A stretch of DNA of 64,000 bases from Stenotrophomonas maltophilia (GTDB lineage: Bacteria; Pseudomonadota; Gammaproteobacteria; Xanthomonadales; Xanthomonadaceae): assembly GCF_025642255.1 (NCBI RefSeq), contig NZ_CP106759.1, positions 62,001-126,000 on the forward strand, in the 5' to 3' direction. A program made the position numbers and the translations under genes. This document shows positions 1 through 64,000 of this stretch, in pieces. The notes under the pieces are model-generated. The model saw nothing but the letters and a program-made list of their open reading frames with translations, did no database searches and was not told where the DNA came from. Numbering within the stretch: position 1 is the stretch's first letter; every line of letters starts with the position of its first letter.

Positions 1-2
1 AC

Positions 3-515
3 CCCGGCACCGTGCTGGCCATGAAGCTGGACCAGCACGGCGGCCGCCTGGTCTGCCAGAAGGACAGCTTCCTGGCCGGGGCGCGCGGTGTGCAGATCGG
101 CGTGCAGTTCCAGCGCAAGATCATGACCGGCCTGTTCGGCGGCGAAGGCTTCATCATGCAGAAGCTGGAAGGCGATGGCTGGGTGTTCATCCACGCCGGA
201 GGCTGTGTGGTCGAGCGCGAACTGGCCGCCGGCGAGCGGCTGGACGTGGATACCGGCTGCGTGGTCGCCTACCACCCGACGGTGGACATGGACGTGCGCC
301 GGGTCAGTGGCATCAAGAGCATGGTGTTTGGTGGCGAGGGTGTGTTCCTGGCAACCCTGACCGGACCGGGCAAGGTCTGGCTGCAATCGCTGCCGTTCTC
401 GCGCCTGGCCGGCCGGATGTGGATGGCCGCGCCGCAGGGCGGCGGGCAGAACCGCGGCGAAGGCTCGGTGCTGGGCGGCATCGGCCGCATCCTCGACGGC
501 GACAACCGGTTCTGA
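3..515 (+). CDS. AIM24 / TIGR00266 family protein, 5' end cut by window edge
   Basis: The reading frame is open from the first bases, so the true start lies upstream and about 170 residues of the C-terminal part are visible. The segment carries the family pattern: a Cys-Gln-Lys-Asp stretch, FQRK, two FGGEG(F/V)(I/F) blocks, HAGG followed by VERELA, DTGC, and the closing LQSLPFSRLA. These belong to the TIGR00266 branch of the AIM24 beta-fold proteins. The biochemical role is unknown; the name derives from a yeast mitochondrial protein and the bacterial members are cytosolic. The protein ends with a glycine-rich tail. Family assignment is confident, function is not. A SMAG-type palindrome pair follows the stop codon. 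Confidence 0.85.
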   Translation, partial: PGTVLAMKLDQHGGRLVCQKDSFLAGARGVQIGVQFQRKIMTGLFGGEGFIMQKLEGDGWVFIHAGGCVVERELAAGERLDVDTGCVVAYHPTVDMDVRRVSGIKSMVFGGEGVFLATLTGPGKVWLQSLPFSRLAGRMWMAAPQGGGQNRGEGSVLGGIGRILDGDNRF

Positions 516-523
516 TCGCCTGC

Positions 524-597
524 GGGTAGCGCCGGGCCAAGCCCGGCGAGCGCAGCGGCCCTGAACTGCCCGCCAGGCCATGCCCGGCGCTACCCAT
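524..597. repeat. SMAG-like palindromic repeat pair
   Basis: Two GTAG-headed elements face each other: GGGTAGCGCCGGGCC with its matching GCCCGGCG arm, then an inverted copy ending in GGCGCTACCC. GTAG-headed palindromes of about 25 bases are the known SMAG repeats of S. maltophilia. The pair follows the AIM24 gene and may act as an mRNA-stabilising or terminating hairpin. Confidence 0.75.
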
Positions 598-697
598 GGC
601 GGTCCATGAATAGGGCGTCGTCCTGCCCTGCCCGGCCCGCCGTGGCTTCGGTATGCTGGCGCCCTTCCCTGAATCCGGCGCCGCGAGCGCATTGCCG

Positions 698-1690
698 ATG
701 AGCCTGTTCCGTCCCCGCGTGCTGCTGTCCGTTGCCCTGCTTGGCCTGCTGGCCGGTTGCGGTGGCGATCCGGTGCGTCCGGCGCCGCCGCCGGCGCCGA
801 CCGTGGTGCCGCAGGCCAAGCCGGTGAAGATCGGCATCGCGCTGGGCGGCGGCGCGGCCAAGGGCTTTGCCCACATCGGCGTGATCAAGATGCTCGAGGC
901 CAACGGCTTCGAGCCGGTGGTGGTGTCCGGCACCAGCGCCGGCAGTGTGGTCGGCGCGTTGTACGCCAGCGGCATGGATGCGTTCCAGATGCAGAGCCGG
1001 GCCGTCGCGCTGGATGAAGCCAGCATCCGCGACGTGCGCCTGTTCTCCGGCGGGCTGGTGCAGGGCCAGAAGCTGCAGGACTACGTCAACGAGCAGGTCG
1101 CCAACCGTCCGGCAGAGCGCCTGAAGAAGCCGTTCGCCGCCGTCGCCACCCAGCTCGAAACCGGCGAACGCGCGATCTTCGTGCGCGGCAACGTGGGCCA
1201 GGCCGTCCGTGCGTCCAGCAGCATCCCTGGCGTGTTCGAGCCGGTGAAGATCGGCGGCCGCAACTACGTCGATGGCGGCGTGGTCAGCCCGGTGCCGGTC
1301 GATGCCGCGCGCCAGCTCGGTGCCGACTTCGTGATCGCCGTGGACATCTCCAGCAAGGCCAGTGGCAAGGCACCGACTGACATGCTCGGCATCGTCAACC
1401 AGTCGATCGCGATCATGGGCCAGCGCCTGGGCGAGCAGGAACTGGCCCGCGCCGACATCGTGATCCGCCCGCGCGTGCTGGATATCGGTGCGGCTGATTT
1501 CAGCCAGCGCGGGACCGCGATCCTGGAGGGCGAAAAGGCGGCGATGGCCGCGATGCCGCAGATCCGCGCGAAGATCCAGCAGCTGCAGAAGGCGCGCGCC
1601 GCCGCGCTGGCACCGCCGCCGGTCGCCGCGCCGAAGTGCGAGGAGACCTCGCGGCTGGGCAGGCTGATGGGGCGCAAGGACAAGTGCTGA
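698..1690 (+). CDS. Patatin-like phospholipase, lipoprotein
   Basis: A 330-residue RssA-type patatin. The N-terminus is a lipoprotein signal with lipobox LLAGC (Cys21), so the enzyme should be membrane-anchored. The patatin oxyanion motif GGGAAKG lies at residues 50-56, the nucleophile elbow GTSAG at 78-82 (Ser80), and the catalytic aspartate in DGG at about 192. The family hydrolyses acyl chains of phospholipids with a Ser-Asp dyad. I chose the ATG at 698 because it begins the lipoprotein signal. An in-frame ATG 45 bases upstream would bury that signal and overlaps a sequence that looks more like a promoter -10 element. The gene is convergent with the Lrp regulator. Substrate and physiological role are unknown. 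Confidence 0.9.
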   Translation: MSLFRPRVLLSVALLGLLAGCGGDPVRPAPPPAPTVVPQAKPVKIGIALGGGAAKGFAHIGVIKMLEANGFEPVVVSGTSAGSVVGALYASGMDAFQMQSRAVALDEASIRDVRLFSGGLVQGQKLQDYVNEQVANRPAERLKKPFAAVATQLETGERAIFVRGNVGQAVRASSSIPGVFEPVKIGGRNYVDGGVVSPVPVDAARQLGADFVIAVDISSKASGKAPTDMLGIVNQSIAIMGQRLGEQELARADIVIRPRVLDIGAADFSQRGTAILEGEKAAMAAMPQIRAKIQQLQKARAAALAPPPVAAPKCEETSRLGRLMGRKDKC

Positions 1691-1703
1691 GCCCTCGCCC
1701 GCG

Positions 1704-1718
1704 CTGAGCGGTGCTCAG
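1704..1718. terminator. Small hairpin between convergent genes
   Basis: CTGAGC-GGT-GCTCAG forms a perfect 6-bp stem with a 3-base loop between the stops of the patatin and Lrp genes. There is no T-run, so it is at best a weak or factor-assisted terminator. Confidence 0.3.
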
Positions 1719-1720
1719 GG

Positions 1721-2200
1721 TTACAGCTGCGACAGTGGCAACGCCTGGAAGCCCTTCACCGTGCGCAGCACGAAGCTGGAATTGGCATCGGCCACGCCAC
1801 CGGCATTGAGCAGGCGGTCCAGCAGGAAGCGCGAGAAGTGCTCGAGGTCGCGCACGTAGACGTGCAACAGGTAATCCATGTCGCCGGTGAGCGCATGGCA
1901 GGCCACCACTTCATCCCAGCCCTGCACGCTGTCCACGAAATGCGCGATGGCCGCCTGGTCGTGCTTTTCCAGTTGCACCCGCACGAACGCCTGCAGGCCC
2001 AGCCGCAGCTGCCGGGGTTCCAGGCGCGCGCCATAGCCGACGATCACACCCTCGCTCTCCAGCCGCTGCAGGCGGCGCAGGCAGGCGGAGGGGGAGAGGT
2101 TCACCCGGGCCGCGAGCTCGGCATTGGTGGCGCGACCATCCCGCTGGATTTCGGCCAGCAGGCGTATATCCGTGCGATCGAACTGGACTTCTCCGGCCAT
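1721..2200 (-). CDS. Lrp/AsnC family transcriptional regulator
   Basis: A 159-residue regulator. The N-terminal AsnC winged helix-turn-helix (about residues 6-65) contains ATNAELAARVNLSPSACLRRL, and the C-terminal ligand-binding and oligomerisation domain includes GDMDYLLHVYVRD and ends near residue 155. The family binds DNA as dimers to octamers and usually senses amino acids. It is divergent from phhA across about 125 bases that contain two TTGC/GCAA dyads, so it is the obvious candidate to control phenylalanine hydroxylase, and possibly itself, in response to phenylalanine or tyrosine. The analogous activator of phh genes in Pseudomonas, PhhR, belongs to a different family, so the wiring here is inferred from position. 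Confidence 0.92.
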   Translation of the reverse strand: MAGEVQFDRTDIRLLAEIQRDGRATNAELAARVNLSPSACLRRLQRLESEGVIVGYGARLEPRQLRLGLQAFVRVQLEKHDQAAIAHFVDSVQGWDEVVACHALTGDMDYLLHVYVRDLEHFSRFLLDRLLNAGGVADANSSFVLRTVKGFQALPLSQL

Positions 2201-2215
2201 TGTTGCCCCGCAACA
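2201..2215. promoter_or_regulatory. Perfect dyad TGTTGC-CCC-GCAACA, putative Lrp-type operator
   Basis: A perfect 6-bp inverted repeat with a 3-base spacer directly before the regulator's start codon. It shares the GTTGC/GCAAC core with a second dyad nearer phhA. Likely an autoregulatory site, inferred from position. Confidence 0.55.
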
Positions 2216-2255
2216 TGGTGAGTACGCAAGGATATTGCGCCAGCAAGGTTATTCC

Positions 2256-2281
2256 GCGCAACTTTTGCAACCCTGTTGCGC
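2256..2281. promoter_or_regulatory. Dyad GCGCAAC-N12-GTTGCGC upstream of phhA
   Basis: A perfect 7-bp inverted repeat with a 12-base spacer that itself contains TTTTGCAA. It lies 45-70 bases before the phhA start, within the likely promoter. With the dyad at the regulator start it forms an array of GCAAC half-sites typical of cooperative Lrp-family binding. Confidence 0.55.
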
Positions 2282-2325
2282 CCGCACTGCCCTAGCATCG
2301 TGGACATCCCTTCAAGGAGCGTCCC

Positions 2326-3219
2326 ATGGATCCCGCCCAGCCCCGCCGCGTCGAACACCAGCAGACCGACAAGGGCTACGTGCCGGTGTACACCACCGCG
2401 CTCGTCGAGCAGCCGTGGGATACCTACAGCGCCGATGACCATGCGACGTGGAGCACGCTGTACCAGCGCCAGCGCGAACTGCTGGTCGGCCGTGCGTGCC
2501 GGGAGTTCCTGGACGCGCAGGACGAGATGGGCATGAGCGCGCACATGATTCCGCGCTTCGACCAGCTGAATGAAGTACTCGGCGCAGCCACCGGCTGGAC
2601 GCTGGTGGGCGTGGAGGGGCTGCTGCCGGAGCTGGACTTCTTCGACCACCTGGCCAACCGCCGCTTCCCGGTCACGTGGTGGATCCGTCGCCCCGACCAG
2701 ATCGACTACATCGCCGAGCCGGACCTGTTCCACGATCTGTTCGGCCATGTGCCGCTGCTGATGAATCCGGTGTTTGCCGATTACATGGAGGCCTACGGCC
2801 GTGGCGGTGTCAAAGCCCACGCCATCGGTCCGGAGGCGCTGCAGAACCTCACGCGCCTGTACTGGTACACGGTGGAGTTCGGCCTGATCGATACCCCGGA
2901 TGGCCTGCGCATCTACGGCGCCGGTATCGTCTCGTCAAAGGGCGAATCGCTGTACTCGCTGGAATCGGCCGCGCCCAACCGCATCGGCTTCGACCTGCAG
3001 CGCATCATGCGCACGCGCTACCGCATCGATACCTTCCAGAAGACCTACTTCGTCATCGACAGCTTCGAGCAGCTGATGCAGGCGACGTCGCCGGACTTCA
3101 CCCCGATCTATGCCTCGCTGGCCGAGCAGCAGCACCTGCCGGCCGGTGACGTGCAGGCCGACGACCGTGTGTTCCAGAAGGGAACCGGCGAAGGCTGGGC
3201 CGACGGCGGCGACGTGTGA
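2326..3219 (+). CDS. phhA: Phenylalanine-4-hydroxylase
   Basis: A 297-residue monomeric-type bacterial aromatic amino acid hydroxylase that converts L-phenylalanine to tyrosine using O2 and tetrahydropterin. The non-haem iron triad is visible: His136 and His141 in FHDLFGHVPLL and Glu184 in YWYTVEFGL. Typical signatures flank it, including PRFDQLNEVL and the region around GIVSSKGE. There is no N-terminal ACT domain, as expected for bacterial enzymes. The ATG is preceded by AAGGAG at good spacing. No pterin carbinolamine dehydratase (phhB) lies next to it in the window. It is divergent from an Lrp-type regulator that probably controls it. Confidence 0.97.
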   Translation: MDPAQPRRVEHQQTDKGYVPVYTTALVEQPWDTYSADDHATWSTLYQRQRELLVGRACREFLDAQDEMGMSAHMIPRFDQLNEVLGAATGWTLVGVEGLLPELDFFDHLANRRFPVTWWIRRPDQIDYIAEPDLFHDLFGHVPLLMNPVFADYMEAYGRGGVKAHAIGPEALQNLTRLYWYTVEFGLIDTPDGLRIYGAGIVSSKGESLYSLESAAPNRIGFDLQRIMRTRYRIDTFQKTYFVIDSFEQLMQATSPDFTPIYASLAEQQHLPAGDVQADDRVFQKGTGEGWADGGDV

Positions 3220-3266
3220 TGCGGCAGGGGCATCCCTAGGGCCGGCTCCACGCCCGGCTCCGCGGG

Positions 3267-4367
3267 TCAGCGCGGGTATGCCAGCAGCAGCACCAGATCC
3301 TCGTCACCCACCTGCTGCAGTGCATGCGAACTGCCTTTGCGCGTCAGCAGGGCATCGCCTGCGCTGACGTCGTACTGCCTTCCGTCCAGCACGTAGCTGC
3401 CTTTCCCGCTGACGATGTAGTAGATCTCGTCCTTGTGCTGCGGATGCAGGCCGATGCCTGCACCCTTGTGCAGCACGCGCTTGCGCAGCACGAACGGCAG
3501 GTTCTTCTCTCCGGCGAAGAACGGATAGGCCGTGGTCGGCCCGGCGCCACCATGCGGGCCGGGCTGGCGGATGGCGATGTCATGCTCATGGACCACGCGC
3601 GAGGGCTGCGCCGGTTGCCCGCCCTGCCCCGCCGCCGCGCCCACGTCACAGTCGATGTCGCGCACGAGTGCATCTTCCAGCCCCGGCTGCAGCACCCTCC
3701 ACTCGCGCAGCACCAGGCAGGCAACGGCGTTGGCGCCGGCCACACTGAAGTGGGTGCCGTCGGCCTTGCCCTGCTCGGGCACGAACAGGAAGTAGGGGCG
3801 TGCACCCTGCTCGCCCAGCGCGCGTATCCAGCGCGTGCTGCGGTCGTTGAGTTCGATCAGGGCAACGCGCTCGCGCGCGGCCAGCTGCTGCATCGCCCGC
3901 GTGTAACGCGCATGTGTGTCCAGCAGCGAACCGAAGTCATACAGCAGCCGCGCCACCGGCGTGACCAGCACCGGCGTGGCGCCCTTGTCGCGCGCCACCT
4001 GCACGTAACGCATCAGCAGGCGCGGATAGTCGCTGTCCGGATCGGTATAGCGCGTGGGATCTTCGAACTTGGCGTCGTTATGGCCGAACTGGATCAGCAG
4101 CACGTCGCCACGGCGCAGCTCGGTGGCGATCGCATCCAAGCGGCCTTCATCGATGAAGCTGCGCGTGCTGCGGCCTCCCCGGGCGTGGTTGCGCACTTCG
4201 AACCGCGCCGGATCGAGGTAGCTCTGCAGGGCCTGGCCCCAGCCCGCCTGCGGCGCGCGCTCGGGACCGTACTCGGCCGCGGTGGAGTCACCTGCGATGA
4301 ACACCCGCACCGGCGCCGCCTGCGCGGTGGTGCACGACAGCAGCAACAACAGCAACAGCCTTCGCAT
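3267..4367 (-). CDS. SGNH/GDSL acetylesterase fused to a C-terminal cupin domain
   Basis: A 366-residue secreted protein. The signal peptide (about 1-18) is followed by an SGNH hydrolase of the rhamnogalacturonan-acetylesterase type: FIAGDSTAAEYG (Ser28), GG in block II, FGHND (Asn97) and DGTHFS (Asp203, His206). From about residue 255 a single cupin barrel follows, with a metal-binding set HPQHKDE and a downstream His in SSHAL. The ATG at 4367 has AGGAG at ideal spacing, and the longer upstream frame lacks a ribosome site. It is the last gene after kduI-kduD, separated by a SMAG pair. The likely role is removal of acetyl groups from a uronate-containing polysaccharide in the periplasm. The cupin partner is unusual; it may bind sugar or metal. 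Confidence 0.85.
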   Translation of the reverse strand: MRRLLLLLLLSCTTAQAAPVRVFIAGDSTAAEYGPERAPQAGWGQALQSYLDPARFEVRNHARGGRSTRSFIDEGRLDAIATELRRGDVLLIQFGHNDAKFEDPTRYTDPDSDYPRLLMRYVQVARDKGATPVLVTPVARLLYDFGSLLDTHARYTRAMQQLAARERVALIELNDRSTRWIRALGEQGARPYFLFVPEQGKADGTHFSVAGANAVACLVLREWRVLQPGLEDALVRDIDCDVGAAAGQGGQPAQPSRVVHEHDIAIRQPGPHGGAGPTTAYPFFAGEKNLPFVLRKRVLHKGAGIGLHPQHKDEIYYIVSGKGSYVLDGRQYDVSAGDALLTRKGSSHALQQVGDEDLVLLLAYPR

Positions 4368-4378
4368 CGCGGCACTCC

Positions 4379-4448
4379 TGTAGAGCCGAGCCATGCTCGG
4401 CTGTTTTTCGATCAGAGCGCGACAGCCGAGCATGGGCTCGGCTCTACA
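4379..4448. repeat. SMAG repeat pair in opposite orientation
   Basis: Two GTAG-type palindromes (core AGCCGAGC-CAT-GCTCGGCT) face each other across about 18 bases, so the unit as a whole is also an inverted repeat. The rightward-facing element is followed by TTTTT and could terminate plus-strand transcripts. It sits between kduD and the SGNH/cupin gene and may lower expression of the latter. Confidence 0.85.
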
Positions 4449-4460
4449 GACCGGTGTGCC

Positions 4461-5216
4461 TCAGCGCGCCAACCAGCCACCATCGACCGGCAGCACGGCG
4501 CCGTTGATGTAATCCGATGCGCTGGATGCCAGGAACACCGCCGCGCCGGCCAGATCCTCCGGTGTGCCCCAACGGCCGGCCGGAATGCGATCCAGGATCG
4601 CCTTGTTGCGGTCGGCATCGGCACGTAGGGCCGCCGTGTTGTCCGTGGCCATGTAGCCCGGCGCGATCGCGTTGATGTTGACGCCCTTGCCGGCCCATTC
4701 GTTGGCCAGCAGGCGGGTGATGCCGGCGATGCCACTCTTGCTGGCGGTGTACGACGGCACCCGGATGCCGCCCTGGAACGACAGCATCGAGGCGATGTTG
4801 ATGATCTTGCCGCTGCCCTGGGCGATGAAATGACGGCCCGCCGCCTGCGAGATGAAGAACGCCGACTTGATGTTGACGTTCATCACGTCATCCCAGTCCT
4901 GTTCGCTGAACTCCACCGCGTCGGCGCGGCGGATCAGGCCGGCATTGTTGACCAGGATATCCAGGCCACCCAGTCCCTCGATGGTTTCGCGCACCACGCG
5001 CTCGACCGGCTCGATGCTGATCAGGTTGGCTTCCACCGCCAGGCAGCGTCGGCCGAGCGCGGTGATCTTCTCGATGGTTTCGGTGGGCGGCGCGATGCCG
5101 GCCACGGCGACATCGGCGCCGGCGGTGGCCAGCGCAACCGCGATACCTTGGCCCAGACCGGTATTACCACCGGTTACCAGAGCGACTTTGCCTTCCAGGC
5201 TGAAGGGATTGGCCAT
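4461..5216 (-). CDS. kduD: 2-dehydro-3-deoxy-D-gluconate 5-dehydrogenase
   Basis: A 251-residue short-chain dehydrogenase that reduces 2,5-diketo-3-deoxygluconate to 2-keto-3-deoxygluconate (KDG), the step after KduI. Visible features are the nucleotide-binding glycine motif TGGNTGLGQG, NNAG in the central strand, the catalytic Tyr-x-x-x-Lys in SYTASKSG, and the C-terminal YINGAVLPVDGGW typical of the KduD branch. The start is the ATG opening MANPFSLEGK; the frame stays open for 65 codons upstream but without family similarity. It follows kduI by 80 bases on the same strand. Together with kduI, kdgK and eda in this window it completes the unsaturated-uronate branch of pectin-type catabolism. 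Confidence 0.95.
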   Translation of the reverse strand: MANPFSLEGKVALVTGGNTGLGQGIAVALATAGADVAVAGIAPPTETIEKITALGRRCLAVEANLISIEPVERVVRETIEGLGGLDILVNNAGLIRRADAVEFSEQDWDDVMNVNIKSAFFISQAAGRHFIAQGSGKIINIASMLSFQGGIRVPSYTASKSGIAGITRLLANEWAGKGVNINAIAPGYMATDNTAALRADADRNKAILDRIPAGRWGTPEDLAGAAVFLASSASDYINGAVLPVDGGWLAR

Positions 5217-5296
5217 TGCGTGTGCGTTCCTTGGTAGAGGTGTGCGTGATGCAGGCGAACGGCCACCGGCACGCGTGCGCGGCGGCCAGGCAGGAC

Positions 5297-6193
<897 letters not shown>

Positions 6194-6213
6194 TCAGGGG
6201 GATTCTAGCGACG

Positions 6214-6229
6214 TTGGTAACCGGTGTCA
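6214..6229. promoter_or_regulatory. Putative LacI-regulator operator upstream of kduI
   Basis: On the minus strand the site reads TGACACCGGTTACCAA. It shares TGACACCGG with the site upstream of the TRAP operon and a 13-base core (GGTAACCGGTGTC) with a copy inside the TonB receptor gene. It lies between the regulator stop and kduI. The CCGG-centred near-palindrome fits LacI-family operators. Confidence 0.65.
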
Positions 6230-6329
6230 TTTTGCGCCGCACGATAGCGCTCAACGATCGCGGCAAGGTGAGGCGGCTTCAACGGAGTCGCAGGCAGGCC
6301 TGCGGGCTACCGGACTGATCCCCGCCGGA

Positions 6330-7388
6330 TCAGTCCTCCGGCGGCTGGCAGGAGTCGCGCACGATCAGGTGCGGGCGCACGCTGGCGATCTGCAGCGCCG
6401 GTTGGCCGTCGGGCTGGATCAGCATCGCCGCAGCGGTGCGGCCGGTATCGCGGGTATGGCGCCGTACCGAGGTCAGCGACGGCCACAGGCGCGAGGCCAG
6501 CGGGCTGTCGTCGTAGCCGATGATGGACAGCTGGCGCGGGATGTTGATGCCTGCACGCAGCGCCACCTTGTAGATGCCCGCCGCCATTTCATCGTTCCCG
6601 GTGAAGATCGCGGTCGGCCGGCGCTTGCCCAGCAGCAGCTTCTCGGCGGCGGCCACACCCGATTCAAAGGTGTAGCCCGCCTCGATGATGCGGTCCTTGG
6701 GCAGCTCGATGCCACGCTGCGACAGCGCATCGATGAAGCCGGCGGTACGCTCGTGCGCCGAACGATAGGCGCTGGGCCCGGTCACCAGGGCGATGTCGCG
6801 GTGGCCCAGCGAGAGCAGGTAGTCGGCGGCTTCGGCGGCGCCGTCACGATCGTGGGTGACCACCATCTGCGAACTCTCGTCCAGCGGCAGCGCAGCCACG
6901 CGGGTGAAGCGGCAGCCGATCTCATCCAGCATGTCCGCCAGCGCCTGGTCCTCGGAGGCACGCGGCACCAGGATCACCCCATGCAGCTTCTGCTGCTGCA
7001 CGAAGCGGCGCACGCCGTCGATGTAGCCCGGGCTGCGGCTGTCGCAGGGGTGCACGACCAGCTCGAAGCTGGAACCGCGCAGCGCGTCGAGTGCACCGTA
7101 CTGCATGTCCACGATGTACTGGGCGGTGGGGTTGTCGTAGACCATGCCGATCAGGAAGGATCGACGGAAGGCCAGGCCGCGCGCCAGCGGATCGGGCGTA
7201 TAGCCCACCTCGCGCATCAGGGCTTCTACCTTGTCGCGCGTGTCCTTGCGCACCAGCGGTGAGTTGTTGATGATCCTTGAAACCGTTTTCTTGGACACTC
7301 CGGACAGTCGCGCGATGTCGTTGATCGTGGCTGCCTTGCCTTTGGCCAATGCCGGCGTGGCGGCATCATTCTTGTTGCGCACTGACAT
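6330..7388 (-). CDS. LacI family transcriptional regulator of the uronate locus (KdgR-like)
   Basis: A 352-residue regulator with an N-terminal LacI helix-turn-helix (about residues 20-45: TINDIARLSGVSKKTVSRI, then hinge residues) and a periplasmic-binding-protein-like effector domain, including TGNDEMAAGIYK and IIGYDDSPLASRL. About 17 extra residues precede the helix-turn-helix. It is the last gene of the hydratase-TRAP-GH43 operon, so the regulator is likely expressed with its targets, and it sits directly before kduI. A shared motif upstream of the locus's transcription units is its probable operator. The inducer is likely KDG or a related keto-deoxy sugar acid, by analogy with known uronate regulators. 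It plays the role of KdgR but belongs to the LacI family, unlike enterobacterial KdgR (IclR family). Confidence 0.9.
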   Translation of the reverse strand: MSVRNKNDAATPALAKGKAATINDIARLSGVSKKTVSRIINNSPLVRKDTRDKVEALMREVGYTPDPLARGLAFRRSFLIGMVYDNPTAQYIVDMQYGALDALRGSSFELVVHPCDSRSPGYIDGVRRFVQQQKLHGVILVPRASEDQALADMLDEIGCRFTRVAALPLDESSQMVVTHDRDGAAEAADYLLSLGHRDIALVTGPSAYRSAHERTAGFIDALSQRGIELPKDRIIEAGYTFESGVAAAEKLLLGKRRPTAIFTGNDEMAAGIYKVALRAGINIPRQLSIIGYDDSPLASRLWPSLTSVRRHTRDTGRTAAAMLIQPDGQPALQIASVRPHLIVRDSCQPPED

Positions 7389-7428
7389 GTAATGGACCAG
7401 GTAAGTCGGGGGATTTCCGGCCGCGCAC

Positions 7429-9018
7429 TCAGTCCAGCGCGCGGTAGCGGAAGCTGCGGAAGGTCACCGCACCGTCACCGGCAGCGTACAGCGCCGGCTT
7501 CAGGGCGAGAAACTTACCAGCCACATTGTGATGGTAACCCGAGGTTTCCATCTGAACCGGGTACTTCTGCCAGGTCCGGCCGTCGCTGCTGGTATGGAAG
7601 GTGACGATATGGCGGTTGTTGGTGACGCGCAGCCAGAGCCGCCCGCCGCGCTCGCTGGGCGCAAGCCGGGCAGGGCGTTCCTCGCCGTAACGGTGCATGA
7701 TGAACTGCTCGCCGTTGCTGCCCACGCCCACATAAAGACGGTCGCTGTAGAACAGCAGCGCGCCCCCGACTGCGCCCGGCGCTACCTCCAGCTCCACCTC
7801 GAACTGGTAGGCCGGATCGCCGGCGATGGTGGTCAGCGGAGACGCATCGCGCGGCGCACTGCCCTTGCCCTGCATCACCAGCCCATCGCCGCTGAAGCGC
7901 AGGCGCTCGTATTCGTCACTGCCCGGGTTGAAGAACGCCCACTGTGGCCCGAGCCTGCCGCCGCGGAAATCATCCGAAAGCGCCATGCCGTGCGGTGCCA
8001 GGCCGCTTCCGGAAGGCTTGCGCAGCGGTTGGCCGAGGTCACCGCCCCTGGCCACGAACCAGCCATCGTCCGTCCACTCGATCGGGTCCAGCAGGGTCTG
8101 CCGGCCCAGGGTCCAGAAGCCGTTCTCATACCCGTGGTACATCATCCACCAGCGACCGTCGGTGCCTTCGATCACTGTCGCGTGGCCTCGTGACCACCAC
8201 GGCTCGGACGCCGACTGCGTGCGCGTGATCGGATTGTTCGGTGCGTTCTGCCAGGGCCCATGGATGGAGCGCGAGCGCGCAGTGATCACCATGTGCCCGG
8301 TGGGTGGGCCGGCGGTGCCTCCCACGGCGGTGGTCATGTAGTACCAGCCCTCGCGGAAGTGGATCTTCGGTCCTTCCTGCGCATAGGCTTCCACATCCCA
8401 GCTCTGCGGATAGCGCCAGCCGTCGTAGACATGCTTCGGTGTGCCGACCACGCTCAGCCCGTCATCGGCCAGCTGCACATAGTCGCCTCCGCTGAGAAAC
8501 AGGTAGCGCTTGCCGTCCTCGCCCACCGCATGGCCGGGGTCGATGTAGCCGCCCAGGCCGATGTCGATCGGATCGCTCCACGGCCCGCGGATGTCATCGG
8601 CCCACACCACGAAGTTGCTGCGGTGTTCGCCGGTCCGGGCCGGGAAGTAGATGAAGTAGCGACCCTGGTGCTTGACGATGTCCGGTGCCCAGATCGCACC
8701 CACGTTGCGGGTGATGGCATGACCCAGCGGCTGCCAGTTGACCAGGTCCCGCGAATGCCAGATCGGCAGGCCGGGATAGGCGTCGAAGGAGGACAGGGTC
8801 AGGTAGTAGTCCTGTCCGTCCTTCAGTACCGACGGATCGGGGCGGTCGCCGGCCAGCACCGGGTTCAGGTAGGTGCCGTCGCCGAGATCGGCCTGGCGCT
8901 GGTTCTCCAGCCCACGTGCCCAGGTTGGTGAGGCCGGGCCGGAGGCCAGCGCCGGAAGCGCGGCCAGAAGCAGGCTGGCCAGGGCCACGGCAGGGATGCG
9001 GCGAAGCGGACGGTGCAT
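7429..9018 (-). CDS. Glycoside hydrolase family 43 protein, secreted
   Basis: A 529-residue enzyme with signal peptide (about 1-25) and a five-bladed propeller domain. The catalytic residues are visible: Asp61 (base, GDRPDPSVL), Asp113 (IWAPDIV) and Glu215 (general acid, AQEGPKI). A second beta-sandwich domain (about residues 355-527, beginning SDDFRGGRLGPQWAFFNPG) matches the C-terminal module of beta-xylosidase/arabinofuranosidase-type GH43 proteins. It probably removes neutral side-chain sugars (xylose or arabinose) from the target polysaccharide in the periplasm. It lies 16 bases after the TRAP large permease and 40 bases before the regulator on the same strand. The exact linkage cannot be read from sequence. 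Confidence 0.9.
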   Translation of the reverse strand: MHRPLRRIPAVALASLLLAALPALASGPASPTWARGLENQRQADLGDGTYLNPVLAGDRPDPSVLKDGQDYYLTLSSFDAYPGLPIWHSRDLVNWQPLGHAITRNVGAIWAPDIVKHQGRYFIYFPARTGEHRSNFVVWADDIRGPWSDPIDIGLGGYIDPGHAVGEDGKRYLFLSGGDYVQLADDGLSVVGTPKHVYDGWRYPQSWDVEAYAQEGPKIHFREGWYYMTTAVGGTAGPPTGHMVITARSRSIHGPWQNAPNNPITRTQSASEPWWSRGHATVIEGTDGRWWMMYHGYENGFWTLGRQTLLDPIEWTDDGWFVARGGDLGQPLRKPSGSGLAPHGMALSDDFRGGRLGPQWAFFNPGSDEYERLRFSGDGLVMQGKGSAPRDASPLTTIAGDPAYQFEVELEVAPGAVGGALLFYSDRLYVGVGSNGEQFIMHRYGEERPARLAPSERGGRLWLRVTNNRHIVTFHTSSDGRTWQKYPVQMETSGYHHNVAGKFLALKPALYAAGDGAVTFRSFRYRALD

Positions 9019-9034
9019 GGCAGCGGTCTCCGGC

Positions 9035-10318
9035 TCAGCTGCGCAGCGTGGCCGGCAGCCACAGCGACAGGGCAGGGAAGAAGGTGACCACCAGCAGCAC
9101 GCCCAGCGCAGCGAACCAGAACGGCCAGATGGTACGCATGCTCTGGCCCACGCTGATCTTGCCGATGGCGGTACCGATGAACAGCACCGAGCCCACCGGC
9201 GGTGTCACCAGGCCCAGGCCGCCGGTCAGCACCAGCACCAGCCCGAAGTGGATCGGATCGATGCCGTACGCGCGCGCCACCGGCAGGAAGATCGGCGTGC
9301 AGATCAGGATCATCGGTGCCAGGTCCATGAAGGTTCCCAGCAGCAACAGCATCACCACGATCATCAGCAGCACCATGAACTGGCTGTGCGCGAAGGACTG
9401 CAGGAAATCCACCGCCGCCGCCGGCACCTGCAGGTAGGCCAGCAGCCAGCCGAATACCGCAGCGGTGGCGATCACGAACAGGATCACGCCGGTGCTGCGT
9501 GCGGCGTGGACGACCGTGGCGAAGAACTCGCGCCAGCGCAGTTGCCGATACAGCACAGTGGTCACCAGCAGTGCGTACACCACGGCGATCGCCGCGCTTT
9601 CCACCGCAGTGAAGATGCCAGCGCGGATGCCGACGAAGATCAGCGCGACCAGACCGAGGCCGGGCAGGGCGGAGATCATCCGCAGCATCACCGCGCGCCA
9701 GCCCGGGAACACCTCCACGCCATAGCCGCGGCGGCGCGCGACGACGTAGCCGGTGATCATCAATGCCAGCGTCATCAGCAATGCCGGAACGATACCCGCC
9801 GCGAACAGATCGGCGATCGAGAGGCCGCCACCGGCTGCGGCCGAGAACAGGATCAGGTTGTGCGAGGGCGGAACCAGCAGCGCGACCAGGGCGGCGGTGA
9901 TGCTGACATTGACGGCGAAATCGCGGTCATAGCCGCGCTTGACCATCTGCGGAATCATCGTGCCACCCACCGCCGAGACATCCGCGATGGCCGAGCCGGA
10001 GACGCCGCCGAAGAACAGCGAAGACAGGATCGAAACCTGGCCCAGGCCACCACGCAAGCGCCCCACCAGCGAGGACGCCAGCGCGATCAGGCGCTCGGAG
10101 ATGCCGCCGCGCATCATGATCTCGCCAGCGAAGATGAACAGTGGAATGGCGATCAGCGATGCAGACCCGGTACCTGCCGAAATCTGCTGGACCAGAACGA
10201 TGGACGGGATGTCCAGGTAGAGCAGGGTGGCAAGGGCGGCCGCAGCCAGCGCGTAGGCCACCGGCACGCCCAGCAGCAGGAACACTGCGAACACCGAGAA
10301 CAGAATGGCGATACCCAT
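9035..10318 (-). CDS. TRAP transporter large permease (DctM-type)
   Basis: A 427-residue, strongly hydrophobic protein with about 12 membrane segments. DctM signatures include IPLFIFAGEIMMRGGIS near residue 57, the FGGVSGSAIADVSAVGGTMIP segment, PPSHNLILF, and the C-terminal GLVTPPVGSVLF. TRAP large permeases form the ion-coupled translocation channel for organic acids and sugar acids, driven by sodium in characterised systems. It sits 3 bases after the small permease and 16 before GH43. In this context the cargo is likely a uronate or unsaturated uronide released in the periplasm. It replaces the ExuT- or TogT-type carriers used elsewhere; this substrate is inference. Confidence 0.95.
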   Translation of the reverse strand: MGIAILFSVFAVFLLLGVPVAYALAAAALATLLYLDIPSIVLVQQISAGTGSASLIAIPLFIFAGEIMMRGGISERLIALASSLVGRLRGGLGQVSILSSLFFGGVSGSAIADVSAVGGTMIPQMVKRGYDRDFAVNVSITAALVALLVPPSHNLILFSAAAGGGLSIADLFAAGIVPALLMTLALMITGYVVARRRGYGVEVFPGWRAVMLRMISALPGLGLVALIFVGIRAGIFTAVESAAIAVVYALLVTTVLYRQLRWREFFATVVHAARSTGVILFVIATAAVFGWLLAYLQVPAAAVDFLQSFAHSQFMVLLMIVVMLLLLGTFMDLAPMILICTPIFLPVARAYGIDPIHFGLVLVLTGGLGLVTPPVGSVLFIGTAIGKISVGQSMRTIWPFWFAALGVLLVVTFFPALSLWLPATLRS

Positions 10319-10321
10319 GGA

Positions 10322-10861
10322 TCAACGATCTCCTTCAGCGTCATCGGCGGCAGCGTCTGCCGGCGTGGACTGCGTGGCCTTCCACGCACGGTTCAGCGCG
10401 AACACCACCATCAGCACGCCGCCCAGCGCCAGCGGCAGGTAGTTGATGCTCTGCGGAAGCTCGGCACCGGCGGTCTTGATGTCCAGGCCGTCGAGAAGAA
10501 GCTCGGCCGACCACACTGCGATGAACGCGCCCAGCACGGCCACCACCAGTTGCACCAGCACGTCCACAGCGCGGCGCAGCGCCGGCGCCATATAGGCATG
10601 CAGCAGGAAGAAGCCGAAGTGGCGGTTGGTGTGCACGCCACAGGCCGCGCCCAGGCTCATCGCGGTGCTGAGCAGCAGCAGGGTCACCGGTTCGGTCCAG
10701 CTCGGGGAATCGTTGATCACATAGCGCGCGAAGACCTGCCAGCCCTGCACCACCACCAGCCCCAGCAGGGCCGCCACGGCGGTGTAGATGGCAATGTCGG
10801 CGATGCGGTCCAGCAGGCGCTGCCCGGGGCCGGGTGGGGAAAATGTCGTCGTTTCGGTCAT
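10322..10861 (-). CDS. TRAP transporter small permease (DctQ-type)
   Basis: A 179-residue protein with four predicted membrane helices: about residues 23-45, 60-80, a central pair near 95-125, and 135-155. This arrangement is typical of DctQ subunits, which pair with the large permease. The usual motif (FARYVINDSPSWTEPVTLLLL) is present. I start at the ATG preceded by GAGGA at 7-8 bases; an ATG 21 bases earlier would overlap the dctP-type gene. The gap to the upstream binding-protein gene is 10 bases and to the large permease 3 bases, so the three TRAP genes are one transcription unit. Confidence 0.93.
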   Translation of the reverse strand: MTETTTFSPPGPGQRLLDRIADIAIYTAVAALLGLVVVQGWQVFARYVINDSPSWTEPVTLLLLSTAMSLGAACGVHTNRHFGFFLLHAYMAPALRRAVDVLVQLVVAVLGAFIAVWSAELLLDGLDIKTAGAELPQSINYLPLALGGVLMVVFALNRAWKATQSTPADAAADDAEGDR

Positions 10862-10871
10862 GGCTGTGTCC

Positions 10872-11876
10872 TCAGGCTGCACCGCGGATGCGATCGACCA
10901 GCGCGGCGATTTCCGCGTGCTGCAGGTACTGCTGCAGCAGGGGCTGCGCGGCGGCGCGGAACGCCGGCATGTCGACCTCGTTGGCCTTCACGCCGTACGC
11001 CAGCACCGCGCGTCGTGCCGCATCCTCGGAGGCATCCCACTGGTCGCGCATCACCTTCACCGACGCACGTGCGGTCTCCAGCAGCAGCTGGCGGTCATCC
11101 GGCTGCAGCCGCTCGAAACTGGCGCGTGACATCAGCAGCACGTCCGGTGCATAGGAGTGATCGCTCTGCGACCAGTAGTGCGCAGCCTCGAAGTGACGGC
11201 TGGAATGGAAGCTGCGCATGTTGTTCTCGGCACCGTCGATCATGTGCGTCTCCATGCCGGAGAACGTATCGCCCAGCGACATCGGCGTCGGGTTGGCGCC
11301 GAGCAGCCGCATCAGCTGGATGAAGATGTCCGATGATGCGACGCGCAGCTTCAGCCCGTGCAGGTCACCGGGCTGCGTGATCGGATGCCGGGTGTTGTAG
11401 AAGCAGCGCGCACCGGAATCGTAGATGGCCAGGCCGACCAGGTCGCGGCGTTCGAAGCCGCGCAGCACGGCATCGGCCACGCCGCCATCAAGCGCTGCCC
11501 GCTGATGCGCCACCGATTCGAACACGTAGGGCAGGCACAGCGCCTGGGTCAGCGGAAACGCGTTGTTCAGCGCGCCCGCATAGACACGGGTGATGTCGAT
11601 GGCGCCGAAGCGGGCCATGTCGATCGCTTCGGACTCGCGGCCGAGCTGGCCCGAGTGGTACTGGCGCAGACGCAGGCGTCCCTGGGTCTCACGCTGCAGG
11701 GTCTCGCCGATCCACTTCACCGCTGTCACGGTGGGGTAATCGGCCACGTGCACATCGGTCGCCGTCAGCAGTTGGCTGCCGGCTGCGTCAGGGCCCGGCC
11801 CGCGGCCACAGGCGGCGAGCAGGGGAGTGGCAAGTGCAGTGGCGCCACCGGCCAGGAAATGTCGTCGTGTGATCAT
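10872..11876 (-). CDS. TRAP transporter substrate-binding protein (DctP-type)
   Basis: A 334-residue periplasmic binding protein. The N-terminus combines a twin-arginine motif (TRRHFLAGG) with a lipobox-like LLAAC at about residue 22, so it may be a Tat-exported lipoprotein. The DctP family segments are present: LRLRQYHSGQLG, LPYVFES, the GLKLRVASSDIFIQLMRLLG region with the arginine that salt-bridges the ligand carboxylate, and the conserved DGAENN. That conserved arginine implies an acidic ligand, fitting a uronate or keto-deoxy sugar acid. It follows the hydratase gene by 40 bases and precedes the small permease by 10. Confidence 0.93.
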   Translation of the reverse strand: MITRRHFLAGGATALATPLLAACGRGPGPDAAGSQLLTATDVHVADYPTVTAVKWIGETLQRETQGRLRLRQYHSGQLGRESEAIDMARFGAIDITRVYAGALNNAFPLTQALCLPYVFESVAHQRAALDGGVADAVLRGFERRDLVGLAIYDSGARCFYNTRHPITQPGDLHGLKLRVASSDIFIQLMRLLGANPTPMSLGDTFSGMETHMIDGAENNMRSFHSSRHFEAAHYWSQSDHSYAPDVLLMSRASFERLQPDDRQLLLETARASVKVMRDQWDASEDAARRAVLAYGVKANEVDMPAFRAAAQPLLQQYLQHAEIAALVDRIRGAA

Positions 11877-11916
11877 CTGCGCCCTCCCGCGCGTGTTCAC
11901 TGGATCGTGCCGCGGC

Positions 11917-12741
11917 TTACCCGGCCGGCACGGCCCTGCAGGCAATCTCGCCGAAGCCGGCGAAGCGCACCAGCGCCGTTTGTCCTGCCTGGATGTCGTG
12001 GATGCCGGTCGCATTGCCGGTGGCGATCAGGTCGCCACGCCGCAGGGGCCGGCCGCGAAGCGCGGAACGGGACAACGCGAACGCGTACGCTGCGCGCAGG
12101 CCACCGGGCAGGCGGCTCGCGCCGCCGACCCCGACCACTTCACCCTCGATCAGGGTCTCGGCGCGCAACGCCGACTCATCGAGGGACGTCCAGTTGCCGA
12201 TCTCCGGCCCCAGCACGAGGCCGTTGTTGTTGCCGAAGTCGGATACCACCACGCGCGGGCCCAGCTCGTTGATCGTTGCCAGCGGGCTGCTGGCAACCTC
12301 GACACCGAGGTACAGGCGGGCCGGCAACGCTTCAGCCTGTTCCGGCGACCAGTGCAGCTGGTCGGCGGGGGCATCCTCCAGCAGTTCCAGCACGTACTCG
12401 GCCTCGATCGCGGCGAAACCGCCGACGAACACCGGAACATCCGTTGTTCCACCGGTAGCATTTTTGAGCTGAGGCTTGAAGATCGGGCCCAGCAGCCGTT
12501 CGTCCCCGGACGCATCGCGGCGTTCGGCAGCGATGTAGCCGACCTTCCAGCCGACCACCGGCTGGTTCCAGCGGGCGATGGCCAGGTCCTGGACCTGGTA
12601 GGCCGCGACCAGGTCCGCCGGGATGTCGCCCGGGAACGCCTCCAGTGCCTGGCCCGCAAGGCGTGCGGTGGTGAAGGCCTGGGCAATCGCGGCCGCATCG
12701 GCCGGCGGCGTGTGCCCATGTGTGCCGTGTTCGTTGCTCAA
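11917..12741 (-). CDS. 2-keto-4-pentenoate hydratase-like protein (FAH superfamily)
   Basis: A 274-residue member of the fumarylacetoacetate-hydrolase fold. The pattern follows the hydratase branch: GWKVGYI near residue 64, GPIFKP, IEAEYVLEL (metal-binding acidic residues), and the closing GDLIATGNATGIHDIQAG. Classical members hydrate 2-hydroxypentadienoate in aromatic degradation, but no aromatic pathway is present here. As first gene of the operon with TRAP transport, GH43 and the uronate regulator, it more likely handles a keto-deoxy or unsaturated sugar acid. Other FAH-fold enzymes are known to dehydrate or hydrolyse such acids. That substrate shift is inference. A putative operator lies about 60 bases upstream. 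Confidence 0.85.
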   Translation of the reverse strand: MSNEHGTHGHTPPADAAAIAQAFTTARLAGQALEAFPGDIPADLVAAYQVQDLAIARWNQPVVGWKVGYIAAERRDASGDERLLGPIFKPQLKNATGGTTDVPVFVGGFAAIEAEYVLELLEDAPADQLHWSPEQAEALPARLYLGVEVASSPLATINELGPRVVVSDFGNNNGLVLGPEIGNWTSLDESALRAETLIEGEVVGVGGASRLPGGLRAAYAFALSRSALRGRPLRRGDLIATGNATGIHDIQAGQTALVRFAGFGEIACRAVPAG

Positions 12742-12800
12742 GAACGTCTCCCTCTGGCGTTGTTGCGCTGCCTATCGACAGCGTCTGCAGGACGTGTATA

Positions 12801-12816
12801 TGGTAAACCGGTGTCA
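12801..12816. promoter_or_regulatory. Putative LacI-regulator operator in divergent promoter
   Basis: On the plus strand it reads TGGTAAACCGGTGTCA, and on the minus strand TGACACCGGTTTACCA. It lies about 60 bases before the hydratase start and 80 before the divergent esterase start, so one site could control both units. It matches the site before kduI at TGACACCGGTT. Confidence 0.65.
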
Positions 12817-12896
12817 TCACGCAAGCGGCAGCGCATCACGCCGTCTTTGCCGACGCCGCCAGCGCCCTGTCCTGTCCTGTTGGAGCCCCGTCAGTC

Positions 12897-13880
12897 ATGC
12901 GTCTGCCCATCGTGTTGCTGTGCCTGTCCCTGCTGCTGCCGGCGGCGCCCGCCTGCGCGGTCGACACGCCGCTGCGCGAAGGCGAGCGTGTGGTCCAGGC
13001 GTTGCCCGGCGAGCAGCTGCCGTTGTGGCCGGCAGGCGCAGTGCCGGGCGAAACCGGCACTGCACGTCCGACGCGGGTGGTCGAGCGCAGTGCGGACCCT
13101 GCACGCCCGGACCGCTACGCCGACCAGATCGACGCGCCCTCTCTGCAGGTGTACACACCCGCCCGGCCGAACGGCCGGGCCCTGCTGGTGATCCCCGGCG
13201 GCGGCTACCAGCGGGTGGTGATCGACAAGGAGGGCAGCGCGCTGGTTCCGTTCTGGGTGGACGGCGCCGGCTACACCCTGTTCGTCCTGCGCTACCGCCT
13301 GCCGCAGCCGGGGCGCGACCGCCAGGCCGCGCTCGCGGACGCGCAGCGCGCGCTGCGGGTGGTGCGCGACCAGGCGCGACGGCGCGGGCTGGACGCGAAC
13401 GACGTGGCGGTGATGGGCTTCTCGGCGGGCGGCCACGTCGCGGCGCGGCTGGCCACCGGCTTCGACATCGCCGTCCATCCCGCACGGGATGACCTCGACC
13501 GGCTGAGCGCCCGCCCGAGCCGTGCCGTGCTGGTCTACCCGGTGATCGACATGGGCGCGCATGCGCACAGCGGCTCGCGTGCCCGCCTGCTGGGCGAGCA
13601 TCCGGGGACCTCGCTGCAGGCAGACTATTCAATGCAGCAGCGGGTACGCGGCGACATGCCGCCGACGCTGCTGGTCCACGCCGCCGACGACGCCGTGGTG
13701 TCGGTGCACAACAGTGAACTCATGGCGCAGGCACTGGCGGGTGCGGGTGTCGAGCACGAACTGCACGTCTTCGCCCATGGCGGCCACGGCTTTGGCATGG
13801 ACATTCCCGCGCGGTCGACGCTGGCACTCTGGCCGCTGCTCGCGCAACGCTGGCTGGGCCCTGCGGAGGACGCGCGATGA
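12897..13880 (+). CDS. Secreted alpha/beta hydrolase (acetylxylan-esterase-like)
   Basis: A 327-residue protein with signal peptide (about 1-21) and an alpha/beta-hydrolase fold. Visible elements are the oxyanion region VIPGGGYQRV, the nucleophile elbow GFSAGGH (about residue 183), the acid in HAADDAVV, and the catalytic histidine in HVFAHGGHGFG. This is the pattern of BD-FAE/axe-type esterases that deacetylate xylan-like oligosaccharides. It is the first gene of a rightward pair: its stop overlaps the next start in ATGA, so the two esterases are translationally coupled. It shares a promoter region and putative operator with the leftward TRAP operon. Likely role: periplasmic removal of acetyl or other ester groups from the imported polysaccharide. 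Confidence 0.88.
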   Translation: MRLPIVLLCLSLLLPAAPACAVDTPLREGERVVQALPGEQLPLWPAGAVPGETGTARPTRVVERSADPARPDRYADQIDAPSLQVYTPARPNGRALLVIPGGGYQRVVIDKEGSALVPFWVDGAGYTLFVLRYRLPQPGRDRQAALADAQRALRVVRDQARRRGLDANDVAVMGFSAGGHVAARLATGFDIAVHPARDDLDRLSARPSRAVLVYPVIDMGAHAHSGSRARLLGEHPGTSLQADYSMQQRVRGDMPPTLLVHAADDAVVSVHNSELMAQALAGAGVEHELHVFAHGGHGFGMDIPARSTLALWPLLAQRWLGPAEDAR

Positions 13881-15514
13881 ACGATGCGCCGGCCGACCTG
13901 CAGCGTCGGCGGTTCCTGCGCGACAGCGCCCGCTGGGCGCTGGCCACCGCGTCCGCTACGGCTGCCTTCACCGCATTGCCAACGCTGGCCAGCGTGCCGG
14001 GTGTCCGCGACGACCGCCTGCCATTGGCCCGGGTCCGTGGCGGACGTGTGCGTGGCCAGCGCGAGCACGGGGTACTGGTGTTCCGTGGGCTTCGCTATGG
14101 TGCCGATACCGCTCGCCACCGCTTCCAGCCGCCGCGGCATGAAGCTGCCTGGCGCGGCATCGCCGATGCACTGGAGTACGGTCCGGCCGCACCGCAGGGC
14201 GGCAGTGAAGGGCCCGGCAGCGAGGACTGCCTGTTCCTCAATGTGTGGACGCCCGCGCTCGGCGACGGTGGACGCAGGCCGGTGCTGGTGTACGTTCACG
14301 GCGGTGGATTCAACAACGGGTCCGGCAGTGATCCGCTGTACGACGGCGCTGCGCTGTGCCGCCGCGGCGATGTGGTGGTGGTCACCCTCAATCATCGCCT
14401 GAACACGTTCGGCTATCTCTACCTGGGGGCGTTGGGCGATCCGCGCTACGCCGCCTCGGGCAACGTCGGCCAGCTCGACCTGGTACAGGCGCTGCAGTGG
14501 GTGCGGCAGCACGCGGCGGTCTTCGGTGGCGACGCGGCGAACATCACGGTGTTCGGGCAGTCCGGCGGGGGCGCCAAGATCGCCACGCTGATGGCGATGC
14601 CTGCGGCCCGAGGGCTGTTCCACCGCGCGTGGACGATGAGTGGCCAGCAGGTCACCGCTGCCGGACCGCGCGCGGCCGCGCAGCGGGCTGCGATCGCGAT
14701 GCAGGCCGTCGCTGCACGAGACGTGCAGGCACTGCTGGACCTGCCGGTCGACGTATTGCTGGAAGCCACCCGTGCGCGTGATCCCTCGCGCGTGGAAAGC
14801 ACGTCGCTGTACTTCGGCCCGGTGCTGGACGATGTGGTGCTGCCGGTGCATCCGTTCTGGCCACAGGCGCCGCAGCAGTCGGCGGCGATTCCGATGGTGA
14901 TCGGCAACACCCGCGACGAGACCCGCGCGTTCCTCGGCAACGATCCCGCCAACTTCGCCCTGACCTGGGAAACATTGCCGGCACAGCTCGAACGACAGCA
15001 GTTCGTCGATCTGCGGCCGGAGACCGTGATCGCCGAGTATCGCCGCCTGTATCCGCACTACACGCCCTCTGAAGTGTTTTTTGCTGCAACCACGGCTGGC
15101 CGCAGCTGGCGTGGAGCGGTGGAGGAACTGGAAGCGCGGGCGCGCCAGCCCGCGGGCGCAGCACCGACCTGGGCGTACCAGCTGGATTGGGGGTCGCCGG
15201 TGGAGGAGGGGCGCCTGCGTGCTTTCCATACGCTGGACATCCCGCTGGTCTTCGACAACGCAGGGCTGCCGGGCGCGCGCACCGGGGGGGGCGATGATGC
15301 GCGTGCGCTCGCGGCGACCATGAGCGAGGCCTTGATCGCCTTCGCCCGCAGCGGCGACCCCAATCACGCCGGATTGTCGCAATGGGCCCCTTATACGCTG
15401 CCGCAACGGCGGACAATGCTGTTCGATCGCACCAGTCGCGCGGTTGACGATCCGCGCGCAGGCGAGCGCGCGCTCTACGGAAAAGTGCCTTTCGTGCAGC
15501 GCGGCACGCAGTGA
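13877..15514 (+). CDS. Type-B carboxylesterase, Tat-exported
   Basis: A 545-residue carboxylesterase/lipase family protein. A twin-arginine signal (QRRRFLRDSARW near residue 10, then a hydrophobic stretch) suggests folded export. The triad is recognisable: Ser in FGQSGGG, which varies from the usual GESAG elbow but keeps G-x-S-x-G; Glu in GNTRDETRAFL; and His in AFHTLDIPLVFDN. The oxyanion stretch YVHGGGFNNGS is intact. It is coupled to the preceding esterase by a 4-base overlap. In this locus it may cleave feruloyl, methyl or acetyl esters; the ligand cannot be told from sequence. A weak copy of the locus operator follows its stop codon. Confidence 0.9.
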   Translation: MNDAPADLQRRRFLRDSARWALATASATAAFTALPTLASVPGVRDDRLPLARVRGGRVRGQREHGVLVFRGLRYGADTARHRFQPPRHEAAWRGIADALEYGPAAPQGGSEGPGSEDCLFLNVWTPALGDGGRRPVLVYVHGGGFNNGSGSDPLYDGAALCRRGDVVVVTLNHRLNTFGYLYLGALGDPRYAASGNVGQLDLVQALQWVRQHAAVFGGDAANITVFGQSGGGAKIATLMAMPAARGLFHRAWTMSGQQVTAAGPRAAAQRAAIAMQAVAARDVQALLDLPVDVLLEATRARDPSRVESTSLYFGPVLDDVVLPVHPFWPQAPQQSAAIPMVIGNTRDETRAFLGNDPANFALTWETLPAQLERQQFVDLRPETVIAEYRRLYPHYTPSEVFFAATTAGRSWRGAVEELEARARQPAGAAPTWAYQLDWGSPVEEGRLRAFHTLDIPLVFDNAGLPGARTGGGDDARALAATMSEALIAFARSGDPNHAGLSQWAPYTLPQRRTMLFDRTSRAVDDPRAGERALYGKVPFVQRGTQ

Positions 15515-15529
15515 TGACACCGCAGCACA
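15515..15529. promoter_or_regulatory. Weak match to the uronate-locus operator
   Basis: TGACACCGCAGCACA starts immediately after the esterase stop codon, about 40-50 bases before the dioxygenase-like gene. The left half TGACACCG is identical to the other copies, but the right half is poor (ACA rather than CCA). It may be half a site or chance. Confidence 0.35.
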
Positions 15530-15565
15530 AACATTCTGTTAACTCCGCTCGGCTAGAGTCGAGTC

Positions 15566-16153
15566 ATGGGAGACACGTTCACGCCACTGCCGTTCGCCGG
15601 CCGGGAGCGCCTGCTTGCCGCCATTGATGGTGCGGTAGCACTGGCGGATCCGCACGCGATCACCGAGGGCCTGCAGCGCGTGCTGCGTGATGCCATCACC
15701 GATCCTTCGATACAGCTGCCGCCGTGTGTACGGCGACCGGTGCGTGGTCACTACGCACGTCGTGAACTGCACCGCAGCCGGACCCTGGGGTACAGCGTCA
15801 TCGCCATGTGCTGGGGACCGGGGCAGGGTACGCCGCTGCACGATCACGATGCGATGTGGTGCGTGGAAGGCGTCTGGCAGGGCGAACTGCTGGTCACGCC
15901 GTATGCGCTGCTGGAGCGGAAGGGCACTCGCCACCGCTTTGCTGCGCAGCCTACGCTGTATGGCCAGCGCGGCAGCGCCGGCAGCCTGATTCCCCCGCAC
16001 GAATACCACACGCTGCGCAATGCCAGCGATGCCGATGTGGCCGTGTCGCTGCACGTCTACCAGGGCGTGATGGAGCGCAGCGCGGTGTTCGAGCCGCTGG
16101 GCGATGACTGGTACCAGCGACGGGTGAAGCGGATGGAGACCGACGCGGCATAG
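15566..16153 (+). CDS. Cysteine dioxygenase family cupin protein
   Basis: A 195-residue single-cupin protein of the cysteine dioxygenase/3-mercaptopropionate dioxygenase group. Iron ligands are recognisable: His92 and His94 in TPLHDHDAMWCVEG and His148 in HEYHTLRN. An arginine-rich N-terminal part (VRRPVRGHYARRELHRS) matches the substrate-carboxylate region of the family. These enzymes oxidise thiol compounds to sulfinates. Its place in a uronate locus is unexplained; it may be an unrelated neighbour, as it lies 51 bases after the esterase pair and is convergent with the large LamG gene. The precise thiol substrate is unknown. Confidence 0.85.
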   Translation: MGDTFTPLPFAGRERLLAAIDGAVALADPHAITEGLQRVLRDAITDPSIQLPPCVRRPVRGHYARRELHRSRTLGYSVIAMCWGPGQGTPLHDHDAMWCVEGVWQGELLVTPYALLERKGTRHRFAAQPTLYGQRGSAGSLIPPHEYHTLRNASDADVAVSLHVYQGVMERSAVFEPLGDDWYQRRVKRMETDAA

Positions 16154-16172
16154 GCCGCGCCGGCCGCGCCGT

Positions 16173-19100
16173 TCAACGCTGCACGTCCACGACGTTGTTG
16201 AGCAGGGTCACTTCCTCGCCACCGTCAGCGAGGGCGACGCGCACGCGCAGGCCACCCCGATGACCGGCGGGGATCATCAGCGTCACGTGGGCGGTCTTCG
16301 GTTCCAGGTCATCGGGTGCCGCCATCGCGGGCACATCGGTACGCGCGATCTCACGGCCCGTGGTGTCTTCCAGGATCGCCACGCCCGCGCCGGTGGCCAC
16401 GTGGCCCAGGCTGTGCACGGTCACCCGCACACGCTGGCCGTCCACCTGCACATCACCGCGGCCGACGCCCAGGTCGGCGCGTGTTTCCACCGGGCTGCCG
16501 GCGACGACGCGCTCGAACTCGAACAGTTCCGTGCGCCCGGGACGGAACTGCATCGGCACCGCGCGGCTGGTTTCCAGCCGCACCGTGCGCTCCGTCGGCG
16601 TGCCATCGATGCGTCCATCTCCATCGGCATCCACGCCGGCACGGATGCGCCACGTGCCGCTGGCAACGTTCCAGCCGGTCATGTCGGCACTGATGGTGCG
16701 GTTACCCAGATTGTGGCTGGTGATGGTGAAGCGCTCGCGCGAGGGCGCATGCACCAGCAGTGCAACCTGTTCGGCGGCACCGTCGCGATCGAAGCGCCAG
16801 CTGACCGTATGCCCGGGCCAGCTCTGGTTGCGCTTGAGCGCGATGCCCCCCAGCCGGGCGCGCTGCAGGAACTCGCTGGGTGCTTCCACGCGATCGGACC
16901 ACCAGTGGCCCTCGGTGTTCATGTAGGCCCGCAGCACCTTCGCCTGCAGTCCTTCGGCATGCAGTGCATCGATGTACTTCAGGTCACCACTGGCCTGCCA
17001 GGCCATCAGGCTGGCGAAACCGGTCTTTCCGGCGTCGGCTTCGGCAGTCAGTTGCGGATACCAGTCCTGCTGGCGTCCCAGCACCTCGACGATGTTCTCG
17101 CCGAGATTGGCCAGCGCGCCCGGTCCCCCGCGTGCCACGCGATAGTCCAGCGCCTGCAGGTACTTCGCATCGCCGGTCCAGCGCCAGGCGGCCCAGAAGG
17201 TGTGCAGCGTGTCGCCGCCGCCGGAACCGTCGTTGAGTTCACCGCCGCGGGTGGCGCCGGTGGCCCAGTGGATCTCGTTGGGCAGGGTGAAGCGTCCTTT
17301 CGCGTCCGTGCCGGCATGGGCGAGGTAGCTGTCGGCCAGGCCGGTCACCAGCCGGCGCCCGGTGGGATCGGCGTTGTACTGGCCCAGCAGGAACGCGGGG
17401 TGCAGCACCGGGAACGAATACGGCTTCTGCCATTGCCAGTTCGGTTCGCGGTAGATCCTGTTGCCGCCGAACCAGTTGCTGGAGAACAGCAGGTGTCCCT
17501 GCGGATTGGGCAGGATGATCCGCTCGTCGAATGCCTTGACCGTCTCCATCAGCCGCTCCAGCGTCAGCGGATCACCCCAGTTGAGGTACAGCATCGCGCT
17601 GTTGGTGTTGATGCCCTCTTCGTAGGCATGCAGCTCATCGGTTTCGATGGTGCTCAGGCCGTTGCTGAACATGCCATTGCGATACACCGCATCGGACAGG
17701 GCGGTGAGCGAGGCATTGAGGCGGTCCGGCTGCACGCCCATCAGCGCCAGGCCCGGCCACTGCTGGGTGAGATCGGAATCATCGGAGATGCCGCCGCCGA
17801 AGTCGCCGTAGGGCACCTGGCGATGGTCGATCCACCAGTCGACGAAGCGACGCACCTGTGCAAGGTCCTGCACCTGGTGGAAGGCCCAGGCCGGCACACC
17901 GGCGGGCACCGCCGGTGCGGAGTAGGGCGGCCGGCCCTGGCTGTTGTAGCTGATGTAGTTCCAGTACTGCCGCCCCAGTGCGTGGTCCGGATCGACCCGC
18001 AGCAGGTCGCTCAGGTCGGCGTAGACGCGCGCATACAGGCGCTGTCGTTTGGAGGTGGTGTGCTCCTCCACCAGGAATCCCCAGTTGTCGCGCACCTGGT
18101 TGAAGCGGTCGGCCACGTGCTCCTTCAGCGCTTCGGCGCGCGGCTTGAACACCAGCCGGATCTGCGCGCCATCGAGCGCCCGGGCATCGAAGCCGGGCGC
18201 GGCCGAGGCGATGCTCAACCACAGGCTGTCAGGGGTGAGGATGCGGTCGCGCAGGTCCAGCCACAGGGTGCGCTTCTGTCCCGGCTGCACCGAGACCGAC
18301 ACGTCGATCATGTCGCGCGCCGGCCAGATCGGGTCCTTGATGCGGATGTTGAGCGGAATCAGGCCTTCATGCGTGGCCGCCAGATCCAGCGCGGGAAGAT
18401 CGATGGCAACGCCGTCCAGGCCGTCGTGCATGTTCTCCCAGCTGTAGGCCCAGCTGCGGATCAGCGGCTGGTCGGGCGGCGCATCGCCTACCCCGGAAGG
18501 AATGAGCACGTGCACGATCGGGCGCGGCTGCGCGGGCAGGGTAACGGCATCGCGGCGGCGTGAGCCGGCCCCCTTGGGCAGCGCCATCACCGTGCTGCGT
18601 TCGGCCTCGGGATAGCGACCGTCGATGTAGCGGCGCAGGGCATCCAGATTGGTGTAGTCCGGCAGCGCCTGGCTGTCGATCGTGTAGGTCTGCTTGACCG
18701 TGCCGTCCGGCTCGCTGCCCTCGCTCACGGCGTAGGCCCAGATTTCCTGGATCGGCGTTTCCTGCTCGACGTTGCTGAAGCGCAGCACGCCGCCGCTGAG
18801 GGACGGGATCGGATCGACGCTGCGCACCACGCCGCGCGGGCGGGTGAACAGGGTGCGGGTGGCGTGCGCGGCGTCGCTGCCATGTGCCAGCGTGCCGAAG
18901 GCCGCGCCGCGGATCTCGATGCGGTTGACCGTCTCGCCGTCCGGCAGCGTCAGGTCCAGGTGCTTTCCACCCTCCACGTAGGTGTTCCAGTCCGGCAGCT
19001 GGAAGTAGTCGTTGCGTCCGGGCAGCCGCGAGCGGTTGTAGACGCCGGGCCATGTGGTCTCGGCGATGCCGTCGGTGGCCTTCCACATCCACGCCTTCAG

Positions 19101-19973
19101 ATCGCGGGTGTCGGCGAATTCGACCTTGCGGATGCGGGTGGTCGGCGCGGTCAGCGCCGGTGGTGCGGTGCCGTCCCAGCCGAAGCGATGGCGCCAGGCA
19201 CGCAGGCCTGCCTCGGGAACCTCGGCGGTGGTGGGCGTAACGCCACGGGCCAGCGCCGCCACGGCCGGCGCATCGAGCATGCGGTCGTAGATGCGGATGT
19301 GCTGGAAATCGCTGCCGCGCAGGAAGTTGTAACGGCTCTGTACCTGGTACGGTGCCATCACCCGGCCGGCCAGGCCAAGCTGGTCCAGCGCGGCATCGTA
19401 GTCGCCGGTGGTCTGCGCGCGGGCCACTTCGCGTCCATCGATGAACAGGCGTACACCCTGGTCCTCGTCCCAGGCGAAGGCCAGATGCAGCCACTGGTCC
19501 GCGCGTGGCGGCGTGTCCATGCGGAACGAGACGCGGGTGCGGGCAAGATTGGCATCGGTGACGAACGCATCGAAACCGTGGCCGTTCCAGTCGATGCGCA
19601 GCCACGCCATGTCCCAGCTGCTGTGATCGGCATAGCCGACGCGGAAGATCACGAACGGGGCTTCGCCCACCGCGTACCGCGCCCGCCAATCGAAGGCCAG
19701 GGTGCCGCGCTGGGCCAGGATGTTGCCCGGCGCATCCCACGCCAGGACGCCATCGTCCTGCCATTGGATGGCCTTGCCGCGTACACCGTCATCGACCACC
19801 GCCACCCTGTCGCGGAAGTTCGGTATCGCCTCGCCGTGCGCCACGGTGGCCTGCAGGCCCTGGTTGGCGTCGACGTGGAACAGCAGGGTTGGGCCATCGG
19901 CAGCTGTCGCAGGGCCAGCAGCCAGGGCCACTGCCAGCAGCAGGCAGCGGGACAGGGTCGAGCGATGCGGCAT
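16173..19973 (-). CDS. Very large secreted LamG-domain protein, candidate polysaccharide lyase
   Basis: A 1266-residue protein with signal peptide (about 1-24, ending GPATA). A concanavalin/LamG-like jelly-roll occupies about residues 27-245 (QWLHLAFAWDEDQGVRLFIDGREVA, then RIYDRMLDAPAVAAL). A middle part follows with beta-rich, discoidin-like segments near residues 290-440. A long aromatic-rich region (about 640-1090) contains many His, Tyr, Trp and Asn clusters, such as YGDFGGGISDDSD, INTNSAMLYLNWGD, NEIHWATGATRGGELNDGSGGGDTLH and YMNTEGHWWSDR. This looks like the alpha-toroid of polysaccharide lyases or glycosidases. The C-terminus is beta-sandwich-like. I cannot name a family. It follows the TonB receptor on the same strand. 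As kduI needs unsaturated uronates and no other lyase is present, this is the best lyase candidate. The ATG has AAGGA at good spacing. Confidence 0.8.
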   Translation of the reverse strand: MPHRSTLSRCLLLAVALAAGPATAADGPTLLFHVDANQGLQATVAHGEAIPNFRDRVAVVDDGVRGKAIQWQDDGVLAWDAPGNILAQRGTLAFDWRARYAVGEAPFVIFRVGYADHSSWDMAWLRIDWNGHGFDAFVTDANLARTRVSFRMDTPPRADQWLHLAFAWDEDQGVRLFIDGREVARAQTTGDYDAALDQLGLAGRVMAPYQVQSRYNFLRGSDFQHIRIYDRMLDAPAVAALARGVTPTTAEVPEAGLRAWRHRFGWDGTAPPALTAPTTRIRKVEFADTRDLKAWMWKATDGIAETTWPGVYNRSRLPGRNDYFQLPDWNTYVEGGKHLDLTLPDGETVNRIEIRGAAFGTLAHGSDAAHATRTLFTRPRGVVRSVDPIPSLSGGVLRFSNVEQETPIQEIWAYAVSEGSEPDGTVKQTYTIDSQALPDYTNLDALRRYIDGRYPEAERSTVMALPKGAGSRRRDAVTLPAQPRPIVHVLIPSGVGDAPPDQPLIRSWAYSWENMHDGLDGVAIDLPALDLAATHEGLIPLNIRIKDPIWPARDMIDVSVSVQPGQKRTLWLDLRDRILTPDSLWLSIASAAPGFDARALDGAQIRLVFKPRAEALKEHVADRFNQVRDNWGFLVEEHTTSKRQRLYARVYADLSDLLRVDPDHALGRQYWNYISYNSQGRPPYSAPAVPAGVPAWAFHQVQDLAQVRRFVDWWIDHRQVPYGDFGGGISDDSDLTQQWPGLALMGVQPDRLNASLTALSDAVYRNGMFSNGLSTIETDELHAYEEGINTNSAMLYLNWGDPLTLERLMETVKAFDERIILPNPQGHLLFSSNWFGGNRIYREPNWQWQKPYSFPVLHPAFLLGQYNADPTGRRLVTGLADSYLAHAGTDAKGRFTLPNEIHWATGATRGGELNDGSGGGDTLHTFWAAWRWTGDAKYLQALDYRVARGGPGALANLGENIVEVLGRQQDWYPQLTAEADAGKTGFASLMAWQASGDLKYIDALHAEGLQAKVLRAYMNTEGHWWSDRVEAPSEFLQRARLGGIALKRNQSWPGHTVSWRFDRDGAAEQVALLVHAPSRERFTITSHNLGNRTISADMTGWNVASGTWRIRAGVDADGDGRIDGTPTERTVRLETSRAVPMQFRPGRTELFEFERVVAGSPVETRADLGVGRGDVQVDGQRVRVTVHSLGHVATGAGVAILEDTTGREIARTDVPAMAAPDDLEPKTAHVTLMIPAGHRGGLRVRVALADGGEEVTLLNNVVDVQR

Positions 19974-20076
19974 CAGATGTTTCCTTTCAACGGGCGACAG
20001 CCGGCGTAGGGCCGCCGGACCGTAGCAAGGCCACGCCGCCACGGCACCTTGCGGCGCAGCAGCGGTCGTGGCGAAC

Positions 20077-20102
20077 GGCGATGCACCGGTCGGCGCATCG
20101 CC
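20077..20102. repeat. Hairpin between TonB receptor and candidate lyase genes
   Basis: GGCGATGC and GCATCGCC form a perfect 8-bp stem with a 10-base loop, starting 8 bases after the receptor stop on the minus strand. No T-run follows, so it is more likely an mRNA-stabilising or attenuating structure separating receptor and enzyme expression than a strict terminator. Confidence 0.5.
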
Positions 20103-20110
20103 GGCGCTGC

Positions 20111-22876
20111 TCAGAACTTGTAGCGCACGCCGAGCAGGAACTGACGGCCGGTCTCGGTGTACTGCAACGGCAGGCGGCCGGTCGCGGGCGAATACACCCA
20201 CTCATCGGACGCTTCGTTGGTCAGGTTCACGCCTTCCAGGCTCAGTTCCAGCTGGTCACTGATCCGGTAACGGATCGACGCATCGATGACCGTGGTACCG
20301 GTCATGCCGTGGTAGCCGTCCAGATTGAAGCCGGTTTCCTGGCCCGGCACCTGGGTCAGGTAGTCATCGCGGTTGGTGGCCGAGATGCGCCCGGAGAAGG
20401 TGGTGCCTTCGTAGAACAGGGTCGCGTTCCACGAGGTGTTGGACAGGCCCAGCAGATCGTTCTTCATCACCGGCTGACCGGCCGAGTTGATGTACTGGAT
20501 CTTCGAATCCACCCAGGTGTAGTTCAGCTGCAGACCGAGGTTGGCCCACTTGCCCGGCAGGAAGGTGAAGGGCTGGGTGTAGTTCGCTTCTGCGCCGAAC
20601 AGCTCGCCACCCGGGGTGTTGACCGGACGGGTGAAGGTGAACTCATCGGTCGGCGATGCGCCGGTGCCGATCAGCAGTTCGGCAGGCAGGCCGCTGTCGG
20701 TGTACGGCCGATTCTCGCGCAGCGTCTGTACGGAGGTTTCGATGTCCTTGTAGAACAGGCCAAGGCCGGCCATGGCGCCTTCGGCGAAGTACCACTCGAA
20801 ACTCAGATCGACATTGGTCGCGCGGGTCGGATCCAGGTTGGGGTTGCCGCTGGAGATGGTGCGTGCGCCACCGGCCACGGCCACAGTGGCACCCGGCGTC
20901 AGGCTGCCCAGGCCGGGTCGGGTCATCACCTTGGCCGCACCCAGGCGGATCAGGAAATCGGGGGTGACTTCGGCAACCAGGTTGAACGAGGGCAGGGTGT
21001 CGTCGTAGGTGCGGGTGGCGGTGGTGGACGTGGTGCCACTGGCCAGCGTCGACAGCCCGGTGGAGGACTGCTTGGTGCGCACATAGCGTACGCCGACGTT
21101 GCCGGACAGCGGCAGCGAGCCGATCTCGGTGGAGAACTCACCCATCAGGTAGGCACCGCGATCCTTCTCTTCCACGCTGCGCACGTTGTTGGCGCGCGGT
21201 GCGACGGCGTAGATGCCGCTGTTGCTGTAGATGTCGAACTGATCGGCGACGGCGTCCAGATCCGGCACCACCCAGTTCGAGGGATTGCCGCTGATGCCCT
21301 TCAGCCCGGCCTGTGTGGTCATGTCCACCGGAACGATCCTGCTGCCATCGGCGAAGGTGGGCACGGCCAGCTCGCTGCCACGGCGCAGTTCGGTGGTCTT
21401 GAACGTGTAATCCTTGGCCAGCACGCCACCCTTGAGGCGGAAGCCGGGGCTGATGTTCCAGTTGAAGTCGATCTGGCCGGTATCGAAATCATTGTCCACG
21501 TACTGCGGTCGCAGGCGGATCTCCGCCAGTTCCCAGCCGTTGGGATCGGTGGGATCGATGCCGTAGTTGAGGATCGGCGAGCGGTTGTTGCCCCGGTAGT
21601 CGTAGCTGTAGCCGTCGACGTCGTACTTGTCCATGATGATGGTGGTCTGCACCGGGTTCTCATGCCGGGACCGCGAGACCCCCAGCTTGCCGGACAGGGT
21701 GAAGTCGTCGCTGAAGCGGTGCTGGCCGTTGAGGCTGATCTGCTTGAACTCGGTGCTCCACTCGTCGTGGCGGTTCTCGCTGCGGATGTCGACGTTGTCG
21801 AACTCGCCGTAGACCAGCGCGTTGTTCTCGATGACGCCGTTCCTGACGATCATCGACGGCTTGCCGGCCAGGCGTGGCTGGCTGGTGTTGGCACCGCGGC
21901 TGAAGGAAATCGCCTCGATGTAGTGCTCGTCGCGGGTGGCATCGATTTTCGAGTACAGCGCGTCCAGCGAGATCTCGGTCGCGTCGCTGGGCTTCCACTG
22001 CAGCGTACCGGTCACGCCCAGGCGCTTCTGCTCATGTTCCATCTGCACGTAGCGCGGGAAGCGCGGGTGGTAGACGTCGGCACTGCGCGCGGCGGTGAAC
22101 GGGGACGAGGCACTGAAGTTGCCGTTGCTCGGGCCGTTGGCCCAGCGGCCCGTGTTGGAGCCCTCCTCCAGCGCCTGGCGCTCGGAGTAGGCCACCGACA
22201 GCAGGGCGCCGAACGTACCGTCGGCGAAGATGTTCGACACCAGCGCGGCCATGCGCGGGTCGGCCTTCTCCGCCATCGCGTTGTAGCCGGCCTGGCCGCT
22301 GGCGGCGAAGGTGAAGCCGTCATAGTCGAACGGCCTCGCCGTGCGCAGATCGACGGTGGCGCCCAGCGAGCCTTCTTCGACATCGGCCGAAGCGGTCTTG
22401 CGCACCACCAGCTGCGAGAACAGGTCGGAGGCGAAGACATTGAAGTCGAAGCCACGGCCGCGGTTGGTACCACCGCTCTGATCACCGGCGCCGACGGTGG
22501 TCAGCGCCTCCATGCCGTTGATGCGCACGCGGGTGAAATCCGGGCCGAGGCCGCGCACCGAGATGTTGCGGCCCTCGCCGGCCTCGCGGGTGATGACCAC
22601 ACCCGGGATGCGCTGCAACGACTCGGCCAGGTTCAGATCCGGGAACTTGCCGATGTCCTCGGCGACGATGGCGTCGACCACGCCGGCCTCGCCACGCTTG
22701 ATGTCCAGCGCCTTCTCCACGCTGGCGCGGTAGCCGGTGACGGTGACCGTATCCAGGTCCGTGGCGCCGGCGGCGCTGCTCTGCTGCTGGGCGGTCGCAT
22801 TGGCCGCCAGGGCCAGTCCGACGGCCATAGCGAGCAAGGTAACCGGTGTCTTTTTTTGGTGGTTCCGAGACTGCAT
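20111..22876 (-). CDS. TonB-dependent outer-membrane receptor (carbohydrate type)
   Basis: A 921-residue receptor. The signal peptide (about 1-29) is followed by a TonB box (LDTVTVTGYR) and a plug domain (ALDIKRGEAGVVDAIVAEDIGKFPDLNLAESLQRIPGVVITRE, then ISVRGLGPDFTRVRINGMEA). A 22-strand barrel ends in the typical RQFLLGVRYKF with a terminal Phe. The plug sequence matches the Xanthomonadaceae receptors found in carbohydrate-utilisation loci. The start is the ATG preceded by GGGGAAAGG; an upstream TTG is less likely. It is divergent from kdgK and heads a unit with the LamG-like enzyme. Likely cargo: oligosaccharides of the uronate-containing polymer. A putative operator copy lies inside its own 5' coding region and another just upstream. 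Confidence 0.95.
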   Translation of the reverse strand: MQSRNHQKKTPVTLLAMAVGLALAANATAQQQSSAAGATDLDTVTVTGYRASVEKALDIKRGEAGVVDAIVAEDIGKFPDLNLAESLQRIPGVVITREAGEGRNISVRGLGPDFTRVRINGMEALTTVGAGDQSGGTNRGRGFDFNVFASDLFSQLVVRKTASADVEEGSLGATVDLRTARPFDYDGFTFAASGQAGYNAMAEKADPRMAALVSNIFADGTFGALLSVAYSERQALEEGSNTGRWANGPSNGNFSASSPFTAARSADVYHPRFPRYVQMEHEQKRLGVTGTLQWKPSDATEISLDALYSKIDATRDEHYIEAISFSRGANTSQPRLAGKPSMIVRNGVIENNALVYGEFDNVDIRSENRHDEWSTEFKQISLNGQHRFSDDFTLSGKLGVSRSRHENPVQTTIIMDKYDVDGYSYDYRGNNRSPILNYGIDPTDPNGWELAEIRLRPQYVDNDFDTGQIDFNWNISPGFRLKGGVLAKDYTFKTTELRRGSELAVPTFADGSRIVPVDMTTQAGLKGISGNPSNWVVPDLDAVADQFDIYSNSGIYAVAPRANNVRSVEEKDRGAYLMGEFSTEIGSLPLSGNVGVRYVRTKQSSTGLSTLASGTTSTTATRTYDDTLPSFNLVAEVTPDFLIRLGAAKVMTRPGLGSLTPGATVAVAGGARTISSGNPNLDPTRATNVDLSFEWYFAEGAMAGLGLFYKDIETSVQTLRENRPYTDSGLPAELLIGTGASPTDEFTFTRPVNTPGGELFGAEANYTQPFTFLPGKWANLGLQLNYTWVDSKIQYINSAGQPVMKNDLLGLSNTSWNATLFYEGTTFSGRISATNRDDYLTQVPGQETGFNLDGYHGMTGTTVIDASIRYRISDQLELSLEGVNLTNEASDEWVYSPATGRLPLQYTETGRQFLLGVRYKF
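22838..22850. promoter_or_regulatory. Operator-like motif inside the 5' end of the receptor gene
   Basis: GGTAACCGGTGTC is an exact 13-base match to the core of the kduI operator, but lies about 30 bases into the receptor coding sequence, in the signal-peptide codons. A site here could act as a roadblock or pair by looping with the upstream copy. Confidence 0.45.
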
Positions 22877-22924
22877 GCCTTTCCCCTCTCCCAAAGGTCT
22901 GGTGCTGCGGCTGTTTCAGCGTGA

Positions 22925-22939
22925 TGACACCGCTGGTCA
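22925..22939. promoter_or_regulatory. Putative LacI-regulator operator upstream of the receptor
   Basis: TGACACCGCTGGTCA matches the locus motif (TGACACCG-N-T-N-N-CCA) at all but one fixed position and is nearly self-complementary. It lies about 50 bases before the receptor start, within the region divergent to kdgK. Confidence 0.6.
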
Positions 22940-23071
22940 GAGCGGACGTTAGCAGCACGTCCCGGATCCGGCATCTTGCACCGCAACAGATCTGAAATGT
23001 CTCCAAGAGGCTTGCAGGACAATGCTTCCGTCAGTTCCTACGGGTGCGTGGGGCGCATCGGAAGGCTAGAA

Positions 23072-23086
23072 TGACACCGATGGCCA
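23072..23086. promoter_or_regulatory. Putative LacI-regulator operator upstream of kdgK
   Basis: TGACACCGATGGCCA matches the locus motif and lies about 75 bases before the kdgK start. The receptor and kdgK promoters thus each have their own copy in the 285-base divergent region. Confidence 0.6.
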
Positions 23087-23161
23087 AACGCCGCGCCGAC
23101 GCGTGGTACACATTCACGCCGTGCAGTTTCACATGCTGGCGGCAAGCGGGGAGGAGTGGAG

Positions 23162-24181
23162 ATGGGGCGTATCGTATGTTTCGGGGAACTGCTGCTGCGG
23201 CTCGGCGCGCCCGGTCGCGAGCTGCTGCTGCAGTCGCCGCAGCTGCAGGTGCACGTGGGCGGGGCGGAAGCAAACGTGGGTGTCTCGCTGTCCCGATTCG
23301 GACATGACGTGGCCATGGTCAGCACGGTGCCCGGCAATGCCCTGGGGGCGCACGCACTGGGTGAACTGCGCCGCCATGGCGTCGATACGCGGGCGGTGCG
23401 CGAGGTGGCGGACGGTCGCATGGGCCTGTACTTCCTCACCACCGGCGCGGTGCAACGTGCCAGCGAGGTGGTGTACGACCGGGCCGATTCAGCCTTCGCG
23501 CGCAGCACTGCAGCCGATCATGACTGGCCGGCGCTGCTGCAGGGCGCGGACTGGCTGCACCTGTCCGGCGTCAGCCCTGCGCTGGGGCCGCAGGTGGCCG
23601 AGGCGACGCTGGCGGCGGCATGCGCCGCGCGTGCCAGTGGCGTGCGCGTTTCCTTCGACGGCAATTTCCGGCCCACGCTGTGGCAGCGCTGGGGCGGCGA
23701 CGCGCAGGCGATCCTGCATGCCCTGTTCGACCAGGCTGACATCGTGTTCGCCGACTACCGCGATATCGAAGTGATCCTGGGCCAGCGCTTTACCCAGGCC
23801 GGCGCCGTGGAGCGCGTGGACGCTGCCGCAGCGGCGGCATTCGCCGCGTTCCCGCGGCTGCAATGGCTGGCATGCACGCAACGGCAGGCGCTGAGCGTGG
23901 ACCATCATGCGCTGGGCGCCCTGCTGCTGGGCCGTGAGGGCGTGCGTGCGCAGGCGCCCGTGCGGCAGCTGACCGGCATCATCGATCGCATCGGCGGCGG
24001 CGATGCCTTCGCGGCAGGCATCCTGCATGGCATCCTGTCAGGCTTCGATGCCGACGCCACCGTGCGTTTCGGCCTGGCTGCCGGCGGACTGAAGCATTCC
24101 ATCCCCGGCGATTTCAATCCTGTCAGCGAAGCTGACGTGCTGGCCCAGATGGGCGAGGAGCGATTCGATGTCCGGCGCTGA
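23162..24181 (+). CDS. kdgK: 2-dehydro-3-deoxygluconokinase (KDG kinase)
   Basis: A 339-residue PfkB/ribokinase-family sugar kinase that phosphorylates KDG to KDPG with ATP. The opening RIVCFGELLLRL, the substrate-lid region VGGAEANVGVSLSRFG, VSFDGNFRPTLW and the C-terminal catalytic signature DRIGGGDAFAAGILHG with the base aspartate are all present. The C-terminal segment SIPGDFNP is typical of KdgK. I start at the ATG with GGAG at good spacing, two codons after a GTG. The coding end overlaps eda by 14 bases, so the two are translationally coupled. A putative operator lies upstream, tying it to the uronate regulon. Confidence 0.96.
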   Translation: MGRIVCFGELLLRLGAPGRELLLQSPQLQVHVGGAEANVGVSLSRFGHDVAMVSTVPGNALGAHALGELRRHGVDTRAVREVADGRMGLYFLTTGAVQRASEVVYDRADSAFARSTAADHDWPALLQGADWLHLSGVSPALGPQVAEATLAAACAARASGVRVSFDGNFRPTLWQRWGGDAQAILHALFDQADIVFADYRDIEVILGQRFTQAGAVERVDAAAAAAFAAFPRLQWLACTQRQALSVDHHALGALLLGREGVRAQAPVRQLTGIIDRIGGGDAFAAGILHGILSGFDADATVRFGLAAGGLKHSIPGDFNPVSEADVLAQMGEERFDVRR

Positions 24182-24806
24182 TCCGCGCGTTCGCGCGGTA
24201 CTGAAACTGGCACCGGTGATTCCGGTGTTCACCCCCGATGATGTCGACGATGCCGTGCAGGTGGCGCAGGCGCTGTTCCGGGGCGGTCTGCCGGTGATCG
24301 AGGTCACCCTGCGCACACCCCGTGCGATGGATGCCATCCGGGCAATGGTCGAGGCCGTACCCGACGCGGTGGTGGGGGCCGGAACGGTGCTGACGCCCGC
24401 GCAGATGGAGGCGGCCAGGGCCGCAGGTGCGCGCTTCGCGGTGTCGCCGGGCGCAACGCCGACGCTGTACGCGGCCGCGCGCGATGCCGACCTGCCGTAT
24501 CTGCCGGGCGTGGCCACGGGGTCCGAGCTGATCCTTGGCCTCGAGCATGGCCTGGATACCTTCAAGTTCTTCCCCGCGGTGCAGGCCGGCGGCGCGGCAC
24601 TGCTGGCGGCCTGGCACGGCCCCTTCGCCGACGTGCGCTTCTGCCCGACCGGTGGCATCAGTGCCCAGACCGCGGCGCAGTTCCTGCACCTGCCGAACGT
24701 GCTGTGCGTGGGCGGTTCATGGCTGACCACGGCGGCCTTGCTGCAGACCCGCGACTGGGGCGCGATCGAACGCCTGGCACGCGAGGCGTCCGTGCTGGCG
24801 GGCTGA
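24168..24806 (+). CDS. eda: KDPG aldolase (2-dehydro-3-deoxyphosphogluconate aldolase)
   Basis: A 212-residue class I aldolase that cleaves KDPG to pyruvate and glyceraldehyde-3-phosphate. The Schiff-base lysine is Lys133 (DTFKFFPA), the conserved glutamate is Glu45 (VIEVTLRT), and the phosphate-binding FCPTGGIS segment is intact. It overlaps the end of kdgK by 14 bases and completes the four-step route from unsaturated uronates to central metabolism in this locus. A second eda copy elsewhere for the Entner-Doudoroff pathway is possible but cannot be seen here. Confidence 0.96.
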
Positions 24807-24828
24807 ACCGGCAGGCAATCTTCCAGGA

Positions 24829-24844
24829 TTTGATCGGGATCAAA
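24829..24844. promoter_or_regulatory. FNR/ANR-type box upstream of alcohol dehydrogenase
   Basis: TTTGAT-CGGG-ATCAAA is a perfect 6-bp inverted repeat with a 4-base spacer and contains the FNR consensus TTGAT-N4-ATCAA exactly. It lies about 65 bases before the dehydrogenase start, a position suitable for activation under low oxygen. Confidence 0.7.
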
Positions 24845-24900
24845 GCGCCGGCCTCGTGCCGGCGTCACTCTGTCTGCAAGCGCACGACGGAGGAAAACCC

Positions 24901-25929
24901 ATGAACAGAACCATGAAGGCCGCTGTCGTTCGCGAGTTCGGCAGCCCACTGGTCATCGAGGAAGTTCCGGTACCACGCCCGGGGGCGGGCGAGGTGCTGG
25001 TCAGGATCGAAGCCTGCGGTGTCTGCCACACCGACCTGCACGCCGCCGAGGGCGACTGGCCGGTGAAACCGGACCCGCCGTTCATCCCCGGCCACGAGGG
25101 CGTGGGGCACATCGTGGCCGTGGGCGGCGGGGTCGGGCATGTCAAGGAAGGCGACAGGGTCGGCATCCCCTGGTTGTACTCGGCGTGTGGCCATTGCGAA
25201 CACTGCCTGGGCGGCTGGGAAACGCTGTGCGAGACGCAGCGCAACACCGGCTACTCGGTCAACGGCGGCTTCGCCGAGTTCGCACTGGCCGATGCCAACT
25301 ATGTCGGCCTGCTTCCGAAGGAGGTGGGCTTCGTCGAGATCGCGCCGGTGCTGTGCGCCGGCGTGACGGTCTACAAGGGCCTGAAGGTGACGGACACGAA
25401 GCCCGGTGACTGGGTGGCGATCTCCGGCATCGGTGGCCTGGGCCACATGGCGGTGCAGTACGCGCGTGCGATGGGCCTGAACGTGGCTGCCATCGACGTG
25501 GAGGACAGCAAGCTGGCACTCGCGCGGCGGCTGGGCGCGCAGGTCACGGTCAACGCGCGCACGACCGATCCGGCAGCATTCCTGAAGAAGGAGATCGGTG
25601 GCGCACACGGGGCGCTGGTCACCGCGGTATCGCCCAAGGCCTTCGAGCAGGCGCTGGGCATGGTCCGGCGGGGCGGCACGGTCTCGCTCAACGGACTGCC
25701 ACCGGGCAACTTCCCACTGGACATCTTCGGCATGGTCCTCAATGGCGTGACGGTGCGCGGTTCGATCGTCGGCACGCGGCTGGATCTGCAGGAGTCGCTG
25801 CAGTTCGCCGCCGAGGGCAAGGTGGCGGCCACGGTCAGCACCGACCGCCTGGAAAACATCAACGAGGTGTTCGCCCGCATGCGCGCGGGCACCATCGACG
25901 GGCGCGTGGTACTGGACATGGCCGCCTGA
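24901..25929 (+). CDS. adhP: Zinc-dependent alcohol dehydrogenase (AdhP-type)
   Basis: A 342-residue medium-chain dehydrogenase that interconverts primary alcohols and aldehydes with NAD. Catalytic zinc ligands are Cys42 ([14 protein letters not shown]), His65 with Glu66 (PGHEGVG) and Cys152; structural zinc ligands are Cys96, Cys99, Cys102 and Cys110. The Rossmann motif GIGGLGHMA follows. The ATG at 24901 has GGAGG at good spacing and starts the usual MKAAVV region. It follows eda by about 94 bases but has its own FNR-type box, so it is probably a separate unit induced at low oxygen, as AdhP enzymes often are. Confidence 0.95.
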
Positions 25930-26021
25930 CACCCGTGCATGGCCGCCGCGGCCCGGCACCCTCTCCCACGGGTGCGGCGGTCATGCCGATCGATGCGCGC
26001 CCGGCGCAGCGGCACAGGTGG

Positions 26022-26897
26022 TCAGCGCTGTGACCCAGCGCGCCGGGCGGCAGCCGTCGCCCAGCGCGCCGCCACCACCGGAGCCGTGATGCACACCGCC
26101 TGGTCGGTCACCGTGGTCACCGCGCGTTCCAGCAGCTGGATGTCTGCCTCGTGCTGGCGTGCCACGTGCGGGTCCTCGAAGAAGATGGCGCGCTGGCAAC
26201 GGCCCTCCAGCACGCGGTCGGCGATCTGCGCATCGCCCCCCATCGGTCCGCTCTGGTAGCGCGTCACCCAGGGCGTGTCGCTGGGCCAGCCGCGGCTCCA
26301 TGCCAGCTCGTTGAGGCGCTGACCGGTGGTCCCGGTCGCCACCCGCTCGCCGAAGCGTGCCAGCACGTCGAAGTGCTCGTCGGCGAAGGCGAGCATCGCC
26401 GCCTTCATCGCATCATGCGCGATCAGTGCCAGGGTCTGGGTACCGAAGGCGTGCAGATCGTCGGCACCGGCGTCGGCCTGCAGGCCGGCGTGCACGCGCT
26501 CCACCTCGATCCAGTCGCGTGCGGTGGCTACCGTGGAAATGAAAGGTTTGCCGTGGATCACGCACTGCCGCTTGAGCGCGGTCGCTTCGGGAAACACCGA
26601 GGACGGATCGACCGGATCGATCAGATAGATGGCACCGTCGAGCGTGCGCTGCGGGCCCATGCCGACCACCTCCGCGACCAGCTTCATCAGCCCGCCCTCG
26701 CGGCCGTAGGGATAGCGATGGAGGCCGGCATAGCCGTCGAGGAAGCCGTGGCGCCCGATCGCATCATGGGTGCGGCCGACAGCGTGCAGCGTGATGCCCA
26801 GTTCGCGCAGGCCCGGTTCGCAGGCACGCAGCCAGCGGAACAGGGCGGCGCGCGCATCCTGGTGGTGGAGCCGGTTGGCGGCCAGGCCGATACGCAT
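26022..26897 (-). CDS. Tandem methylglyoxal-synthase protein with degenerate N-terminal copy
   Basis: A 291-residue protein, about twice the length of E. coli MgsA (152). The C-terminal half (from about residue 154) carries the active-site set: ALIAHDAMK (His161, Asp162, Lys165), the phosphate loop ATGTTG (187-192), SGPMGGDAQ (Asp222) and His249/Asp252. The N-terminal half follows the same fold order (GLAANR, AVGRTH, YPYGREGGLMKL, AIYLIDPVDPSS, KPFISTVATARDWI) but has lost the catalytic residues. Methylglyoxal synthase converts dihydroxyacetone phosphate to methylglyoxal under phosphate stress. The N-terminal half may be regulatory. It is divergent from the hybrid kinase gene. Catalysis is likely but not certain. 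Confidence 0.8.
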   Translation of the reverse strand: MRIGLAANRLHHQDARAALFRWLRACEPGLRELGITLHAVGRTHDAIGRHGFLDGYAGLHRYPYGREGGLMKLVAEVVGMGPQRTLDGAIYLIDPVDPSSVFPEATALKRQCVIHGKPFISTVATARDWIEVERVHAGLQADAGADDLHAFGTQTLALIAHDAMKAAMLAFADEHFDVLARFGERVATGTTGQRLNELAWSRGWPSDTPWVTRYQSGPMGGDAQIADRVLEGRCQRAIFFEDPHVARQHEADIQLLERAVTTVTDQAVCITAPVVAARWATAAARRAGSQR

Positions 26898-27055
26898 CGA
26901 ACGCTCCGTGGGCTGGTAGAAGCGGCAGTTTATGTCGCGAATGGCCAATTCTGCGCGCTTTGCAACTTTCCTCATTGTTGCTGTGCCGTGCGTCGCTAGC
27001 GTGGCAGGCAGAGCGGTACCGCTGCGCGGCCGTCGTCTCCGCCTGCGATTCGAGG

Positions 27056-35499
<8,444 letters not shown>

Positions 35500-35640
35500 C
35501 TCTACCTCGATGCGGAATGAAATGAGCGGGGACACTCAAGCCCGCCCAATCCCTGGAGCGCATCGTGAGGCCACCGGATGCCTCGAATAAAGCACAGGTT
35601 GCTGCAACGCCGCAATACACGGTTGCAGGTGCAACGGAAA

Positions 35641-35664
35641 GCGCCGGCGGTGATCCGCCGGCGC
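35641..35664 (-). terminator. Rho-independent-type terminator after the I78 lipoprotein gene
   Basis: GCGCCGGCGG-TGAT-CCGCCGGCGC gives a perfect 10-bp GC stem with a 4-base loop. On the minus strand it lies 9 bases after the stop codon and is followed by TTTCC. The T-run is short, but position and stem strength fit a terminator. It also insulates the lipoprotein gene from the gltB promoter. Confidence 0.7.
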
Positions 35665-35673
35665 GGGCCGGGA

Positions 35674-36063
35674 TCAGCCGCAGCGGACGCCGCTGACCAC
35701 GTCCTTGGCGTCCACTTCGATGTTCAGGCGGTCGCCCAGGAACTCCATCGTGGTCGCGTCATTGGGATGCAGCACGCGCACCTGCTGAGCACCGGCATCT
35801 TCCTGGGCCTGCTTGCCCAGCGCGTCGGTGTAGGCCTGGCCGACCAGGCTCTGCACCTGGCTGGCGTCGCAGGTGCCCACCGGCGGTGCCTCGGTGGCCT
35901 TGCCGGCTTCATCGGCCGGTGCCTTGGCGGCTTCGGCGGCCTGCTGGGCGTGGGCCGTGGCCGAATCCTGTTCATCCAGCGCCGGCGCCTGGCAGGCGGA
36001 CAAGGCCAGCACGGCCGGCAGCAGCAGGGCGGAGAGCGAACGGGCGCGAATCGGGAACGACAT
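35674..36063 (-). CDS. I78-family peptidase-inhibitor-like lipoprotein (copy 1)
   Basis: A 129-residue protein with a lipoprotein signal (lipobox LSAC at about Cys24), an Ala/Glu-rich linker (about 25-62), and a C-terminal domain. The domain has one Cys early (GTCDAS), QSLVGQAY, VRVLHPNDATTMEFLGDRLNIEVD and a terminal RCG. This is the potato-inhibitor-I-like I78 fold known from Aspergillus elastase inhibitor and common in proteobacterial lipoproteins. The role is likely protection against or control of secreted serine proteases in the periplasm. ATGATG is present; the second gives better spacing to GGAG. Two other members lie at about 37.3 and 44.7 kb. Confidence 0.82.
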   Translation of the reverse strand: MSFPIRARSLSALLLPAVLALSACQAPALDEQDSATAHAQQAAEAAKAPADEAGKATEAPPVGTCDASQVQSLVGQAYTDALGKQAQEDAGAQQVRVLHPNDATTMEFLGDRLNIEVDAKDVVSGVRCG

Positions 36064-36174
36064 CATGACTCCGGAAGGGACTGTGAAAGCCGGAGCATAG
36101 CCGCGAACCCATCCTCACGTGTTTGTCTTGCGTTATTGACGCGGCCGCGTCATGTCGATCGCCACACTGCTGGC

Positions 36175-37230
36175 ATGCCCACGTCCCCCACACCCGAGCG
36201 CGCGGCGGCGCGCGCGGCCGGCCTGCGCTACGTTGATGACACCCAACCGGGCTTCACCCGGCTGCGTGCAGGCAAAGGCTTCCGTTACCGTGATGCTGAC
36301 GGCCACGCAGTGCGCGATGCGGCCACGCTGCAGCGTATCCGCGCATTGGCCATTCCCCCGGCTTACACCGCGGTATGGATCTGCGCGCATGCCAACGGCC
36401 ACCTGCAGGCGACCGGCCGCGATGCGCGTGGCCGCAAGCAGTACCGTTATCACGCCGACTGGGCGAAGGTGCGCGATGCCGGCAAGTTCGATCGGATCAT
36501 TGCGTTCGGCGAGGCACTGCCCACGCTGCGGCGGCGGCTGGCACGCGACCTGCGGCAGTCCGGATTTCCGCGGACCAAGGTGCTGGCCGTGGTGGTGGCG
36601 CTGCTGGCCGATACGCTGGTACGGATCGGCAATGAGACCTATGCCCGCGAGAACCGCTCGTTCGGGCTGACCACCCTGCGCAACCGCCACCTCGAGCTGC
36701 TTCGCGGCGGGCGGGTACGCATGCGGTTCCGGGGCAAGTCCGGCCAACTGCAGGAGGTGACGGTGGGCGACCGCCGCCTGGGCCAGATGGTGCGACGGTT
36801 GCAGCAGCTGCCGGGGCAGTCGTTGTTCCAGTACCGCGACGATGATGGCCAGGTGCAGCCGGTCGATTCCGGCGCAGTGAACGAGTACCTGCGCGACGTG
36901 ATGGGTGAGGACTTCACCGCCAAGGATTTCCGTACCTGGGGCGGCACGGCGGCGGCGGTGCAGGCACTGGCTGCCACCGCGCTGCCCGAGCCTGCCAGCC
37001 AGCGCGCACTGGCCGCAGCACAGCGCGAGGTGGTCTGCCAGGTTGCCGCGCGTCTGGGCAACACCCCTGCGGTGTGCCGCAGGGCATACATCGATCCCTG
37101 TGTGTTCGCCGGCTGGGAGCGTGGCGAACTCACCGCGCTGGCGGGCCTGCGCGGCCCGCGGCAGTGGGAACAGGCCACGTTGCGTGTACTGCGGCGGGCA
37201 CGCCGGCTCAGCCGCAGTAGATCGCCGTGA
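36175..37230 (+). CDS. DNA topoisomerase IB (poxvirus-type)
   Basis: A 351-residue type IB topoisomerase. The N-terminal domain (about 1-95, GFTRLRAGKGFRYRDADG and IPPAYTAVWICAHANGHLQATGRDARGRKQYRYH) recognises DNA. The catalytic domain has LLADTLVRIGNETYARENRSFGLTTLRNRH (first catalytic Arg), KSGQLQEV (Lys), TAKDFRTWGGT (second Arg) and the nucleophilic Tyr in CRRAYIDP. The family relaxes supercoils through a 3'-phosphotyrosine without ATP. The ATG opens MPTSPTPERAA; the open frame upstream is unrelated. Its 3' end overlaps the convergent I78 gene by 23 bases. Confidence 0.94.
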   Translation: MPTSPTPERAAARAAGLRYVDDTQPGFTRLRAGKGFRYRDADGHAVRDAATLQRIRALAIPPAYTAVWICAHANGHLQATGRDARGRKQYRYHADWAKVRDAGKFDRIIAFGEALPTLRRRLARDLRQSGFPRTKVLAVVVALLADTLVRIGNETYARENRSFGLTTLRNRHLELLRGGRVRMRFRGKSGQLQEVTVGDRRLGQMVRRLQQLPGQSLFQYRDDDGQVQPVDSGAVNEYLRDVMGEDFTAKDFRTWGGTAAAVQALAATALPEPASQRALAAAQREVVCQVAARLGNTPAVCRRAYIDPCVFAGWERGELTALAGLRGPRQWEQATLRVLRRARRLSRSRSP

Positions 37231-37516
37231 TGTTGTTGGTGCGTCCCTTCTCGATGGTCAGGCGATCACCGCCTTCGCTGGCGGGCGGAACACGCGGACC
37301 GTCGTGGCGCAGCACCTGCACGTGCAGGCTGTCGCTGTCCACGCGTGCACGTTCAACGGTGGCCGCCGACGCTGCCAGACCGACGGCGCCGCGCACCATG
37401 TCGCTGTGGCACTGGCCGGAAATCACGCCGTCGATCGGTTGAACCTGTGCGATTGGCGTGCTGCTGCATGCGGCGACGGCAAAGGTCAGTGCGGCTACGC
37501 TGAATGCGCGGATCAT
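37208..37516 (-). CDS. I78-family-like lipoprotein (copy 2)
   Basis: A 102-residue lipoprotein: signal peptide with lipobox VAAC (about Cys17), then a domain with Cys in SGQCHSDMVRGAVG, ERARVDSDSLHVQVLRHDG, GDRLTIEKG and terminal YCG. The two-cysteine frame and the R-V-L, G-D-R-L-T-I pattern match I78-type inhibitors, with a more divergent core than copy 1. ATG is preceded by a GGAG/CAGGA region. It is convergent with topoisomerase IB and divergent from the small Cys-rich gene. Function as an inhibitor is inferred from the fold. Confidence 0.78.
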   Translation of the reverse strand: MIRAFSVAALTFAVAACSSTPIAQVQPIDGVISGQCHSDMVRGAVGLAASAATVERARVDSDSLHVQVLRHDGPRVPPASEGGDRLTIEKGRTNNITAIYCG

Positions 37517-37667
37517 GATCCTGCTCCATGGTGATGAGGACGCCAGCGTGCCGCGCGCGGCGTGGTGGCGGCATGAACGGCGTGCACATGCGGGACACGG
37601 TGCATTCACTGTCGCCGACAGCGGCGATGGCCACACTGCATGTACTGGCACGCCACGGAGGTATGAC

Positions 37668-37901
37668 ATGGCCACCTGTGATGTATGCGGCAACGACTAC
37701 GACAAGAGTTTCACCCTGCAGCAGGGCGGGCGCAGCGGCACGTTCGACTCGTTCGAATGCGCGATCCACGCCTTCGCGCCACGCTGTGCGCACTGCAACT
37801 GCACCGTGATCGGCCACGGCGTCGAAGGCAACGGGCAGATCTTCTGCTGTGCGCACTGCGCTGGCCATGCCGGCGTGCAGGGCGTTGCCGATCGCGCCTG
37901 A
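37668..37901 (+). CDS. Small Cys-rich protein, zinc-ribbon/metallothionein-like
   Basis: A 77-residue protein. Nine or so cysteines are arranged as CDVCG at the N-terminus, a Cys after FDSFE, then CAHCNC, and after about 14 residues CCAHCAGHAG. The second half resembles bacterial metallothioneins (C-x-C-x-C, then YCC-x-x-CA-x-GH), and the first half a treble-clef metal site. It probably binds zinc or another soft metal. The start ATG is preceded by GGAGG. It precedes the dehydrogenase gene by 34 bases on the same strand, so the two may be cotranscribed. I do not recognise a named family. Confidence 0.75.
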   Translation: MATCDVCGNDYDKSFTLQQGGRSGTFDSFECAIHAFAPRCAHCNCTVIGHGVEGNGQIFCCAHCAGHAGVQGVADRA

Positions 37902-37935
37902 GCCCACCCCATTCCCCACACCTGAAGGAGACCGC

Positions 37936-39051
37936 ATGGCTACGAGCAAGAAGGTTCCCGCCCGCCGCAAGGCGTCGCCCAAAGTACGCAAGGGTACGAA
38001 GGCAGCTGCCGAGGGCAGCGCCGCAGCAGCGGCCGAACGCCCCCGCGTGGTGAAGACGGCAACCCGCAAGGCCGCCGCCGGTGATCCACGTGCCGCCCGG
38101 GTTGCGGCCCGCCAGCGACGCCTGCAGGACCAGGAAAAGGCCAAGGATGCGCGTGCGGCGAAGAAGGCGACCAGGAAGAAGGCAACCCAGGCGGGCACGC
38201 GACGCCAGCCGGAGACCCTGCCTGCCCAGCACCTGGCCAAGCCGGGACATGAGCACGAACTGGACCTGGCCCCGCGCTTCCTGGCACCGGACTACGTCGG
38301 CAGCGGCAAGCTGCAGGGCATGCGCGCGATCGTCACCGGCGGCGATTCCGGGATCGGACGCGCCGTCGCTGTCCTGTTCGCGCGCGAGGGGGCGGACGTG
38401 GCGGTGCTGCACCTTGATGAGGCCGAGGATGCCGAGATCACCCGCCAGCATGTGGAGAGCGAGGGCGGACGCTGCGTGGTGATTGCGGGCGACGTGCGCG
38501 ATCCGCGTTTCTGCAACAAGGCGGTGAAGCAGGTCGCCAAGGCCTTCGGGGGCGTCGACATCCTGGTCAACAACGCCGCCTTCCAGCTGCACTGCGAGCG
38601 CCTGGAGGACCTGGAGGACGAGCATCTGCAGGAGACGCTGCAGACCAATATCGGCGGCTACGTGCAGATGGCACGGGCCGTGCTGCCACACCTGGGCGAG
38701 GGCGCCAGCATCATCAACACGGGTTCGGAAACCGGCCTCTTCGGCAGCAAGGCGCTGATCGACTATTCGGCGACCAAGGGAGCGATCCACGCTTTCACCA
38801 AAGCCTTGGCCAGCCAGCTGCTGCCGCGTGGCATCCGGGTCAACTGCGTGGCCCCCGGCCCGGTGTGGACGCCGCTCAATCCTGCGGACAAGCAGGCCCC
38901 CGACGTGGCCGAGTTCGGCAAGGACAGTGACATGGGGCGCCCGGCACAGCCGGAGGAGCTGTCTCCGGCCTATGTGTTCCTGGCGTCACCGGCCTGTGCC
39001 AGCTACATCAGCGGGGTCATCCTGCCGGTGATGGGCGGCCCGCGGGGCTGA
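37936..39051 (+). CDS. Short-chain dehydrogenase with histone-H1-like N-terminal tail
   Basis: A 371-residue protein. Residues 1 to about 90 are almost only Lys, Arg, Ala and a few Pro/Gly (KKVPARRKASPKVRKGTK, KKATRKKATQAGTRR), resembling the C-terminal tail of histone H1 or bacterial HctB/AlgP-like proteins. The rest is a classical SDR: TGGDSGIGRA cofactor loop, NNAA, catalytic Ser in INTGSETG, Tyr-x-x-x-Lys in YSATKGA, and the C-terminal SGVILPVMGG. The catalytic part matches general-stress SDRs (YghA/YhdF type). AAGGAG precedes the ATG at good spacing. The tail may bind nucleic acid. Its 3' end overlaps the convergent serine hydrolase by 35 bases. Confidence 0.9.
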   Translation: MATSKKVPARRKASPKVRKGTKAAAEGSAAAAAERPRVVKTATRKAAAGDPRAARVAARQRRLQDQEKAKDARAAKKATRKKATQAGTRRQPETLPAQHLAKPGHEHELDLAPRFLAPDYVGSGKLQGMRAIVTGGDSGIGRAVAVLFAREGADVAVLHLDEAEDAEITRQHVESEGGRCVVIAGDVRDPRFCNKAVKQVAKAFGGVDILVNNAAFQLHCERLEDLEDEHLQETLQTNIGGYVQMARAVLPHLGEGASIINTGSETGLFGSKALIDYSATKGAIHAFTKALASQLLPRGIRVNCVAPGPVWTPLNPADKQAPDVAEFGKDSDMGRPAQPEELSPAYVFLASPACASYISGVILPVMGGPRG

Positions 39052-40135
39052 CCGGGGGCGCATACAGATCGGCGATGCGCGGAATGAAGCGCTGCGGGTT
39101 GGCGCCGACCAGGTTGGTGAGCACCACCACGGCGATGCCGCGGTCAGGGTAGACGATGAAGGCCGAGCGCGCGCCACCGATGCCGGCCACCTGCCGGTCC
39201 GGCGCACCCTGCAGTACTGGCCAGCCGGCAGACCACGGGCCCGCCCTGCCATCGGCCAGCGGCTCGGCGGTCCACATCCGTGTGCGCCCGTCCTCGCGCA
39301 GCAGTCGCCCGTCCAGCAGTGCGACCAGCCAGCGCGCGGTGTCATCGGCGGTGGTAAGGATGCCGCCGCCGGACCACAGGCTGGGCGGCACGTCGTAGAA
39401 CCAGTGCGACAGCCGTGGCGGAGTATCGGCGGCTTCGGTCGCGCGCGGGGCCAGGCTGTACATCGTGGCGGCGTCGGGGATCAGGTCGTAACTGTCGCCG
39501 AAGGTGGTGCGTTCCATGCCGGCGGCGCCGAACTGCCGGCTGGCCAGGAAGCGGTCGTAGGGCACGCCCGACTGCCGCGCGATGATCCGCGCCAGGAGCA
39601 GATAGTTGGTCTGGTTGTAGGCGAAACGTTGGCCAGGTGCTGCATCCATCGGCTGTGCGGTCACGGCCTGCCAGGCCTGTGCCTCGGTGCCTCCGCCCAG
39701 CAGCCCGCGCTCGTCAAGGATGTCCGGCAGGCCGGAGGTGTGGGCCAGCAGCTGACGTACGCGCACGGTCTGCCAGGCGGCCGGAAGTGCATCCAGATAG
39801 CGCGACAGCGGTGCTTCCAGATCCAGCCGGCCCTGCTGTGCCAGCTGTGCGGCGGCGACGCCGGTAAAGGCCTTGGTGGCGGAGTTCAACGGGAATCGCG
39901 TGCTGCGTGTGGCGGGAACGCCGTTTTCCACGTTGGCCAAGCCGAACGCTTCGGACAGCACGACCTGGCCGTCCTTGACCACTGCGATCTGCAGGCCTGG
40001 AATGCGCTCGTCCTGCAATGTCTGGCGGATCAGGCGGCGAGCCTGTTCGTTCGCCGGCTCCGGGCTGGCTGACGCCGGCGAGAGGGGCAGAGCAGCAAGC
40101 AGCAGGAGCAGAAGGGGAAGCGATGGGCGGAACAT
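39017..40135 (-). CDS. Beta-lactamase-related serine hydrolase, secreted
   Basis: A 372-residue protein of the class C/PBP4* type. It has a signal peptide (about 1-23), a catalytic SxxK motif NSATK (Ser85, Lys88), a YxN-like motif FAYNQTNY (Tyr173), and a C-terminal GIGGARS in place of the KTG box. Members act as esterases or D-amino peptidases more often than as true beta-lactamases. The missing K-T-G argues against penicillin hydrolysis. It is convergent with the SDR gene, overlapping by 35 bases, and is not next to the BlaI/BlaR1 pair. The substrate is unknown. Confidence 0.88.
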   Translation of the reverse strand: MFRPSLPLLLLLLAALPLSPASASPEPANEQARRLIRQTLQDERIPGLQIAVVKDGQVVLSEAFGLANVENGVPATRSTRFPLNSATKAFTGVAAAQLAQQGRLDLEAPLSRYLDALPAAWQTVRVRQLLAHTSGLPDILDERGLLGGGTEAQAWQAVTAQPMDAAPGQRFAYNQTNYLLLARIIARQSGVPYDRFLASRQFGAAGMERTTFGDSYDLIPDAATMYSLAPRATEAADTPPRLSHWFYDVPPSLWSGGGILTTADDTARWLVALLDGRLLREDGRTRMWTAEPLADGRAGPWSAGWPVLQGAPDRQVAGIGGARSAFIVYPDRGIAVVVLTNLVGANPQRFIPRIADLYAPPVSPAGRPSPAG

Positions 40136-40361
40136 GGGTTATTCCCGGCGGGATGTGCGGATGGGATGCAGCAGGCAGCAGGAGGGTTTAGATGCTGCCG
40201 TTGCGACTTTCCGAGAGGGAGGACATTCCAACGGGGCCGGCAGTCCACCCTGACTGCGTTGATGCCGATACTGACAGCGAACGGAGGATGCCTGCTGCCG
40301 GACTTGCTACAGTCTGTCCGCTGCACGCAACGCAGACCCATGCCCAGGAGGAAGGGCGGCG

Positions 40362-40988
40362 ATGTCCGAACCGTACTCGGCTTTTCTCAGATTGAGGATT
40401 TCACGCGCAGATCTTGCGCGGTGGCTTGCGGCAGCACCGCCGGACGTGTCCCGCTGGTCGGACTGGCGCTCGATCGGCGGGCAGTGGAGTCTTCCCGGAG
40501 GCGGGGATCTTTCCGACCCGGATGCGCCGGGTCTGCAGACGCTCATTTCAGACTGCAACGCGATGTTGGCGCGCCATCGGGACAACCGCGCGGCACTGGA
40601 GTTCGTGCTGGGATCGGCAGAGGCGGAGAACATCAGGATTGCGGCCTATGACCATCAGGGAAGACACTTCGTTGCCGGGTCGTTGACCTATTCGGAGAGT
40701 CTCTACGACATCCTGTTCTTTCTGGCCCTGGGGCGCAGCGCAGCCGAGTTCCTGGCCACGGACGATGCCGGCCTGGTCGTTGTCCACGACTATCTGTGGG
40801 GCGAGGACGGCGAACGGAGAACGGTCGCCGCGCTTGGCCTCGCTGGAAACGGATACTCCGCATTCCTGGGGCCCGACGCCTCCGCTGCCGCCGCCCGCGA
40901 GTTCGACGAACGGGTCGAGGCGATGCTGGATGGACAGGACGATCCGGACTTCTTCCCACGCGATCAGCTGCAGGATCTGCGGGACTGA
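40362..40988 (+). CDS. Hypothetical protein, cytosolic
   Basis: A 208-residue protein I do not recognise. It has no signal peptide or membrane helix. The sequence is Asp/Glu-rich at the C-terminus (DGQDDPDFFPRDQL) and has a hydrophobic core stretch SLYDILFFLALGRSAAEF. The ATG is preceded by AGGAAGG. The 226 bases upstream hold no visible gene. Base composition looks a little less GC-rich than the flanks. Such small acidic proteins often serve as immunity or antitoxin partners, but nothing here proves that. It is convergent with a two-gene secreted-protein unit. Confidence 0.65.
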   Translation: MSEPYSAFLRLRISRADLARWLAAAPPDVSRWSDWRSIGGQWSLPGGGDLSDPDAPGLQTLISDCNAMLARHRDNRAALEFVLGSAEAENIRIAAYDHQGRHFVAGSLTYSESLYDILFFLALGRSAAEFLATDDAGLVVVHDYLWGEDGERRTVAALGLAGNGYSAFLGPDASAAAAREFDERVEAMLDGQDDPDFFPRDQLQDLRD

Positions 40989-40997
40989 TCCCGCGCA

Positions 40998-41453
40998 TCA
41001 GCTATTGTTGAAGGGCACATAGGGTGTAAACGGCCTGGAAGGATCGAAGTCCTTCTGGCCAGGGTACAGAAGGCAATAGAGCCTGCCTTCATGCACGACT
41101 GCCAACGGGTAACAGGCATCCTGCCTGCTCATTCCGCCTGCGCCGCATTCCTGGAGGCCTTCCAGCACCTCCATGGCGGTGCACTTTCCGGCCTTGCAGT
41201 CATGTTCCCGGATCGCGCTGAAGCCCTTTGAATAGAAGATCCTCGGTGCCCGATAGCCCTGCAGCGGTTGCAGGTGCTTGGCCAGGGCGGCGTAGGCCCT
41301 GTCCACTTCCTCCCGCTCACCCAGGTTGAACGTGGAAGGCGAGTCCGATGTGAACCTGAACTTCGCAGGATCCGTCTCGCACTCCCACGCATGTGAGGCG
41401 GGAATGTGCAGCACAAGCAATGCGAACGCACTGATCAAGGATCGGGGCATCAT
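40998..41453 (-). CDS. Hypothetical secreted Cys-containing protein
   Basis: A 151-residue protein with a signal peptide (about 1-23, ending ASHAW) and several cysteines (CETDP, CKAGKC, ECGAGG, DACYP, LYCLLYP) suggesting disulfides in the periplasm. No family recognised. Its start forms an ATGA overlap with the stop of the Rap1a-like gene upstream, so the two are translationally coupled; ATGATG is present and the first fits the overlap, with AGGAG before it. The coupling to a Tai-like protein suggests a joint periplasmic role, possibly immunity. Confidence 0.7.
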   Translation of the reverse strand: MMPRSLISAFALLVLHIPASHAWECETDPAKFRFTSDSPSTFNLGEREEVDRAYAALAKHLQPLQGYRAPRIFYSKGFSAIREHDCKAGKCTAMEVLEGLQECGAGGMSRQDACYPLAVVHEGRLYCLLYPGQKDFDPSRPFTPYVPFNNS

Positions 41454-41884
41454 CGCTCCTGGGCAGGTCTGCTGTTGCTCGATGGAGCCGCATGGGAACA
41501 CGGGAAAGAGTGAACCAGCGCTTCCCGCGTCAGCGTCGATGCGTCTTCCTCGAGGCGGGCGCGCGGAAGCGCCTTCAGGTGGCTGTACACGCGATCCACA
41601 AGCTCATGGGGCAGGACCGTGGCTCGTCCACACCATTGCCCGGCGCTGCTGTCGGCGACTGCCGCGATGTAACCCTGGGCCCAGGACACCGCGCGAGCGC
41701 GGCACAGTGCGTCGCTGCACTTACGCCCCTCCTCGTTGCCTGTGATTCGCTCCAGCAGTGCGCGGCCACTGGAAAGTGCATTGCCTGCGTCTGCCGCATG
41801 CGCGGGCAGAGCGGCGGACAGGCACGCCGCAAGTAAGGAGGCTGTTGAAGGCCGCCGCAGCCAGCGGCCAACCGGAGTACGCAT
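41450..41884 (-). CDS. Rap1a/Tai-like secreted protein
   Basis: A 144-residue protein with a signal peptide (about 1-31, ending AHA) and a compact domain. The domain pattern is LCRARAVSWAQGYIAAVAD, QWCGRATVLPHELVDRVYSHLKALP and a closing EALVHSFPC. The paired cysteines, YIxAVxD helix and terminal FPC match the Rap1a/Tai family, in which Serratia members give immunity to type VI amidase effectors. No type VI or matching effector gene lies in the window. It may be an orphan immunity gene or serve another periplasmic function. It is coupled by a 4-base overlap to the downstream secreted protein. Confidence 0.65.
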   Translation of the reverse strand: MRTPVGRWLRRPSTASLLAACLSAALPAHAADAGNALSSGRALLERITGNEEGRKCSDALCRARAVSWAQGYIAAVADSSAGQWCGRATVLPHELVDRVYSHLKALPRARLEEDASTLTREALVHSFPCSHAAPSSNSRPAQER

Positions 41885-42068
41885 GCATGCGATTCCTGAA
41901 GATGGAGAAGAGAAGGCTCGTCGCCAGGGCCAACTCTATCGGATCGGCCTGCCCGACCGGGATGCACGCGCCCGGCGGAAGGGGGCGCCAGGAAACGCCG
42001 TGCACGGAGAGGAGACGGGGATGCTGCGCTTGCCCCCTACCGTTCGTCGGCCCATGACTTCCGGGGGG

Positions 42069-42115
42069 TTGACTACAGGTGTCGTCACGCCGACAGTGAC
42101 GACACGTGTAGTCAA
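42069..42115. promoter_or_regulatory. 47-bp near-perfect palindrome, BlaI-type operator
   Basis: TTGACTACAGGTGTCGTCAC and its inverted partner (one mismatch in 20) flank a 7-base spacer, ending 11 bases before the BlaI-like start. Each arm contains a BlaI-like TACA/TGTC element. The arm begins with TTGACT, a good -35 candidate, so the repressor would block its own promoter. Confidence 0.8.
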
Positions 42116-42126
42116 GGGAGCCTGTC

Positions 42127-42513
42127 ATGCGCGGCAAAACCATCGGGGACCAGGAGCTGGCCCTGCTGCAGTACATCGATGAACATGCGCCGGCCAGTGT
42201 CGGCGAGGTCGCCAGCGGCTATGGCGAGGCGCGCGGGCTGGCCCGTTCCACCGTGCTGACGATGATGGAGCGGCTGCGCACCAAGGGGTACCTGCAGCGA
42301 CGGCAGCACGAAGGCCTGTACCGCTACCAGGCCACCCGTGGCCCTGACAGCGTGCTGCAGGGTGCGGTGGCCCAGTTCGTCGACAACACCCTGCAGGGCT
42401 CGGTGTCGCCGTTCGTGGCCTATCTTTCGCAGCGCCAGCAGGTCAGCGACAACGAGCTGGCCGAGCTGGAAGCGCTGGTCGCCCAGCTCCAATCGCGTCG
42501 CCACGAGGGCTGA
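42127..42513 (+). CDS. BlaI/MecI/CopY family repressor
   Basis: A 128-residue winged-helix repressor. The N-terminal HTH (about 5-75) includes ASVGEVASGYGEARGLARSTVLTMMERLRTKGYLQR, typical of BlaI, and a C-terminal dimerisation helix follows. In this family, proteolysis by the partner metallopeptidase releases repression. It is separated from the M56 gene by 3 bases and faces a 47-bp palindrome, so autoregulation is likely. The inducing signal is unknown; the partner lacks a penicillin-binding domain, so a beta-lactam inducer is doubtful. No beta-lactamase gene is adjacent. Confidence 0.92.
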   Translation: MRGKTIGDQELALLQYIDEHAPASVGEVASGYGEARGLARSTVLTMMERLRTKGYLQRRQHEGLYRYQATRGPDSVLQGAVAQFVDNTLQGSVSPFVAYLSQRQQVSDNELAELEALVAQLQSRRHEG

Positions 42514-42516
42514 GCC

Positions 42517-44490
42517 ATGGACACCACGATGCTGATCCCGATGCTGGAACGGCTGGGCTGGACCAGCCTGCAGACCGTGCTGCTGGTGGCGCTGGTGTAT
42601 GCCGTGTGCCGGCTGATGCCGTCGCTGTCGGCCGCCACGCGTTGTCGGTTGTGGTGGCTGGTTTCGTTGCAGGCCGTGCTCGGCCTGGTGTGGAGCCAGC
42701 CGGTGCAGCTGCCCTGGTTGCCCGCGTCGCCGTCGGTGGCGATGACCGCTGCCGATATCGCCGCCGATGTGGTCTATCCGCTGTCTGCGGAAGGCTCCGC
42801 GCAGCTGCTGGCCACGATGCCGGTGGAGGTCGTGGCGACGCCCGCAACAGCGTGGTGGGCGCTTGCACTGGCCGCGCTGTGGGCCTCCGGTGTGCTGCTG
42901 ATGGCCTGGCGCACCCTGGCGGAGTGGCGGCGTTGCCGCGCGATGCTGGCCGCCGCGTATCCCTGCGAGGACGCGGCGCTGGTGCAGGCGCTGCACCTGG
43001 CCGCCGACGCGCATGGACTTCGCCGCCCGCCGCGCCTGTGGATGAGCGCACAGATCGATGCGCCGCAGCTGGTCGGGCCGCTGCGCCCGGTGCTGCTGCT
43101 GCCGGCCGGCGCCACTGCACTGCAGGGCGACGCGCTGGACCTGGCATTGACCCATGAACTGCAGCACCTGCAGCGCCGTGACCTGCAGTGGGGATTGTTG
43201 CCGGCACTGGCGCAGCACCTGTTCTTCTTCCACCCGCTGCTGCGGCTGTCTGTGCGTGAGTACGCCCAGGCCCGGGAAGAAGCGGTGGATGAGGCGGTGG
43301 TGGGCCAGCATGGGGCCAGTCGCCACGCGTACGGGCGTCTGCTGCTGCAGCTGGGCGTTGCACCGCAGCCGCACCTGGGGGTGGCCAGTGCCGCGCCGGA
43401 CACGACCAGCCTCAAGCGCCGGCTGCTCTCGCTGCAGCCGCGCAAAGCCTGCCCGCGCGTGCTCGCGGTTGCCCTGACGGCCGTGGTGCTGGTGGTGGGT
43501 GTGGCACCCATGCGACTGGTCGCAGCGCCGGTGCCGCCGGCGCCTCCCGCACCGCCGGCGGCCCCGAAGCCCCTGTCGCCGCCGCCGGCTCCGAAGGCAC
43601 CGCCGGCGCCGGCAGCGTCGGCGCACCTGCCGGCCGTGCCGGTTCCCCCCGCGCCGCCGGCTGACGTGACCGGGCCGGACGATGTGACCGGACCCGATGA
43701 TGCCGATGTGGGGGCCTTCGACGATGGGACCGACGTGGACGAGGACCATGACGGCATGACCTCTACCGGCACCTCCATCACCACCTACGGGACGTTGGAT
43801 CTGGGCGAGTCGCCGCGCCAGGCCTACGTGCTGGTGGATGGGGATTCGACCTTCGCCAATGGCGGCATCGATGACGTGGCGCAGGCCCGCAGGCAGCTCG
43901 GCAAGGGACCGGCACTGTGGTTCCGCCAGGGTGACAAGCGCTACGTGGTGCGTGATCCGATGCTGGTGCAGTCACTGCAACGTGCCTATGCCGGCGCGGC
44001 GGAACTGGGCCGTCAGCAGGGCGAACTGGGACGCCAGCAGAGCGTGCTGGGTCGCCAGCAGGGCGAGCTCGGCCGCCGGCAGGGCGAACTGGGCCGGTTG
44101 CAGAGCGAACATGCACGCCAGATCGCGCAGGATGCGATGCGCACTGCGCGCAGTGCGATGGCTGCCCATGACATCAATCGTGAAGCGGCGGCCGAAGCGG
44201 CCAGGGCCGCGCGTGACTCGGTCGACGATGCAGCGCTCGCGCGGCAGGCCGCCGCTGAAGCGCGGCGCGCCCTTCAGGCTGCTCGTGATGACGAACGCCA
44301 GTCGGGGCGGAGCAGCGAGATGGGTCGGCTGGCCGGAGAGCAGGCCGCGCTGGCCAGCCGCCAGGCGGCGCTGGGCAGCCAGCAGGCCGCGCTCGGCGAA
44401 CGCCAGGCACGCCTGCACGAGCAGGCCTCGCGACAGGCGCAGCAGGTGATCGCCCGTGCGCTGGCCAATGGCAAGGCCCAGCAGCTGTGA
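42517..44490 (+). CDS. M56 BlaR1-like metallopeptidase with coiled-coil C-terminus
   Basis: A 657-residue membrane protein. Membrane helices lie near residues 17-37, 45-65, 110-132 and 320-340. The zinc site is THELQHLQR (His213, Glu214, His217), with the second-site residues after HPLLRLSVREYAQAREEAVDE. Instead of a penicillin-binding sensor, the C-terminal half has a Pro/Ala-rich linker (about 335-385), an acidic Asp-rich stretch, and two heptad-repeat regions (LGRQQGE units and AALxxxQ units). In the BlaR1 family the cytosolic metallopeptidase cuts the repressor after sensing in the periplasm. The signal here is unknown; the coiled coil may sense another partner. Confidence 0.88.
   Translation: MDTTMLIPMLERLGWTSLQTVLLVALVYAVCRLMPSLSAATRCRLWWLVSLQAVLGLVWSQPVQLPWLPASPSVAMTAADIAADVVYPLSAEGSAQLLATMPVEVVATPATAWWALALAALWASGVLLMAWRTLAEWRRCRAMLAAAYPCEDAALVQALHLAADAHGLRRPPRLWMSAQIDAPQLVGPLRPVLLLPAGATALQGDALDLALTHELQHLQRRDLQWGLLPALAQHLFFFHPLLRLSVREYAQAREEAVDEAVVGQHGASRHAYGRLLLQLGVAPQPHLGVASAAPDTTSLKRRLLSLQPRKACPRVLAVALTAVVLVVGVAPMRLVAAPVPPAPPAPPAAPKPLSPPPAPKAPPAPAASAHLPAVPVPPAPPADVTGPDDVTGPDDADVGAFDDGTDVDEDHDGMTSTGTSITTYGTLDLGESPRQAYVLVDGDSTFANGGIDDVAQARRQLGKGPALWFRQGDKRYVVRDPMLVQSLQRAYAGAAELGRQQGELGRQQSVLGRQQGELGRRQGELGRLQSEHARQIAQDAMRTARSAMAAHDINREAAAEAARAARDSVDDAALARQAAAEARRALQAARDDERQSGRSSEMGRLAGEQAALASRQAALGSQQAALGERQARLHEQASRQAQQVIARALANGKAQQL
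44002..44106 (+). repeat. Five tandem 21-bp repeats coding LGRQQ-type heptads
   Basis: Five 21-base units in frame encode (E/V)LGR(Q/R/L)Q(G/S). Seven-residue periodicity with Leu every seventh position indicates a coiled coil. Repeat number could vary between strains by slippage. Confidence 0.8.
44344..44427 (+). repeat. Four degenerate 21-bp repeats coding AALxxRQ-type heptads
   Basis: Four consecutive 21-base units encode AALASRQ, AALGSQQ, AALGERQ and ARLHEQA. They form a second coiled-coil block near the C-terminus of the M56 protein, related in pattern to the first block. Confidence 0.7.
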
Positions 44491-44497
44491 AGCGGCG

Positions 44498-44575
44498 GTA
44501 GCGCCGGGCCATGCCCGGCGTGCCCAGCGACGTGCATGCGGATGGAAACCGCCGGGCCCGGCCCGGCGTTAGCGG
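44498..44575. repeat. SMAG-like pair after the M56 gene
   Basis: A GTAG-headed palindrome (GTAGCGCCGGGCC-AT-GCCCGGCG) is followed about 28 bases later by an inverted, slightly diverged copy ending GCGTTAGC. It sits between the convergent M56 and I78 genes and may serve as a bidirectional terminator or mRNA end structure. Confidence 0.75.
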
Positions 44576-44576
44576 C

Positions 44577-44912
44577 TCAACCGCAGTTGGCGCGCACGAT
44601 CCGGTTCTGCGCGTCGACCTCGATGGTGACCCGGTCCTCGCGGAAATCCATGGTCACCGCCATGCCGGGCTTCACCACCCGCGCCGTGCGTGCACCACTG
44701 GCTTCAACCACCTGCTTCACCGTGGCCTCGTCGGCGGCCCTGCCTGCCAGCCCCTCCAGCTTTTCCGGGTTGCATCGCTGCGGGCTTCCTGCGACATGCG
44801 GAGGCCGGGGTGCAGGATCGCTGCTGCTGCCACTGCCTGCACTGCCGCCCGCATGGCTGCAGGCGGCCAGCGGCAGGGTACAACCGAGCATCAACCAGAG
44901 ACTGGAACGCAT
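44577..44912 (-). CDS. I78-family-like lipoprotein (copy 3)
   Basis: A 111-residue lipoprotein (lipobox LAAC, about Cys18) with a Gly/Ser/Pro linker and an I78-type domain: RCNPEKLEGLAGRAADEATV, RTARVVKPGMAVTMDFREDRVTIEVDAQNRIVRANCG. It has the best match of the three copies to the family pattern (T-M-D-x-R-x-D-R-x-x-I-x-V-D, terminal CG). GGAGG precedes the ATG by 7 bases. It lies 17 bases after the DUF4132 gene on the same strand, so it is probably cotranscribed. Likely a periplasmic or outer-membrane serine-protease inhibitor. Confidence 0.82.
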   Translation of the reverse strand: MRSSLWLMLGCTLPLAACSHAGGSAGSGSSSDPAPRPPHVAGSPQRCNPEKLEGLAGRAADEATVKQVVEASGARTARVVKPGMAVTMDFREDRVTIEVDAQNRIVRANCG

Positions 44913-44929
44913 CGCGGATCCTCCACGCA

Positions 44930-47059
44930 TCAGGAGCAGACAGTCTCATCGATCGGGGCTTCAGGGGGCGTCAATACCCGTTCGGCGAGCTGTTCGATGC
45001 GGCCCAGCAGCTGCGCCAGCACGGCGTCGTCGTAAGGCAGCCAGCGGCGTGGCCGCGCCGGCAGATCCGGCAAGGCCAGCGTCTGCCCGGCAAGGCTGGC
45101 GCGGGCGGTGGCCAGGTGCAGCCTGTAGTGGCCGACCTGCACATGGCGGCGCTGGAAGGTCATCAGGTCACGCTGCGGATGAGCGGCCAGCAGATGCTCC
45201 AGGGTCCGCCCGCGCAAGCGGACCATGCGGGCCGGCGGCAGTGGCATGCCCTCGCCACCGCATGCGCAGGTACTGGCCAGCAGGTCGAGTTCGCGCAGCA
45301 GTTCGGACGCCACCACTGCGGGCAGCTCGCGCGCCTGCACCGGTTGCCACGCGTCGCGATGCTGCCGCTGGAACTGGACGCGGCCGCTGCGGATCTCACC
45401 GGCAAGGCCATGCGACAGCGGTGCTGACAGCTGCCAGCCGATCCGCCACGGGCCTTTGGCCAACATCAGCTGGCCGCCGTCATCGCCGTGCCAGCCTTGC
45501 CGACGGGCCAGCCCGGCCAAGGTCGCCACCGACAGCGTCAGCCCATTGAATGCAGCGGTATCGGCGGGTTCGCCGCGGGCGTCCAGATAGTGTTCGCGGA
45601 ACACCTGGCGAAGCGGTTGCCGGCAGCGCTGCTCGATCAGCCGCGCGCGCCAGGCGGCGCGCAGATGGGGTTGGCTGCGGGCGGGATGCCACAGGCGCAG
45701 GCGGTTGCGGCCCTGCAACGCGACCACGATGCCATGCGCATCGGCGAACGCCTCCGCGCCGTCCACCGGCATCGCATCGATCCAGTGCCCGCGCGCATCC
45801 GCGAGCTGCCAGACCAGGCCCTGCAGCAGGGTGGCCAATGCCGGTTGCCGGCACGCGTCGCGCCAGTCCTGCAGTGCCCACTCGCCGCCCAGCACGAACG
45901 TGGCCTCCAGGGCACGGGCCAGGCTGGCCAGTGAGCGCCTGCCGGCGGCAATGACCGGCAGGCGCAGCAGCAGTTGCGGGCGCTGTGCGAGGCGGCGTTC
46001 GGCGGCGGCCAGATGGCGGTCCAGCTTCCGCGCGATACCGGCATGGCGCACCTGCGACCGCGCCAGCGCCAGCGCGGCGATGGCCTCGGGGGTGGGCATC
46101 GCATTGACCGCCTTGGCCAGCGCCACCGCCACCGATTGCGAGGGCAGGGTCCGGGCGGCGGTCGGGGCAACGCACACCGGTGGCAGCACCTGCGCCAGCA
46201 AGGGCCGCAGCCAGGGCGCATCGCATTCCAGTGCCGCGCGCGTGGCACGCCAGAGCACACCGGCTTCGGCGATGCTGAAGGCACGGTCAGCGATGTAGGG
46301 CGCCTGGCCACTGTGGATCGCCTGCAGGCGCTGCGCTGCCTGCTGCAATGCGTGCTCGGCGAACTGCAGGTAGGTGTCGTGTTCGCTCAGTGGCTGCAGA
46401 TCGGCGGGTGCCGGATCGATGTCGGCCTCGGTGGGGTACAGCTCGGCGATGCGGGCATGGCGCAACAGGTCCTGCAACGGCCAGTGCGCCACCAGGCGAA
46501 GCTCATCACGCAGCAGCGGGTGCGCGCTGCAGCCGTCCAGCAGCGAGGCCAGCGTTCCGCTGCCGTCGGCACCGGCACAGCGCGCCAACGCCAGCAGCGC
46601 CAGTGCATCGCTGCCGGCTTCGACGCTTGCCCCGGCGTGCAGGCCGCAGTGCTGCAGCAATGCCAGCGCGGGCGCCTGCAGCCGCTCGTGGCCGGGCTCG
46701 GTGCAGCGCGCAAGCAGGGCCACGCCGTCGACCGGACGAAGCGCGCCCGACCGTGTACCGGTGCTGCGCCGGGACAAGCGCAGCAGTGCAGCGGCGCAGA
46801 TCGCAACGGTAAGACGGGGCTGCCGCTGCGCGTCGGCGTCGAGAATGCGGTGCGCCCACTGGCGGGCGCTATCGGTGGGCGGCAGCCCGTCGCACCCCAG
46901 GGCCATCGGCAGCAGGCTGGCCAGTTGCCCGTCATCCAGCCGGGCCAGCAGCGCCGCCTGGTCCTCGCCATGGAATCCGGCCAGCGTGCTGGACGCCTCC
47001 GTGCCGGCCAGCAGGGCAGCAAGGGAGCGCAGCTGGGAGCCCGGGACCTGGGTGCTCAT
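44930..47059 (-). CDS. DUF4132 domain-containing protein
   Basis: A 709-residue cytosolic protein. The C-terminal half shows the DUF4132 pattern: DGIVVALQGRN-like strands, RLRLWHPARSQPHLRAAWRARL, QPLRQVFREHYLDARGE, and a conserved R-H-x-Q-x-G-H-Y-R-x-x-L near the C-terminus. The N-terminal part is helical and repeat-like. Members include E. coli MolR-type proteins, with no firm biochemical role. GGAGG precedes the ATG. It is followed closely by an I78 lipoprotein on the same strand. I can name the domain but not the function. Confidence 0.8.
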   Translation of the reverse strand: MSTQVPGSQLRSLAALLAGTEASSTLAGFHGEDQAALLARLDDGQLASLLPMALGCDGLPPTDSARQWAHRILDADAQRQPRLTVAICAAALLRLSRRSTGTRSGALRPVDGVALLARCTEPGHERLQAPALALLQHCGLHAGASVEAGSDALALLALARCAGADGSGTLASLLDGCSAHPLLRDELRLVAHWPLQDLLRHARIAELYPTEADIDPAPADLQPLSEHDTYLQFAEHALQQAAQRLQAIHSGQAPYIADRAFSIAEAGVLWRATRAALECDAPWLRPLLAQVLPPVCVAPTAARTLPSQSVAVALAKAVNAMPTPEAIAALALARSQVRHAGIARKLDRHLAAAERRLAQRPQLLLRLPVIAAGRRSLASLARALEATFVLGGEWALQDWRDACRQPALATLLQGLVWQLADARGHWIDAMPVDGAEAFADAHGIVVALQGRNRLRLWHPARSQPHLRAAWRARLIEQRCRQPLRQVFREHYLDARGEPADTAAFNGLTLSVATLAGLARRQGWHGDDGGQLMLAKGPWRIGWQLSAPLSHGLAGEIRSGRVQFQRQHRDAWQPVQARELPAVVASELLRELDLLASTCACGGEGMPLPPARMVRLRGRTLEHLLAAHPQRDLMTFQRRHVQVGHYRLHLATARASLAGQTLALPDLPARPRRWLPYDDAVLAQLLGRIEQLAERVLTPPEAPIDETVCS

Positions 47060-47191
47060 GGAACCTCCGTGTCGTGAGCCGCGCCAGTCTCCGGCGGGGC
47101 CGCCTGGGGGTCCAGCGGCAGGGCATCATTCTGCCAACCCCATCGCATTCAGTCATAAAGTCACACCGTCCGCGAACACACAGGACCCGGC

Positions 47192-48232
47192 TCAGGCCAT
47201 GCCGGGTGGCGCCTGCAGGGCGAGCAGTTCGCGCTCCTGTGCTTCCTCGCGGACCAGCCGCTGCAGCAGCAGGGCCAGGGTCACCACGTCCTGGTGATTG
47301 TGATCGGCCACCCGGCGCAGGTTCACCGCGTCGCCGCCGCGCAGGAACCGCAGCCACGCGCCCGGTGCCTCCGATCCCGGCAGATCGTCTTCGCGGATCA
47401 CGCGCAGCAGCTGGCGCTCGATGGTGGACAGCCTGCAGTTCTCCCAGGTGCCGCGATAGCGGCGGCGGGTCGGATACAGCAGGTCGACATGATCCAGGGC
47501 ACTGATCGGGTCGCGTTGGCGCGCCAGCCGGTAGCGCGCCTTCAGCAGGGGCGCATCGTAGCTGCGGCCGTTGTAGCTGCAGAACACCGTGGAGGGCTGC
47601 AGCCAGCCGGCGAAGGTGGCCAGCATCGCCTCTTCGGCGGCCATCGTCGATATCAGCAACTGGCGGATGCGCAGGCCTTCGCCGCGCTGCGGGCAGGTGT
47701 ACCAGTCGGCAGCACCGATCATGAAGGCGCGGGTCCCGGTGCCGCCGGCCAGCCCGGTGGTCTCGGTATCGAAGAACAGCAGGTCGTGCGCGGCCACGTG
47801 CTCGTTCTCGCGCCGGGCGAACGCCAGCGACAGGGGAACCTTCGGAACCGGCTGCGGCTGCAGGGATTCGATCAGGAACAGGCCTGGCGCGATCTCCTCG
47901 CCGGGCAGCCGCCGGTCCTGTGCGGTCGCGTGCAGGGGCGCTGCGCTGCCGCGTGTGCGCAATCCCAGCAGGCGATGCAGGCTGCCGACGTGGGGCTGCC
48001 GCAACGGTGGCGTGGTGGGGGCGGGTGTCATGACGGCCGGGCCGGTCGGCTTGTGGCGGATCTCCTGTTCAACCCAGGCGAATACCGAGCGTTCGGCCGG
48101 TGGCTGCCGTGCATCATTGGCCGCTGCCGGGACGACCGCTGCGGGCGCCGCCGCCGTGACAGCCGGCGGCCCGGCCTTCGGGTCGCCCGCCTGCTTCCGC
48201 AGCAGACGCAGCTTGTCCAGGCTCAGGCTCAC
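47192..48232 (-). CDS. Ribonuclease-H-like exonuclease (MrfB/YprB-like)
   Basis: About 346 residues. A Pro/Ala-rich N-terminal linker (about 10-110) precedes an RNase H-like exonuclease domain: acidic metal-binding motif LLFFDTETTGLAGGTGTRAFMIG, then CSYNGRSYDAPLLKARY, LDHVDLLYPTRRRYRGTWENCRLSTIERQLL, and DHNHQDVVTLALLLQRL. This matches YprB, in B. subtilis called MrfB, which works with a helicase to remove mitomycin C damage. The start is GTG overlapping the helicase stop in GTGA, so they are translationally coupled. Nuclease activity and partner are inferred from known homologues. Confidence 0.88.
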   Translation of the reverse strand: MSLSLDKLRLLRKQAGDPKAGPPAVTAAAPAAVVPAAANDARQPPAERSVFAWVEQEIRHKPTGPAVMTPAPTTPPLRQPHVGSLHRLLGLRTRGSAAPLHATAQDRRLPGEEIAPGLFLIESLQPQPVPKVPLSLAFARRENEHVAAHDLLFFDTETTGLAGGTGTRAFMIGAADWYTCPQRGEGLRIRQLLISTMAAEEAMLATFAGWLQPSTVFCSYNGRSYDAPLLKARYRLARQRDPISALDHVDLLYPTRRRYRGTWENCRLSTIERQLLRVIREDDLPGSEAPGAWLRFLRGGDAVNLRRVADHNHQDVVTLALLLQRLVREEAQERELLALQAPPGMA

Positions 48233-50718
48233 GGTGCCAGCAGCTCCACGGCGCCACGGGTGGCGGGCACCGCATCGGGCACGTGCTGGCAGGCGTCGGC
48301 ATCGAACAGGTCCAGCACGCGCAATGCCAGTGCGCGCGGCGAGGTCTCGTCCTCCTCCTGCGCCGCCAGTACCGGGCCGACGCAGGCCGGACAGCCCGCC
48401 GTGCAGTCGCAGCGCTGCACGAGTTCGCGCGCGCGCTGCACCAGCTCCGCCTGGCGCTGCCACAGGGGTTCGCTCAGGCCGACGCCGCCCGGGAAGTTGT
48501 CGTACAGGTACACGGTCGGCACGAACACCTGCAGCAGCTCGACCGCGCCCGGATCGCCATCGCTGCCGCGCAGCTGGCCGCGGCCGCTCTGGTCGGCAAC
48601 CGCGAACCATGCACCGTCGCCATTGCCGACCGACTTCTGCAGATCGCGTGCGTCGGCCATCACCGCCACCGTAGCGACGATGTGCAGCGCGTAGGCGGCA
48701 CCCAGGAAGCCATCCAGCGCGTCCTGCCGGCTGGCGAACGCACGCAGCAGCAGCGCCTGCGGGAGCTGCCACCACACTGCGGTGGTGTGCAGTTCCTGGT
48801 CGGGCAGGTTGACCGGGCCGTAGCCGATGTTCTCGTGGGTGTAGTACCGGATCTTCTTGTAGCCGGCCACGCGGCGCACCACGTGCACCTCGCCGTGGTG
48901 CGAATCGCCGCGCCCGGCCACGCCGCCGTCGAAACGATCCAGCACCTTGAGCTTGGTGAAGTCGATGCTGTCGGTGTAGTAGTCCACGTGGGTGCGGGTG
49001 ACGTAGGCCTTGCGCCCCTCCCAGTCCAGCGTCTCCACCTGGTACGGCGTGGACTGCACCATGTGGATGGCGCCCTCGTACAGGGTCAGCGCGGCGGCGG
49101 AGTAATCGACCTCGGCGATGATCTGCTGGCGGCCGTCGCTGCGGTCGACCACCACGAAGTTGCCGTCGGCCACCGCGCGCAGGCTCACCGCGTTGGCCGG
49201 ATAGCTGTCGGCGATCCACTCCCAGCGCTCGCCTTCGCGATGGACCACGTCGGTCTCGGCCAGGGCTTCCAGGAACACCTCCGGATCGATCGGGCCGAAG
49301 CCATCGCCGACCCGGAACGGCAGCTCGAAGGCCGCGCAGCGGATGTGGTCGAACAGGATCAGTGGCTGGTCCGGGGCGATGCGCGCATGTTCGGGCGAGG
49401 CTTCGGCGAAGAAGTCCGGATGGCGTACCACGTACTGGTCCAGCGGCTGCGAACTGGCCACCATCACGCCCAGCGCGGGCTGCTGGCGGCGTCCGGCACG
49501 GCCGAAACGCTGCCAGGTGGCGGCCACGCTGCCCGGATAGCCGTTGAGGATCACCACGTCCAGACTGCCGATATCCACGCCCAGTTCCAGCGCCGAGGTG
49601 CTGACGATGCCATCGATGCTGCCCGCGCGCATGGCGCGTTCGGTCTCGCGACGCTCGGTGGGCAGGTAACCGCCGCGATAGGCGCGGATGCGCGGTGGCT
49701 TGCGCGGATCGTGGTCGAAGATGTCCTTCAGGTACTTGGTCAGCACTTCGACCATCAGCCGCGTCTGCGCGAACACCAGGGTCTTGAGGCCGGACTTGAT
49801 CGCGATGCGGGCGATGCGGTTGCTCTGCGAACGCGCCGATGCACGCAGGCCCAGGTCCGGGTTGATGACCGGCGGGTTCCACAGCAGCACCTGCTTCGGT
49901 CCGCTGGGCGCACCGGACTCGGTGATGGCCGTGACCGGTGCTTCGATCAGGGCTTCGGCATGGGCCTGCGGATTGCCGATGGTGGCCGAGCACAGGATGA
50001 ACTGGGGTTGCACGCCATAGAACGCACAGATGCGCTTGAGCCGGCGCAGTACGTTGGTGACATGGCTGCCGAACACGCCGCGGTAGGTATGCACTTCGTC
50101 GATGACGATGTAGCGCAGGTTCTCGAAGAACTGCGCCCACTTGGTGTGATGCGGCAGGATCGCCTGGTGCAGCATGTCGGGATTGGATACCACGATGTCG
50201 CCATGCAGGCGGATCGCCTGCCGCGCGTCCCCGGGCGTGTCGCCATCGAAGGTGAACGCCTTCACCCCGAGATCGCCGGCGCGGTTGAGCTCCAGCAGTT
50301 CGGCCACCTGGTCCTGCGCCAGCGCCTTGGTGGGGAACAGGTACAGCGCCTTGGCGTTGTCCTGCATGGCCGCACTGACCACCGGCAGGGTGTAGCACAG
50401 CGACTTGCCGCTGGCGGTCGGGGTGACGATGGCCACATGCTCGCCGCGCTGGCTGGCCTCCCAGGCCTCGGCCTGGTGGCTGTACAGCTGTTCGATGCCA
50501 CGTGCCTTCAATGCGGCGGCAAGGGCCGGCGGTACCGATTCCGGAATGGGCGCATATCGGCCCTCGCGGCCGGGGATGGCAAAGCTGCCGGTGATGCGGT
50601 CGTGGTAGCGGCGCTGCAGGCGCGCGCTGAGCAGGGCACCGTCGCGGGCGGGCAGACCGTCGCGGGTCGCGAGTTGCTGCTCCGCGTCGGCGGTGCGCTT
50701 GGCGAGTTCGTAGGCCAT
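48229..50718 (-). CDS. DEAD/DEAH-box helicase with C-terminal Zn domain (MrfA/YprA/Hrq1-like)
   Basis: An 829-residue superfamily-2 helicase. Walker A is TASGKS (101-106), the DEVH box is at 207-210, and motif III is SATIGNP. The helicase C lobe has STSALELGVDIG and QRFGRAGRR. The C-terminal domain carries a four-cysteine cluster (CDCTAGCPACVGP), the metal-binding mark of the Hrq1/MrfA group. B. subtilis MrfA is required with MrfB for excision-independent repair of mitomycin C adducts. It precedes and overlaps the exonuclease gene by 4 bases. A 21-bp inverted repeat sits about 40 bases upstream. Confidence 0.92.
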   Translation of the reverse strand: MAYELAKRTADAEQQLATRDGLPARDGALLSARLQRRYHDRITGSFAIPGREGRYAPIPESVPPALAAALKARGIEQLYSHQAEAWEASQRGEHVAIVTPTASGKSLCYTLPVVSAAMQDNAKALYLFPTKALAQDQVAELLELNRAGDLGVKAFTFDGDTPGDARQAIRLHGDIVVSNPDMLHQAILPHHTKWAQFFENLRYIVIDEVHTYRGVFGSHVTNVLRRLKRICAFYGVQPQFILCSATIGNPQAHAEALIEAPVTAITESGAPSGPKQVLLWNPPVINPDLGLRASARSQSNRIARIAIKSGLKTLVFAQTRLMVEVLTKYLKDIFDHDPRKPPRIRAYRGGYLPTERRETERAMRAGSIDGIVSTSALELGVDIGSLDVVILNGYPGSVAATWQRFGRAGRRQQPALGVMVASSQPLDQYVVRHPDFFAEASPEHARIAPDQPLILFDHIRCAAFELPFRVGDGFGPIDPEVFLEALAETDVVHREGERWEWIADSYPANAVSLRAVADGNFVVVDRSDGRQQIIAEVDYSAAALTLYEGAIHMVQSTPYQVETLDWEGRKAYVTRTHVDYYTDSIDFTKLKVLDRFDGGVAGRGDSHHGEVHVVRRVAGYKKIRYYTHENIGYGPVNLPDQELHTTAVWWQLPQALLLRAFASRQDALDGFLGAAYALHIVATVAVMADARDLQKSVGNGDGAWFAVADQSGRGQLRGSDGDPGAVELLQVFVPTVYLYDNFPGGVGLSEPLWQRQAELVQRARELVQRCDCTAGCPACVGPVLAAQEEDETSPRALALRVLDLFDADACQHVPDAVPATRGAVELLAP

Positions 50719-50757
50719 GGGTGCACGGATTCCAGGGGGGCACATGGCACCACAGAT

Positions 50758-50778
50758 GGGTCTCAGGATGTGAGACCC
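50758..50778. promoter_or_regulatory. Inverted repeat upstream of the helicase gene
   Basis: GGGTCTCA-GGATG-TGAGACCC is a perfect 8-bp inverted repeat with a 5-base spacer, about 40 bases before the helicase start in the divergent region. It could be an operator or a hairpin in the leader. It does not look like a LexA box (CTG-N10-CAG). Confidence 0.5.
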
Positions 50779-50998
50779 CGCAGCGGGACGGAGTGAACCG
50801 TTCAGTGCGCGGGCGGCAGCCGGACGTCGAATCCAGTGAAACGCCTGCCGCGTGCGCCGGAACAACGGGCTGGCCCGCCTCGAACAAATGACAGGTGCAC
50901 CTCGCGGGCGCGGACGTGCAGTCCACTTCAGCGCGGGCTGAACAGCGCGCGCCGTTCCAACGAAATCTGAAGCCGCCATCCGTATCCTCAGGCGAAGG

Positions 50999-51541
50999 AT
51001 GCAACCAACAGGGGCGGTAGGGGTGGCACGACGAGCAACGCAGGGAGCACTTCTGGCCGGCCTGGTGCTGGCCGGTACCGCGCAGGCGCAGCAGGCGCCA
51101 TCACCCGTATCGGTGGTGCCCGAACCCGGGCAGACCGTCGCCGCACCGCCGGAGTCTGTCGTGACCCCCGAAGGCACGCCCGCGCAGGGCAACGTCACCA
51201 CCCTCGGCGAAGTGCGCGCGCTGAAGCCTGAAGACGATCAGCCACTGGATCTGTACCGCTTCAGGAACCCGGTGAAGATCGAGAACAACCGCTTCAGCCG
51301 CAACTGGAGTGAACCGCCGACGCCCGAGCAGGTAAGCATGGCCGGCGGCTACGTGATGATGGGCGTGGTCAAGGGCTTGCTGGCGGCGGGCAAGGGCTTG
51401 AACAAGATCACCGGGGGGCCGGATCAGATCCAGTCCGCCATCGCACGGCCACCGCCGGAACTGAGCGCGGAACAGCAGCGTCGCGCGCTGCAGTTCTGTG
51501 CGCAGCAGGAGGGTTGCGGTGGTGCACCGCCGCTGAAGTGA
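50999..51541 (+). CDS. Hypothetical periplasmic protein
   Basis: A 180-residue protein. It has a signal peptide (about 1-31, ending AQAQQ), a Pro/Val-rich linker (33-65), and a conserved-looking middle (LDLYRFRNPVKIENNRFSRNW) with a short hydrophobic stretch (AGGYVMMGVVKGLLAAGKGL, about 118-137). The C-terminal part has two cysteines (FCAQQEGC). I do not recognise a family. It is convergent with the last gene of the long leftward operon, 18 bases away. It shares a 280-base divergent region with the helicase gene. Confidence 0.72.
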   Translation: MQPTGAVGVARRATQGALLAGLVLAGTAQAQQAPSPVSVVPEPGQTVAAPPESVVTPEGTPAQGNVTTLGEVRALKPEDDQPLDLYRFRNPVKIENNRFSRNWSEPPTPEQVSMAGGYVMMGVVKGLLAAGKGLNKITGGPDQIQSAIARPPPELSAEQQRRALQFCAQQEGCGGAPPLK

Positions 51542-51559
51542 GCGAAGGATGGGGGGAAG

Positions 51560-53389
51560 CTATGCCGTACGGGCAACGCCGGGCGGCCGCCGTTCCAGCC
51601 ACCACAGCAGCGAGGCACACAGCACGAAGGCCAGCCACCACGGCCAGCGTGATCCCGGTACGGGCTGCGTCGCCTGTGCCTTGACCGGTGCCGAGGTGGC
51701 CAGGGCCTGCGCCGTCGCATCGATCATTCCCTGCCGGTGCAGCGCCGCCGCATCCGTCCTGTCGAACACATAGCGCCAGTAGGAGCGTTCGCCCTGCTGG
51801 AGCCGGTGCCAACCGGCCTCGCGTGGCCACCAGCCGGCACAGCGTGCGCTGCCGGTGCCGCCGTCCACGATCAGCGCCACCGACGCGCCCCGTGCATCGA
51901 ACACCTGCAACGGCGCCTGCACATCGCACAGGGCCTGTCGTTCCCCGGCCCACGCAATCGGCTGCGGCGACCACGGCGCGGTGCTGCCGCCCTGCGCGCG
52001 CGCCAGGGTGCCGACCACGTCGCTCCACAGCTCGCCATGGCGATCGTCGCGGCCGGCCAGCACCCAGCGCCACGTGTCGGTCAGCGGCAGCAGGCCGATG
52101 CGACCCTTGCCGGCATCGCGCCAGCCTCCGATGGCAGCGCCGCTGCGGTCGTGCAGCAGCGCGGTGGTGGCAGGCACCTGCAGCGCAAGCTGTTCCAAGG
52201 TGGGCAGCGCGGCGGCATGCGAATCACGATCAGCCTCTTCGCCATCGCGGGTGGGCAGCGTGCCCGACGCCAGCGGACCGCGTCGGGCTGCCAGCATCGC
52301 GCTGTCACCATCGCCGGGCAGCGTGACGCTCCGGCTGGCGCCATCGCCCTGCACGGGCAGGCCGAGCTCACGCAGGCGTTGCCGCGCACCGGCCGATGGC
52401 ACGCCGGCACTGCGGACCAGCACACCCAGGCCCTCGTGCATCGCCTGGCGCACCGCTGCGAGCTGGCCACTCCCCAGCGTGGCCAGGCTGCGCTCGTCCA
52501 GCAGCAGCAGGTCGGTGCGCGCCAACGATGCCGCGTCCAGACCGACCTGACCTTCGCTGATGCTGAGGCCGGCGCCGGTGTCGGCCTGCATCTGCACGTC
52601 GATGCCGGCATCGGTGGCCCAGCGTCGCAGGTATTTCAGTTCGGGTCCCGGCGTGCCGGCACGGATCTGCAGGCGTACCCGTGTGGCCGGCAGGGTCTGC
52701 TGGGGTACCGGAACGGTATCGACGACATGGCCTTCGCCATCCAGCAGGCGCAGGCGGAACACGCTGCGGCCTTCGGCACGGGCCACGCCACTCAGTCGCA
52801 CCCGTCCGTCCTCGCCCAGCGGGGCACGATCGATCACCGTGTCAGCCGGGTCCAGCAGCTCAGCCTGCGCACGGGGGACGCCGCGGGCCTGCGCCTGCAC
52901 GTCGAAGCGCGCGCCAGGGGTGACATCCGCGGGCAGCTGCAGCGCGGTCCAGCCGCGAGGGGCGGGCGGTGCCCGCCAATGGACCTGCGCGGGCAGCGTG
53001 GCGTCGCGGTCGCGTGCCTCCAGGCCGGCGCCGACCAGGGTCAGCCGCGTCGAGGGATGCTGGCGCAGCGCCGTCGCCAGGTCCGGCACACGCGTCGCGC
53101 CCGGCACCTGGGTGGCTTCGGGCAACAGGAGGAGCGGTCCCTCGCTTGCCGGCGGCGCGCTGGCCCTTCCGGCATCGGCACCCAGCACCACCAGGCCCGC
53201 AGCGGGCTGCTGCCGTGTGGGCGGCAGCAGGCATGCGTACAGCAGTGCAGCGGCGATGACCTGCAGGCCGAGCACGGCCAACAGCGGGCCACGCGGTCGC
53301 ACCGGTGCGCGCAGCTGGCGCGCGCTGGCGACGAGTACGATCAGCACCAGGACGAGCGCGACCCACAGAGCCGGTGCCGACAGATTCAT
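51560..53389 (-). CDS. Membrane protein of the MoxR operon, last gene
   Basis: A 609-residue protein with N-terminal membrane helices (about 8-22 and 37-55), a long periplasmic region built of beta-rich segments, and a C-terminal helix (about 580-598). I see no von Willebrand MIDAS motif. It occupies the place of the BatB/BatC-type or DUF4159-like membrane proteins in MoxR operons. A putative sugar-ligand or surface-exposed domain is possible but not provable. Its start overlaps the end of the DUF4175-like gene in ATGA, implying translational coupling and a joint complex. Confidence 0.72.
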   Translation of the reverse strand: MNLSAPALWVALVLVLIVLVASARQLRAPVRPRGPLLAVLGLQVIAAALLYACLLPPTRQQPAAGLVVLGADAGRASAPPASEGPLLLLPEATQVPGATRVPDLATALRQHPSTRLTLVGAGLEARDRDATLPAQVHWRAPPAPRGWTALQLPADVTPGARFDVQAQARGVPRAQAELLDPADTVIDRAPLGEDGRVRLSGVARAEGRSVFRLRLLDGEGHVVDTVPVPQQTLPATRVRLQIRAGTPGPELKYLRRWATDAGIDVQMQADTGAGLSISEGQVGLDAASLARTDLLLLDERSLATLGSGQLAAVRQAMHEGLGVLVRSAGVPSAGARQRLRELGLPVQGDGASRSVTLPGDGDSAMLAARRGPLASGTLPTRDGEEADRDSHAAALPTLEQLALQVPATTALLHDRSGAAIGGWRDAGKGRIGLLPLTDTWRWVLAGRDDRHGELWSDVVGTLARAQGGSTAPWSPQPIAWAGERQALCDVQAPLQVFDARGASVALIVDGGTGSARCAGWWPREAGWHRLQQGERSYWRYVFDRTDAAALHRQGMIDATAQALATSAPVKAQATQPVPGSRWPWWLAFVLCASLLWWLERRPPGVARTA

Positions 53390-55566
53390 GGCTGCGCCTC
53401 CAGTGCATCCAGGTATCGCTGCCCCATCGCATCGGCCGCGCTGCGGCGTGTGGCCTGCGGCACGGGGCGCTGCAGTGCCCTCCACAGCTGTGCCCGCAGG
53501 CGCTGCCGGCAGTCGGCACAGCCTGGCTCGATGCGCAACTGTTCGATGGCGGCCGCCAGGTCGAGCGCGTCGGGCAGGTAGGTCGCATTGCGCTGCTGCC
53601 AGCCCGCCAGCGCGTCCAGATCCGGCGTGCCGTCGCCGTCCCCCAGTCGCTGCCAGGCCTCGACGATGGCCGGGTCCGGTGCCGTGCGTGCCGTCAGTGG
53701 CAGCTGTCGGCTGGCCAGCCCGGCGCGGTCACCGCCCAGGCGCCGGCCCTCATCGATGGGCGGCAGTTCCGGGCCGACGCGGGCCAGGTAGATGCGTTCG
53801 GCCTGCTGGACCTGCTTGATGAATCCCAGTGCCTTGTAGGCGTACGGCAGCGCCTGCTCCGGGCGCCCCTGGCGCAGCTCGCCTTCGGAGGCCCACATCT
53901 GGTCGAGTGCCGCCTTCAACGTCGCGCGGGTCTGCGGATCGAGCAGGGTCGCCGCCTCGGCGTGGTCGTGCGTGTGGCCATACTCGGTCAGCACGTCCGT
54001 GGCGCTGCCGAACACCGGTGGCGTATCGGCGTTGCCTGCGTTGCCGCCGTGGTCGTGACCATGCGCATCGTGGTCGCCGGCCTGCGGCTGCGCCGCGTGG
54101 TCGTGATCATGGTCGTGATCGTCGCCGTGGTCGTCTGCGGTGGGGGCGTCACTGGTCGGCAGGTCGCTGGTTGGCGGCGGCTTCGGTGCGCCTTCGCTCT
54201 CTTCGCCAAGGAACTGGCCGTAGCGCAGGCGCAGGATGCGCTGGTCGACGCCGATGGCGTCGCTGCGCTTGACGAAGTCATCGGCGGCCAGGCTGCGCCG
54301 CTGGCGGATCAGCGCTTCCGCATCGAGGATGATCTGCCGTTGGCTGCGGAAGTAGGCCGGCAGGGTCTTCTTGATGCGGCCTTCCAGCTCGGCGCCCAGC
54401 ACCGCCTCGCTGCTGGGCAGGCGCAGGATCACGCTGCTGCTGCGGCCGGTCTGGGGTGTCGGGGCATGGTTGTCGCGCACTTCCAGCTGGGCGATCACAT
54501 CGTTGCCGGGCTGCGCTCCCAGTGCGCCCAGATCCAGCGTGTGAGCGAACCGTCGCGCCGTTGCTTCGCCACTGCCGGTGAGCGTCACGCTGCGCTGGAC
54601 GAAGGTGATGTTCTCGCCGCTGCCCTGGGTGAGGGTGATCGACAGGCGGGCCTGCGTGGCCACGCCGTGATCGTCGCTGGCCTCGAAGCGCAGTGCCCAC
54701 TGGCGCTGCCCGGGCGTGCCCAGTACCAGGCTGGCAGCGGGCTCCAGCACGCGTACGGTCGGGGCGCGGTCCGCCACCACGTCCAGGCGGTACAGGCGTG
54801 TCGTGGCCAGTGCCGGTTCGCTGACCACGCGGTACAGCACCGGTGCACGGGCCACATCCTGCGCCTGCCAGTGGCCGTCGCGCTCGCTCAGCGGCACGCG
54901 CCGGCCATCGTGGAACTGCAGCCATGCGCTGCGGGGCGCACGATCAAAGCGCAGCGACCAGGACAGGCGGCTGTCGGCGGCGACCTTGGCATCGAGTGCG
55001 TTCTGGTTACGGGGTGGTTGACCCGTATAGGCCGGAGCCTCGATGCGCAAGCGGGTGGACTGCAGCTGCAACGGGCCCACAACTGCCGGGGCAGCGGGGC
55101 GCGACGAGGACACGCCCGGCATGGACAGACCGGACCGTGGCCAGCCCAACGCAAGCAGTGCGACGGCGATCCCCCCGACCCAGCACAGCAGCAACGCGCC
55201 GCGCGGCCAGCGCGGACGCAGTTCCGGCATGGCGCGTTCGAGCGCGGCCTGCACATGGTCGCGCTGGCGCTGCTGCAGCGGATTGAGTGCGGCAGGATCG
55301 GCGAACAGCAGGTCGGCGCTGTCTTCGCTTGCCCCGCTGCCGTCAAGCCGGCGCTGCACCCAGCGGCGATCCAAGCGGCGGGCGTGGACCGTGGCCAGCA
55401 CCGTGCAGGCGAGCAGAGTGGCCGTCGCAACGATGCAGGCGATATCGAACCCGCCCAGGCGCAGTGCAAGTGTGGTCGTGGCCAGCGCCCACGGCAGTCC
55501 CAGCAGCAGAGTGATGGCGCCGCTGCGGCGCCGTGCGCGCTGCCAGGCGCGTTGCAGCATCGTCAT
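53386..55566 (-). CDS. DUF4175-like membrane protein with His/Asp-rich loop
   Basis: A 726-residue protein. Membrane segments lie near residues 18-55 and 122-140. A large extracytoplasmic part follows, with DUF4175-type features (beta-rich domains, then helices near 400-450 and 530-590). Around residues 472-509 is a tract rich in His and Asp (DDHGDDHDHDHDH, then HDAHGHDH) that resembles metal-binding loops of zinc and nickel proteins. DUF4175 proteins are found in MoxR operons. The gene overlaps the flanking genes by 4 bases at each end. Metal sensing or storage is inference. Confidence 0.75.
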   Translation of the reverse strand: MTMLQRAWQRARRRSGAITLLLGLPWALATTTLALRLGGFDIACIVATATLLACTVLATVHARRLDRRWVQRRLDGSGASEDSADLLFADPAALNPLQQRQRDHVQAALERAMPELRPRWPRGALLLCWVGGIAVALLALGWPRSGLSMPGVSSSRPAAPAVVGPLQLQSTRLRIEAPAYTGQPPRNQNALDAKVAADSRLSWSLRFDRAPRSAWLQFHDGRRVPLSERDGHWQAQDVARAPVLYRVVSEPALATTRLYRLDVVADRAPTVRVLEPAASLVLGTPGQRQWALRFEASDDHGVATQARLSITLTQGSGENITFVQRSVTLTGSGEATARRFAHTLDLGALGAQPGNDVIAQLEVRDNHAPTPQTGRSSSVILRLPSSEAVLGAELEGRIKKTLPAYFRSQRQIILDAEALIRQRRSLAADDFVKRSDAIGVDQRILRLRYGQFLGEESEGAPKPPPTSDLPTSDAPTADDHGDDHDHDHDHAAQPQAGDHDAHGHDHGGNAGNADTPPVFGSATDVLTEYGHTHDHAEAATLLDPQTRATLKAALDQMWASEGELRQGRPEQALPYAYKALGFIKQVQQAERIYLARVGPELPPIDEGRRLGGDRAGLASRQLPLTARTAPDPAIVEAWQRLGDGDGTPDLDALAGWQQRNATYLPDALDLAAAIEQLRIEPGCADCRQRLRAQLWRALQRPVPQATRRSAADAMGQRYLDALEAQP

Positions 55567-56690
55567 GCGGGCAGCCTCCGCCGCGCGTTGCTGGCCATCC
55601 AGCGCTCCAGTGCGAACAACAGCACGATGGCCAGCAGCAGCCAGGCGGTGGGCTCACGCACGGCAGGCGTGGCAGCCGGCAGGGCGACCTGGCGCGGTGC
55701 GTGATCCTGCGCATCGCCTGAGCGCGGCGGTGGCGCGGGTTGCAACGCCTGCAGCAGGGTGTGCGGCAGGCGGGCATCGCGCAGCGCGGCATTGCCCGCG
55801 GCATTCCATTCGCCGGGCAGGAACAGCAGGCGGCCGTGGCCAACGCGCTGCTGCCACAGCAGCGTCGCGCCTTCGGCGTCGCGCAGCAGCGGGCGTGCAT
55901 CCGCTGCCGGCCGGGCGGCGGTCAGCACGCTGCCACCGTCCTGCAGCCATGCCTGCCAGTGAGCGGGCAGCGCATCGGCGCGGCTCCAGACACCGACTTC
56001 ACCCGAAGCGGGCAGCGCATCCGCAGGCAAGGCGGGCGCGGGTGATCGGGTGCCCCATGCGCGCTGCAGCGCAGCCAGCCAGCGCTGTGCCGCGGCCGGG
56101 GCATCAGCGTGCATGCGCAGTTGCGGCAGCGGGGTGGGCGCGGCCGTTGCAGCAGTCGCACGGGGATGTGTCTGCCATTGCACCGCCCGCGAGAGCTGCA
56201 GGCGCATGCCGTCGAGGCCGGGCAGCGGATCGGGCACGTGCACGGTCAGCGCGGTGCCGGTCGGCAGCTGCGCATCCAGTTCGCGCAGCAGGCTGGGCAG
56301 GGCCACATCCGTGGCCGGTGGTGGCTGGTCGATGGTGGGGAATCCGGGCGCAAGCCAGCGCCAGTTGTCGTCGCCGGCAGGAGCGCCGGCATGCAGCGCG
56401 GTCGCATCCAGACCGGGTGCGACGACCGTCCATGCGCCGGTAGCCGGCGCCGGTCCGGTCAATGCCGGCCGCGCCAGCAGCACGGCCAGCGCGGCAAGCA
56501 GCAGCAACCGCACCAGCAGCAGCGGCCAGTCATCGAAGCGGATGCGCTGGCGCGGGCGGATCCGTGCACGCAGCCAGCGCAGCGCGGCGAAGTCCAGCGG
56601 CGTGTAGGGATGGCGACGCGCGAGATGGATCAGCAGCGGCAGCAGCCACGCCGCCAGTGCGGCCAGCCCGAGCGGAAACAGCAGGCTCAC
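55563..56690 (-). CDS. BatA-domain membrane protein
   Basis: A 375-residue protein. The N-terminal BatA-type domain (two membrane helices, about 2-25 and 55-80, with LIHLARRHPYTPLDFAALRWL between them) is followed by a periplasmic part where a von Willebrand domain would be expected, but no clear MIDAS (DxSxS) motif is seen. A C-terminal helix (about 345-365) closes it. GTG start, overlapping the DUF58 stop by 4 bases (GTGA). It probably anchors the MoxR-DUF58 machinery to the inner membrane. Confidence 0.82.
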   Translation of the reverse strand: MSLLFPLGLAALAAWLLPLLIHLARRHPYTPLDFAALRWLRARIRPRQRIRFDDWPLLLVRLLLLAALAVLLARPALTGPAPATGAWTVVAPGLDATALHAGAPAGDDNWRWLAPGFPTIDQPPPATDVALPSLLRELDAQLPTGTALTVHVPDPLPGLDGMRLQLSRAVQWQTHPRATAATAAPTPLPQLRMHADAPAAAQRWLAALQRAWGTRSPAPALPADALPASGEVGVWSRADALPAHWQAWLQDGGSVLTAARPAADARPLLRDAEGATLLWQQRVGHGRLLFLPGEWNAAGNAALRDARLPHTLLQALQPAPPPRSGDAQDHAPRQVALPAATPAVREPTAWLLLAIVLLFALERWMASNARRRLPA

Positions 56691-57580
56691 GCGCCGCCCC
56701 CGCGGCCGAACAGCGCCTGCAGCGGCTGGTCCACCGGTTGATCGAGCCAGCCGGTGGCACTGGCGATGCCACTGGCCTGCAGCCGCAGGTGCAGTGCTGT
56801 GTGTGCAGCGGTGAAACGCTGCAGGTAGTCGGCGCGGATCGCCGCGCCATCGCCGAGCAGTTCCTCGCCGGTTTCAGGGTCGCGGAACCGATGGCCGGCA
56901 TCGAACGGGAAGTCGCGCTCGTCGGCGGTCAGCACCTGCAGCAGCAGTACCTCGCGGCGTGCACTGGCCAGGTGCTCCAGCAGCACGATGCCGGCGTCAT
57001 CAAAGCCATCGCCGATGGCCAGCAGCAGGTCGCCCGGGCGAACGCGCTCCCACAGCGGGCGCAGCGTGTCACGGGCGGGCCAGCCGCCTCGTGGCTGCAG
57101 GGCATGCAGTTGCAGGTGCACGCGGTCGCGCTGGCGTGCGCCCTGCGCTGCGGGTACCAGCTGCAGGCCGTCGCCGGTGACGGTCAGCAGGCCGAAATGA
57201 TCGCCCTGCTGCAGTGCCAGCTCGCAGACACAGGCGGCCAGCATACGCATGTGATCCAGGCGGCTGCGTGCCGGCGCGGTGCGATCGGACTGGCCGGCCG
57301 ATGCGGTGGCATCGAGCAGCAGCCATACCGTGATCGGGCTTTCGCGCTCCGACTCGCGCACGAAGAAGCGGTCCGAGCGCGCGTACAGTTTCCAGTCGAT
57401 CTGGCGCAGTTCATCGCCGGGTTCGTAGGCGCGGTACTGGGCGAATTCCAGGCCGGCGCCACGACTGCGGCTCGCGTGCTGGCCGATGCCGCTCGCGCCG
57501 CTGGCCAGACGTGGCCGCAACCGCAGCGCGCGCAGGCGCGCTCGCAGTTCGGGAGGCAGGACCAGCGTGCCAGCACTCAC
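56687..57580 (-). CDS. DUF58 domain protein
   Basis: A 297-residue protein with the DUF58 signature GLEFAQYRAYEPGDELRQIDWKLYARSD (about 42-70) and a von Willebrand-like MIDAS (LLLDATASAG). DUF58 proteins are the standard partners of MoxR ATPases and probably bind metal and client proteins. GTG start, 7 bases after the MoxR stop. Its end overlaps the BatA-domain gene in GTGA. Confidence 0.92.
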   Translation of the reverse strand: MSAGTLVLPPELRARLRALRLRPRLASGASGIGQHASRSRGAGLEFAQYRAYEPGDELRQIDWKLYARSDRFFVRESERESPITVWLLLDATASAGQSDRTAPARSRLDHMRMLAACVCELALQQGDHFGLLTVTGDGLQLVPAAQGARQRDRVHLQLHALQPRGGWPARDTLRPLWERVRPGDLLLAIGDGFDDAGIVLLEHLASARREVLLLQVLTADERDFPFDAGHRFRDPETGEELLGDGAAIRADYLQRFTAAHTALHLRLQASGIASATGWLDQPVDQPLQALFGRGGGA

Positions 57581-57587
57581 GCGTGGA

Positions 57588-58571
<984 letters not shown>

Positions 58572-58584
58572 GGGGGGCTCTCAC

Positions 58585-59292
58585 TCAATTGTTCAATGCG
58601 TACATCACGATGTTGACGCCGAAGCGCGTGTTGTCCTCGGCCAGGAAGCGCTTGTTGCGCCAGTCGTAATCCCACTCGCAGCCATAGTCCTTGTTGCTGT
58701 ACAGCACGCCCAGGCGGCCATCGACCTCGATGCCCTTCAGATAGTCGTGCACCAGATCGTCGCCCCAGCCGTTCAACTCGAAGCTGGTGGCCGGTGGTCC
58801 ATCGGGGAAGCGGAAGAAGCTGCGGTACAGCGCGTGGCTGTTGGGCAGCTTCTGCAGCGCCCTGGGCCCGAACAGGCGGCCCATCTGCGCCTCGAAGGAG
58901 GTTGCGAACAGGCCATCGATGTCATGGTTGCAGTCATCGACGAAGACGAAGCCTCCGTTGCGCACGTAGCGCACGAAGTTCTGCCGCTCGGCCGCGTTGA
59001 ATTCCACCAGCGTGTGCCCGGCCAGGTAGCAGAAGGGGGCTTCCAGCATGCGTGGGTCGGCCAGTGCCACCACGTGTTCCTGCGGGTCCACGCGCAGCGA
59101 GGTGTAGTCGATCAGCGAAGTGATCAGGTTGGACGGCATGCGCGCGTCCACGTCCCAGTCGCCCGAGTCGTACTGCAGGCGGGTGAACCAGAAGTCGTAG
59201 CGCGAACTGCGCGGGCCTGCCTGTGCCCAGGCCGGAAGCGCGGCCGCCGAAGCGGCAGCAGCCAACCAGCGCAGGCAGGCCCGGCGATCCAT
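58585..59292 (-). CDS. DUF4159 domain protein, Tat-like signal
   Basis: A 235-residue protein. The N-terminus (MDRRACLRWLAAAASAAALPAWA) has an RR motif and a cleavable hydrophobic core. The DUF4159 domain (about 35-230) contains the pattern YDFWFTRLQYDSGDWDVD, GGFVFVDDCNHDIDG and the closing SNKDYGCEWDYDWRNKRF. The fold is related to glutamine-amidotransferase-like/ThuA-type domains, but no catalytic residue is certain. The start overlaps the PmbA-like stop by one base (TGATG). Members occur in MoxR operons. Confidence 0.85.
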   Translation of the reverse strand: MDRRACLRWLAAAASAAALPAWAQAGPRSSRYDFWFTRLQYDSGDWDVDARMPSNLITSLIDYTSLRVDPQEHVVALADPRMLEAPFCYLAGHTLVEFNAAERQNFVRYVRNGGFVFVDDCNHDIDGLFATSFEAQMGRLFGPRALQKLPNSHALYRSFFRFPDGPPATSFELNGWGDDLVHDYLKGIEVDGRLGVLYSNKDYGCEWDYDWRNKRFLAEDNTRFGVNIVMYALNN

Positions 59293-60626
59293 CAGACGGC
59301 GTCGGACAACGAGGTGAAGGTGAAATCGCGCAGCTTCATCGGCGGGATCATCATCACGAAGCTCGACTCGTCGCCGGCCACGCGCACCGGCTTGCCCAGC
59401 TCTTCGATGTTGTTGAGCATGATCACCGGCGATTCGTTGAAGCGGAAGTTCTTCACCGGGTGCTTGATCTGGCCGTTCTCGATGTAGAAGGTGCCGTCAC
59501 GGGTCAGGCCGGTCAGCAGCACGGTCTGCGGATCGACCATGCGGATGTACCAGGTGCGGGTGACCAGGATGCCCTTCTGGGTGCCACGCACCAGCTCGGC
59601 GGTGCTCTTCTCGCCGCCGCTCATCAGCAGGTTGCCCGGCGTGGCCTTGGCGGTCTTGCCCTGCTTCTGCGCCCAGAAGCGCGAGTAGTCCAGGTTGGCC
59701 ACCTTGCCGTTCTCGATGATGGCCAGGCGCTCGCGCGGCATGCCCTCGTTGTCCCACGGCAGCACCGGCGCTTCCGGGTGCCACGGATCGGCATACATGT
59801 TCACGCGTGGGTCGTAGACCTGCTCACCGAGCTTGTTGCCGCCGCCCTTCTTCGACAGGAAGCTGCGGCCTTCGTCGGCCGAGCGCGCACTGAAGAAATT
59901 CATCATGAAGCTGATCAGGCCTGCGGCCGCGGCCGGCTCCAGGATGACCGTGTACTTGCCCGGCTCCAGCGCCTTGGCTTCGGCCGACTCGGTGGCCTTG
60001 CGCATGGCGATGCGGACATCCTGGTCGGCCTTGAAGTCCGCCGCGTCCTTCAGGTTGCGGCCGACCCAGCCCGATCCGCGGCCGTCCTCGGTACGCACGG
60101 TGCAGGTGTAGTCGAAGTTGGTGGTGCGCTGGTAACCGAAGTTGCCGTTGCTGTTGGCAGTGGCGTAGAAGCCCTGGCCATCTTCAAGGAAGCCTGCGGC
60201 AATCAGTCCGTTGCCACGGCAGGGCGCGATCGAATCGGCGGCCACCTTGGCGCGGAATGCCGGATCGATGGCGGCGGTGGACTCGCTGAAGGTCGGGCTC
60301 GGCCGGTAGGTCTGCTTGCCGATGGCGGGCATGAACTCCGGGTTCTCCGGTGCCAGGCGGGCCAGATCCTCGGCGCGGCGCACCACGCGTTCCAGTGCGG
60401 CGTCGTCGAACTCGTTGATCGAGGCGGTGCCTACGCGCTTGCCGAAGGCCACGGTAACGGCAAGCTCGGTGTTGTCCACGATGCCGCTGGTGGAAACGTT
60501 GTTCAGGGCGAAACGGATGTTGCCGGCGATCGATCCCGCCAGCACGGCGGTGCATTCATCGGCCTTGGACAGGGCGATGACCTTGTCGAGGATGGCCTTG
60601 GCCTGGGCTTCGGTGAAGATACTCAT
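59292..60626 (-). CDS. PmbA/TldE-like metalloprotease-family protein
   Basis: A 444-residue protein of the TldD/PmbA group. Segments AVTVAFGKRVGTASINEFDD, GKYTVILEPAAAAGLISFMM, GRSFLSKKGGGNKLGEQV and the C-terminal PVKNFRFNESPVIMLNNIEELG are typical. It lacks the HExxxH metal site, as the PmbA/TldE subunit does, so it is probably the non-catalytic partner of the TldD genes upstream. In E. coli TldD and TldE form a heterodimer that degrades unfolded peptides and matures microcin B17. It has no clear export signal, unlike its TldD neighbours. The gap to TldD is 21 bases. Confidence 0.92.
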   Translation of the reverse strand: MSIFTEAQAKAILDKVIALSKADECTAVLAGSIAGNIRFALNNVSTSGIVDNTELAVTVAFGKRVGTASINEFDDAALERVVRRAEDLARLAPENPEFMPAIGKQTYRPSPTFSESTAAIDPAFRAKVAADSIAPCRGNGLIAAGFLEDGQGFYATANSNGNFGYQRTTNFDYTCTVRTEDGRGSGWVGRNLKDAADFKADQDVRIAMRKATESAEAKALEPGKYTVILEPAAAAGLISFMMNFFSARSADEGRSFLSKKGGGNKLGEQVYDPRVNMYADPWHPEAPVLPWDNEGMPRERLAIIENGKVANLDYSRFWAQKQGKTAKATPGNLLMSGGEKSTAELVRGTQKGILVTRTWYIRMVDPQTVLLTGLTRDGTFYIENGQIKHPVKNFRFNESPVIMLNNIEELGKPVRVAGDESSFVMMIPPMKLRDFTFTSLSDAV

Positions 60627-60647
60627 GGTGTAAGGGCTCCTGACCGG

Positions 60648-62282
60648 TCAGCCGAGGCTGCGTGCGGTGTTGATGACATTGATGCCGTTGAAGCGTGCGG
60701 TCGACGAGCCGTGCGAAACCGCCGAGACCTGGCCCGGCTGGCCCTTGCCGTCGAAGAACGAGCCGCCCAGGCGGTAATCGCGTTCGTCGGCCACGGCGGT
60801 GCAGGCGTTCCAGAACTCCGGCGTGCGGATCTGGTAGGCCACGTCCTCCAGCATGCGGGTGATCTGGCCGTTCTTGATCTCGTAGAACAGCTGGCCGCCG
60901 AACTGGGCGTTGTAGCGCTGCTGGTCGATCGAGAACGAGCCGTCGCCGATGATGTAGATGCCGTTCTCCACGTCCTTGATCAGGTCCGGCACGCTCAGCG
61001 GCGTCTTTCCCGGCGCCATCGACACGTTGGCCATGCGCTGGAACTGCACGCTGGACCACGAGTCGGCATAGCAGCAGCCATCGGACTCGGTCTTGCCGAG
61101 GATGTGGGCCTGGTCGCGGATGGTCTGGTAGTCGACCAGCTTGCCGTTGCTGATCAGGTCCCAGCGCTTGCACTTCACGCCTTCATCGTCGTACGCGACC
61201 GCGCCGAGGCTGCCCGGCTGGGTCTTGTCGGCGAACACGTTCACCAGCTCGCTGCCGTACTGGAAGCGCTGCTCGCGCTTGTCCAGGGTGGCGAAGCTGG
61301 TGCCGGCGTAGTTGGCCTCGTAGCCGAGCACGCGGTCCAGCTCCAGCGGATGGCCGATCGACTCGTGGATGGTCAGCCAGGTGTGCGACGGGTCCAGTAC
61401 CAGGTCGTACTTGCCCGGCTTCACCGACGGCGCCTTCAGTTTCTCCTGCGCCTGCTTGGCGGCCGCGATGGCGTCCTCCTTCATGTCGTAGGAGGAACTG
61501 TAGTTGACCACGCCGTTGGGGCTGACGACCTTGCCGGCGGCGGCGCCGTCCAGATACTCGTAACCCAGGCCCATCGGCGCAGACAGGCCTTCGCGGGTGC
61601 GGAACTTGCCACTGGTCTTGTCGATGGCGGTGACGGTCATCGGTGCCCAGATGCGGTGCACGTCCTGGTCGATGTAGGAGCCATCGGTGGATGCGAAGTA
61701 CTTCTGTTCATTGACCAGGAACAGCATCGAATTGACGAAGCTGGCACCGGCGCCGATCGCTGCGGCATTGACGTCCAGCAGCAGGTCGACCTTCTCCTTG
61801 ATCGGCACCTCCATCGCATTCTTGCGGATCGGCGTGCGCCAGCTGACCTCGCCCACGCCGGGCGTGCTGGCCAGCTGCACCGGCGCGCTCTGCACGCCAG
61901 CGTTGGCCTTGGCGATGGCCGCAGCCTGCTGGGCGGCCCTGGCCACGTCGGCAGTGCCCAATGCGTTGGTGGCGGCGAAGCCCCAGGCACCGTTGACGAT
62001 CACGCGGATGCCCACACCGGTGGACTCGGTGTTCACCACGTTCTGCACCTTGTCTTCGCGGGTGATCACGAACTGCCGCAGATAGCGGCCGATGCGCACG
62101 TCGCAGTAGGTGGCGCCGGCACTGCGGGCGGCCTGCAGGGCAGCATCGGCCAGGCGCTTCTTCAGCGCGGGGTCAAGGCTGGACTGCAGCTGCTCGGCGG
62201 CGATCACTTTGCCGAAGAAGGACGGCACGATCAGGCCGCCCGCGGTAAGGCCGGTCAGGGCCAGGAAGTCACGTCTGTGCAA
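60648..62282 (-). CDS. TldD-family protease with twin-arginine signal (copy 1)
   Basis: A 544-residue protein. The N-terminus (HRRDFLALTGLTAGGLIVPSF) is a twin-arginine signal. The metalloprotease site TIHESIGHPLELDRVLGYEANYAGTSF contains HExxxH (about residue 305) followed by the conserved Glu. The start is TTG with GGAG at about 8 bases; no closer ATG fits. E. coli TldD (481 residues) has no signal, so this subgroup is exported or membrane-associated. It lies 28 bases after a second TldD copy. Likely forms a dimer with the PmbA-like protein or with copy 2. Substrate unknown. Confidence 0.9.
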   Translation of the reverse strand: MHRRDFLALTGLTAGGLIVPSFFGKVIAAEQLQSSLDPALKKRLADAALQAARSAGATYCDVRIGRYLRQFVITREDKVQNVVNTESTGVGIRVIVNGAWGFAATNALGTADVARAAQQAAAIAKANAGVQSAPVQLASTPGVGEVSWRTPIRKNAMEVPIKEKVDLLLDVNAAAIGAGASFVNSMLFLVNEQKYFASTDGSYIDQDVHRIWAPMTVTAIDKTSGKFRTREGLSAPMGLGYEYLDGAAAGKVVSPNGVVNYSSSYDMKEDAIAAAKQAQEKLKAPSVKPGKYDLVLDPSHTWLTIHESIGHPLELDRVLGYEANYAGTSFATLDKREQRFQYGSELVNVFADKTQPGSLGAVAYDDEGVKCKRWDLISNGKLVDYQTIRDQAHILGKTESDGCCYADSWSSVQFQRMANVSMAPGKTPLSVPDLIKDVENGIYIIGDGSFSIDQQRYNAQFGGQLFYEIKNGQITRMLEDVAYQIRTPEFWNACTAVADERDYRLGGSFFDGKGQPGQVSAVSHGSSTARFNGINVINTARSLG

Positions 62283-62310
62283 GGCTGCTCTCCATGAACG
62301 ATGGGGTGGC

Positions 62311-63942
62311 TCAAGCGCCGAGACTGCGCGCGGTGTTGATGATGTTGATGCCGTTGAAGCGGGTGGTGGACGAACCGTGCGACACCGCCGAGACCTGGCC
62401 CGGCTGGCCCTTGCCGTCGAAGAACGAGCCGCCAAGCCGGAAGTCGCGTTCGTCGCAGATGGCCGTACAGGCGTTCCAGAACTCCGGCGTGCGGATCTGG
62501 TAGGCCGCGTCCTCGACCATGCCGGCGATCTTTCCGTCCTTGATCTGGTAGTACAGCTGGCCGCCGAACTGCGCGTTGTAGCGCTGCTGGTCGATGGAAT
62601 AGGAACCACGGCCGTGGATGTAGATGCCGTTCTCCACGTCCTTGATCATGTCCTCCACACTCAGTGGCTGCCTGCCCGGCGCCAGTGAGACATTGGCCAT
62701 GCGCTGGAACTGCACGCTGGACCAGGAATCGGCGTAGCTGCAGCCATGCGACGCATCGCGGCCGAGGATGTGTGCCTCATCGCGCGTGGCCTGGTAATCG
62801 ACCAGGATGCCGTCGCGGACCAGGTCCCAGCGCAGCGTCTTGACGCCCTCGTCGTCATAGCCGACGGCACCGAGGCTGCCCGGTTGGGTCTTGTCGGCAA
62901 AGAAGTTGACGATGTCGCTGCCCCAGCGGAAGCCCGCATCGCGCTTGTCCAGCGTGGCGAAGCTGGTGCCGGCGTAGTTGGCCTCGTAGCCCAGCACGCG
63001 GTCCAGCTCCAACGGATGGCCGACGTTCTCGTGGATGGTCAGGAACAGGTTGGAGGGATCCAGTACCAGATCGTACTTGCCGGGCTTCACCGACGGCGCC
63101 TTCAGCTTCTCGCGCGCATGCCGCGCCGCTGCGATCGCATCTTCAACCGGATCGTAGGAGTCGCGGTAGGCGGTGATGCCGCCGGGCAGCTGCACCTTGC
63201 CGCGCGCGTCGCCATCGAGGAACTCGTAGCCCATGCCCATCGGCGAGGACAGACCGGCGCGGGTGCGGAACTTGCCGGTGGCCTTGTCGATGGCGGTGGC
63301 CGTGAAGGGCAGCCAGATGCGGTGGATGTCCTGGTCGATGAACGAGCCGTCGCTGGAGGCGAAGTACTTCTGCTCGTTGACCAGGAACAGGGTGGAATTG
63401 ATGTAGTCGGCACCGGCGTTCATCGCCGCCGCATTCAGGCTCAGCAGCAGGTCGACCTTGTCCTGGATCGGCACTGCCATCGCGTTCTTGCGGATCGGGG
63501 TCTTCCAGCTCACATCGCCGACGCCGGTGACCGGTGCCAGCTGCACCGGCCGGCTCTGCAGGGGGGCGTTGGCGCGTGCGATGGCGGCGGCCTGCCCGAC
63601 GGCGGCCAGGACCGCGGCGGGGGTCTGCTCGCGGGTGGCGGCGAAGCCCCATGCACCGTTGACGATGACCCGGATGCCGATGCCGGACGACTCGCTGTTG
63701 GTGACGTTCTGCACCCGCGCTTCGCGGGTGATCACGGCCTGGTTGAGGTAGCGGCCGATGCGCACATCGCAGTAGGTCGCCCCGGCCCGCTTGGCAGCGG
63801 CCAGCGCGGCCTCGGCCAGCACCTTCCTGCGGGCCATGTCGCCCGGTTCGAGCAGCTGCTCGGCGGCGATCAACCGCGCGTGCGGCAGCAGCAGGCCGGC
63901 CATGCCCAGACCGGATAAAGCCAGGAACTCACGTCGTTGCAC
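62311..63942 (-). CDS. TldD-family protease with twin-arginine signal (copy 2)
   Basis: A 543-residue paralogue of the downstream TldD, alike from the signal (QRREFLALSGLGMAGLLL) to the C-terminus (RFNGINIINTARSLG). The metal site TIHENVGHPLELDRVLGYEANYAGTSF keeps HExxxH. The GTG at 63942 fits the start of copy 1; another GTG 15 bases upstream is possible. GAGAG lies before it. It is the first visible gene of the operon, and the upstream 43 bases show no further gene. The tandem pair looks like an old duplication, as several core positions differ while catalytic residues are kept in both. Confidence 0.9.
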   Translation of the reverse strand: MQRREFLALSGLGMAGLLLPHARLIAAEQLLEPGDMARRKVLAEAALAAAKRAGATYCDVRIGRYLNQAVITREARVQNVTNSESSGIGIRVIVNGAWGFAATREQTPAAVLAAVGQAAAIARANAPLQSRPVQLAPVTGVGDVSWKTPIRKNAMAVPIQDKVDLLLSLNAAAMNAGADYINSTLFLVNEQKYFASSDGSFIDQDIHRIWLPFTATAIDKATGKFRTRAGLSSPMGMGYEFLDGDARGKVQLPGGITAYRDSYDPVEDAIAAARHAREKLKAPSVKPGKYDLVLDPSNLFLTIHENVGHPLELDRVLGYEANYAGTSFATLDKRDAGFRWGSDIVNFFADKTQPGSLGAVGYDDEGVKTLRWDLVRDGILVDYQATRDEAHILGRDASHGCSYADSWSSVQFQRMANVSLAPGRQPLSVEDMIKDVENGIYIHGRGSYSIDQQRYNAQFGGQLYYQIKDGKIAGMVEDAAYQIRTPEFWNACTAICDERDFRLGGSFFDGKGQPGQVSAVSHGSSTTRFNGINIINTARSLGA

Positions 63943-64000
63943 AGCGCTCTCTCTCACTCGCGTGCGGCCGGCAACGGGCCAAGCCGATCACGTCAACTGC

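Follow-up and report, generated by a model that had tools for sequence, protein, structure and literature searches.

An operon of Stenotrophomonas maltophilia linking a MoxR module to a probably exported TldD/PmbA metalloprotease

The window analyzed here, a 64,000-nucleotide stretch of the S. maltophilia genome, carries a nine-gene operon in which a MoxR module is combined with two TldD proteins and a PmbA partner. Gene order and sequence comparisons indicate that this linkage of the MoxR module and TldD/PmbA is no accident, and that the TldD–PmbA enzyme likely works in the periplasm. We give about even odds to the reading that TldD–PmbA is a periplasmic metalloprotease, with PmbA exported as a hitchhiker and MoxR acting in assembly or activation, joined to a MoxR–DUF58–BatA–DUF4159 membrane module. 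Both MoxR modules and TldD/PmbA are poorly understood, and they gain a shared, testable context from the operon. If MoxR does serve an exported protease, such MoxR modules would have a concrete client.

Gene organization and conservation of the operon

All nine leftward genes of the original prediction are present as minus-strand open reading frames at the places claimed. In the direction of transcription, they encode TldD1 (62311..63957; 548 aa; GTG start), TldD2 (60648..62285; 545 aa; 74% identical to TldD1), the PmbA/TldE partner (59292..60626; 444 aa), a DUF4159 protein (58585..59292; 235 aa), a MoxR AAA+ ATPase (57588..58571), a DUF58 protein (56687..57580), a BatA-type protein (55563..56690), and two proteins designated as H (53386..55566) and I (51560..53389). 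The start of TldD1 was set at 63957; the 63942 given previously corresponds to another GTG in frame, five codons downstream. The successive junctions are gaps of 25 and 21 bases, a 1-base overlap, gaps of 13 and 7 bases, and three 4-base overlaps. The 4-base overlaps had been predicted, while a 28-base gap, also predicted, was not found and would need another start for TldD2. In homologous loci, the median gap from TldD to PmbA is 21 bases (95 pairs), and the last three junctions are usually 4-base overlaps. Matches over the Pfam cut-offs were obtained for PmbA_TldD domains 1–3 (in all three proteins), DUF4159, AAA_3, DUF58, and BatA. The DUF4175 label given to H was not confirmed, as no Pfam or NCBIfam model matched at E 0.01, and none matched I at the same threshold. 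An ordinary tldD and pmbA are also encoded in the source genome (G000:C1, 2.91 Mb), and the TldD/PmbA proteins of the operon are therefore a second set.

TldD with a Tat-like signal (Tat-type TldD) was found in 27 of 101 sampled Xanthomonadales genomes, all of them among the 29 with DUF4159; by genus, it was present in 14, all within the 16 with DUF4159, of 50. The naive hypergeometric probabilities of this overlap are 1.6e-22 by genome and 1.3e-10 by genus, related genomes not being independent. In keeping with the predicted co-occurrence, MoxR lies beside Tat-type TldD in 24 of the 26 other Xanthomonadales genomes, and the two remaining loci end at contig breaks. MoxR was identified in 70 of the 80 named loci; each of the 10 without it is cut short, stopping no more than 85 bases past the last recognised gene. 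A second TldD, which formed part of the predicted system, is not a core component: 39 of the 80 named loci, some of them cut, show a single one. Among the loci read, the gene order recurs on every contig of sufficient length, apart from some added or missing pieces, and it is nearly identical across two classes of bacteria. In 200 Pseudomonadota genomes, all six with Tat-type TldD have a short DUF4159 gene adjoining it, and the other 39 with DUF4159 carry this domain in a longer frame. A strict rule that a short DUF4159 implies TldD fails, since G004 and the second places of G016 and G034 have the short form without Tat-type TldD. A chance neighbourhood is ruled out by the genome surveys of the order and the phylum, which covered Pseudomonadota plus one Nonomuraea record.

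The two halves also occur apart. In the other class sampled, DUF4159 is present in 71 of 142 genomes, Tat-type TldD in one, and an intermediate at E 1e-60 in one; DUF4159 without Tat-type TldD is commoner there than with it. One example is the module of G406, in which DUF4159 lies in a long BatA-type frame with no TldD adjoining. In Xanthomonadales, 4 of 31 DUF4159 places are outside any such operon. All six TldD-less DUF4159 loci that were read hold MoxR, which argues that the module also has a function where the protease is missing. Conversely, in the genomes of five stand-alone TldD–PmbA pairs, the best MoxR matches lie elsewhere, and a linked MoxR is therefore not needed for the TldD–PmbA fold as such. 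Because TldD-less DUF4159 modules are also common, the operon appears to be two modules merged into one. For each of the eight gene families, the other-class loci are closer than those of three distant Xanthomonadales families, and the ordinary TldD has the reverse kinship; this joint shift suggests that the unit moved as a whole.

Export signals and active site of TldD

The original prediction placed twin-arginine signals on both TldD proteins, and an RRxFL motif is indeed located close to each N-terminus (QRREFLALSG in TldD1 and HRRDFLALTG in TldD2). A signal was scored as Tat-like by a rule of our own, RRx[FLIVM][LIVMF] followed by an uncharged h-region near the start, rather than by a trained predictor. 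By this rule, Tat-like signals are present in 159 of 159 TldD sequences reaching their start (162 matches, 3 cut at an end), in 0 of 92 MoxR, and in 0 of 82 DUF58 proteins. TatC is encoded in the source genome. The sequence check thus favours export of TldD over a cytosolic location.

PmbA differs: neither a Tat-like nor another hydrophobic signal was found in 101 PmbA sequences, and the partner in the window likewise showed no signal peptide. PmbA must therefore hitchhike or remain inside, and export as a signal-less hitchhiker appears likely. The excerpts of PMC4273604 describe such hitchhiker export through Tat for the HybOC and PaoABC complexes, in which one subunit has the Tat signal and its partner has none, and co-export of TldD–PmbA would be analogous.

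Both TldD proteins keep the HExxxH motif, as predicted (HENVGH in TldD1). In TldD2, the residues are H307, E308, H312, and D512, with Cys404 and Cys495 in addition. All 156 aligned TldD sequences share HExxxH, Asp in place of the E. coli metal ligand Cys454 (and thus the complete H, E, H, D set), and Cys404, while Cys495 is present in 155; the 156 were chosen by likeness to the TldD of the window, and this sameness is partly due to that choice. The source genome's own ordinary TldD has Cys as the third metal ligand. Among known systems, E. coli TldD/TldE (PmbA; PDB 5nj5 and others) is described in the available part of PMC5810440 as a heterodimeric metalloprotease that cuts peptides in an inner chamber, with roles assigned to individual residues. 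The operon proteins have in common with it PmbA_TldD domains 1–3, HExxxH, an adjacent PmbA, the residues corresponding to E270 and D272 after the motif, and a Lys two residues past the third ligand. They differ in the Tat-like signals, Asp for Cys454, the extra Cys495, and the linked MoxR module. According to the same excerpts, Asp is allowed in some members and was already reported in Gemmatimonas; the Asp therefore rules out the E. coli type but not the TldD/PmbA family. TldD2 scored 78 and 130 bits against the NCBIfam equivalogs NF008006 and NF040952, far below their cut-offs of 513 and 635.

Within our sample, no TldD outside this operon has the Asp/Cys495 form. Two of its features fit an oxidising compartment: the Cys that binds metal in E. 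coli is lost, and the added Cys495 is a candidate disulfide partner of Cys404. The proposal that export alone explains the Asp was unsupported: all five stand-alone TldD relatives have Cys, including that of G406, which carries a Tat-like signal, and export alone hence does not force the substitution. The operon provides a natural example of a metalloprotease that departs from its relatives both in a metal-binding residue and in an invariant Cys, in step with the joining of a module.

Proteins of the membrane module

In the source genome, the DUF4159 protein carries at its N-terminus a hydrophobic signal that includes an RR pair, and it is related in sequence to PDB 4i66. A general Tat signal on DUF4159 was considered and found unsupported, as the RR pair is kept in 25 of 62 sequences with an aligned start and 3 of 32 further copies (start not aligned) are Tat-like. 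In MoxR, GAPGLGKT and DELNR, which we take to be Walker A and Walker B, are intact. The DUF58 protein, presumably vWA-like, was searched for a membrane span or export signal and none was found; its adjacency to the AAA_3 ATPase is the arrangement of a MoxR–vWA module. The BatA-type protein matched PF07584 and TIGR02226 over the cut-off and has two spans near the N-terminus and one near the C-terminus.

Protein H has spans up to residue 141, followed by a part that is predicted to be periplasmic and contains Ig-like sheets and a His-rich loop; structural comparison gave just weak Ig-like matches. An HxH motif (H531 and H533) is present in 64 of 64 aligned sequences. The loop may simply be a linker. 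A His-rich H may be a mark of TldD-linked modules: in a coarse survey of five loci without TldD, in which H counterparts are unassigned, no His-rich H-like protein was found among the recognised MoxR-side frames. Protein I has two spans near its N-terminus and a helix at its C-terminal end. Its residues 235–468 are modelled as a ThuA/GATase1-like domain; the first Foldseek comparison gave low TM-scores, and the match was clear on a second look at the predicted structure.

Possible functions of the operon

In the proposed mechanism, TldD would fold, take up its metal, and pair with PmbA in the cytosol, and the Tat system would carry the pair out. In the periplasm, TldD–PmbA would cleave unfolded peptides entering an inner chamber, like E. 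coli TldD/E, and would associate with BatA, H, I, and DUF4159 at the inner membrane. From the cytosol, MoxR and DUF58 would remodel this complex using ATP, perhaps aiding the placement of metal through the His-rich loop of H, whose H531 and H533 are constant. Assembly of the protease by MoxR is plausible. Alternatively, the protease may serve the module: MoxR–DUF58–BatA–H–I–DUF4159 would be an envelope machine with a task of its own, a component or peptide product of which is trimmed by exported TldD–PmbA, and MoxR would be unneeded for TldD assembly. This is possible but doubtful. It would account for the many genomes with DUF4159 and no Tat-type TldD, including the six MoxR-containing loci, and it accords with the Rhizobium leguminosarum MoxR operon RL3499–RL3502 (MRP subfamily), compared here by description, which matters for membrane and envelope integrity and for cell shape in the excerpted text of PMC3893208. 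The tight coupling of TldD–PmbA to the membrane genes suits this and the MoxR-assembly reading alike.

Export of TldD alone, as a homodimer or as TldD1–TldD2 with PmbA as a cytosolic holding or loading partner, seems unlikely. The signal-less PmbA sequences, the two TldD genes in some loci, and an active Sulfolobus TldD homodimer (a report cited in the accessible part of PMC5810440) are in its favour; PmbA nevertheless stays close to TldD, typically at about 21 bases, many loci show a single TldD, and E. coli TldD/E needs both subunits for activity according to the same source. That two unrelated systems merely share a promoter is very improbable: both halves are found apart elsewhere, but the order is common to loci of two classes, the kinship of the gene families shifts jointly, and the Asp/Cys495 form is confined to this operon in the sample. 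Returning to the reading in which MoxR acts on the protease, the periplasm contains no ATP. A more elaborate version, rather unlikely in our view, is a trans-envelope AAA+ protease, in which MoxR–DUF58 would drive an inner-membrane BatA–H–I–DUF4159 assembly that opens, loads, or feeds the exported TldD–PmbA chamber protease. If true, it would provide the envelope with an ATP-powered equivalent of the AAA+ proteases of the cytosol.

Bat (Bacteroides aerotolerance) operons of Bacteroidetes and spirochaetes, in the partial accounts available, also contain MoxR and a BatA-type protein, to which the Stenotrophomonas operon adds TldD, PmbA, and DUF4159. A literature search on DUF4159 gave no match, and in a wider search neither TldD nor PmbA appeared in the best 25 of 269 matches. 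A search on TldD and twin-arginine returned, by title, a hot-spring community study. The excerpts of PMC8602642 describe TldD and TldE in Gluconobacter with a possible supply of PQQ. The original prediction knew of no description of the system, but the operon is very likely already in print as the nine locus tags NIPOLPBK_01784–01792 of S. maltophilia (PMC7688217). The words DUF58 and DUF4159 are absent from the main text of that paper as available. Its excerpts list two TldD, a MoxR-like ATPase, a putative protease, a membrane protein, and hypothetical proteins, call the operon not yet characterized, and report some of its genes as down in biofilms of all isolates.

Gene content and prior description of the operon

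The nine-gene leftward operon outlined by the original prediction was borne out, with all nine ORFs located at 51560–63957 on the minus strand and spaced from 25-base gaps to 4-base overlaps. Pfam placed PmbA_TldD domains in the first three proteins (TldD1, TldD2 and PmbA), followed in order by DUF4159, MoxR (AAA_3), DUF58 and BatA. The two remaining proteins, designated as H (53386–55566) and I (51560–53389), matched no Pfam or NCBIfam model at E 0.01, so the DUF4175 label previously assigned to H is unconfirmed. The genome, a single contig of 4.12 Mb, also carries ordinary tldD and pmbA at 2.91 Mb, which makes the operon an additional and different set. A same-species genome (G081) and FOZF01000004.1 (L038) both encode TldD2 with 100% identity. 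The region upstream of TldD1 (100–540 of locus L007) contains GC-rich near-palindromic repeats, REP-like by eye. Two terminator-like calls overlap each other there, and a search for a sigma-70-like site found none. Further upstream, just past the window, a HipA/HipB-like gene pair (named by eye) is present at L007:1210–2951 (127210–128951 of the contig, G000:C1).

A previous study (PMC7688217) describes as not yet characterized an operon spanning nine locus tags, among them two for TldD and one for a MoxR-like ATPase; some of its genes are down in biofilms of all isolates (seven according to the study's title). It is very likely the present operon. The earlier statement that no description of such a joint system was known is corrected to this extent. 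No literature was found under the name DUF4159; papers on TldD with MoxR or with twin-arginine signals may hold further description.

Linkage of TldD to the MoxR module

In an even sample of 101 genomes of the order, taken from a larger group, the listed matches to TldD1 formed two well-separated groups: an upper one (57–100% identical, at least 365 bits, fragments included) and a lower one (at most 40% identical and 76 bits). The upper group, which is the operon kind with a twin-arginine signal (Tat-type TldD), is present in 27 of the 101 genomes, all of them among the 29 with DUF4159; the naive hypergeometric values are 1.6e-22 for genomes and 1.3e-10 for genera, the genomes being related. 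MoxR is present in 24 of the 29 loci read from 26 genomes besides that of the window, and the remaining five are contig pieces of 3.1–7.7 kb. In G045 and G092, the contigs with TldD are broken, and those with MoxR start or stop near PmbA or DUF4159. The proposed association of MoxR with such TldD in relatives was thus found, and is stronger than could be known when it was made. Two MoxR–DUF58 modules with a short DUF4159 and no recognized TldD were also seen (L127 in G016, L121 in G004); G016 holds a TldD-linked module too, so both module kinds are possible in one genome.

Named genomes hold at least 584 relatives, and the best 80 of these, chosen by likeness to Tat-type TldD, made up a named set that overlaps the order sample and comes, judging by record titles, mainly from Xanthomonadales, Sphingomonadales and Caulobacterales. 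Among these best 80 loci, MoxR is present in 70 and PmbA through I are complete in 58; the ten without MoxR end 0–85 bases past the last recognized gene. The core order is TldD-PmbA-DUF4159-MoxR-DUF58-BatA-H-I, and BatA was not recognized by similarity in the loci of f4, f7 and f10, which are distant families of the same order. A single TldD only is present in 39 of the 80, some of them cut. The second TldD, where present, precedes the first, or follows PmbA in Lysobacter (TldD-PmbA-TldD in L060, L065, L066, L067, L072 and L076). In G013, 2.3 kb separates the two TldD genes (L016:12392–14725), and ORFs in this stretch look, by eye, like those of a LysR-type regulator and a short-chain dehydrogenase. 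A contig labelled Verrucomicrobia (L116) encodes a Tat-type TldD 72% identical to TldD2 that groups with a Nevskia MAG; it is mislabelled, contaminated, or a transfer.

Wider samples indicate that DUF4159 commonly occurs without Tat-type TldD. Across the phylum, six of 200 genomes had Tat-type TldD (>990 bits), all with DUF4159 close by in an open frame of 244–303 aa; frames in the other 39 DUF4159 genomes were at least 578 aa, all above 900 aa except the 578-aa one. The class of G124 was sampled with 142 genomes: DUF4159 was found in 71 (70 over the cut-off) and, at E ≤1e-60, Tat-type TldD in one and an intermediate form in another (G406, 525 bits). In the order of G283, only two of 150 genomes passed the E 1e-60 limit (G283 itself and G524). 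MoxR was present in all six loci read that have DUF4159 without Tat-type TldD.

We also read six more distant TldD–PmbA pairs (G283, G227, G286, G524, G406 and Nonomuraea). No MoxR-side genes were found in the stretches read around them, the G406 contig stopping right after PmbA. In a MoxR search of the five G-numbered genomes, all listed matches were on another contig or far off, and the sole G406 match at E 1e-30 sits in a module with a long DUF4159 and without adjoining PmbA. Plasmid records named Pseudomonas aeruginosa (H3, H4 and H5) carry a TldD relative that is more distant, at 31% identity.

Metal site and export signals

The HExxxH residues, originally noted as kept in both TldD copies, are constant in all 156 aligned TldD. 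According to Ghilarov et al. (PMC5810440), Cys454 is the third zinc ligand in E. coli TldD and can be replaced by Asp, e.g. in Gemmatimonas. The equivalent residue is Asp in 156/156 aligned TldD, and Cys in the genome's own ordinary TldD and all six distant TldD. In this sample, the Asp form goes with the operon, a point added to that study. A tree built from 54 TldD has a branch that separates the 47 Tat/Asp operon forms from the rest with support of 90/95, below the tool's star. The nearest to these forms are G406, G283, G524 and Nonomuraea, though several of these branches are long and the joins may be false. Cys404 (156/156) and Cys495 (155/156) are also conserved; we estimate by alignment that they lie in or near the brace and before the clamp, respectively, and a disulfide between them would be a guess.

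Signals were called Tat-like by our own rule, which asks for a twin-arginine motif and, after it, a hydrophobic stretch free of charged residues, rather than by a trained predictor. The twin-arginine signals originally noted on TldD were recovered in all 159 TldD that reach their start (the other three of the 162 are cut by a contig end). Five of the six distant TldD have none and G406 has one (translations, by eye). Tat-like signals were absent from PmbA (0/101), MoxR (0/92) and DUF58 (0/82) and present in 23/62 DUF4159. Late-aligning copies were excluded from these counts (1 PmbA, 2 MoxR, 7 DUF58 and 32 DUF4159); among them, only DUF4159 had Tat-like signals (3/32). PmbA starts at the first residues of its fold in nearly all copies, and no uncharged hydrophobic 12-residue stretch was found in the first 35 residues of the 101 copies. 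TatC is encoded in the window's genome, and Tat export of signal-less partners by hitchhiking is established for HybOC and PaoABC (PMC4273604). With a signal on TldD and none on PmbA, the economical reading is that PmbA would be a Tat hitchhiker of TldD. The original observation holds, and the operon is best seen as one in which a MoxR envelope module and a TldD–PmbA pair have merged; judging by its signals the pair would be exported, and its metal site is altered.

Kinship of the operon between classes

The ordinary TldD of the window's genome is 64–66% identical to its counterparts in the distant families f4, f7 and f10 of the same order, and 59% identical to that of G124, the sole other-class genome compared. 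The operon kinship runs opposite. Median identities (matches over 80% of length) to 26 other-class loci (all those taken for Alphaproteobacteria by title, plus G124) vs eight loci of f4, f7 and f10 are 77% vs 64% for TldD, 74% vs 52% for PmbA, 78% vs 59% for MoxR, 55% vs 35% for DUF58, 45% vs 32% for H, and 37% vs 26% for I. The values for DUF4159 are 76% vs 72% with overlapping ranges, and BatA (39%) was matched in 17/26 vs 0/8 loci. The simplest reading of these identities is that the whole operon was transferred between classes, which would favor the operon as a working unit. In the same-order families that are nearer (f3, f11 and f12), six loci have operon scores about equal to those of the other-class loci; the ordinary TldD of f12 is 70–73% identical to that of the window's genome. 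The same pattern was seen in an earlier comparison that used 17 other-class loci chosen by hand.
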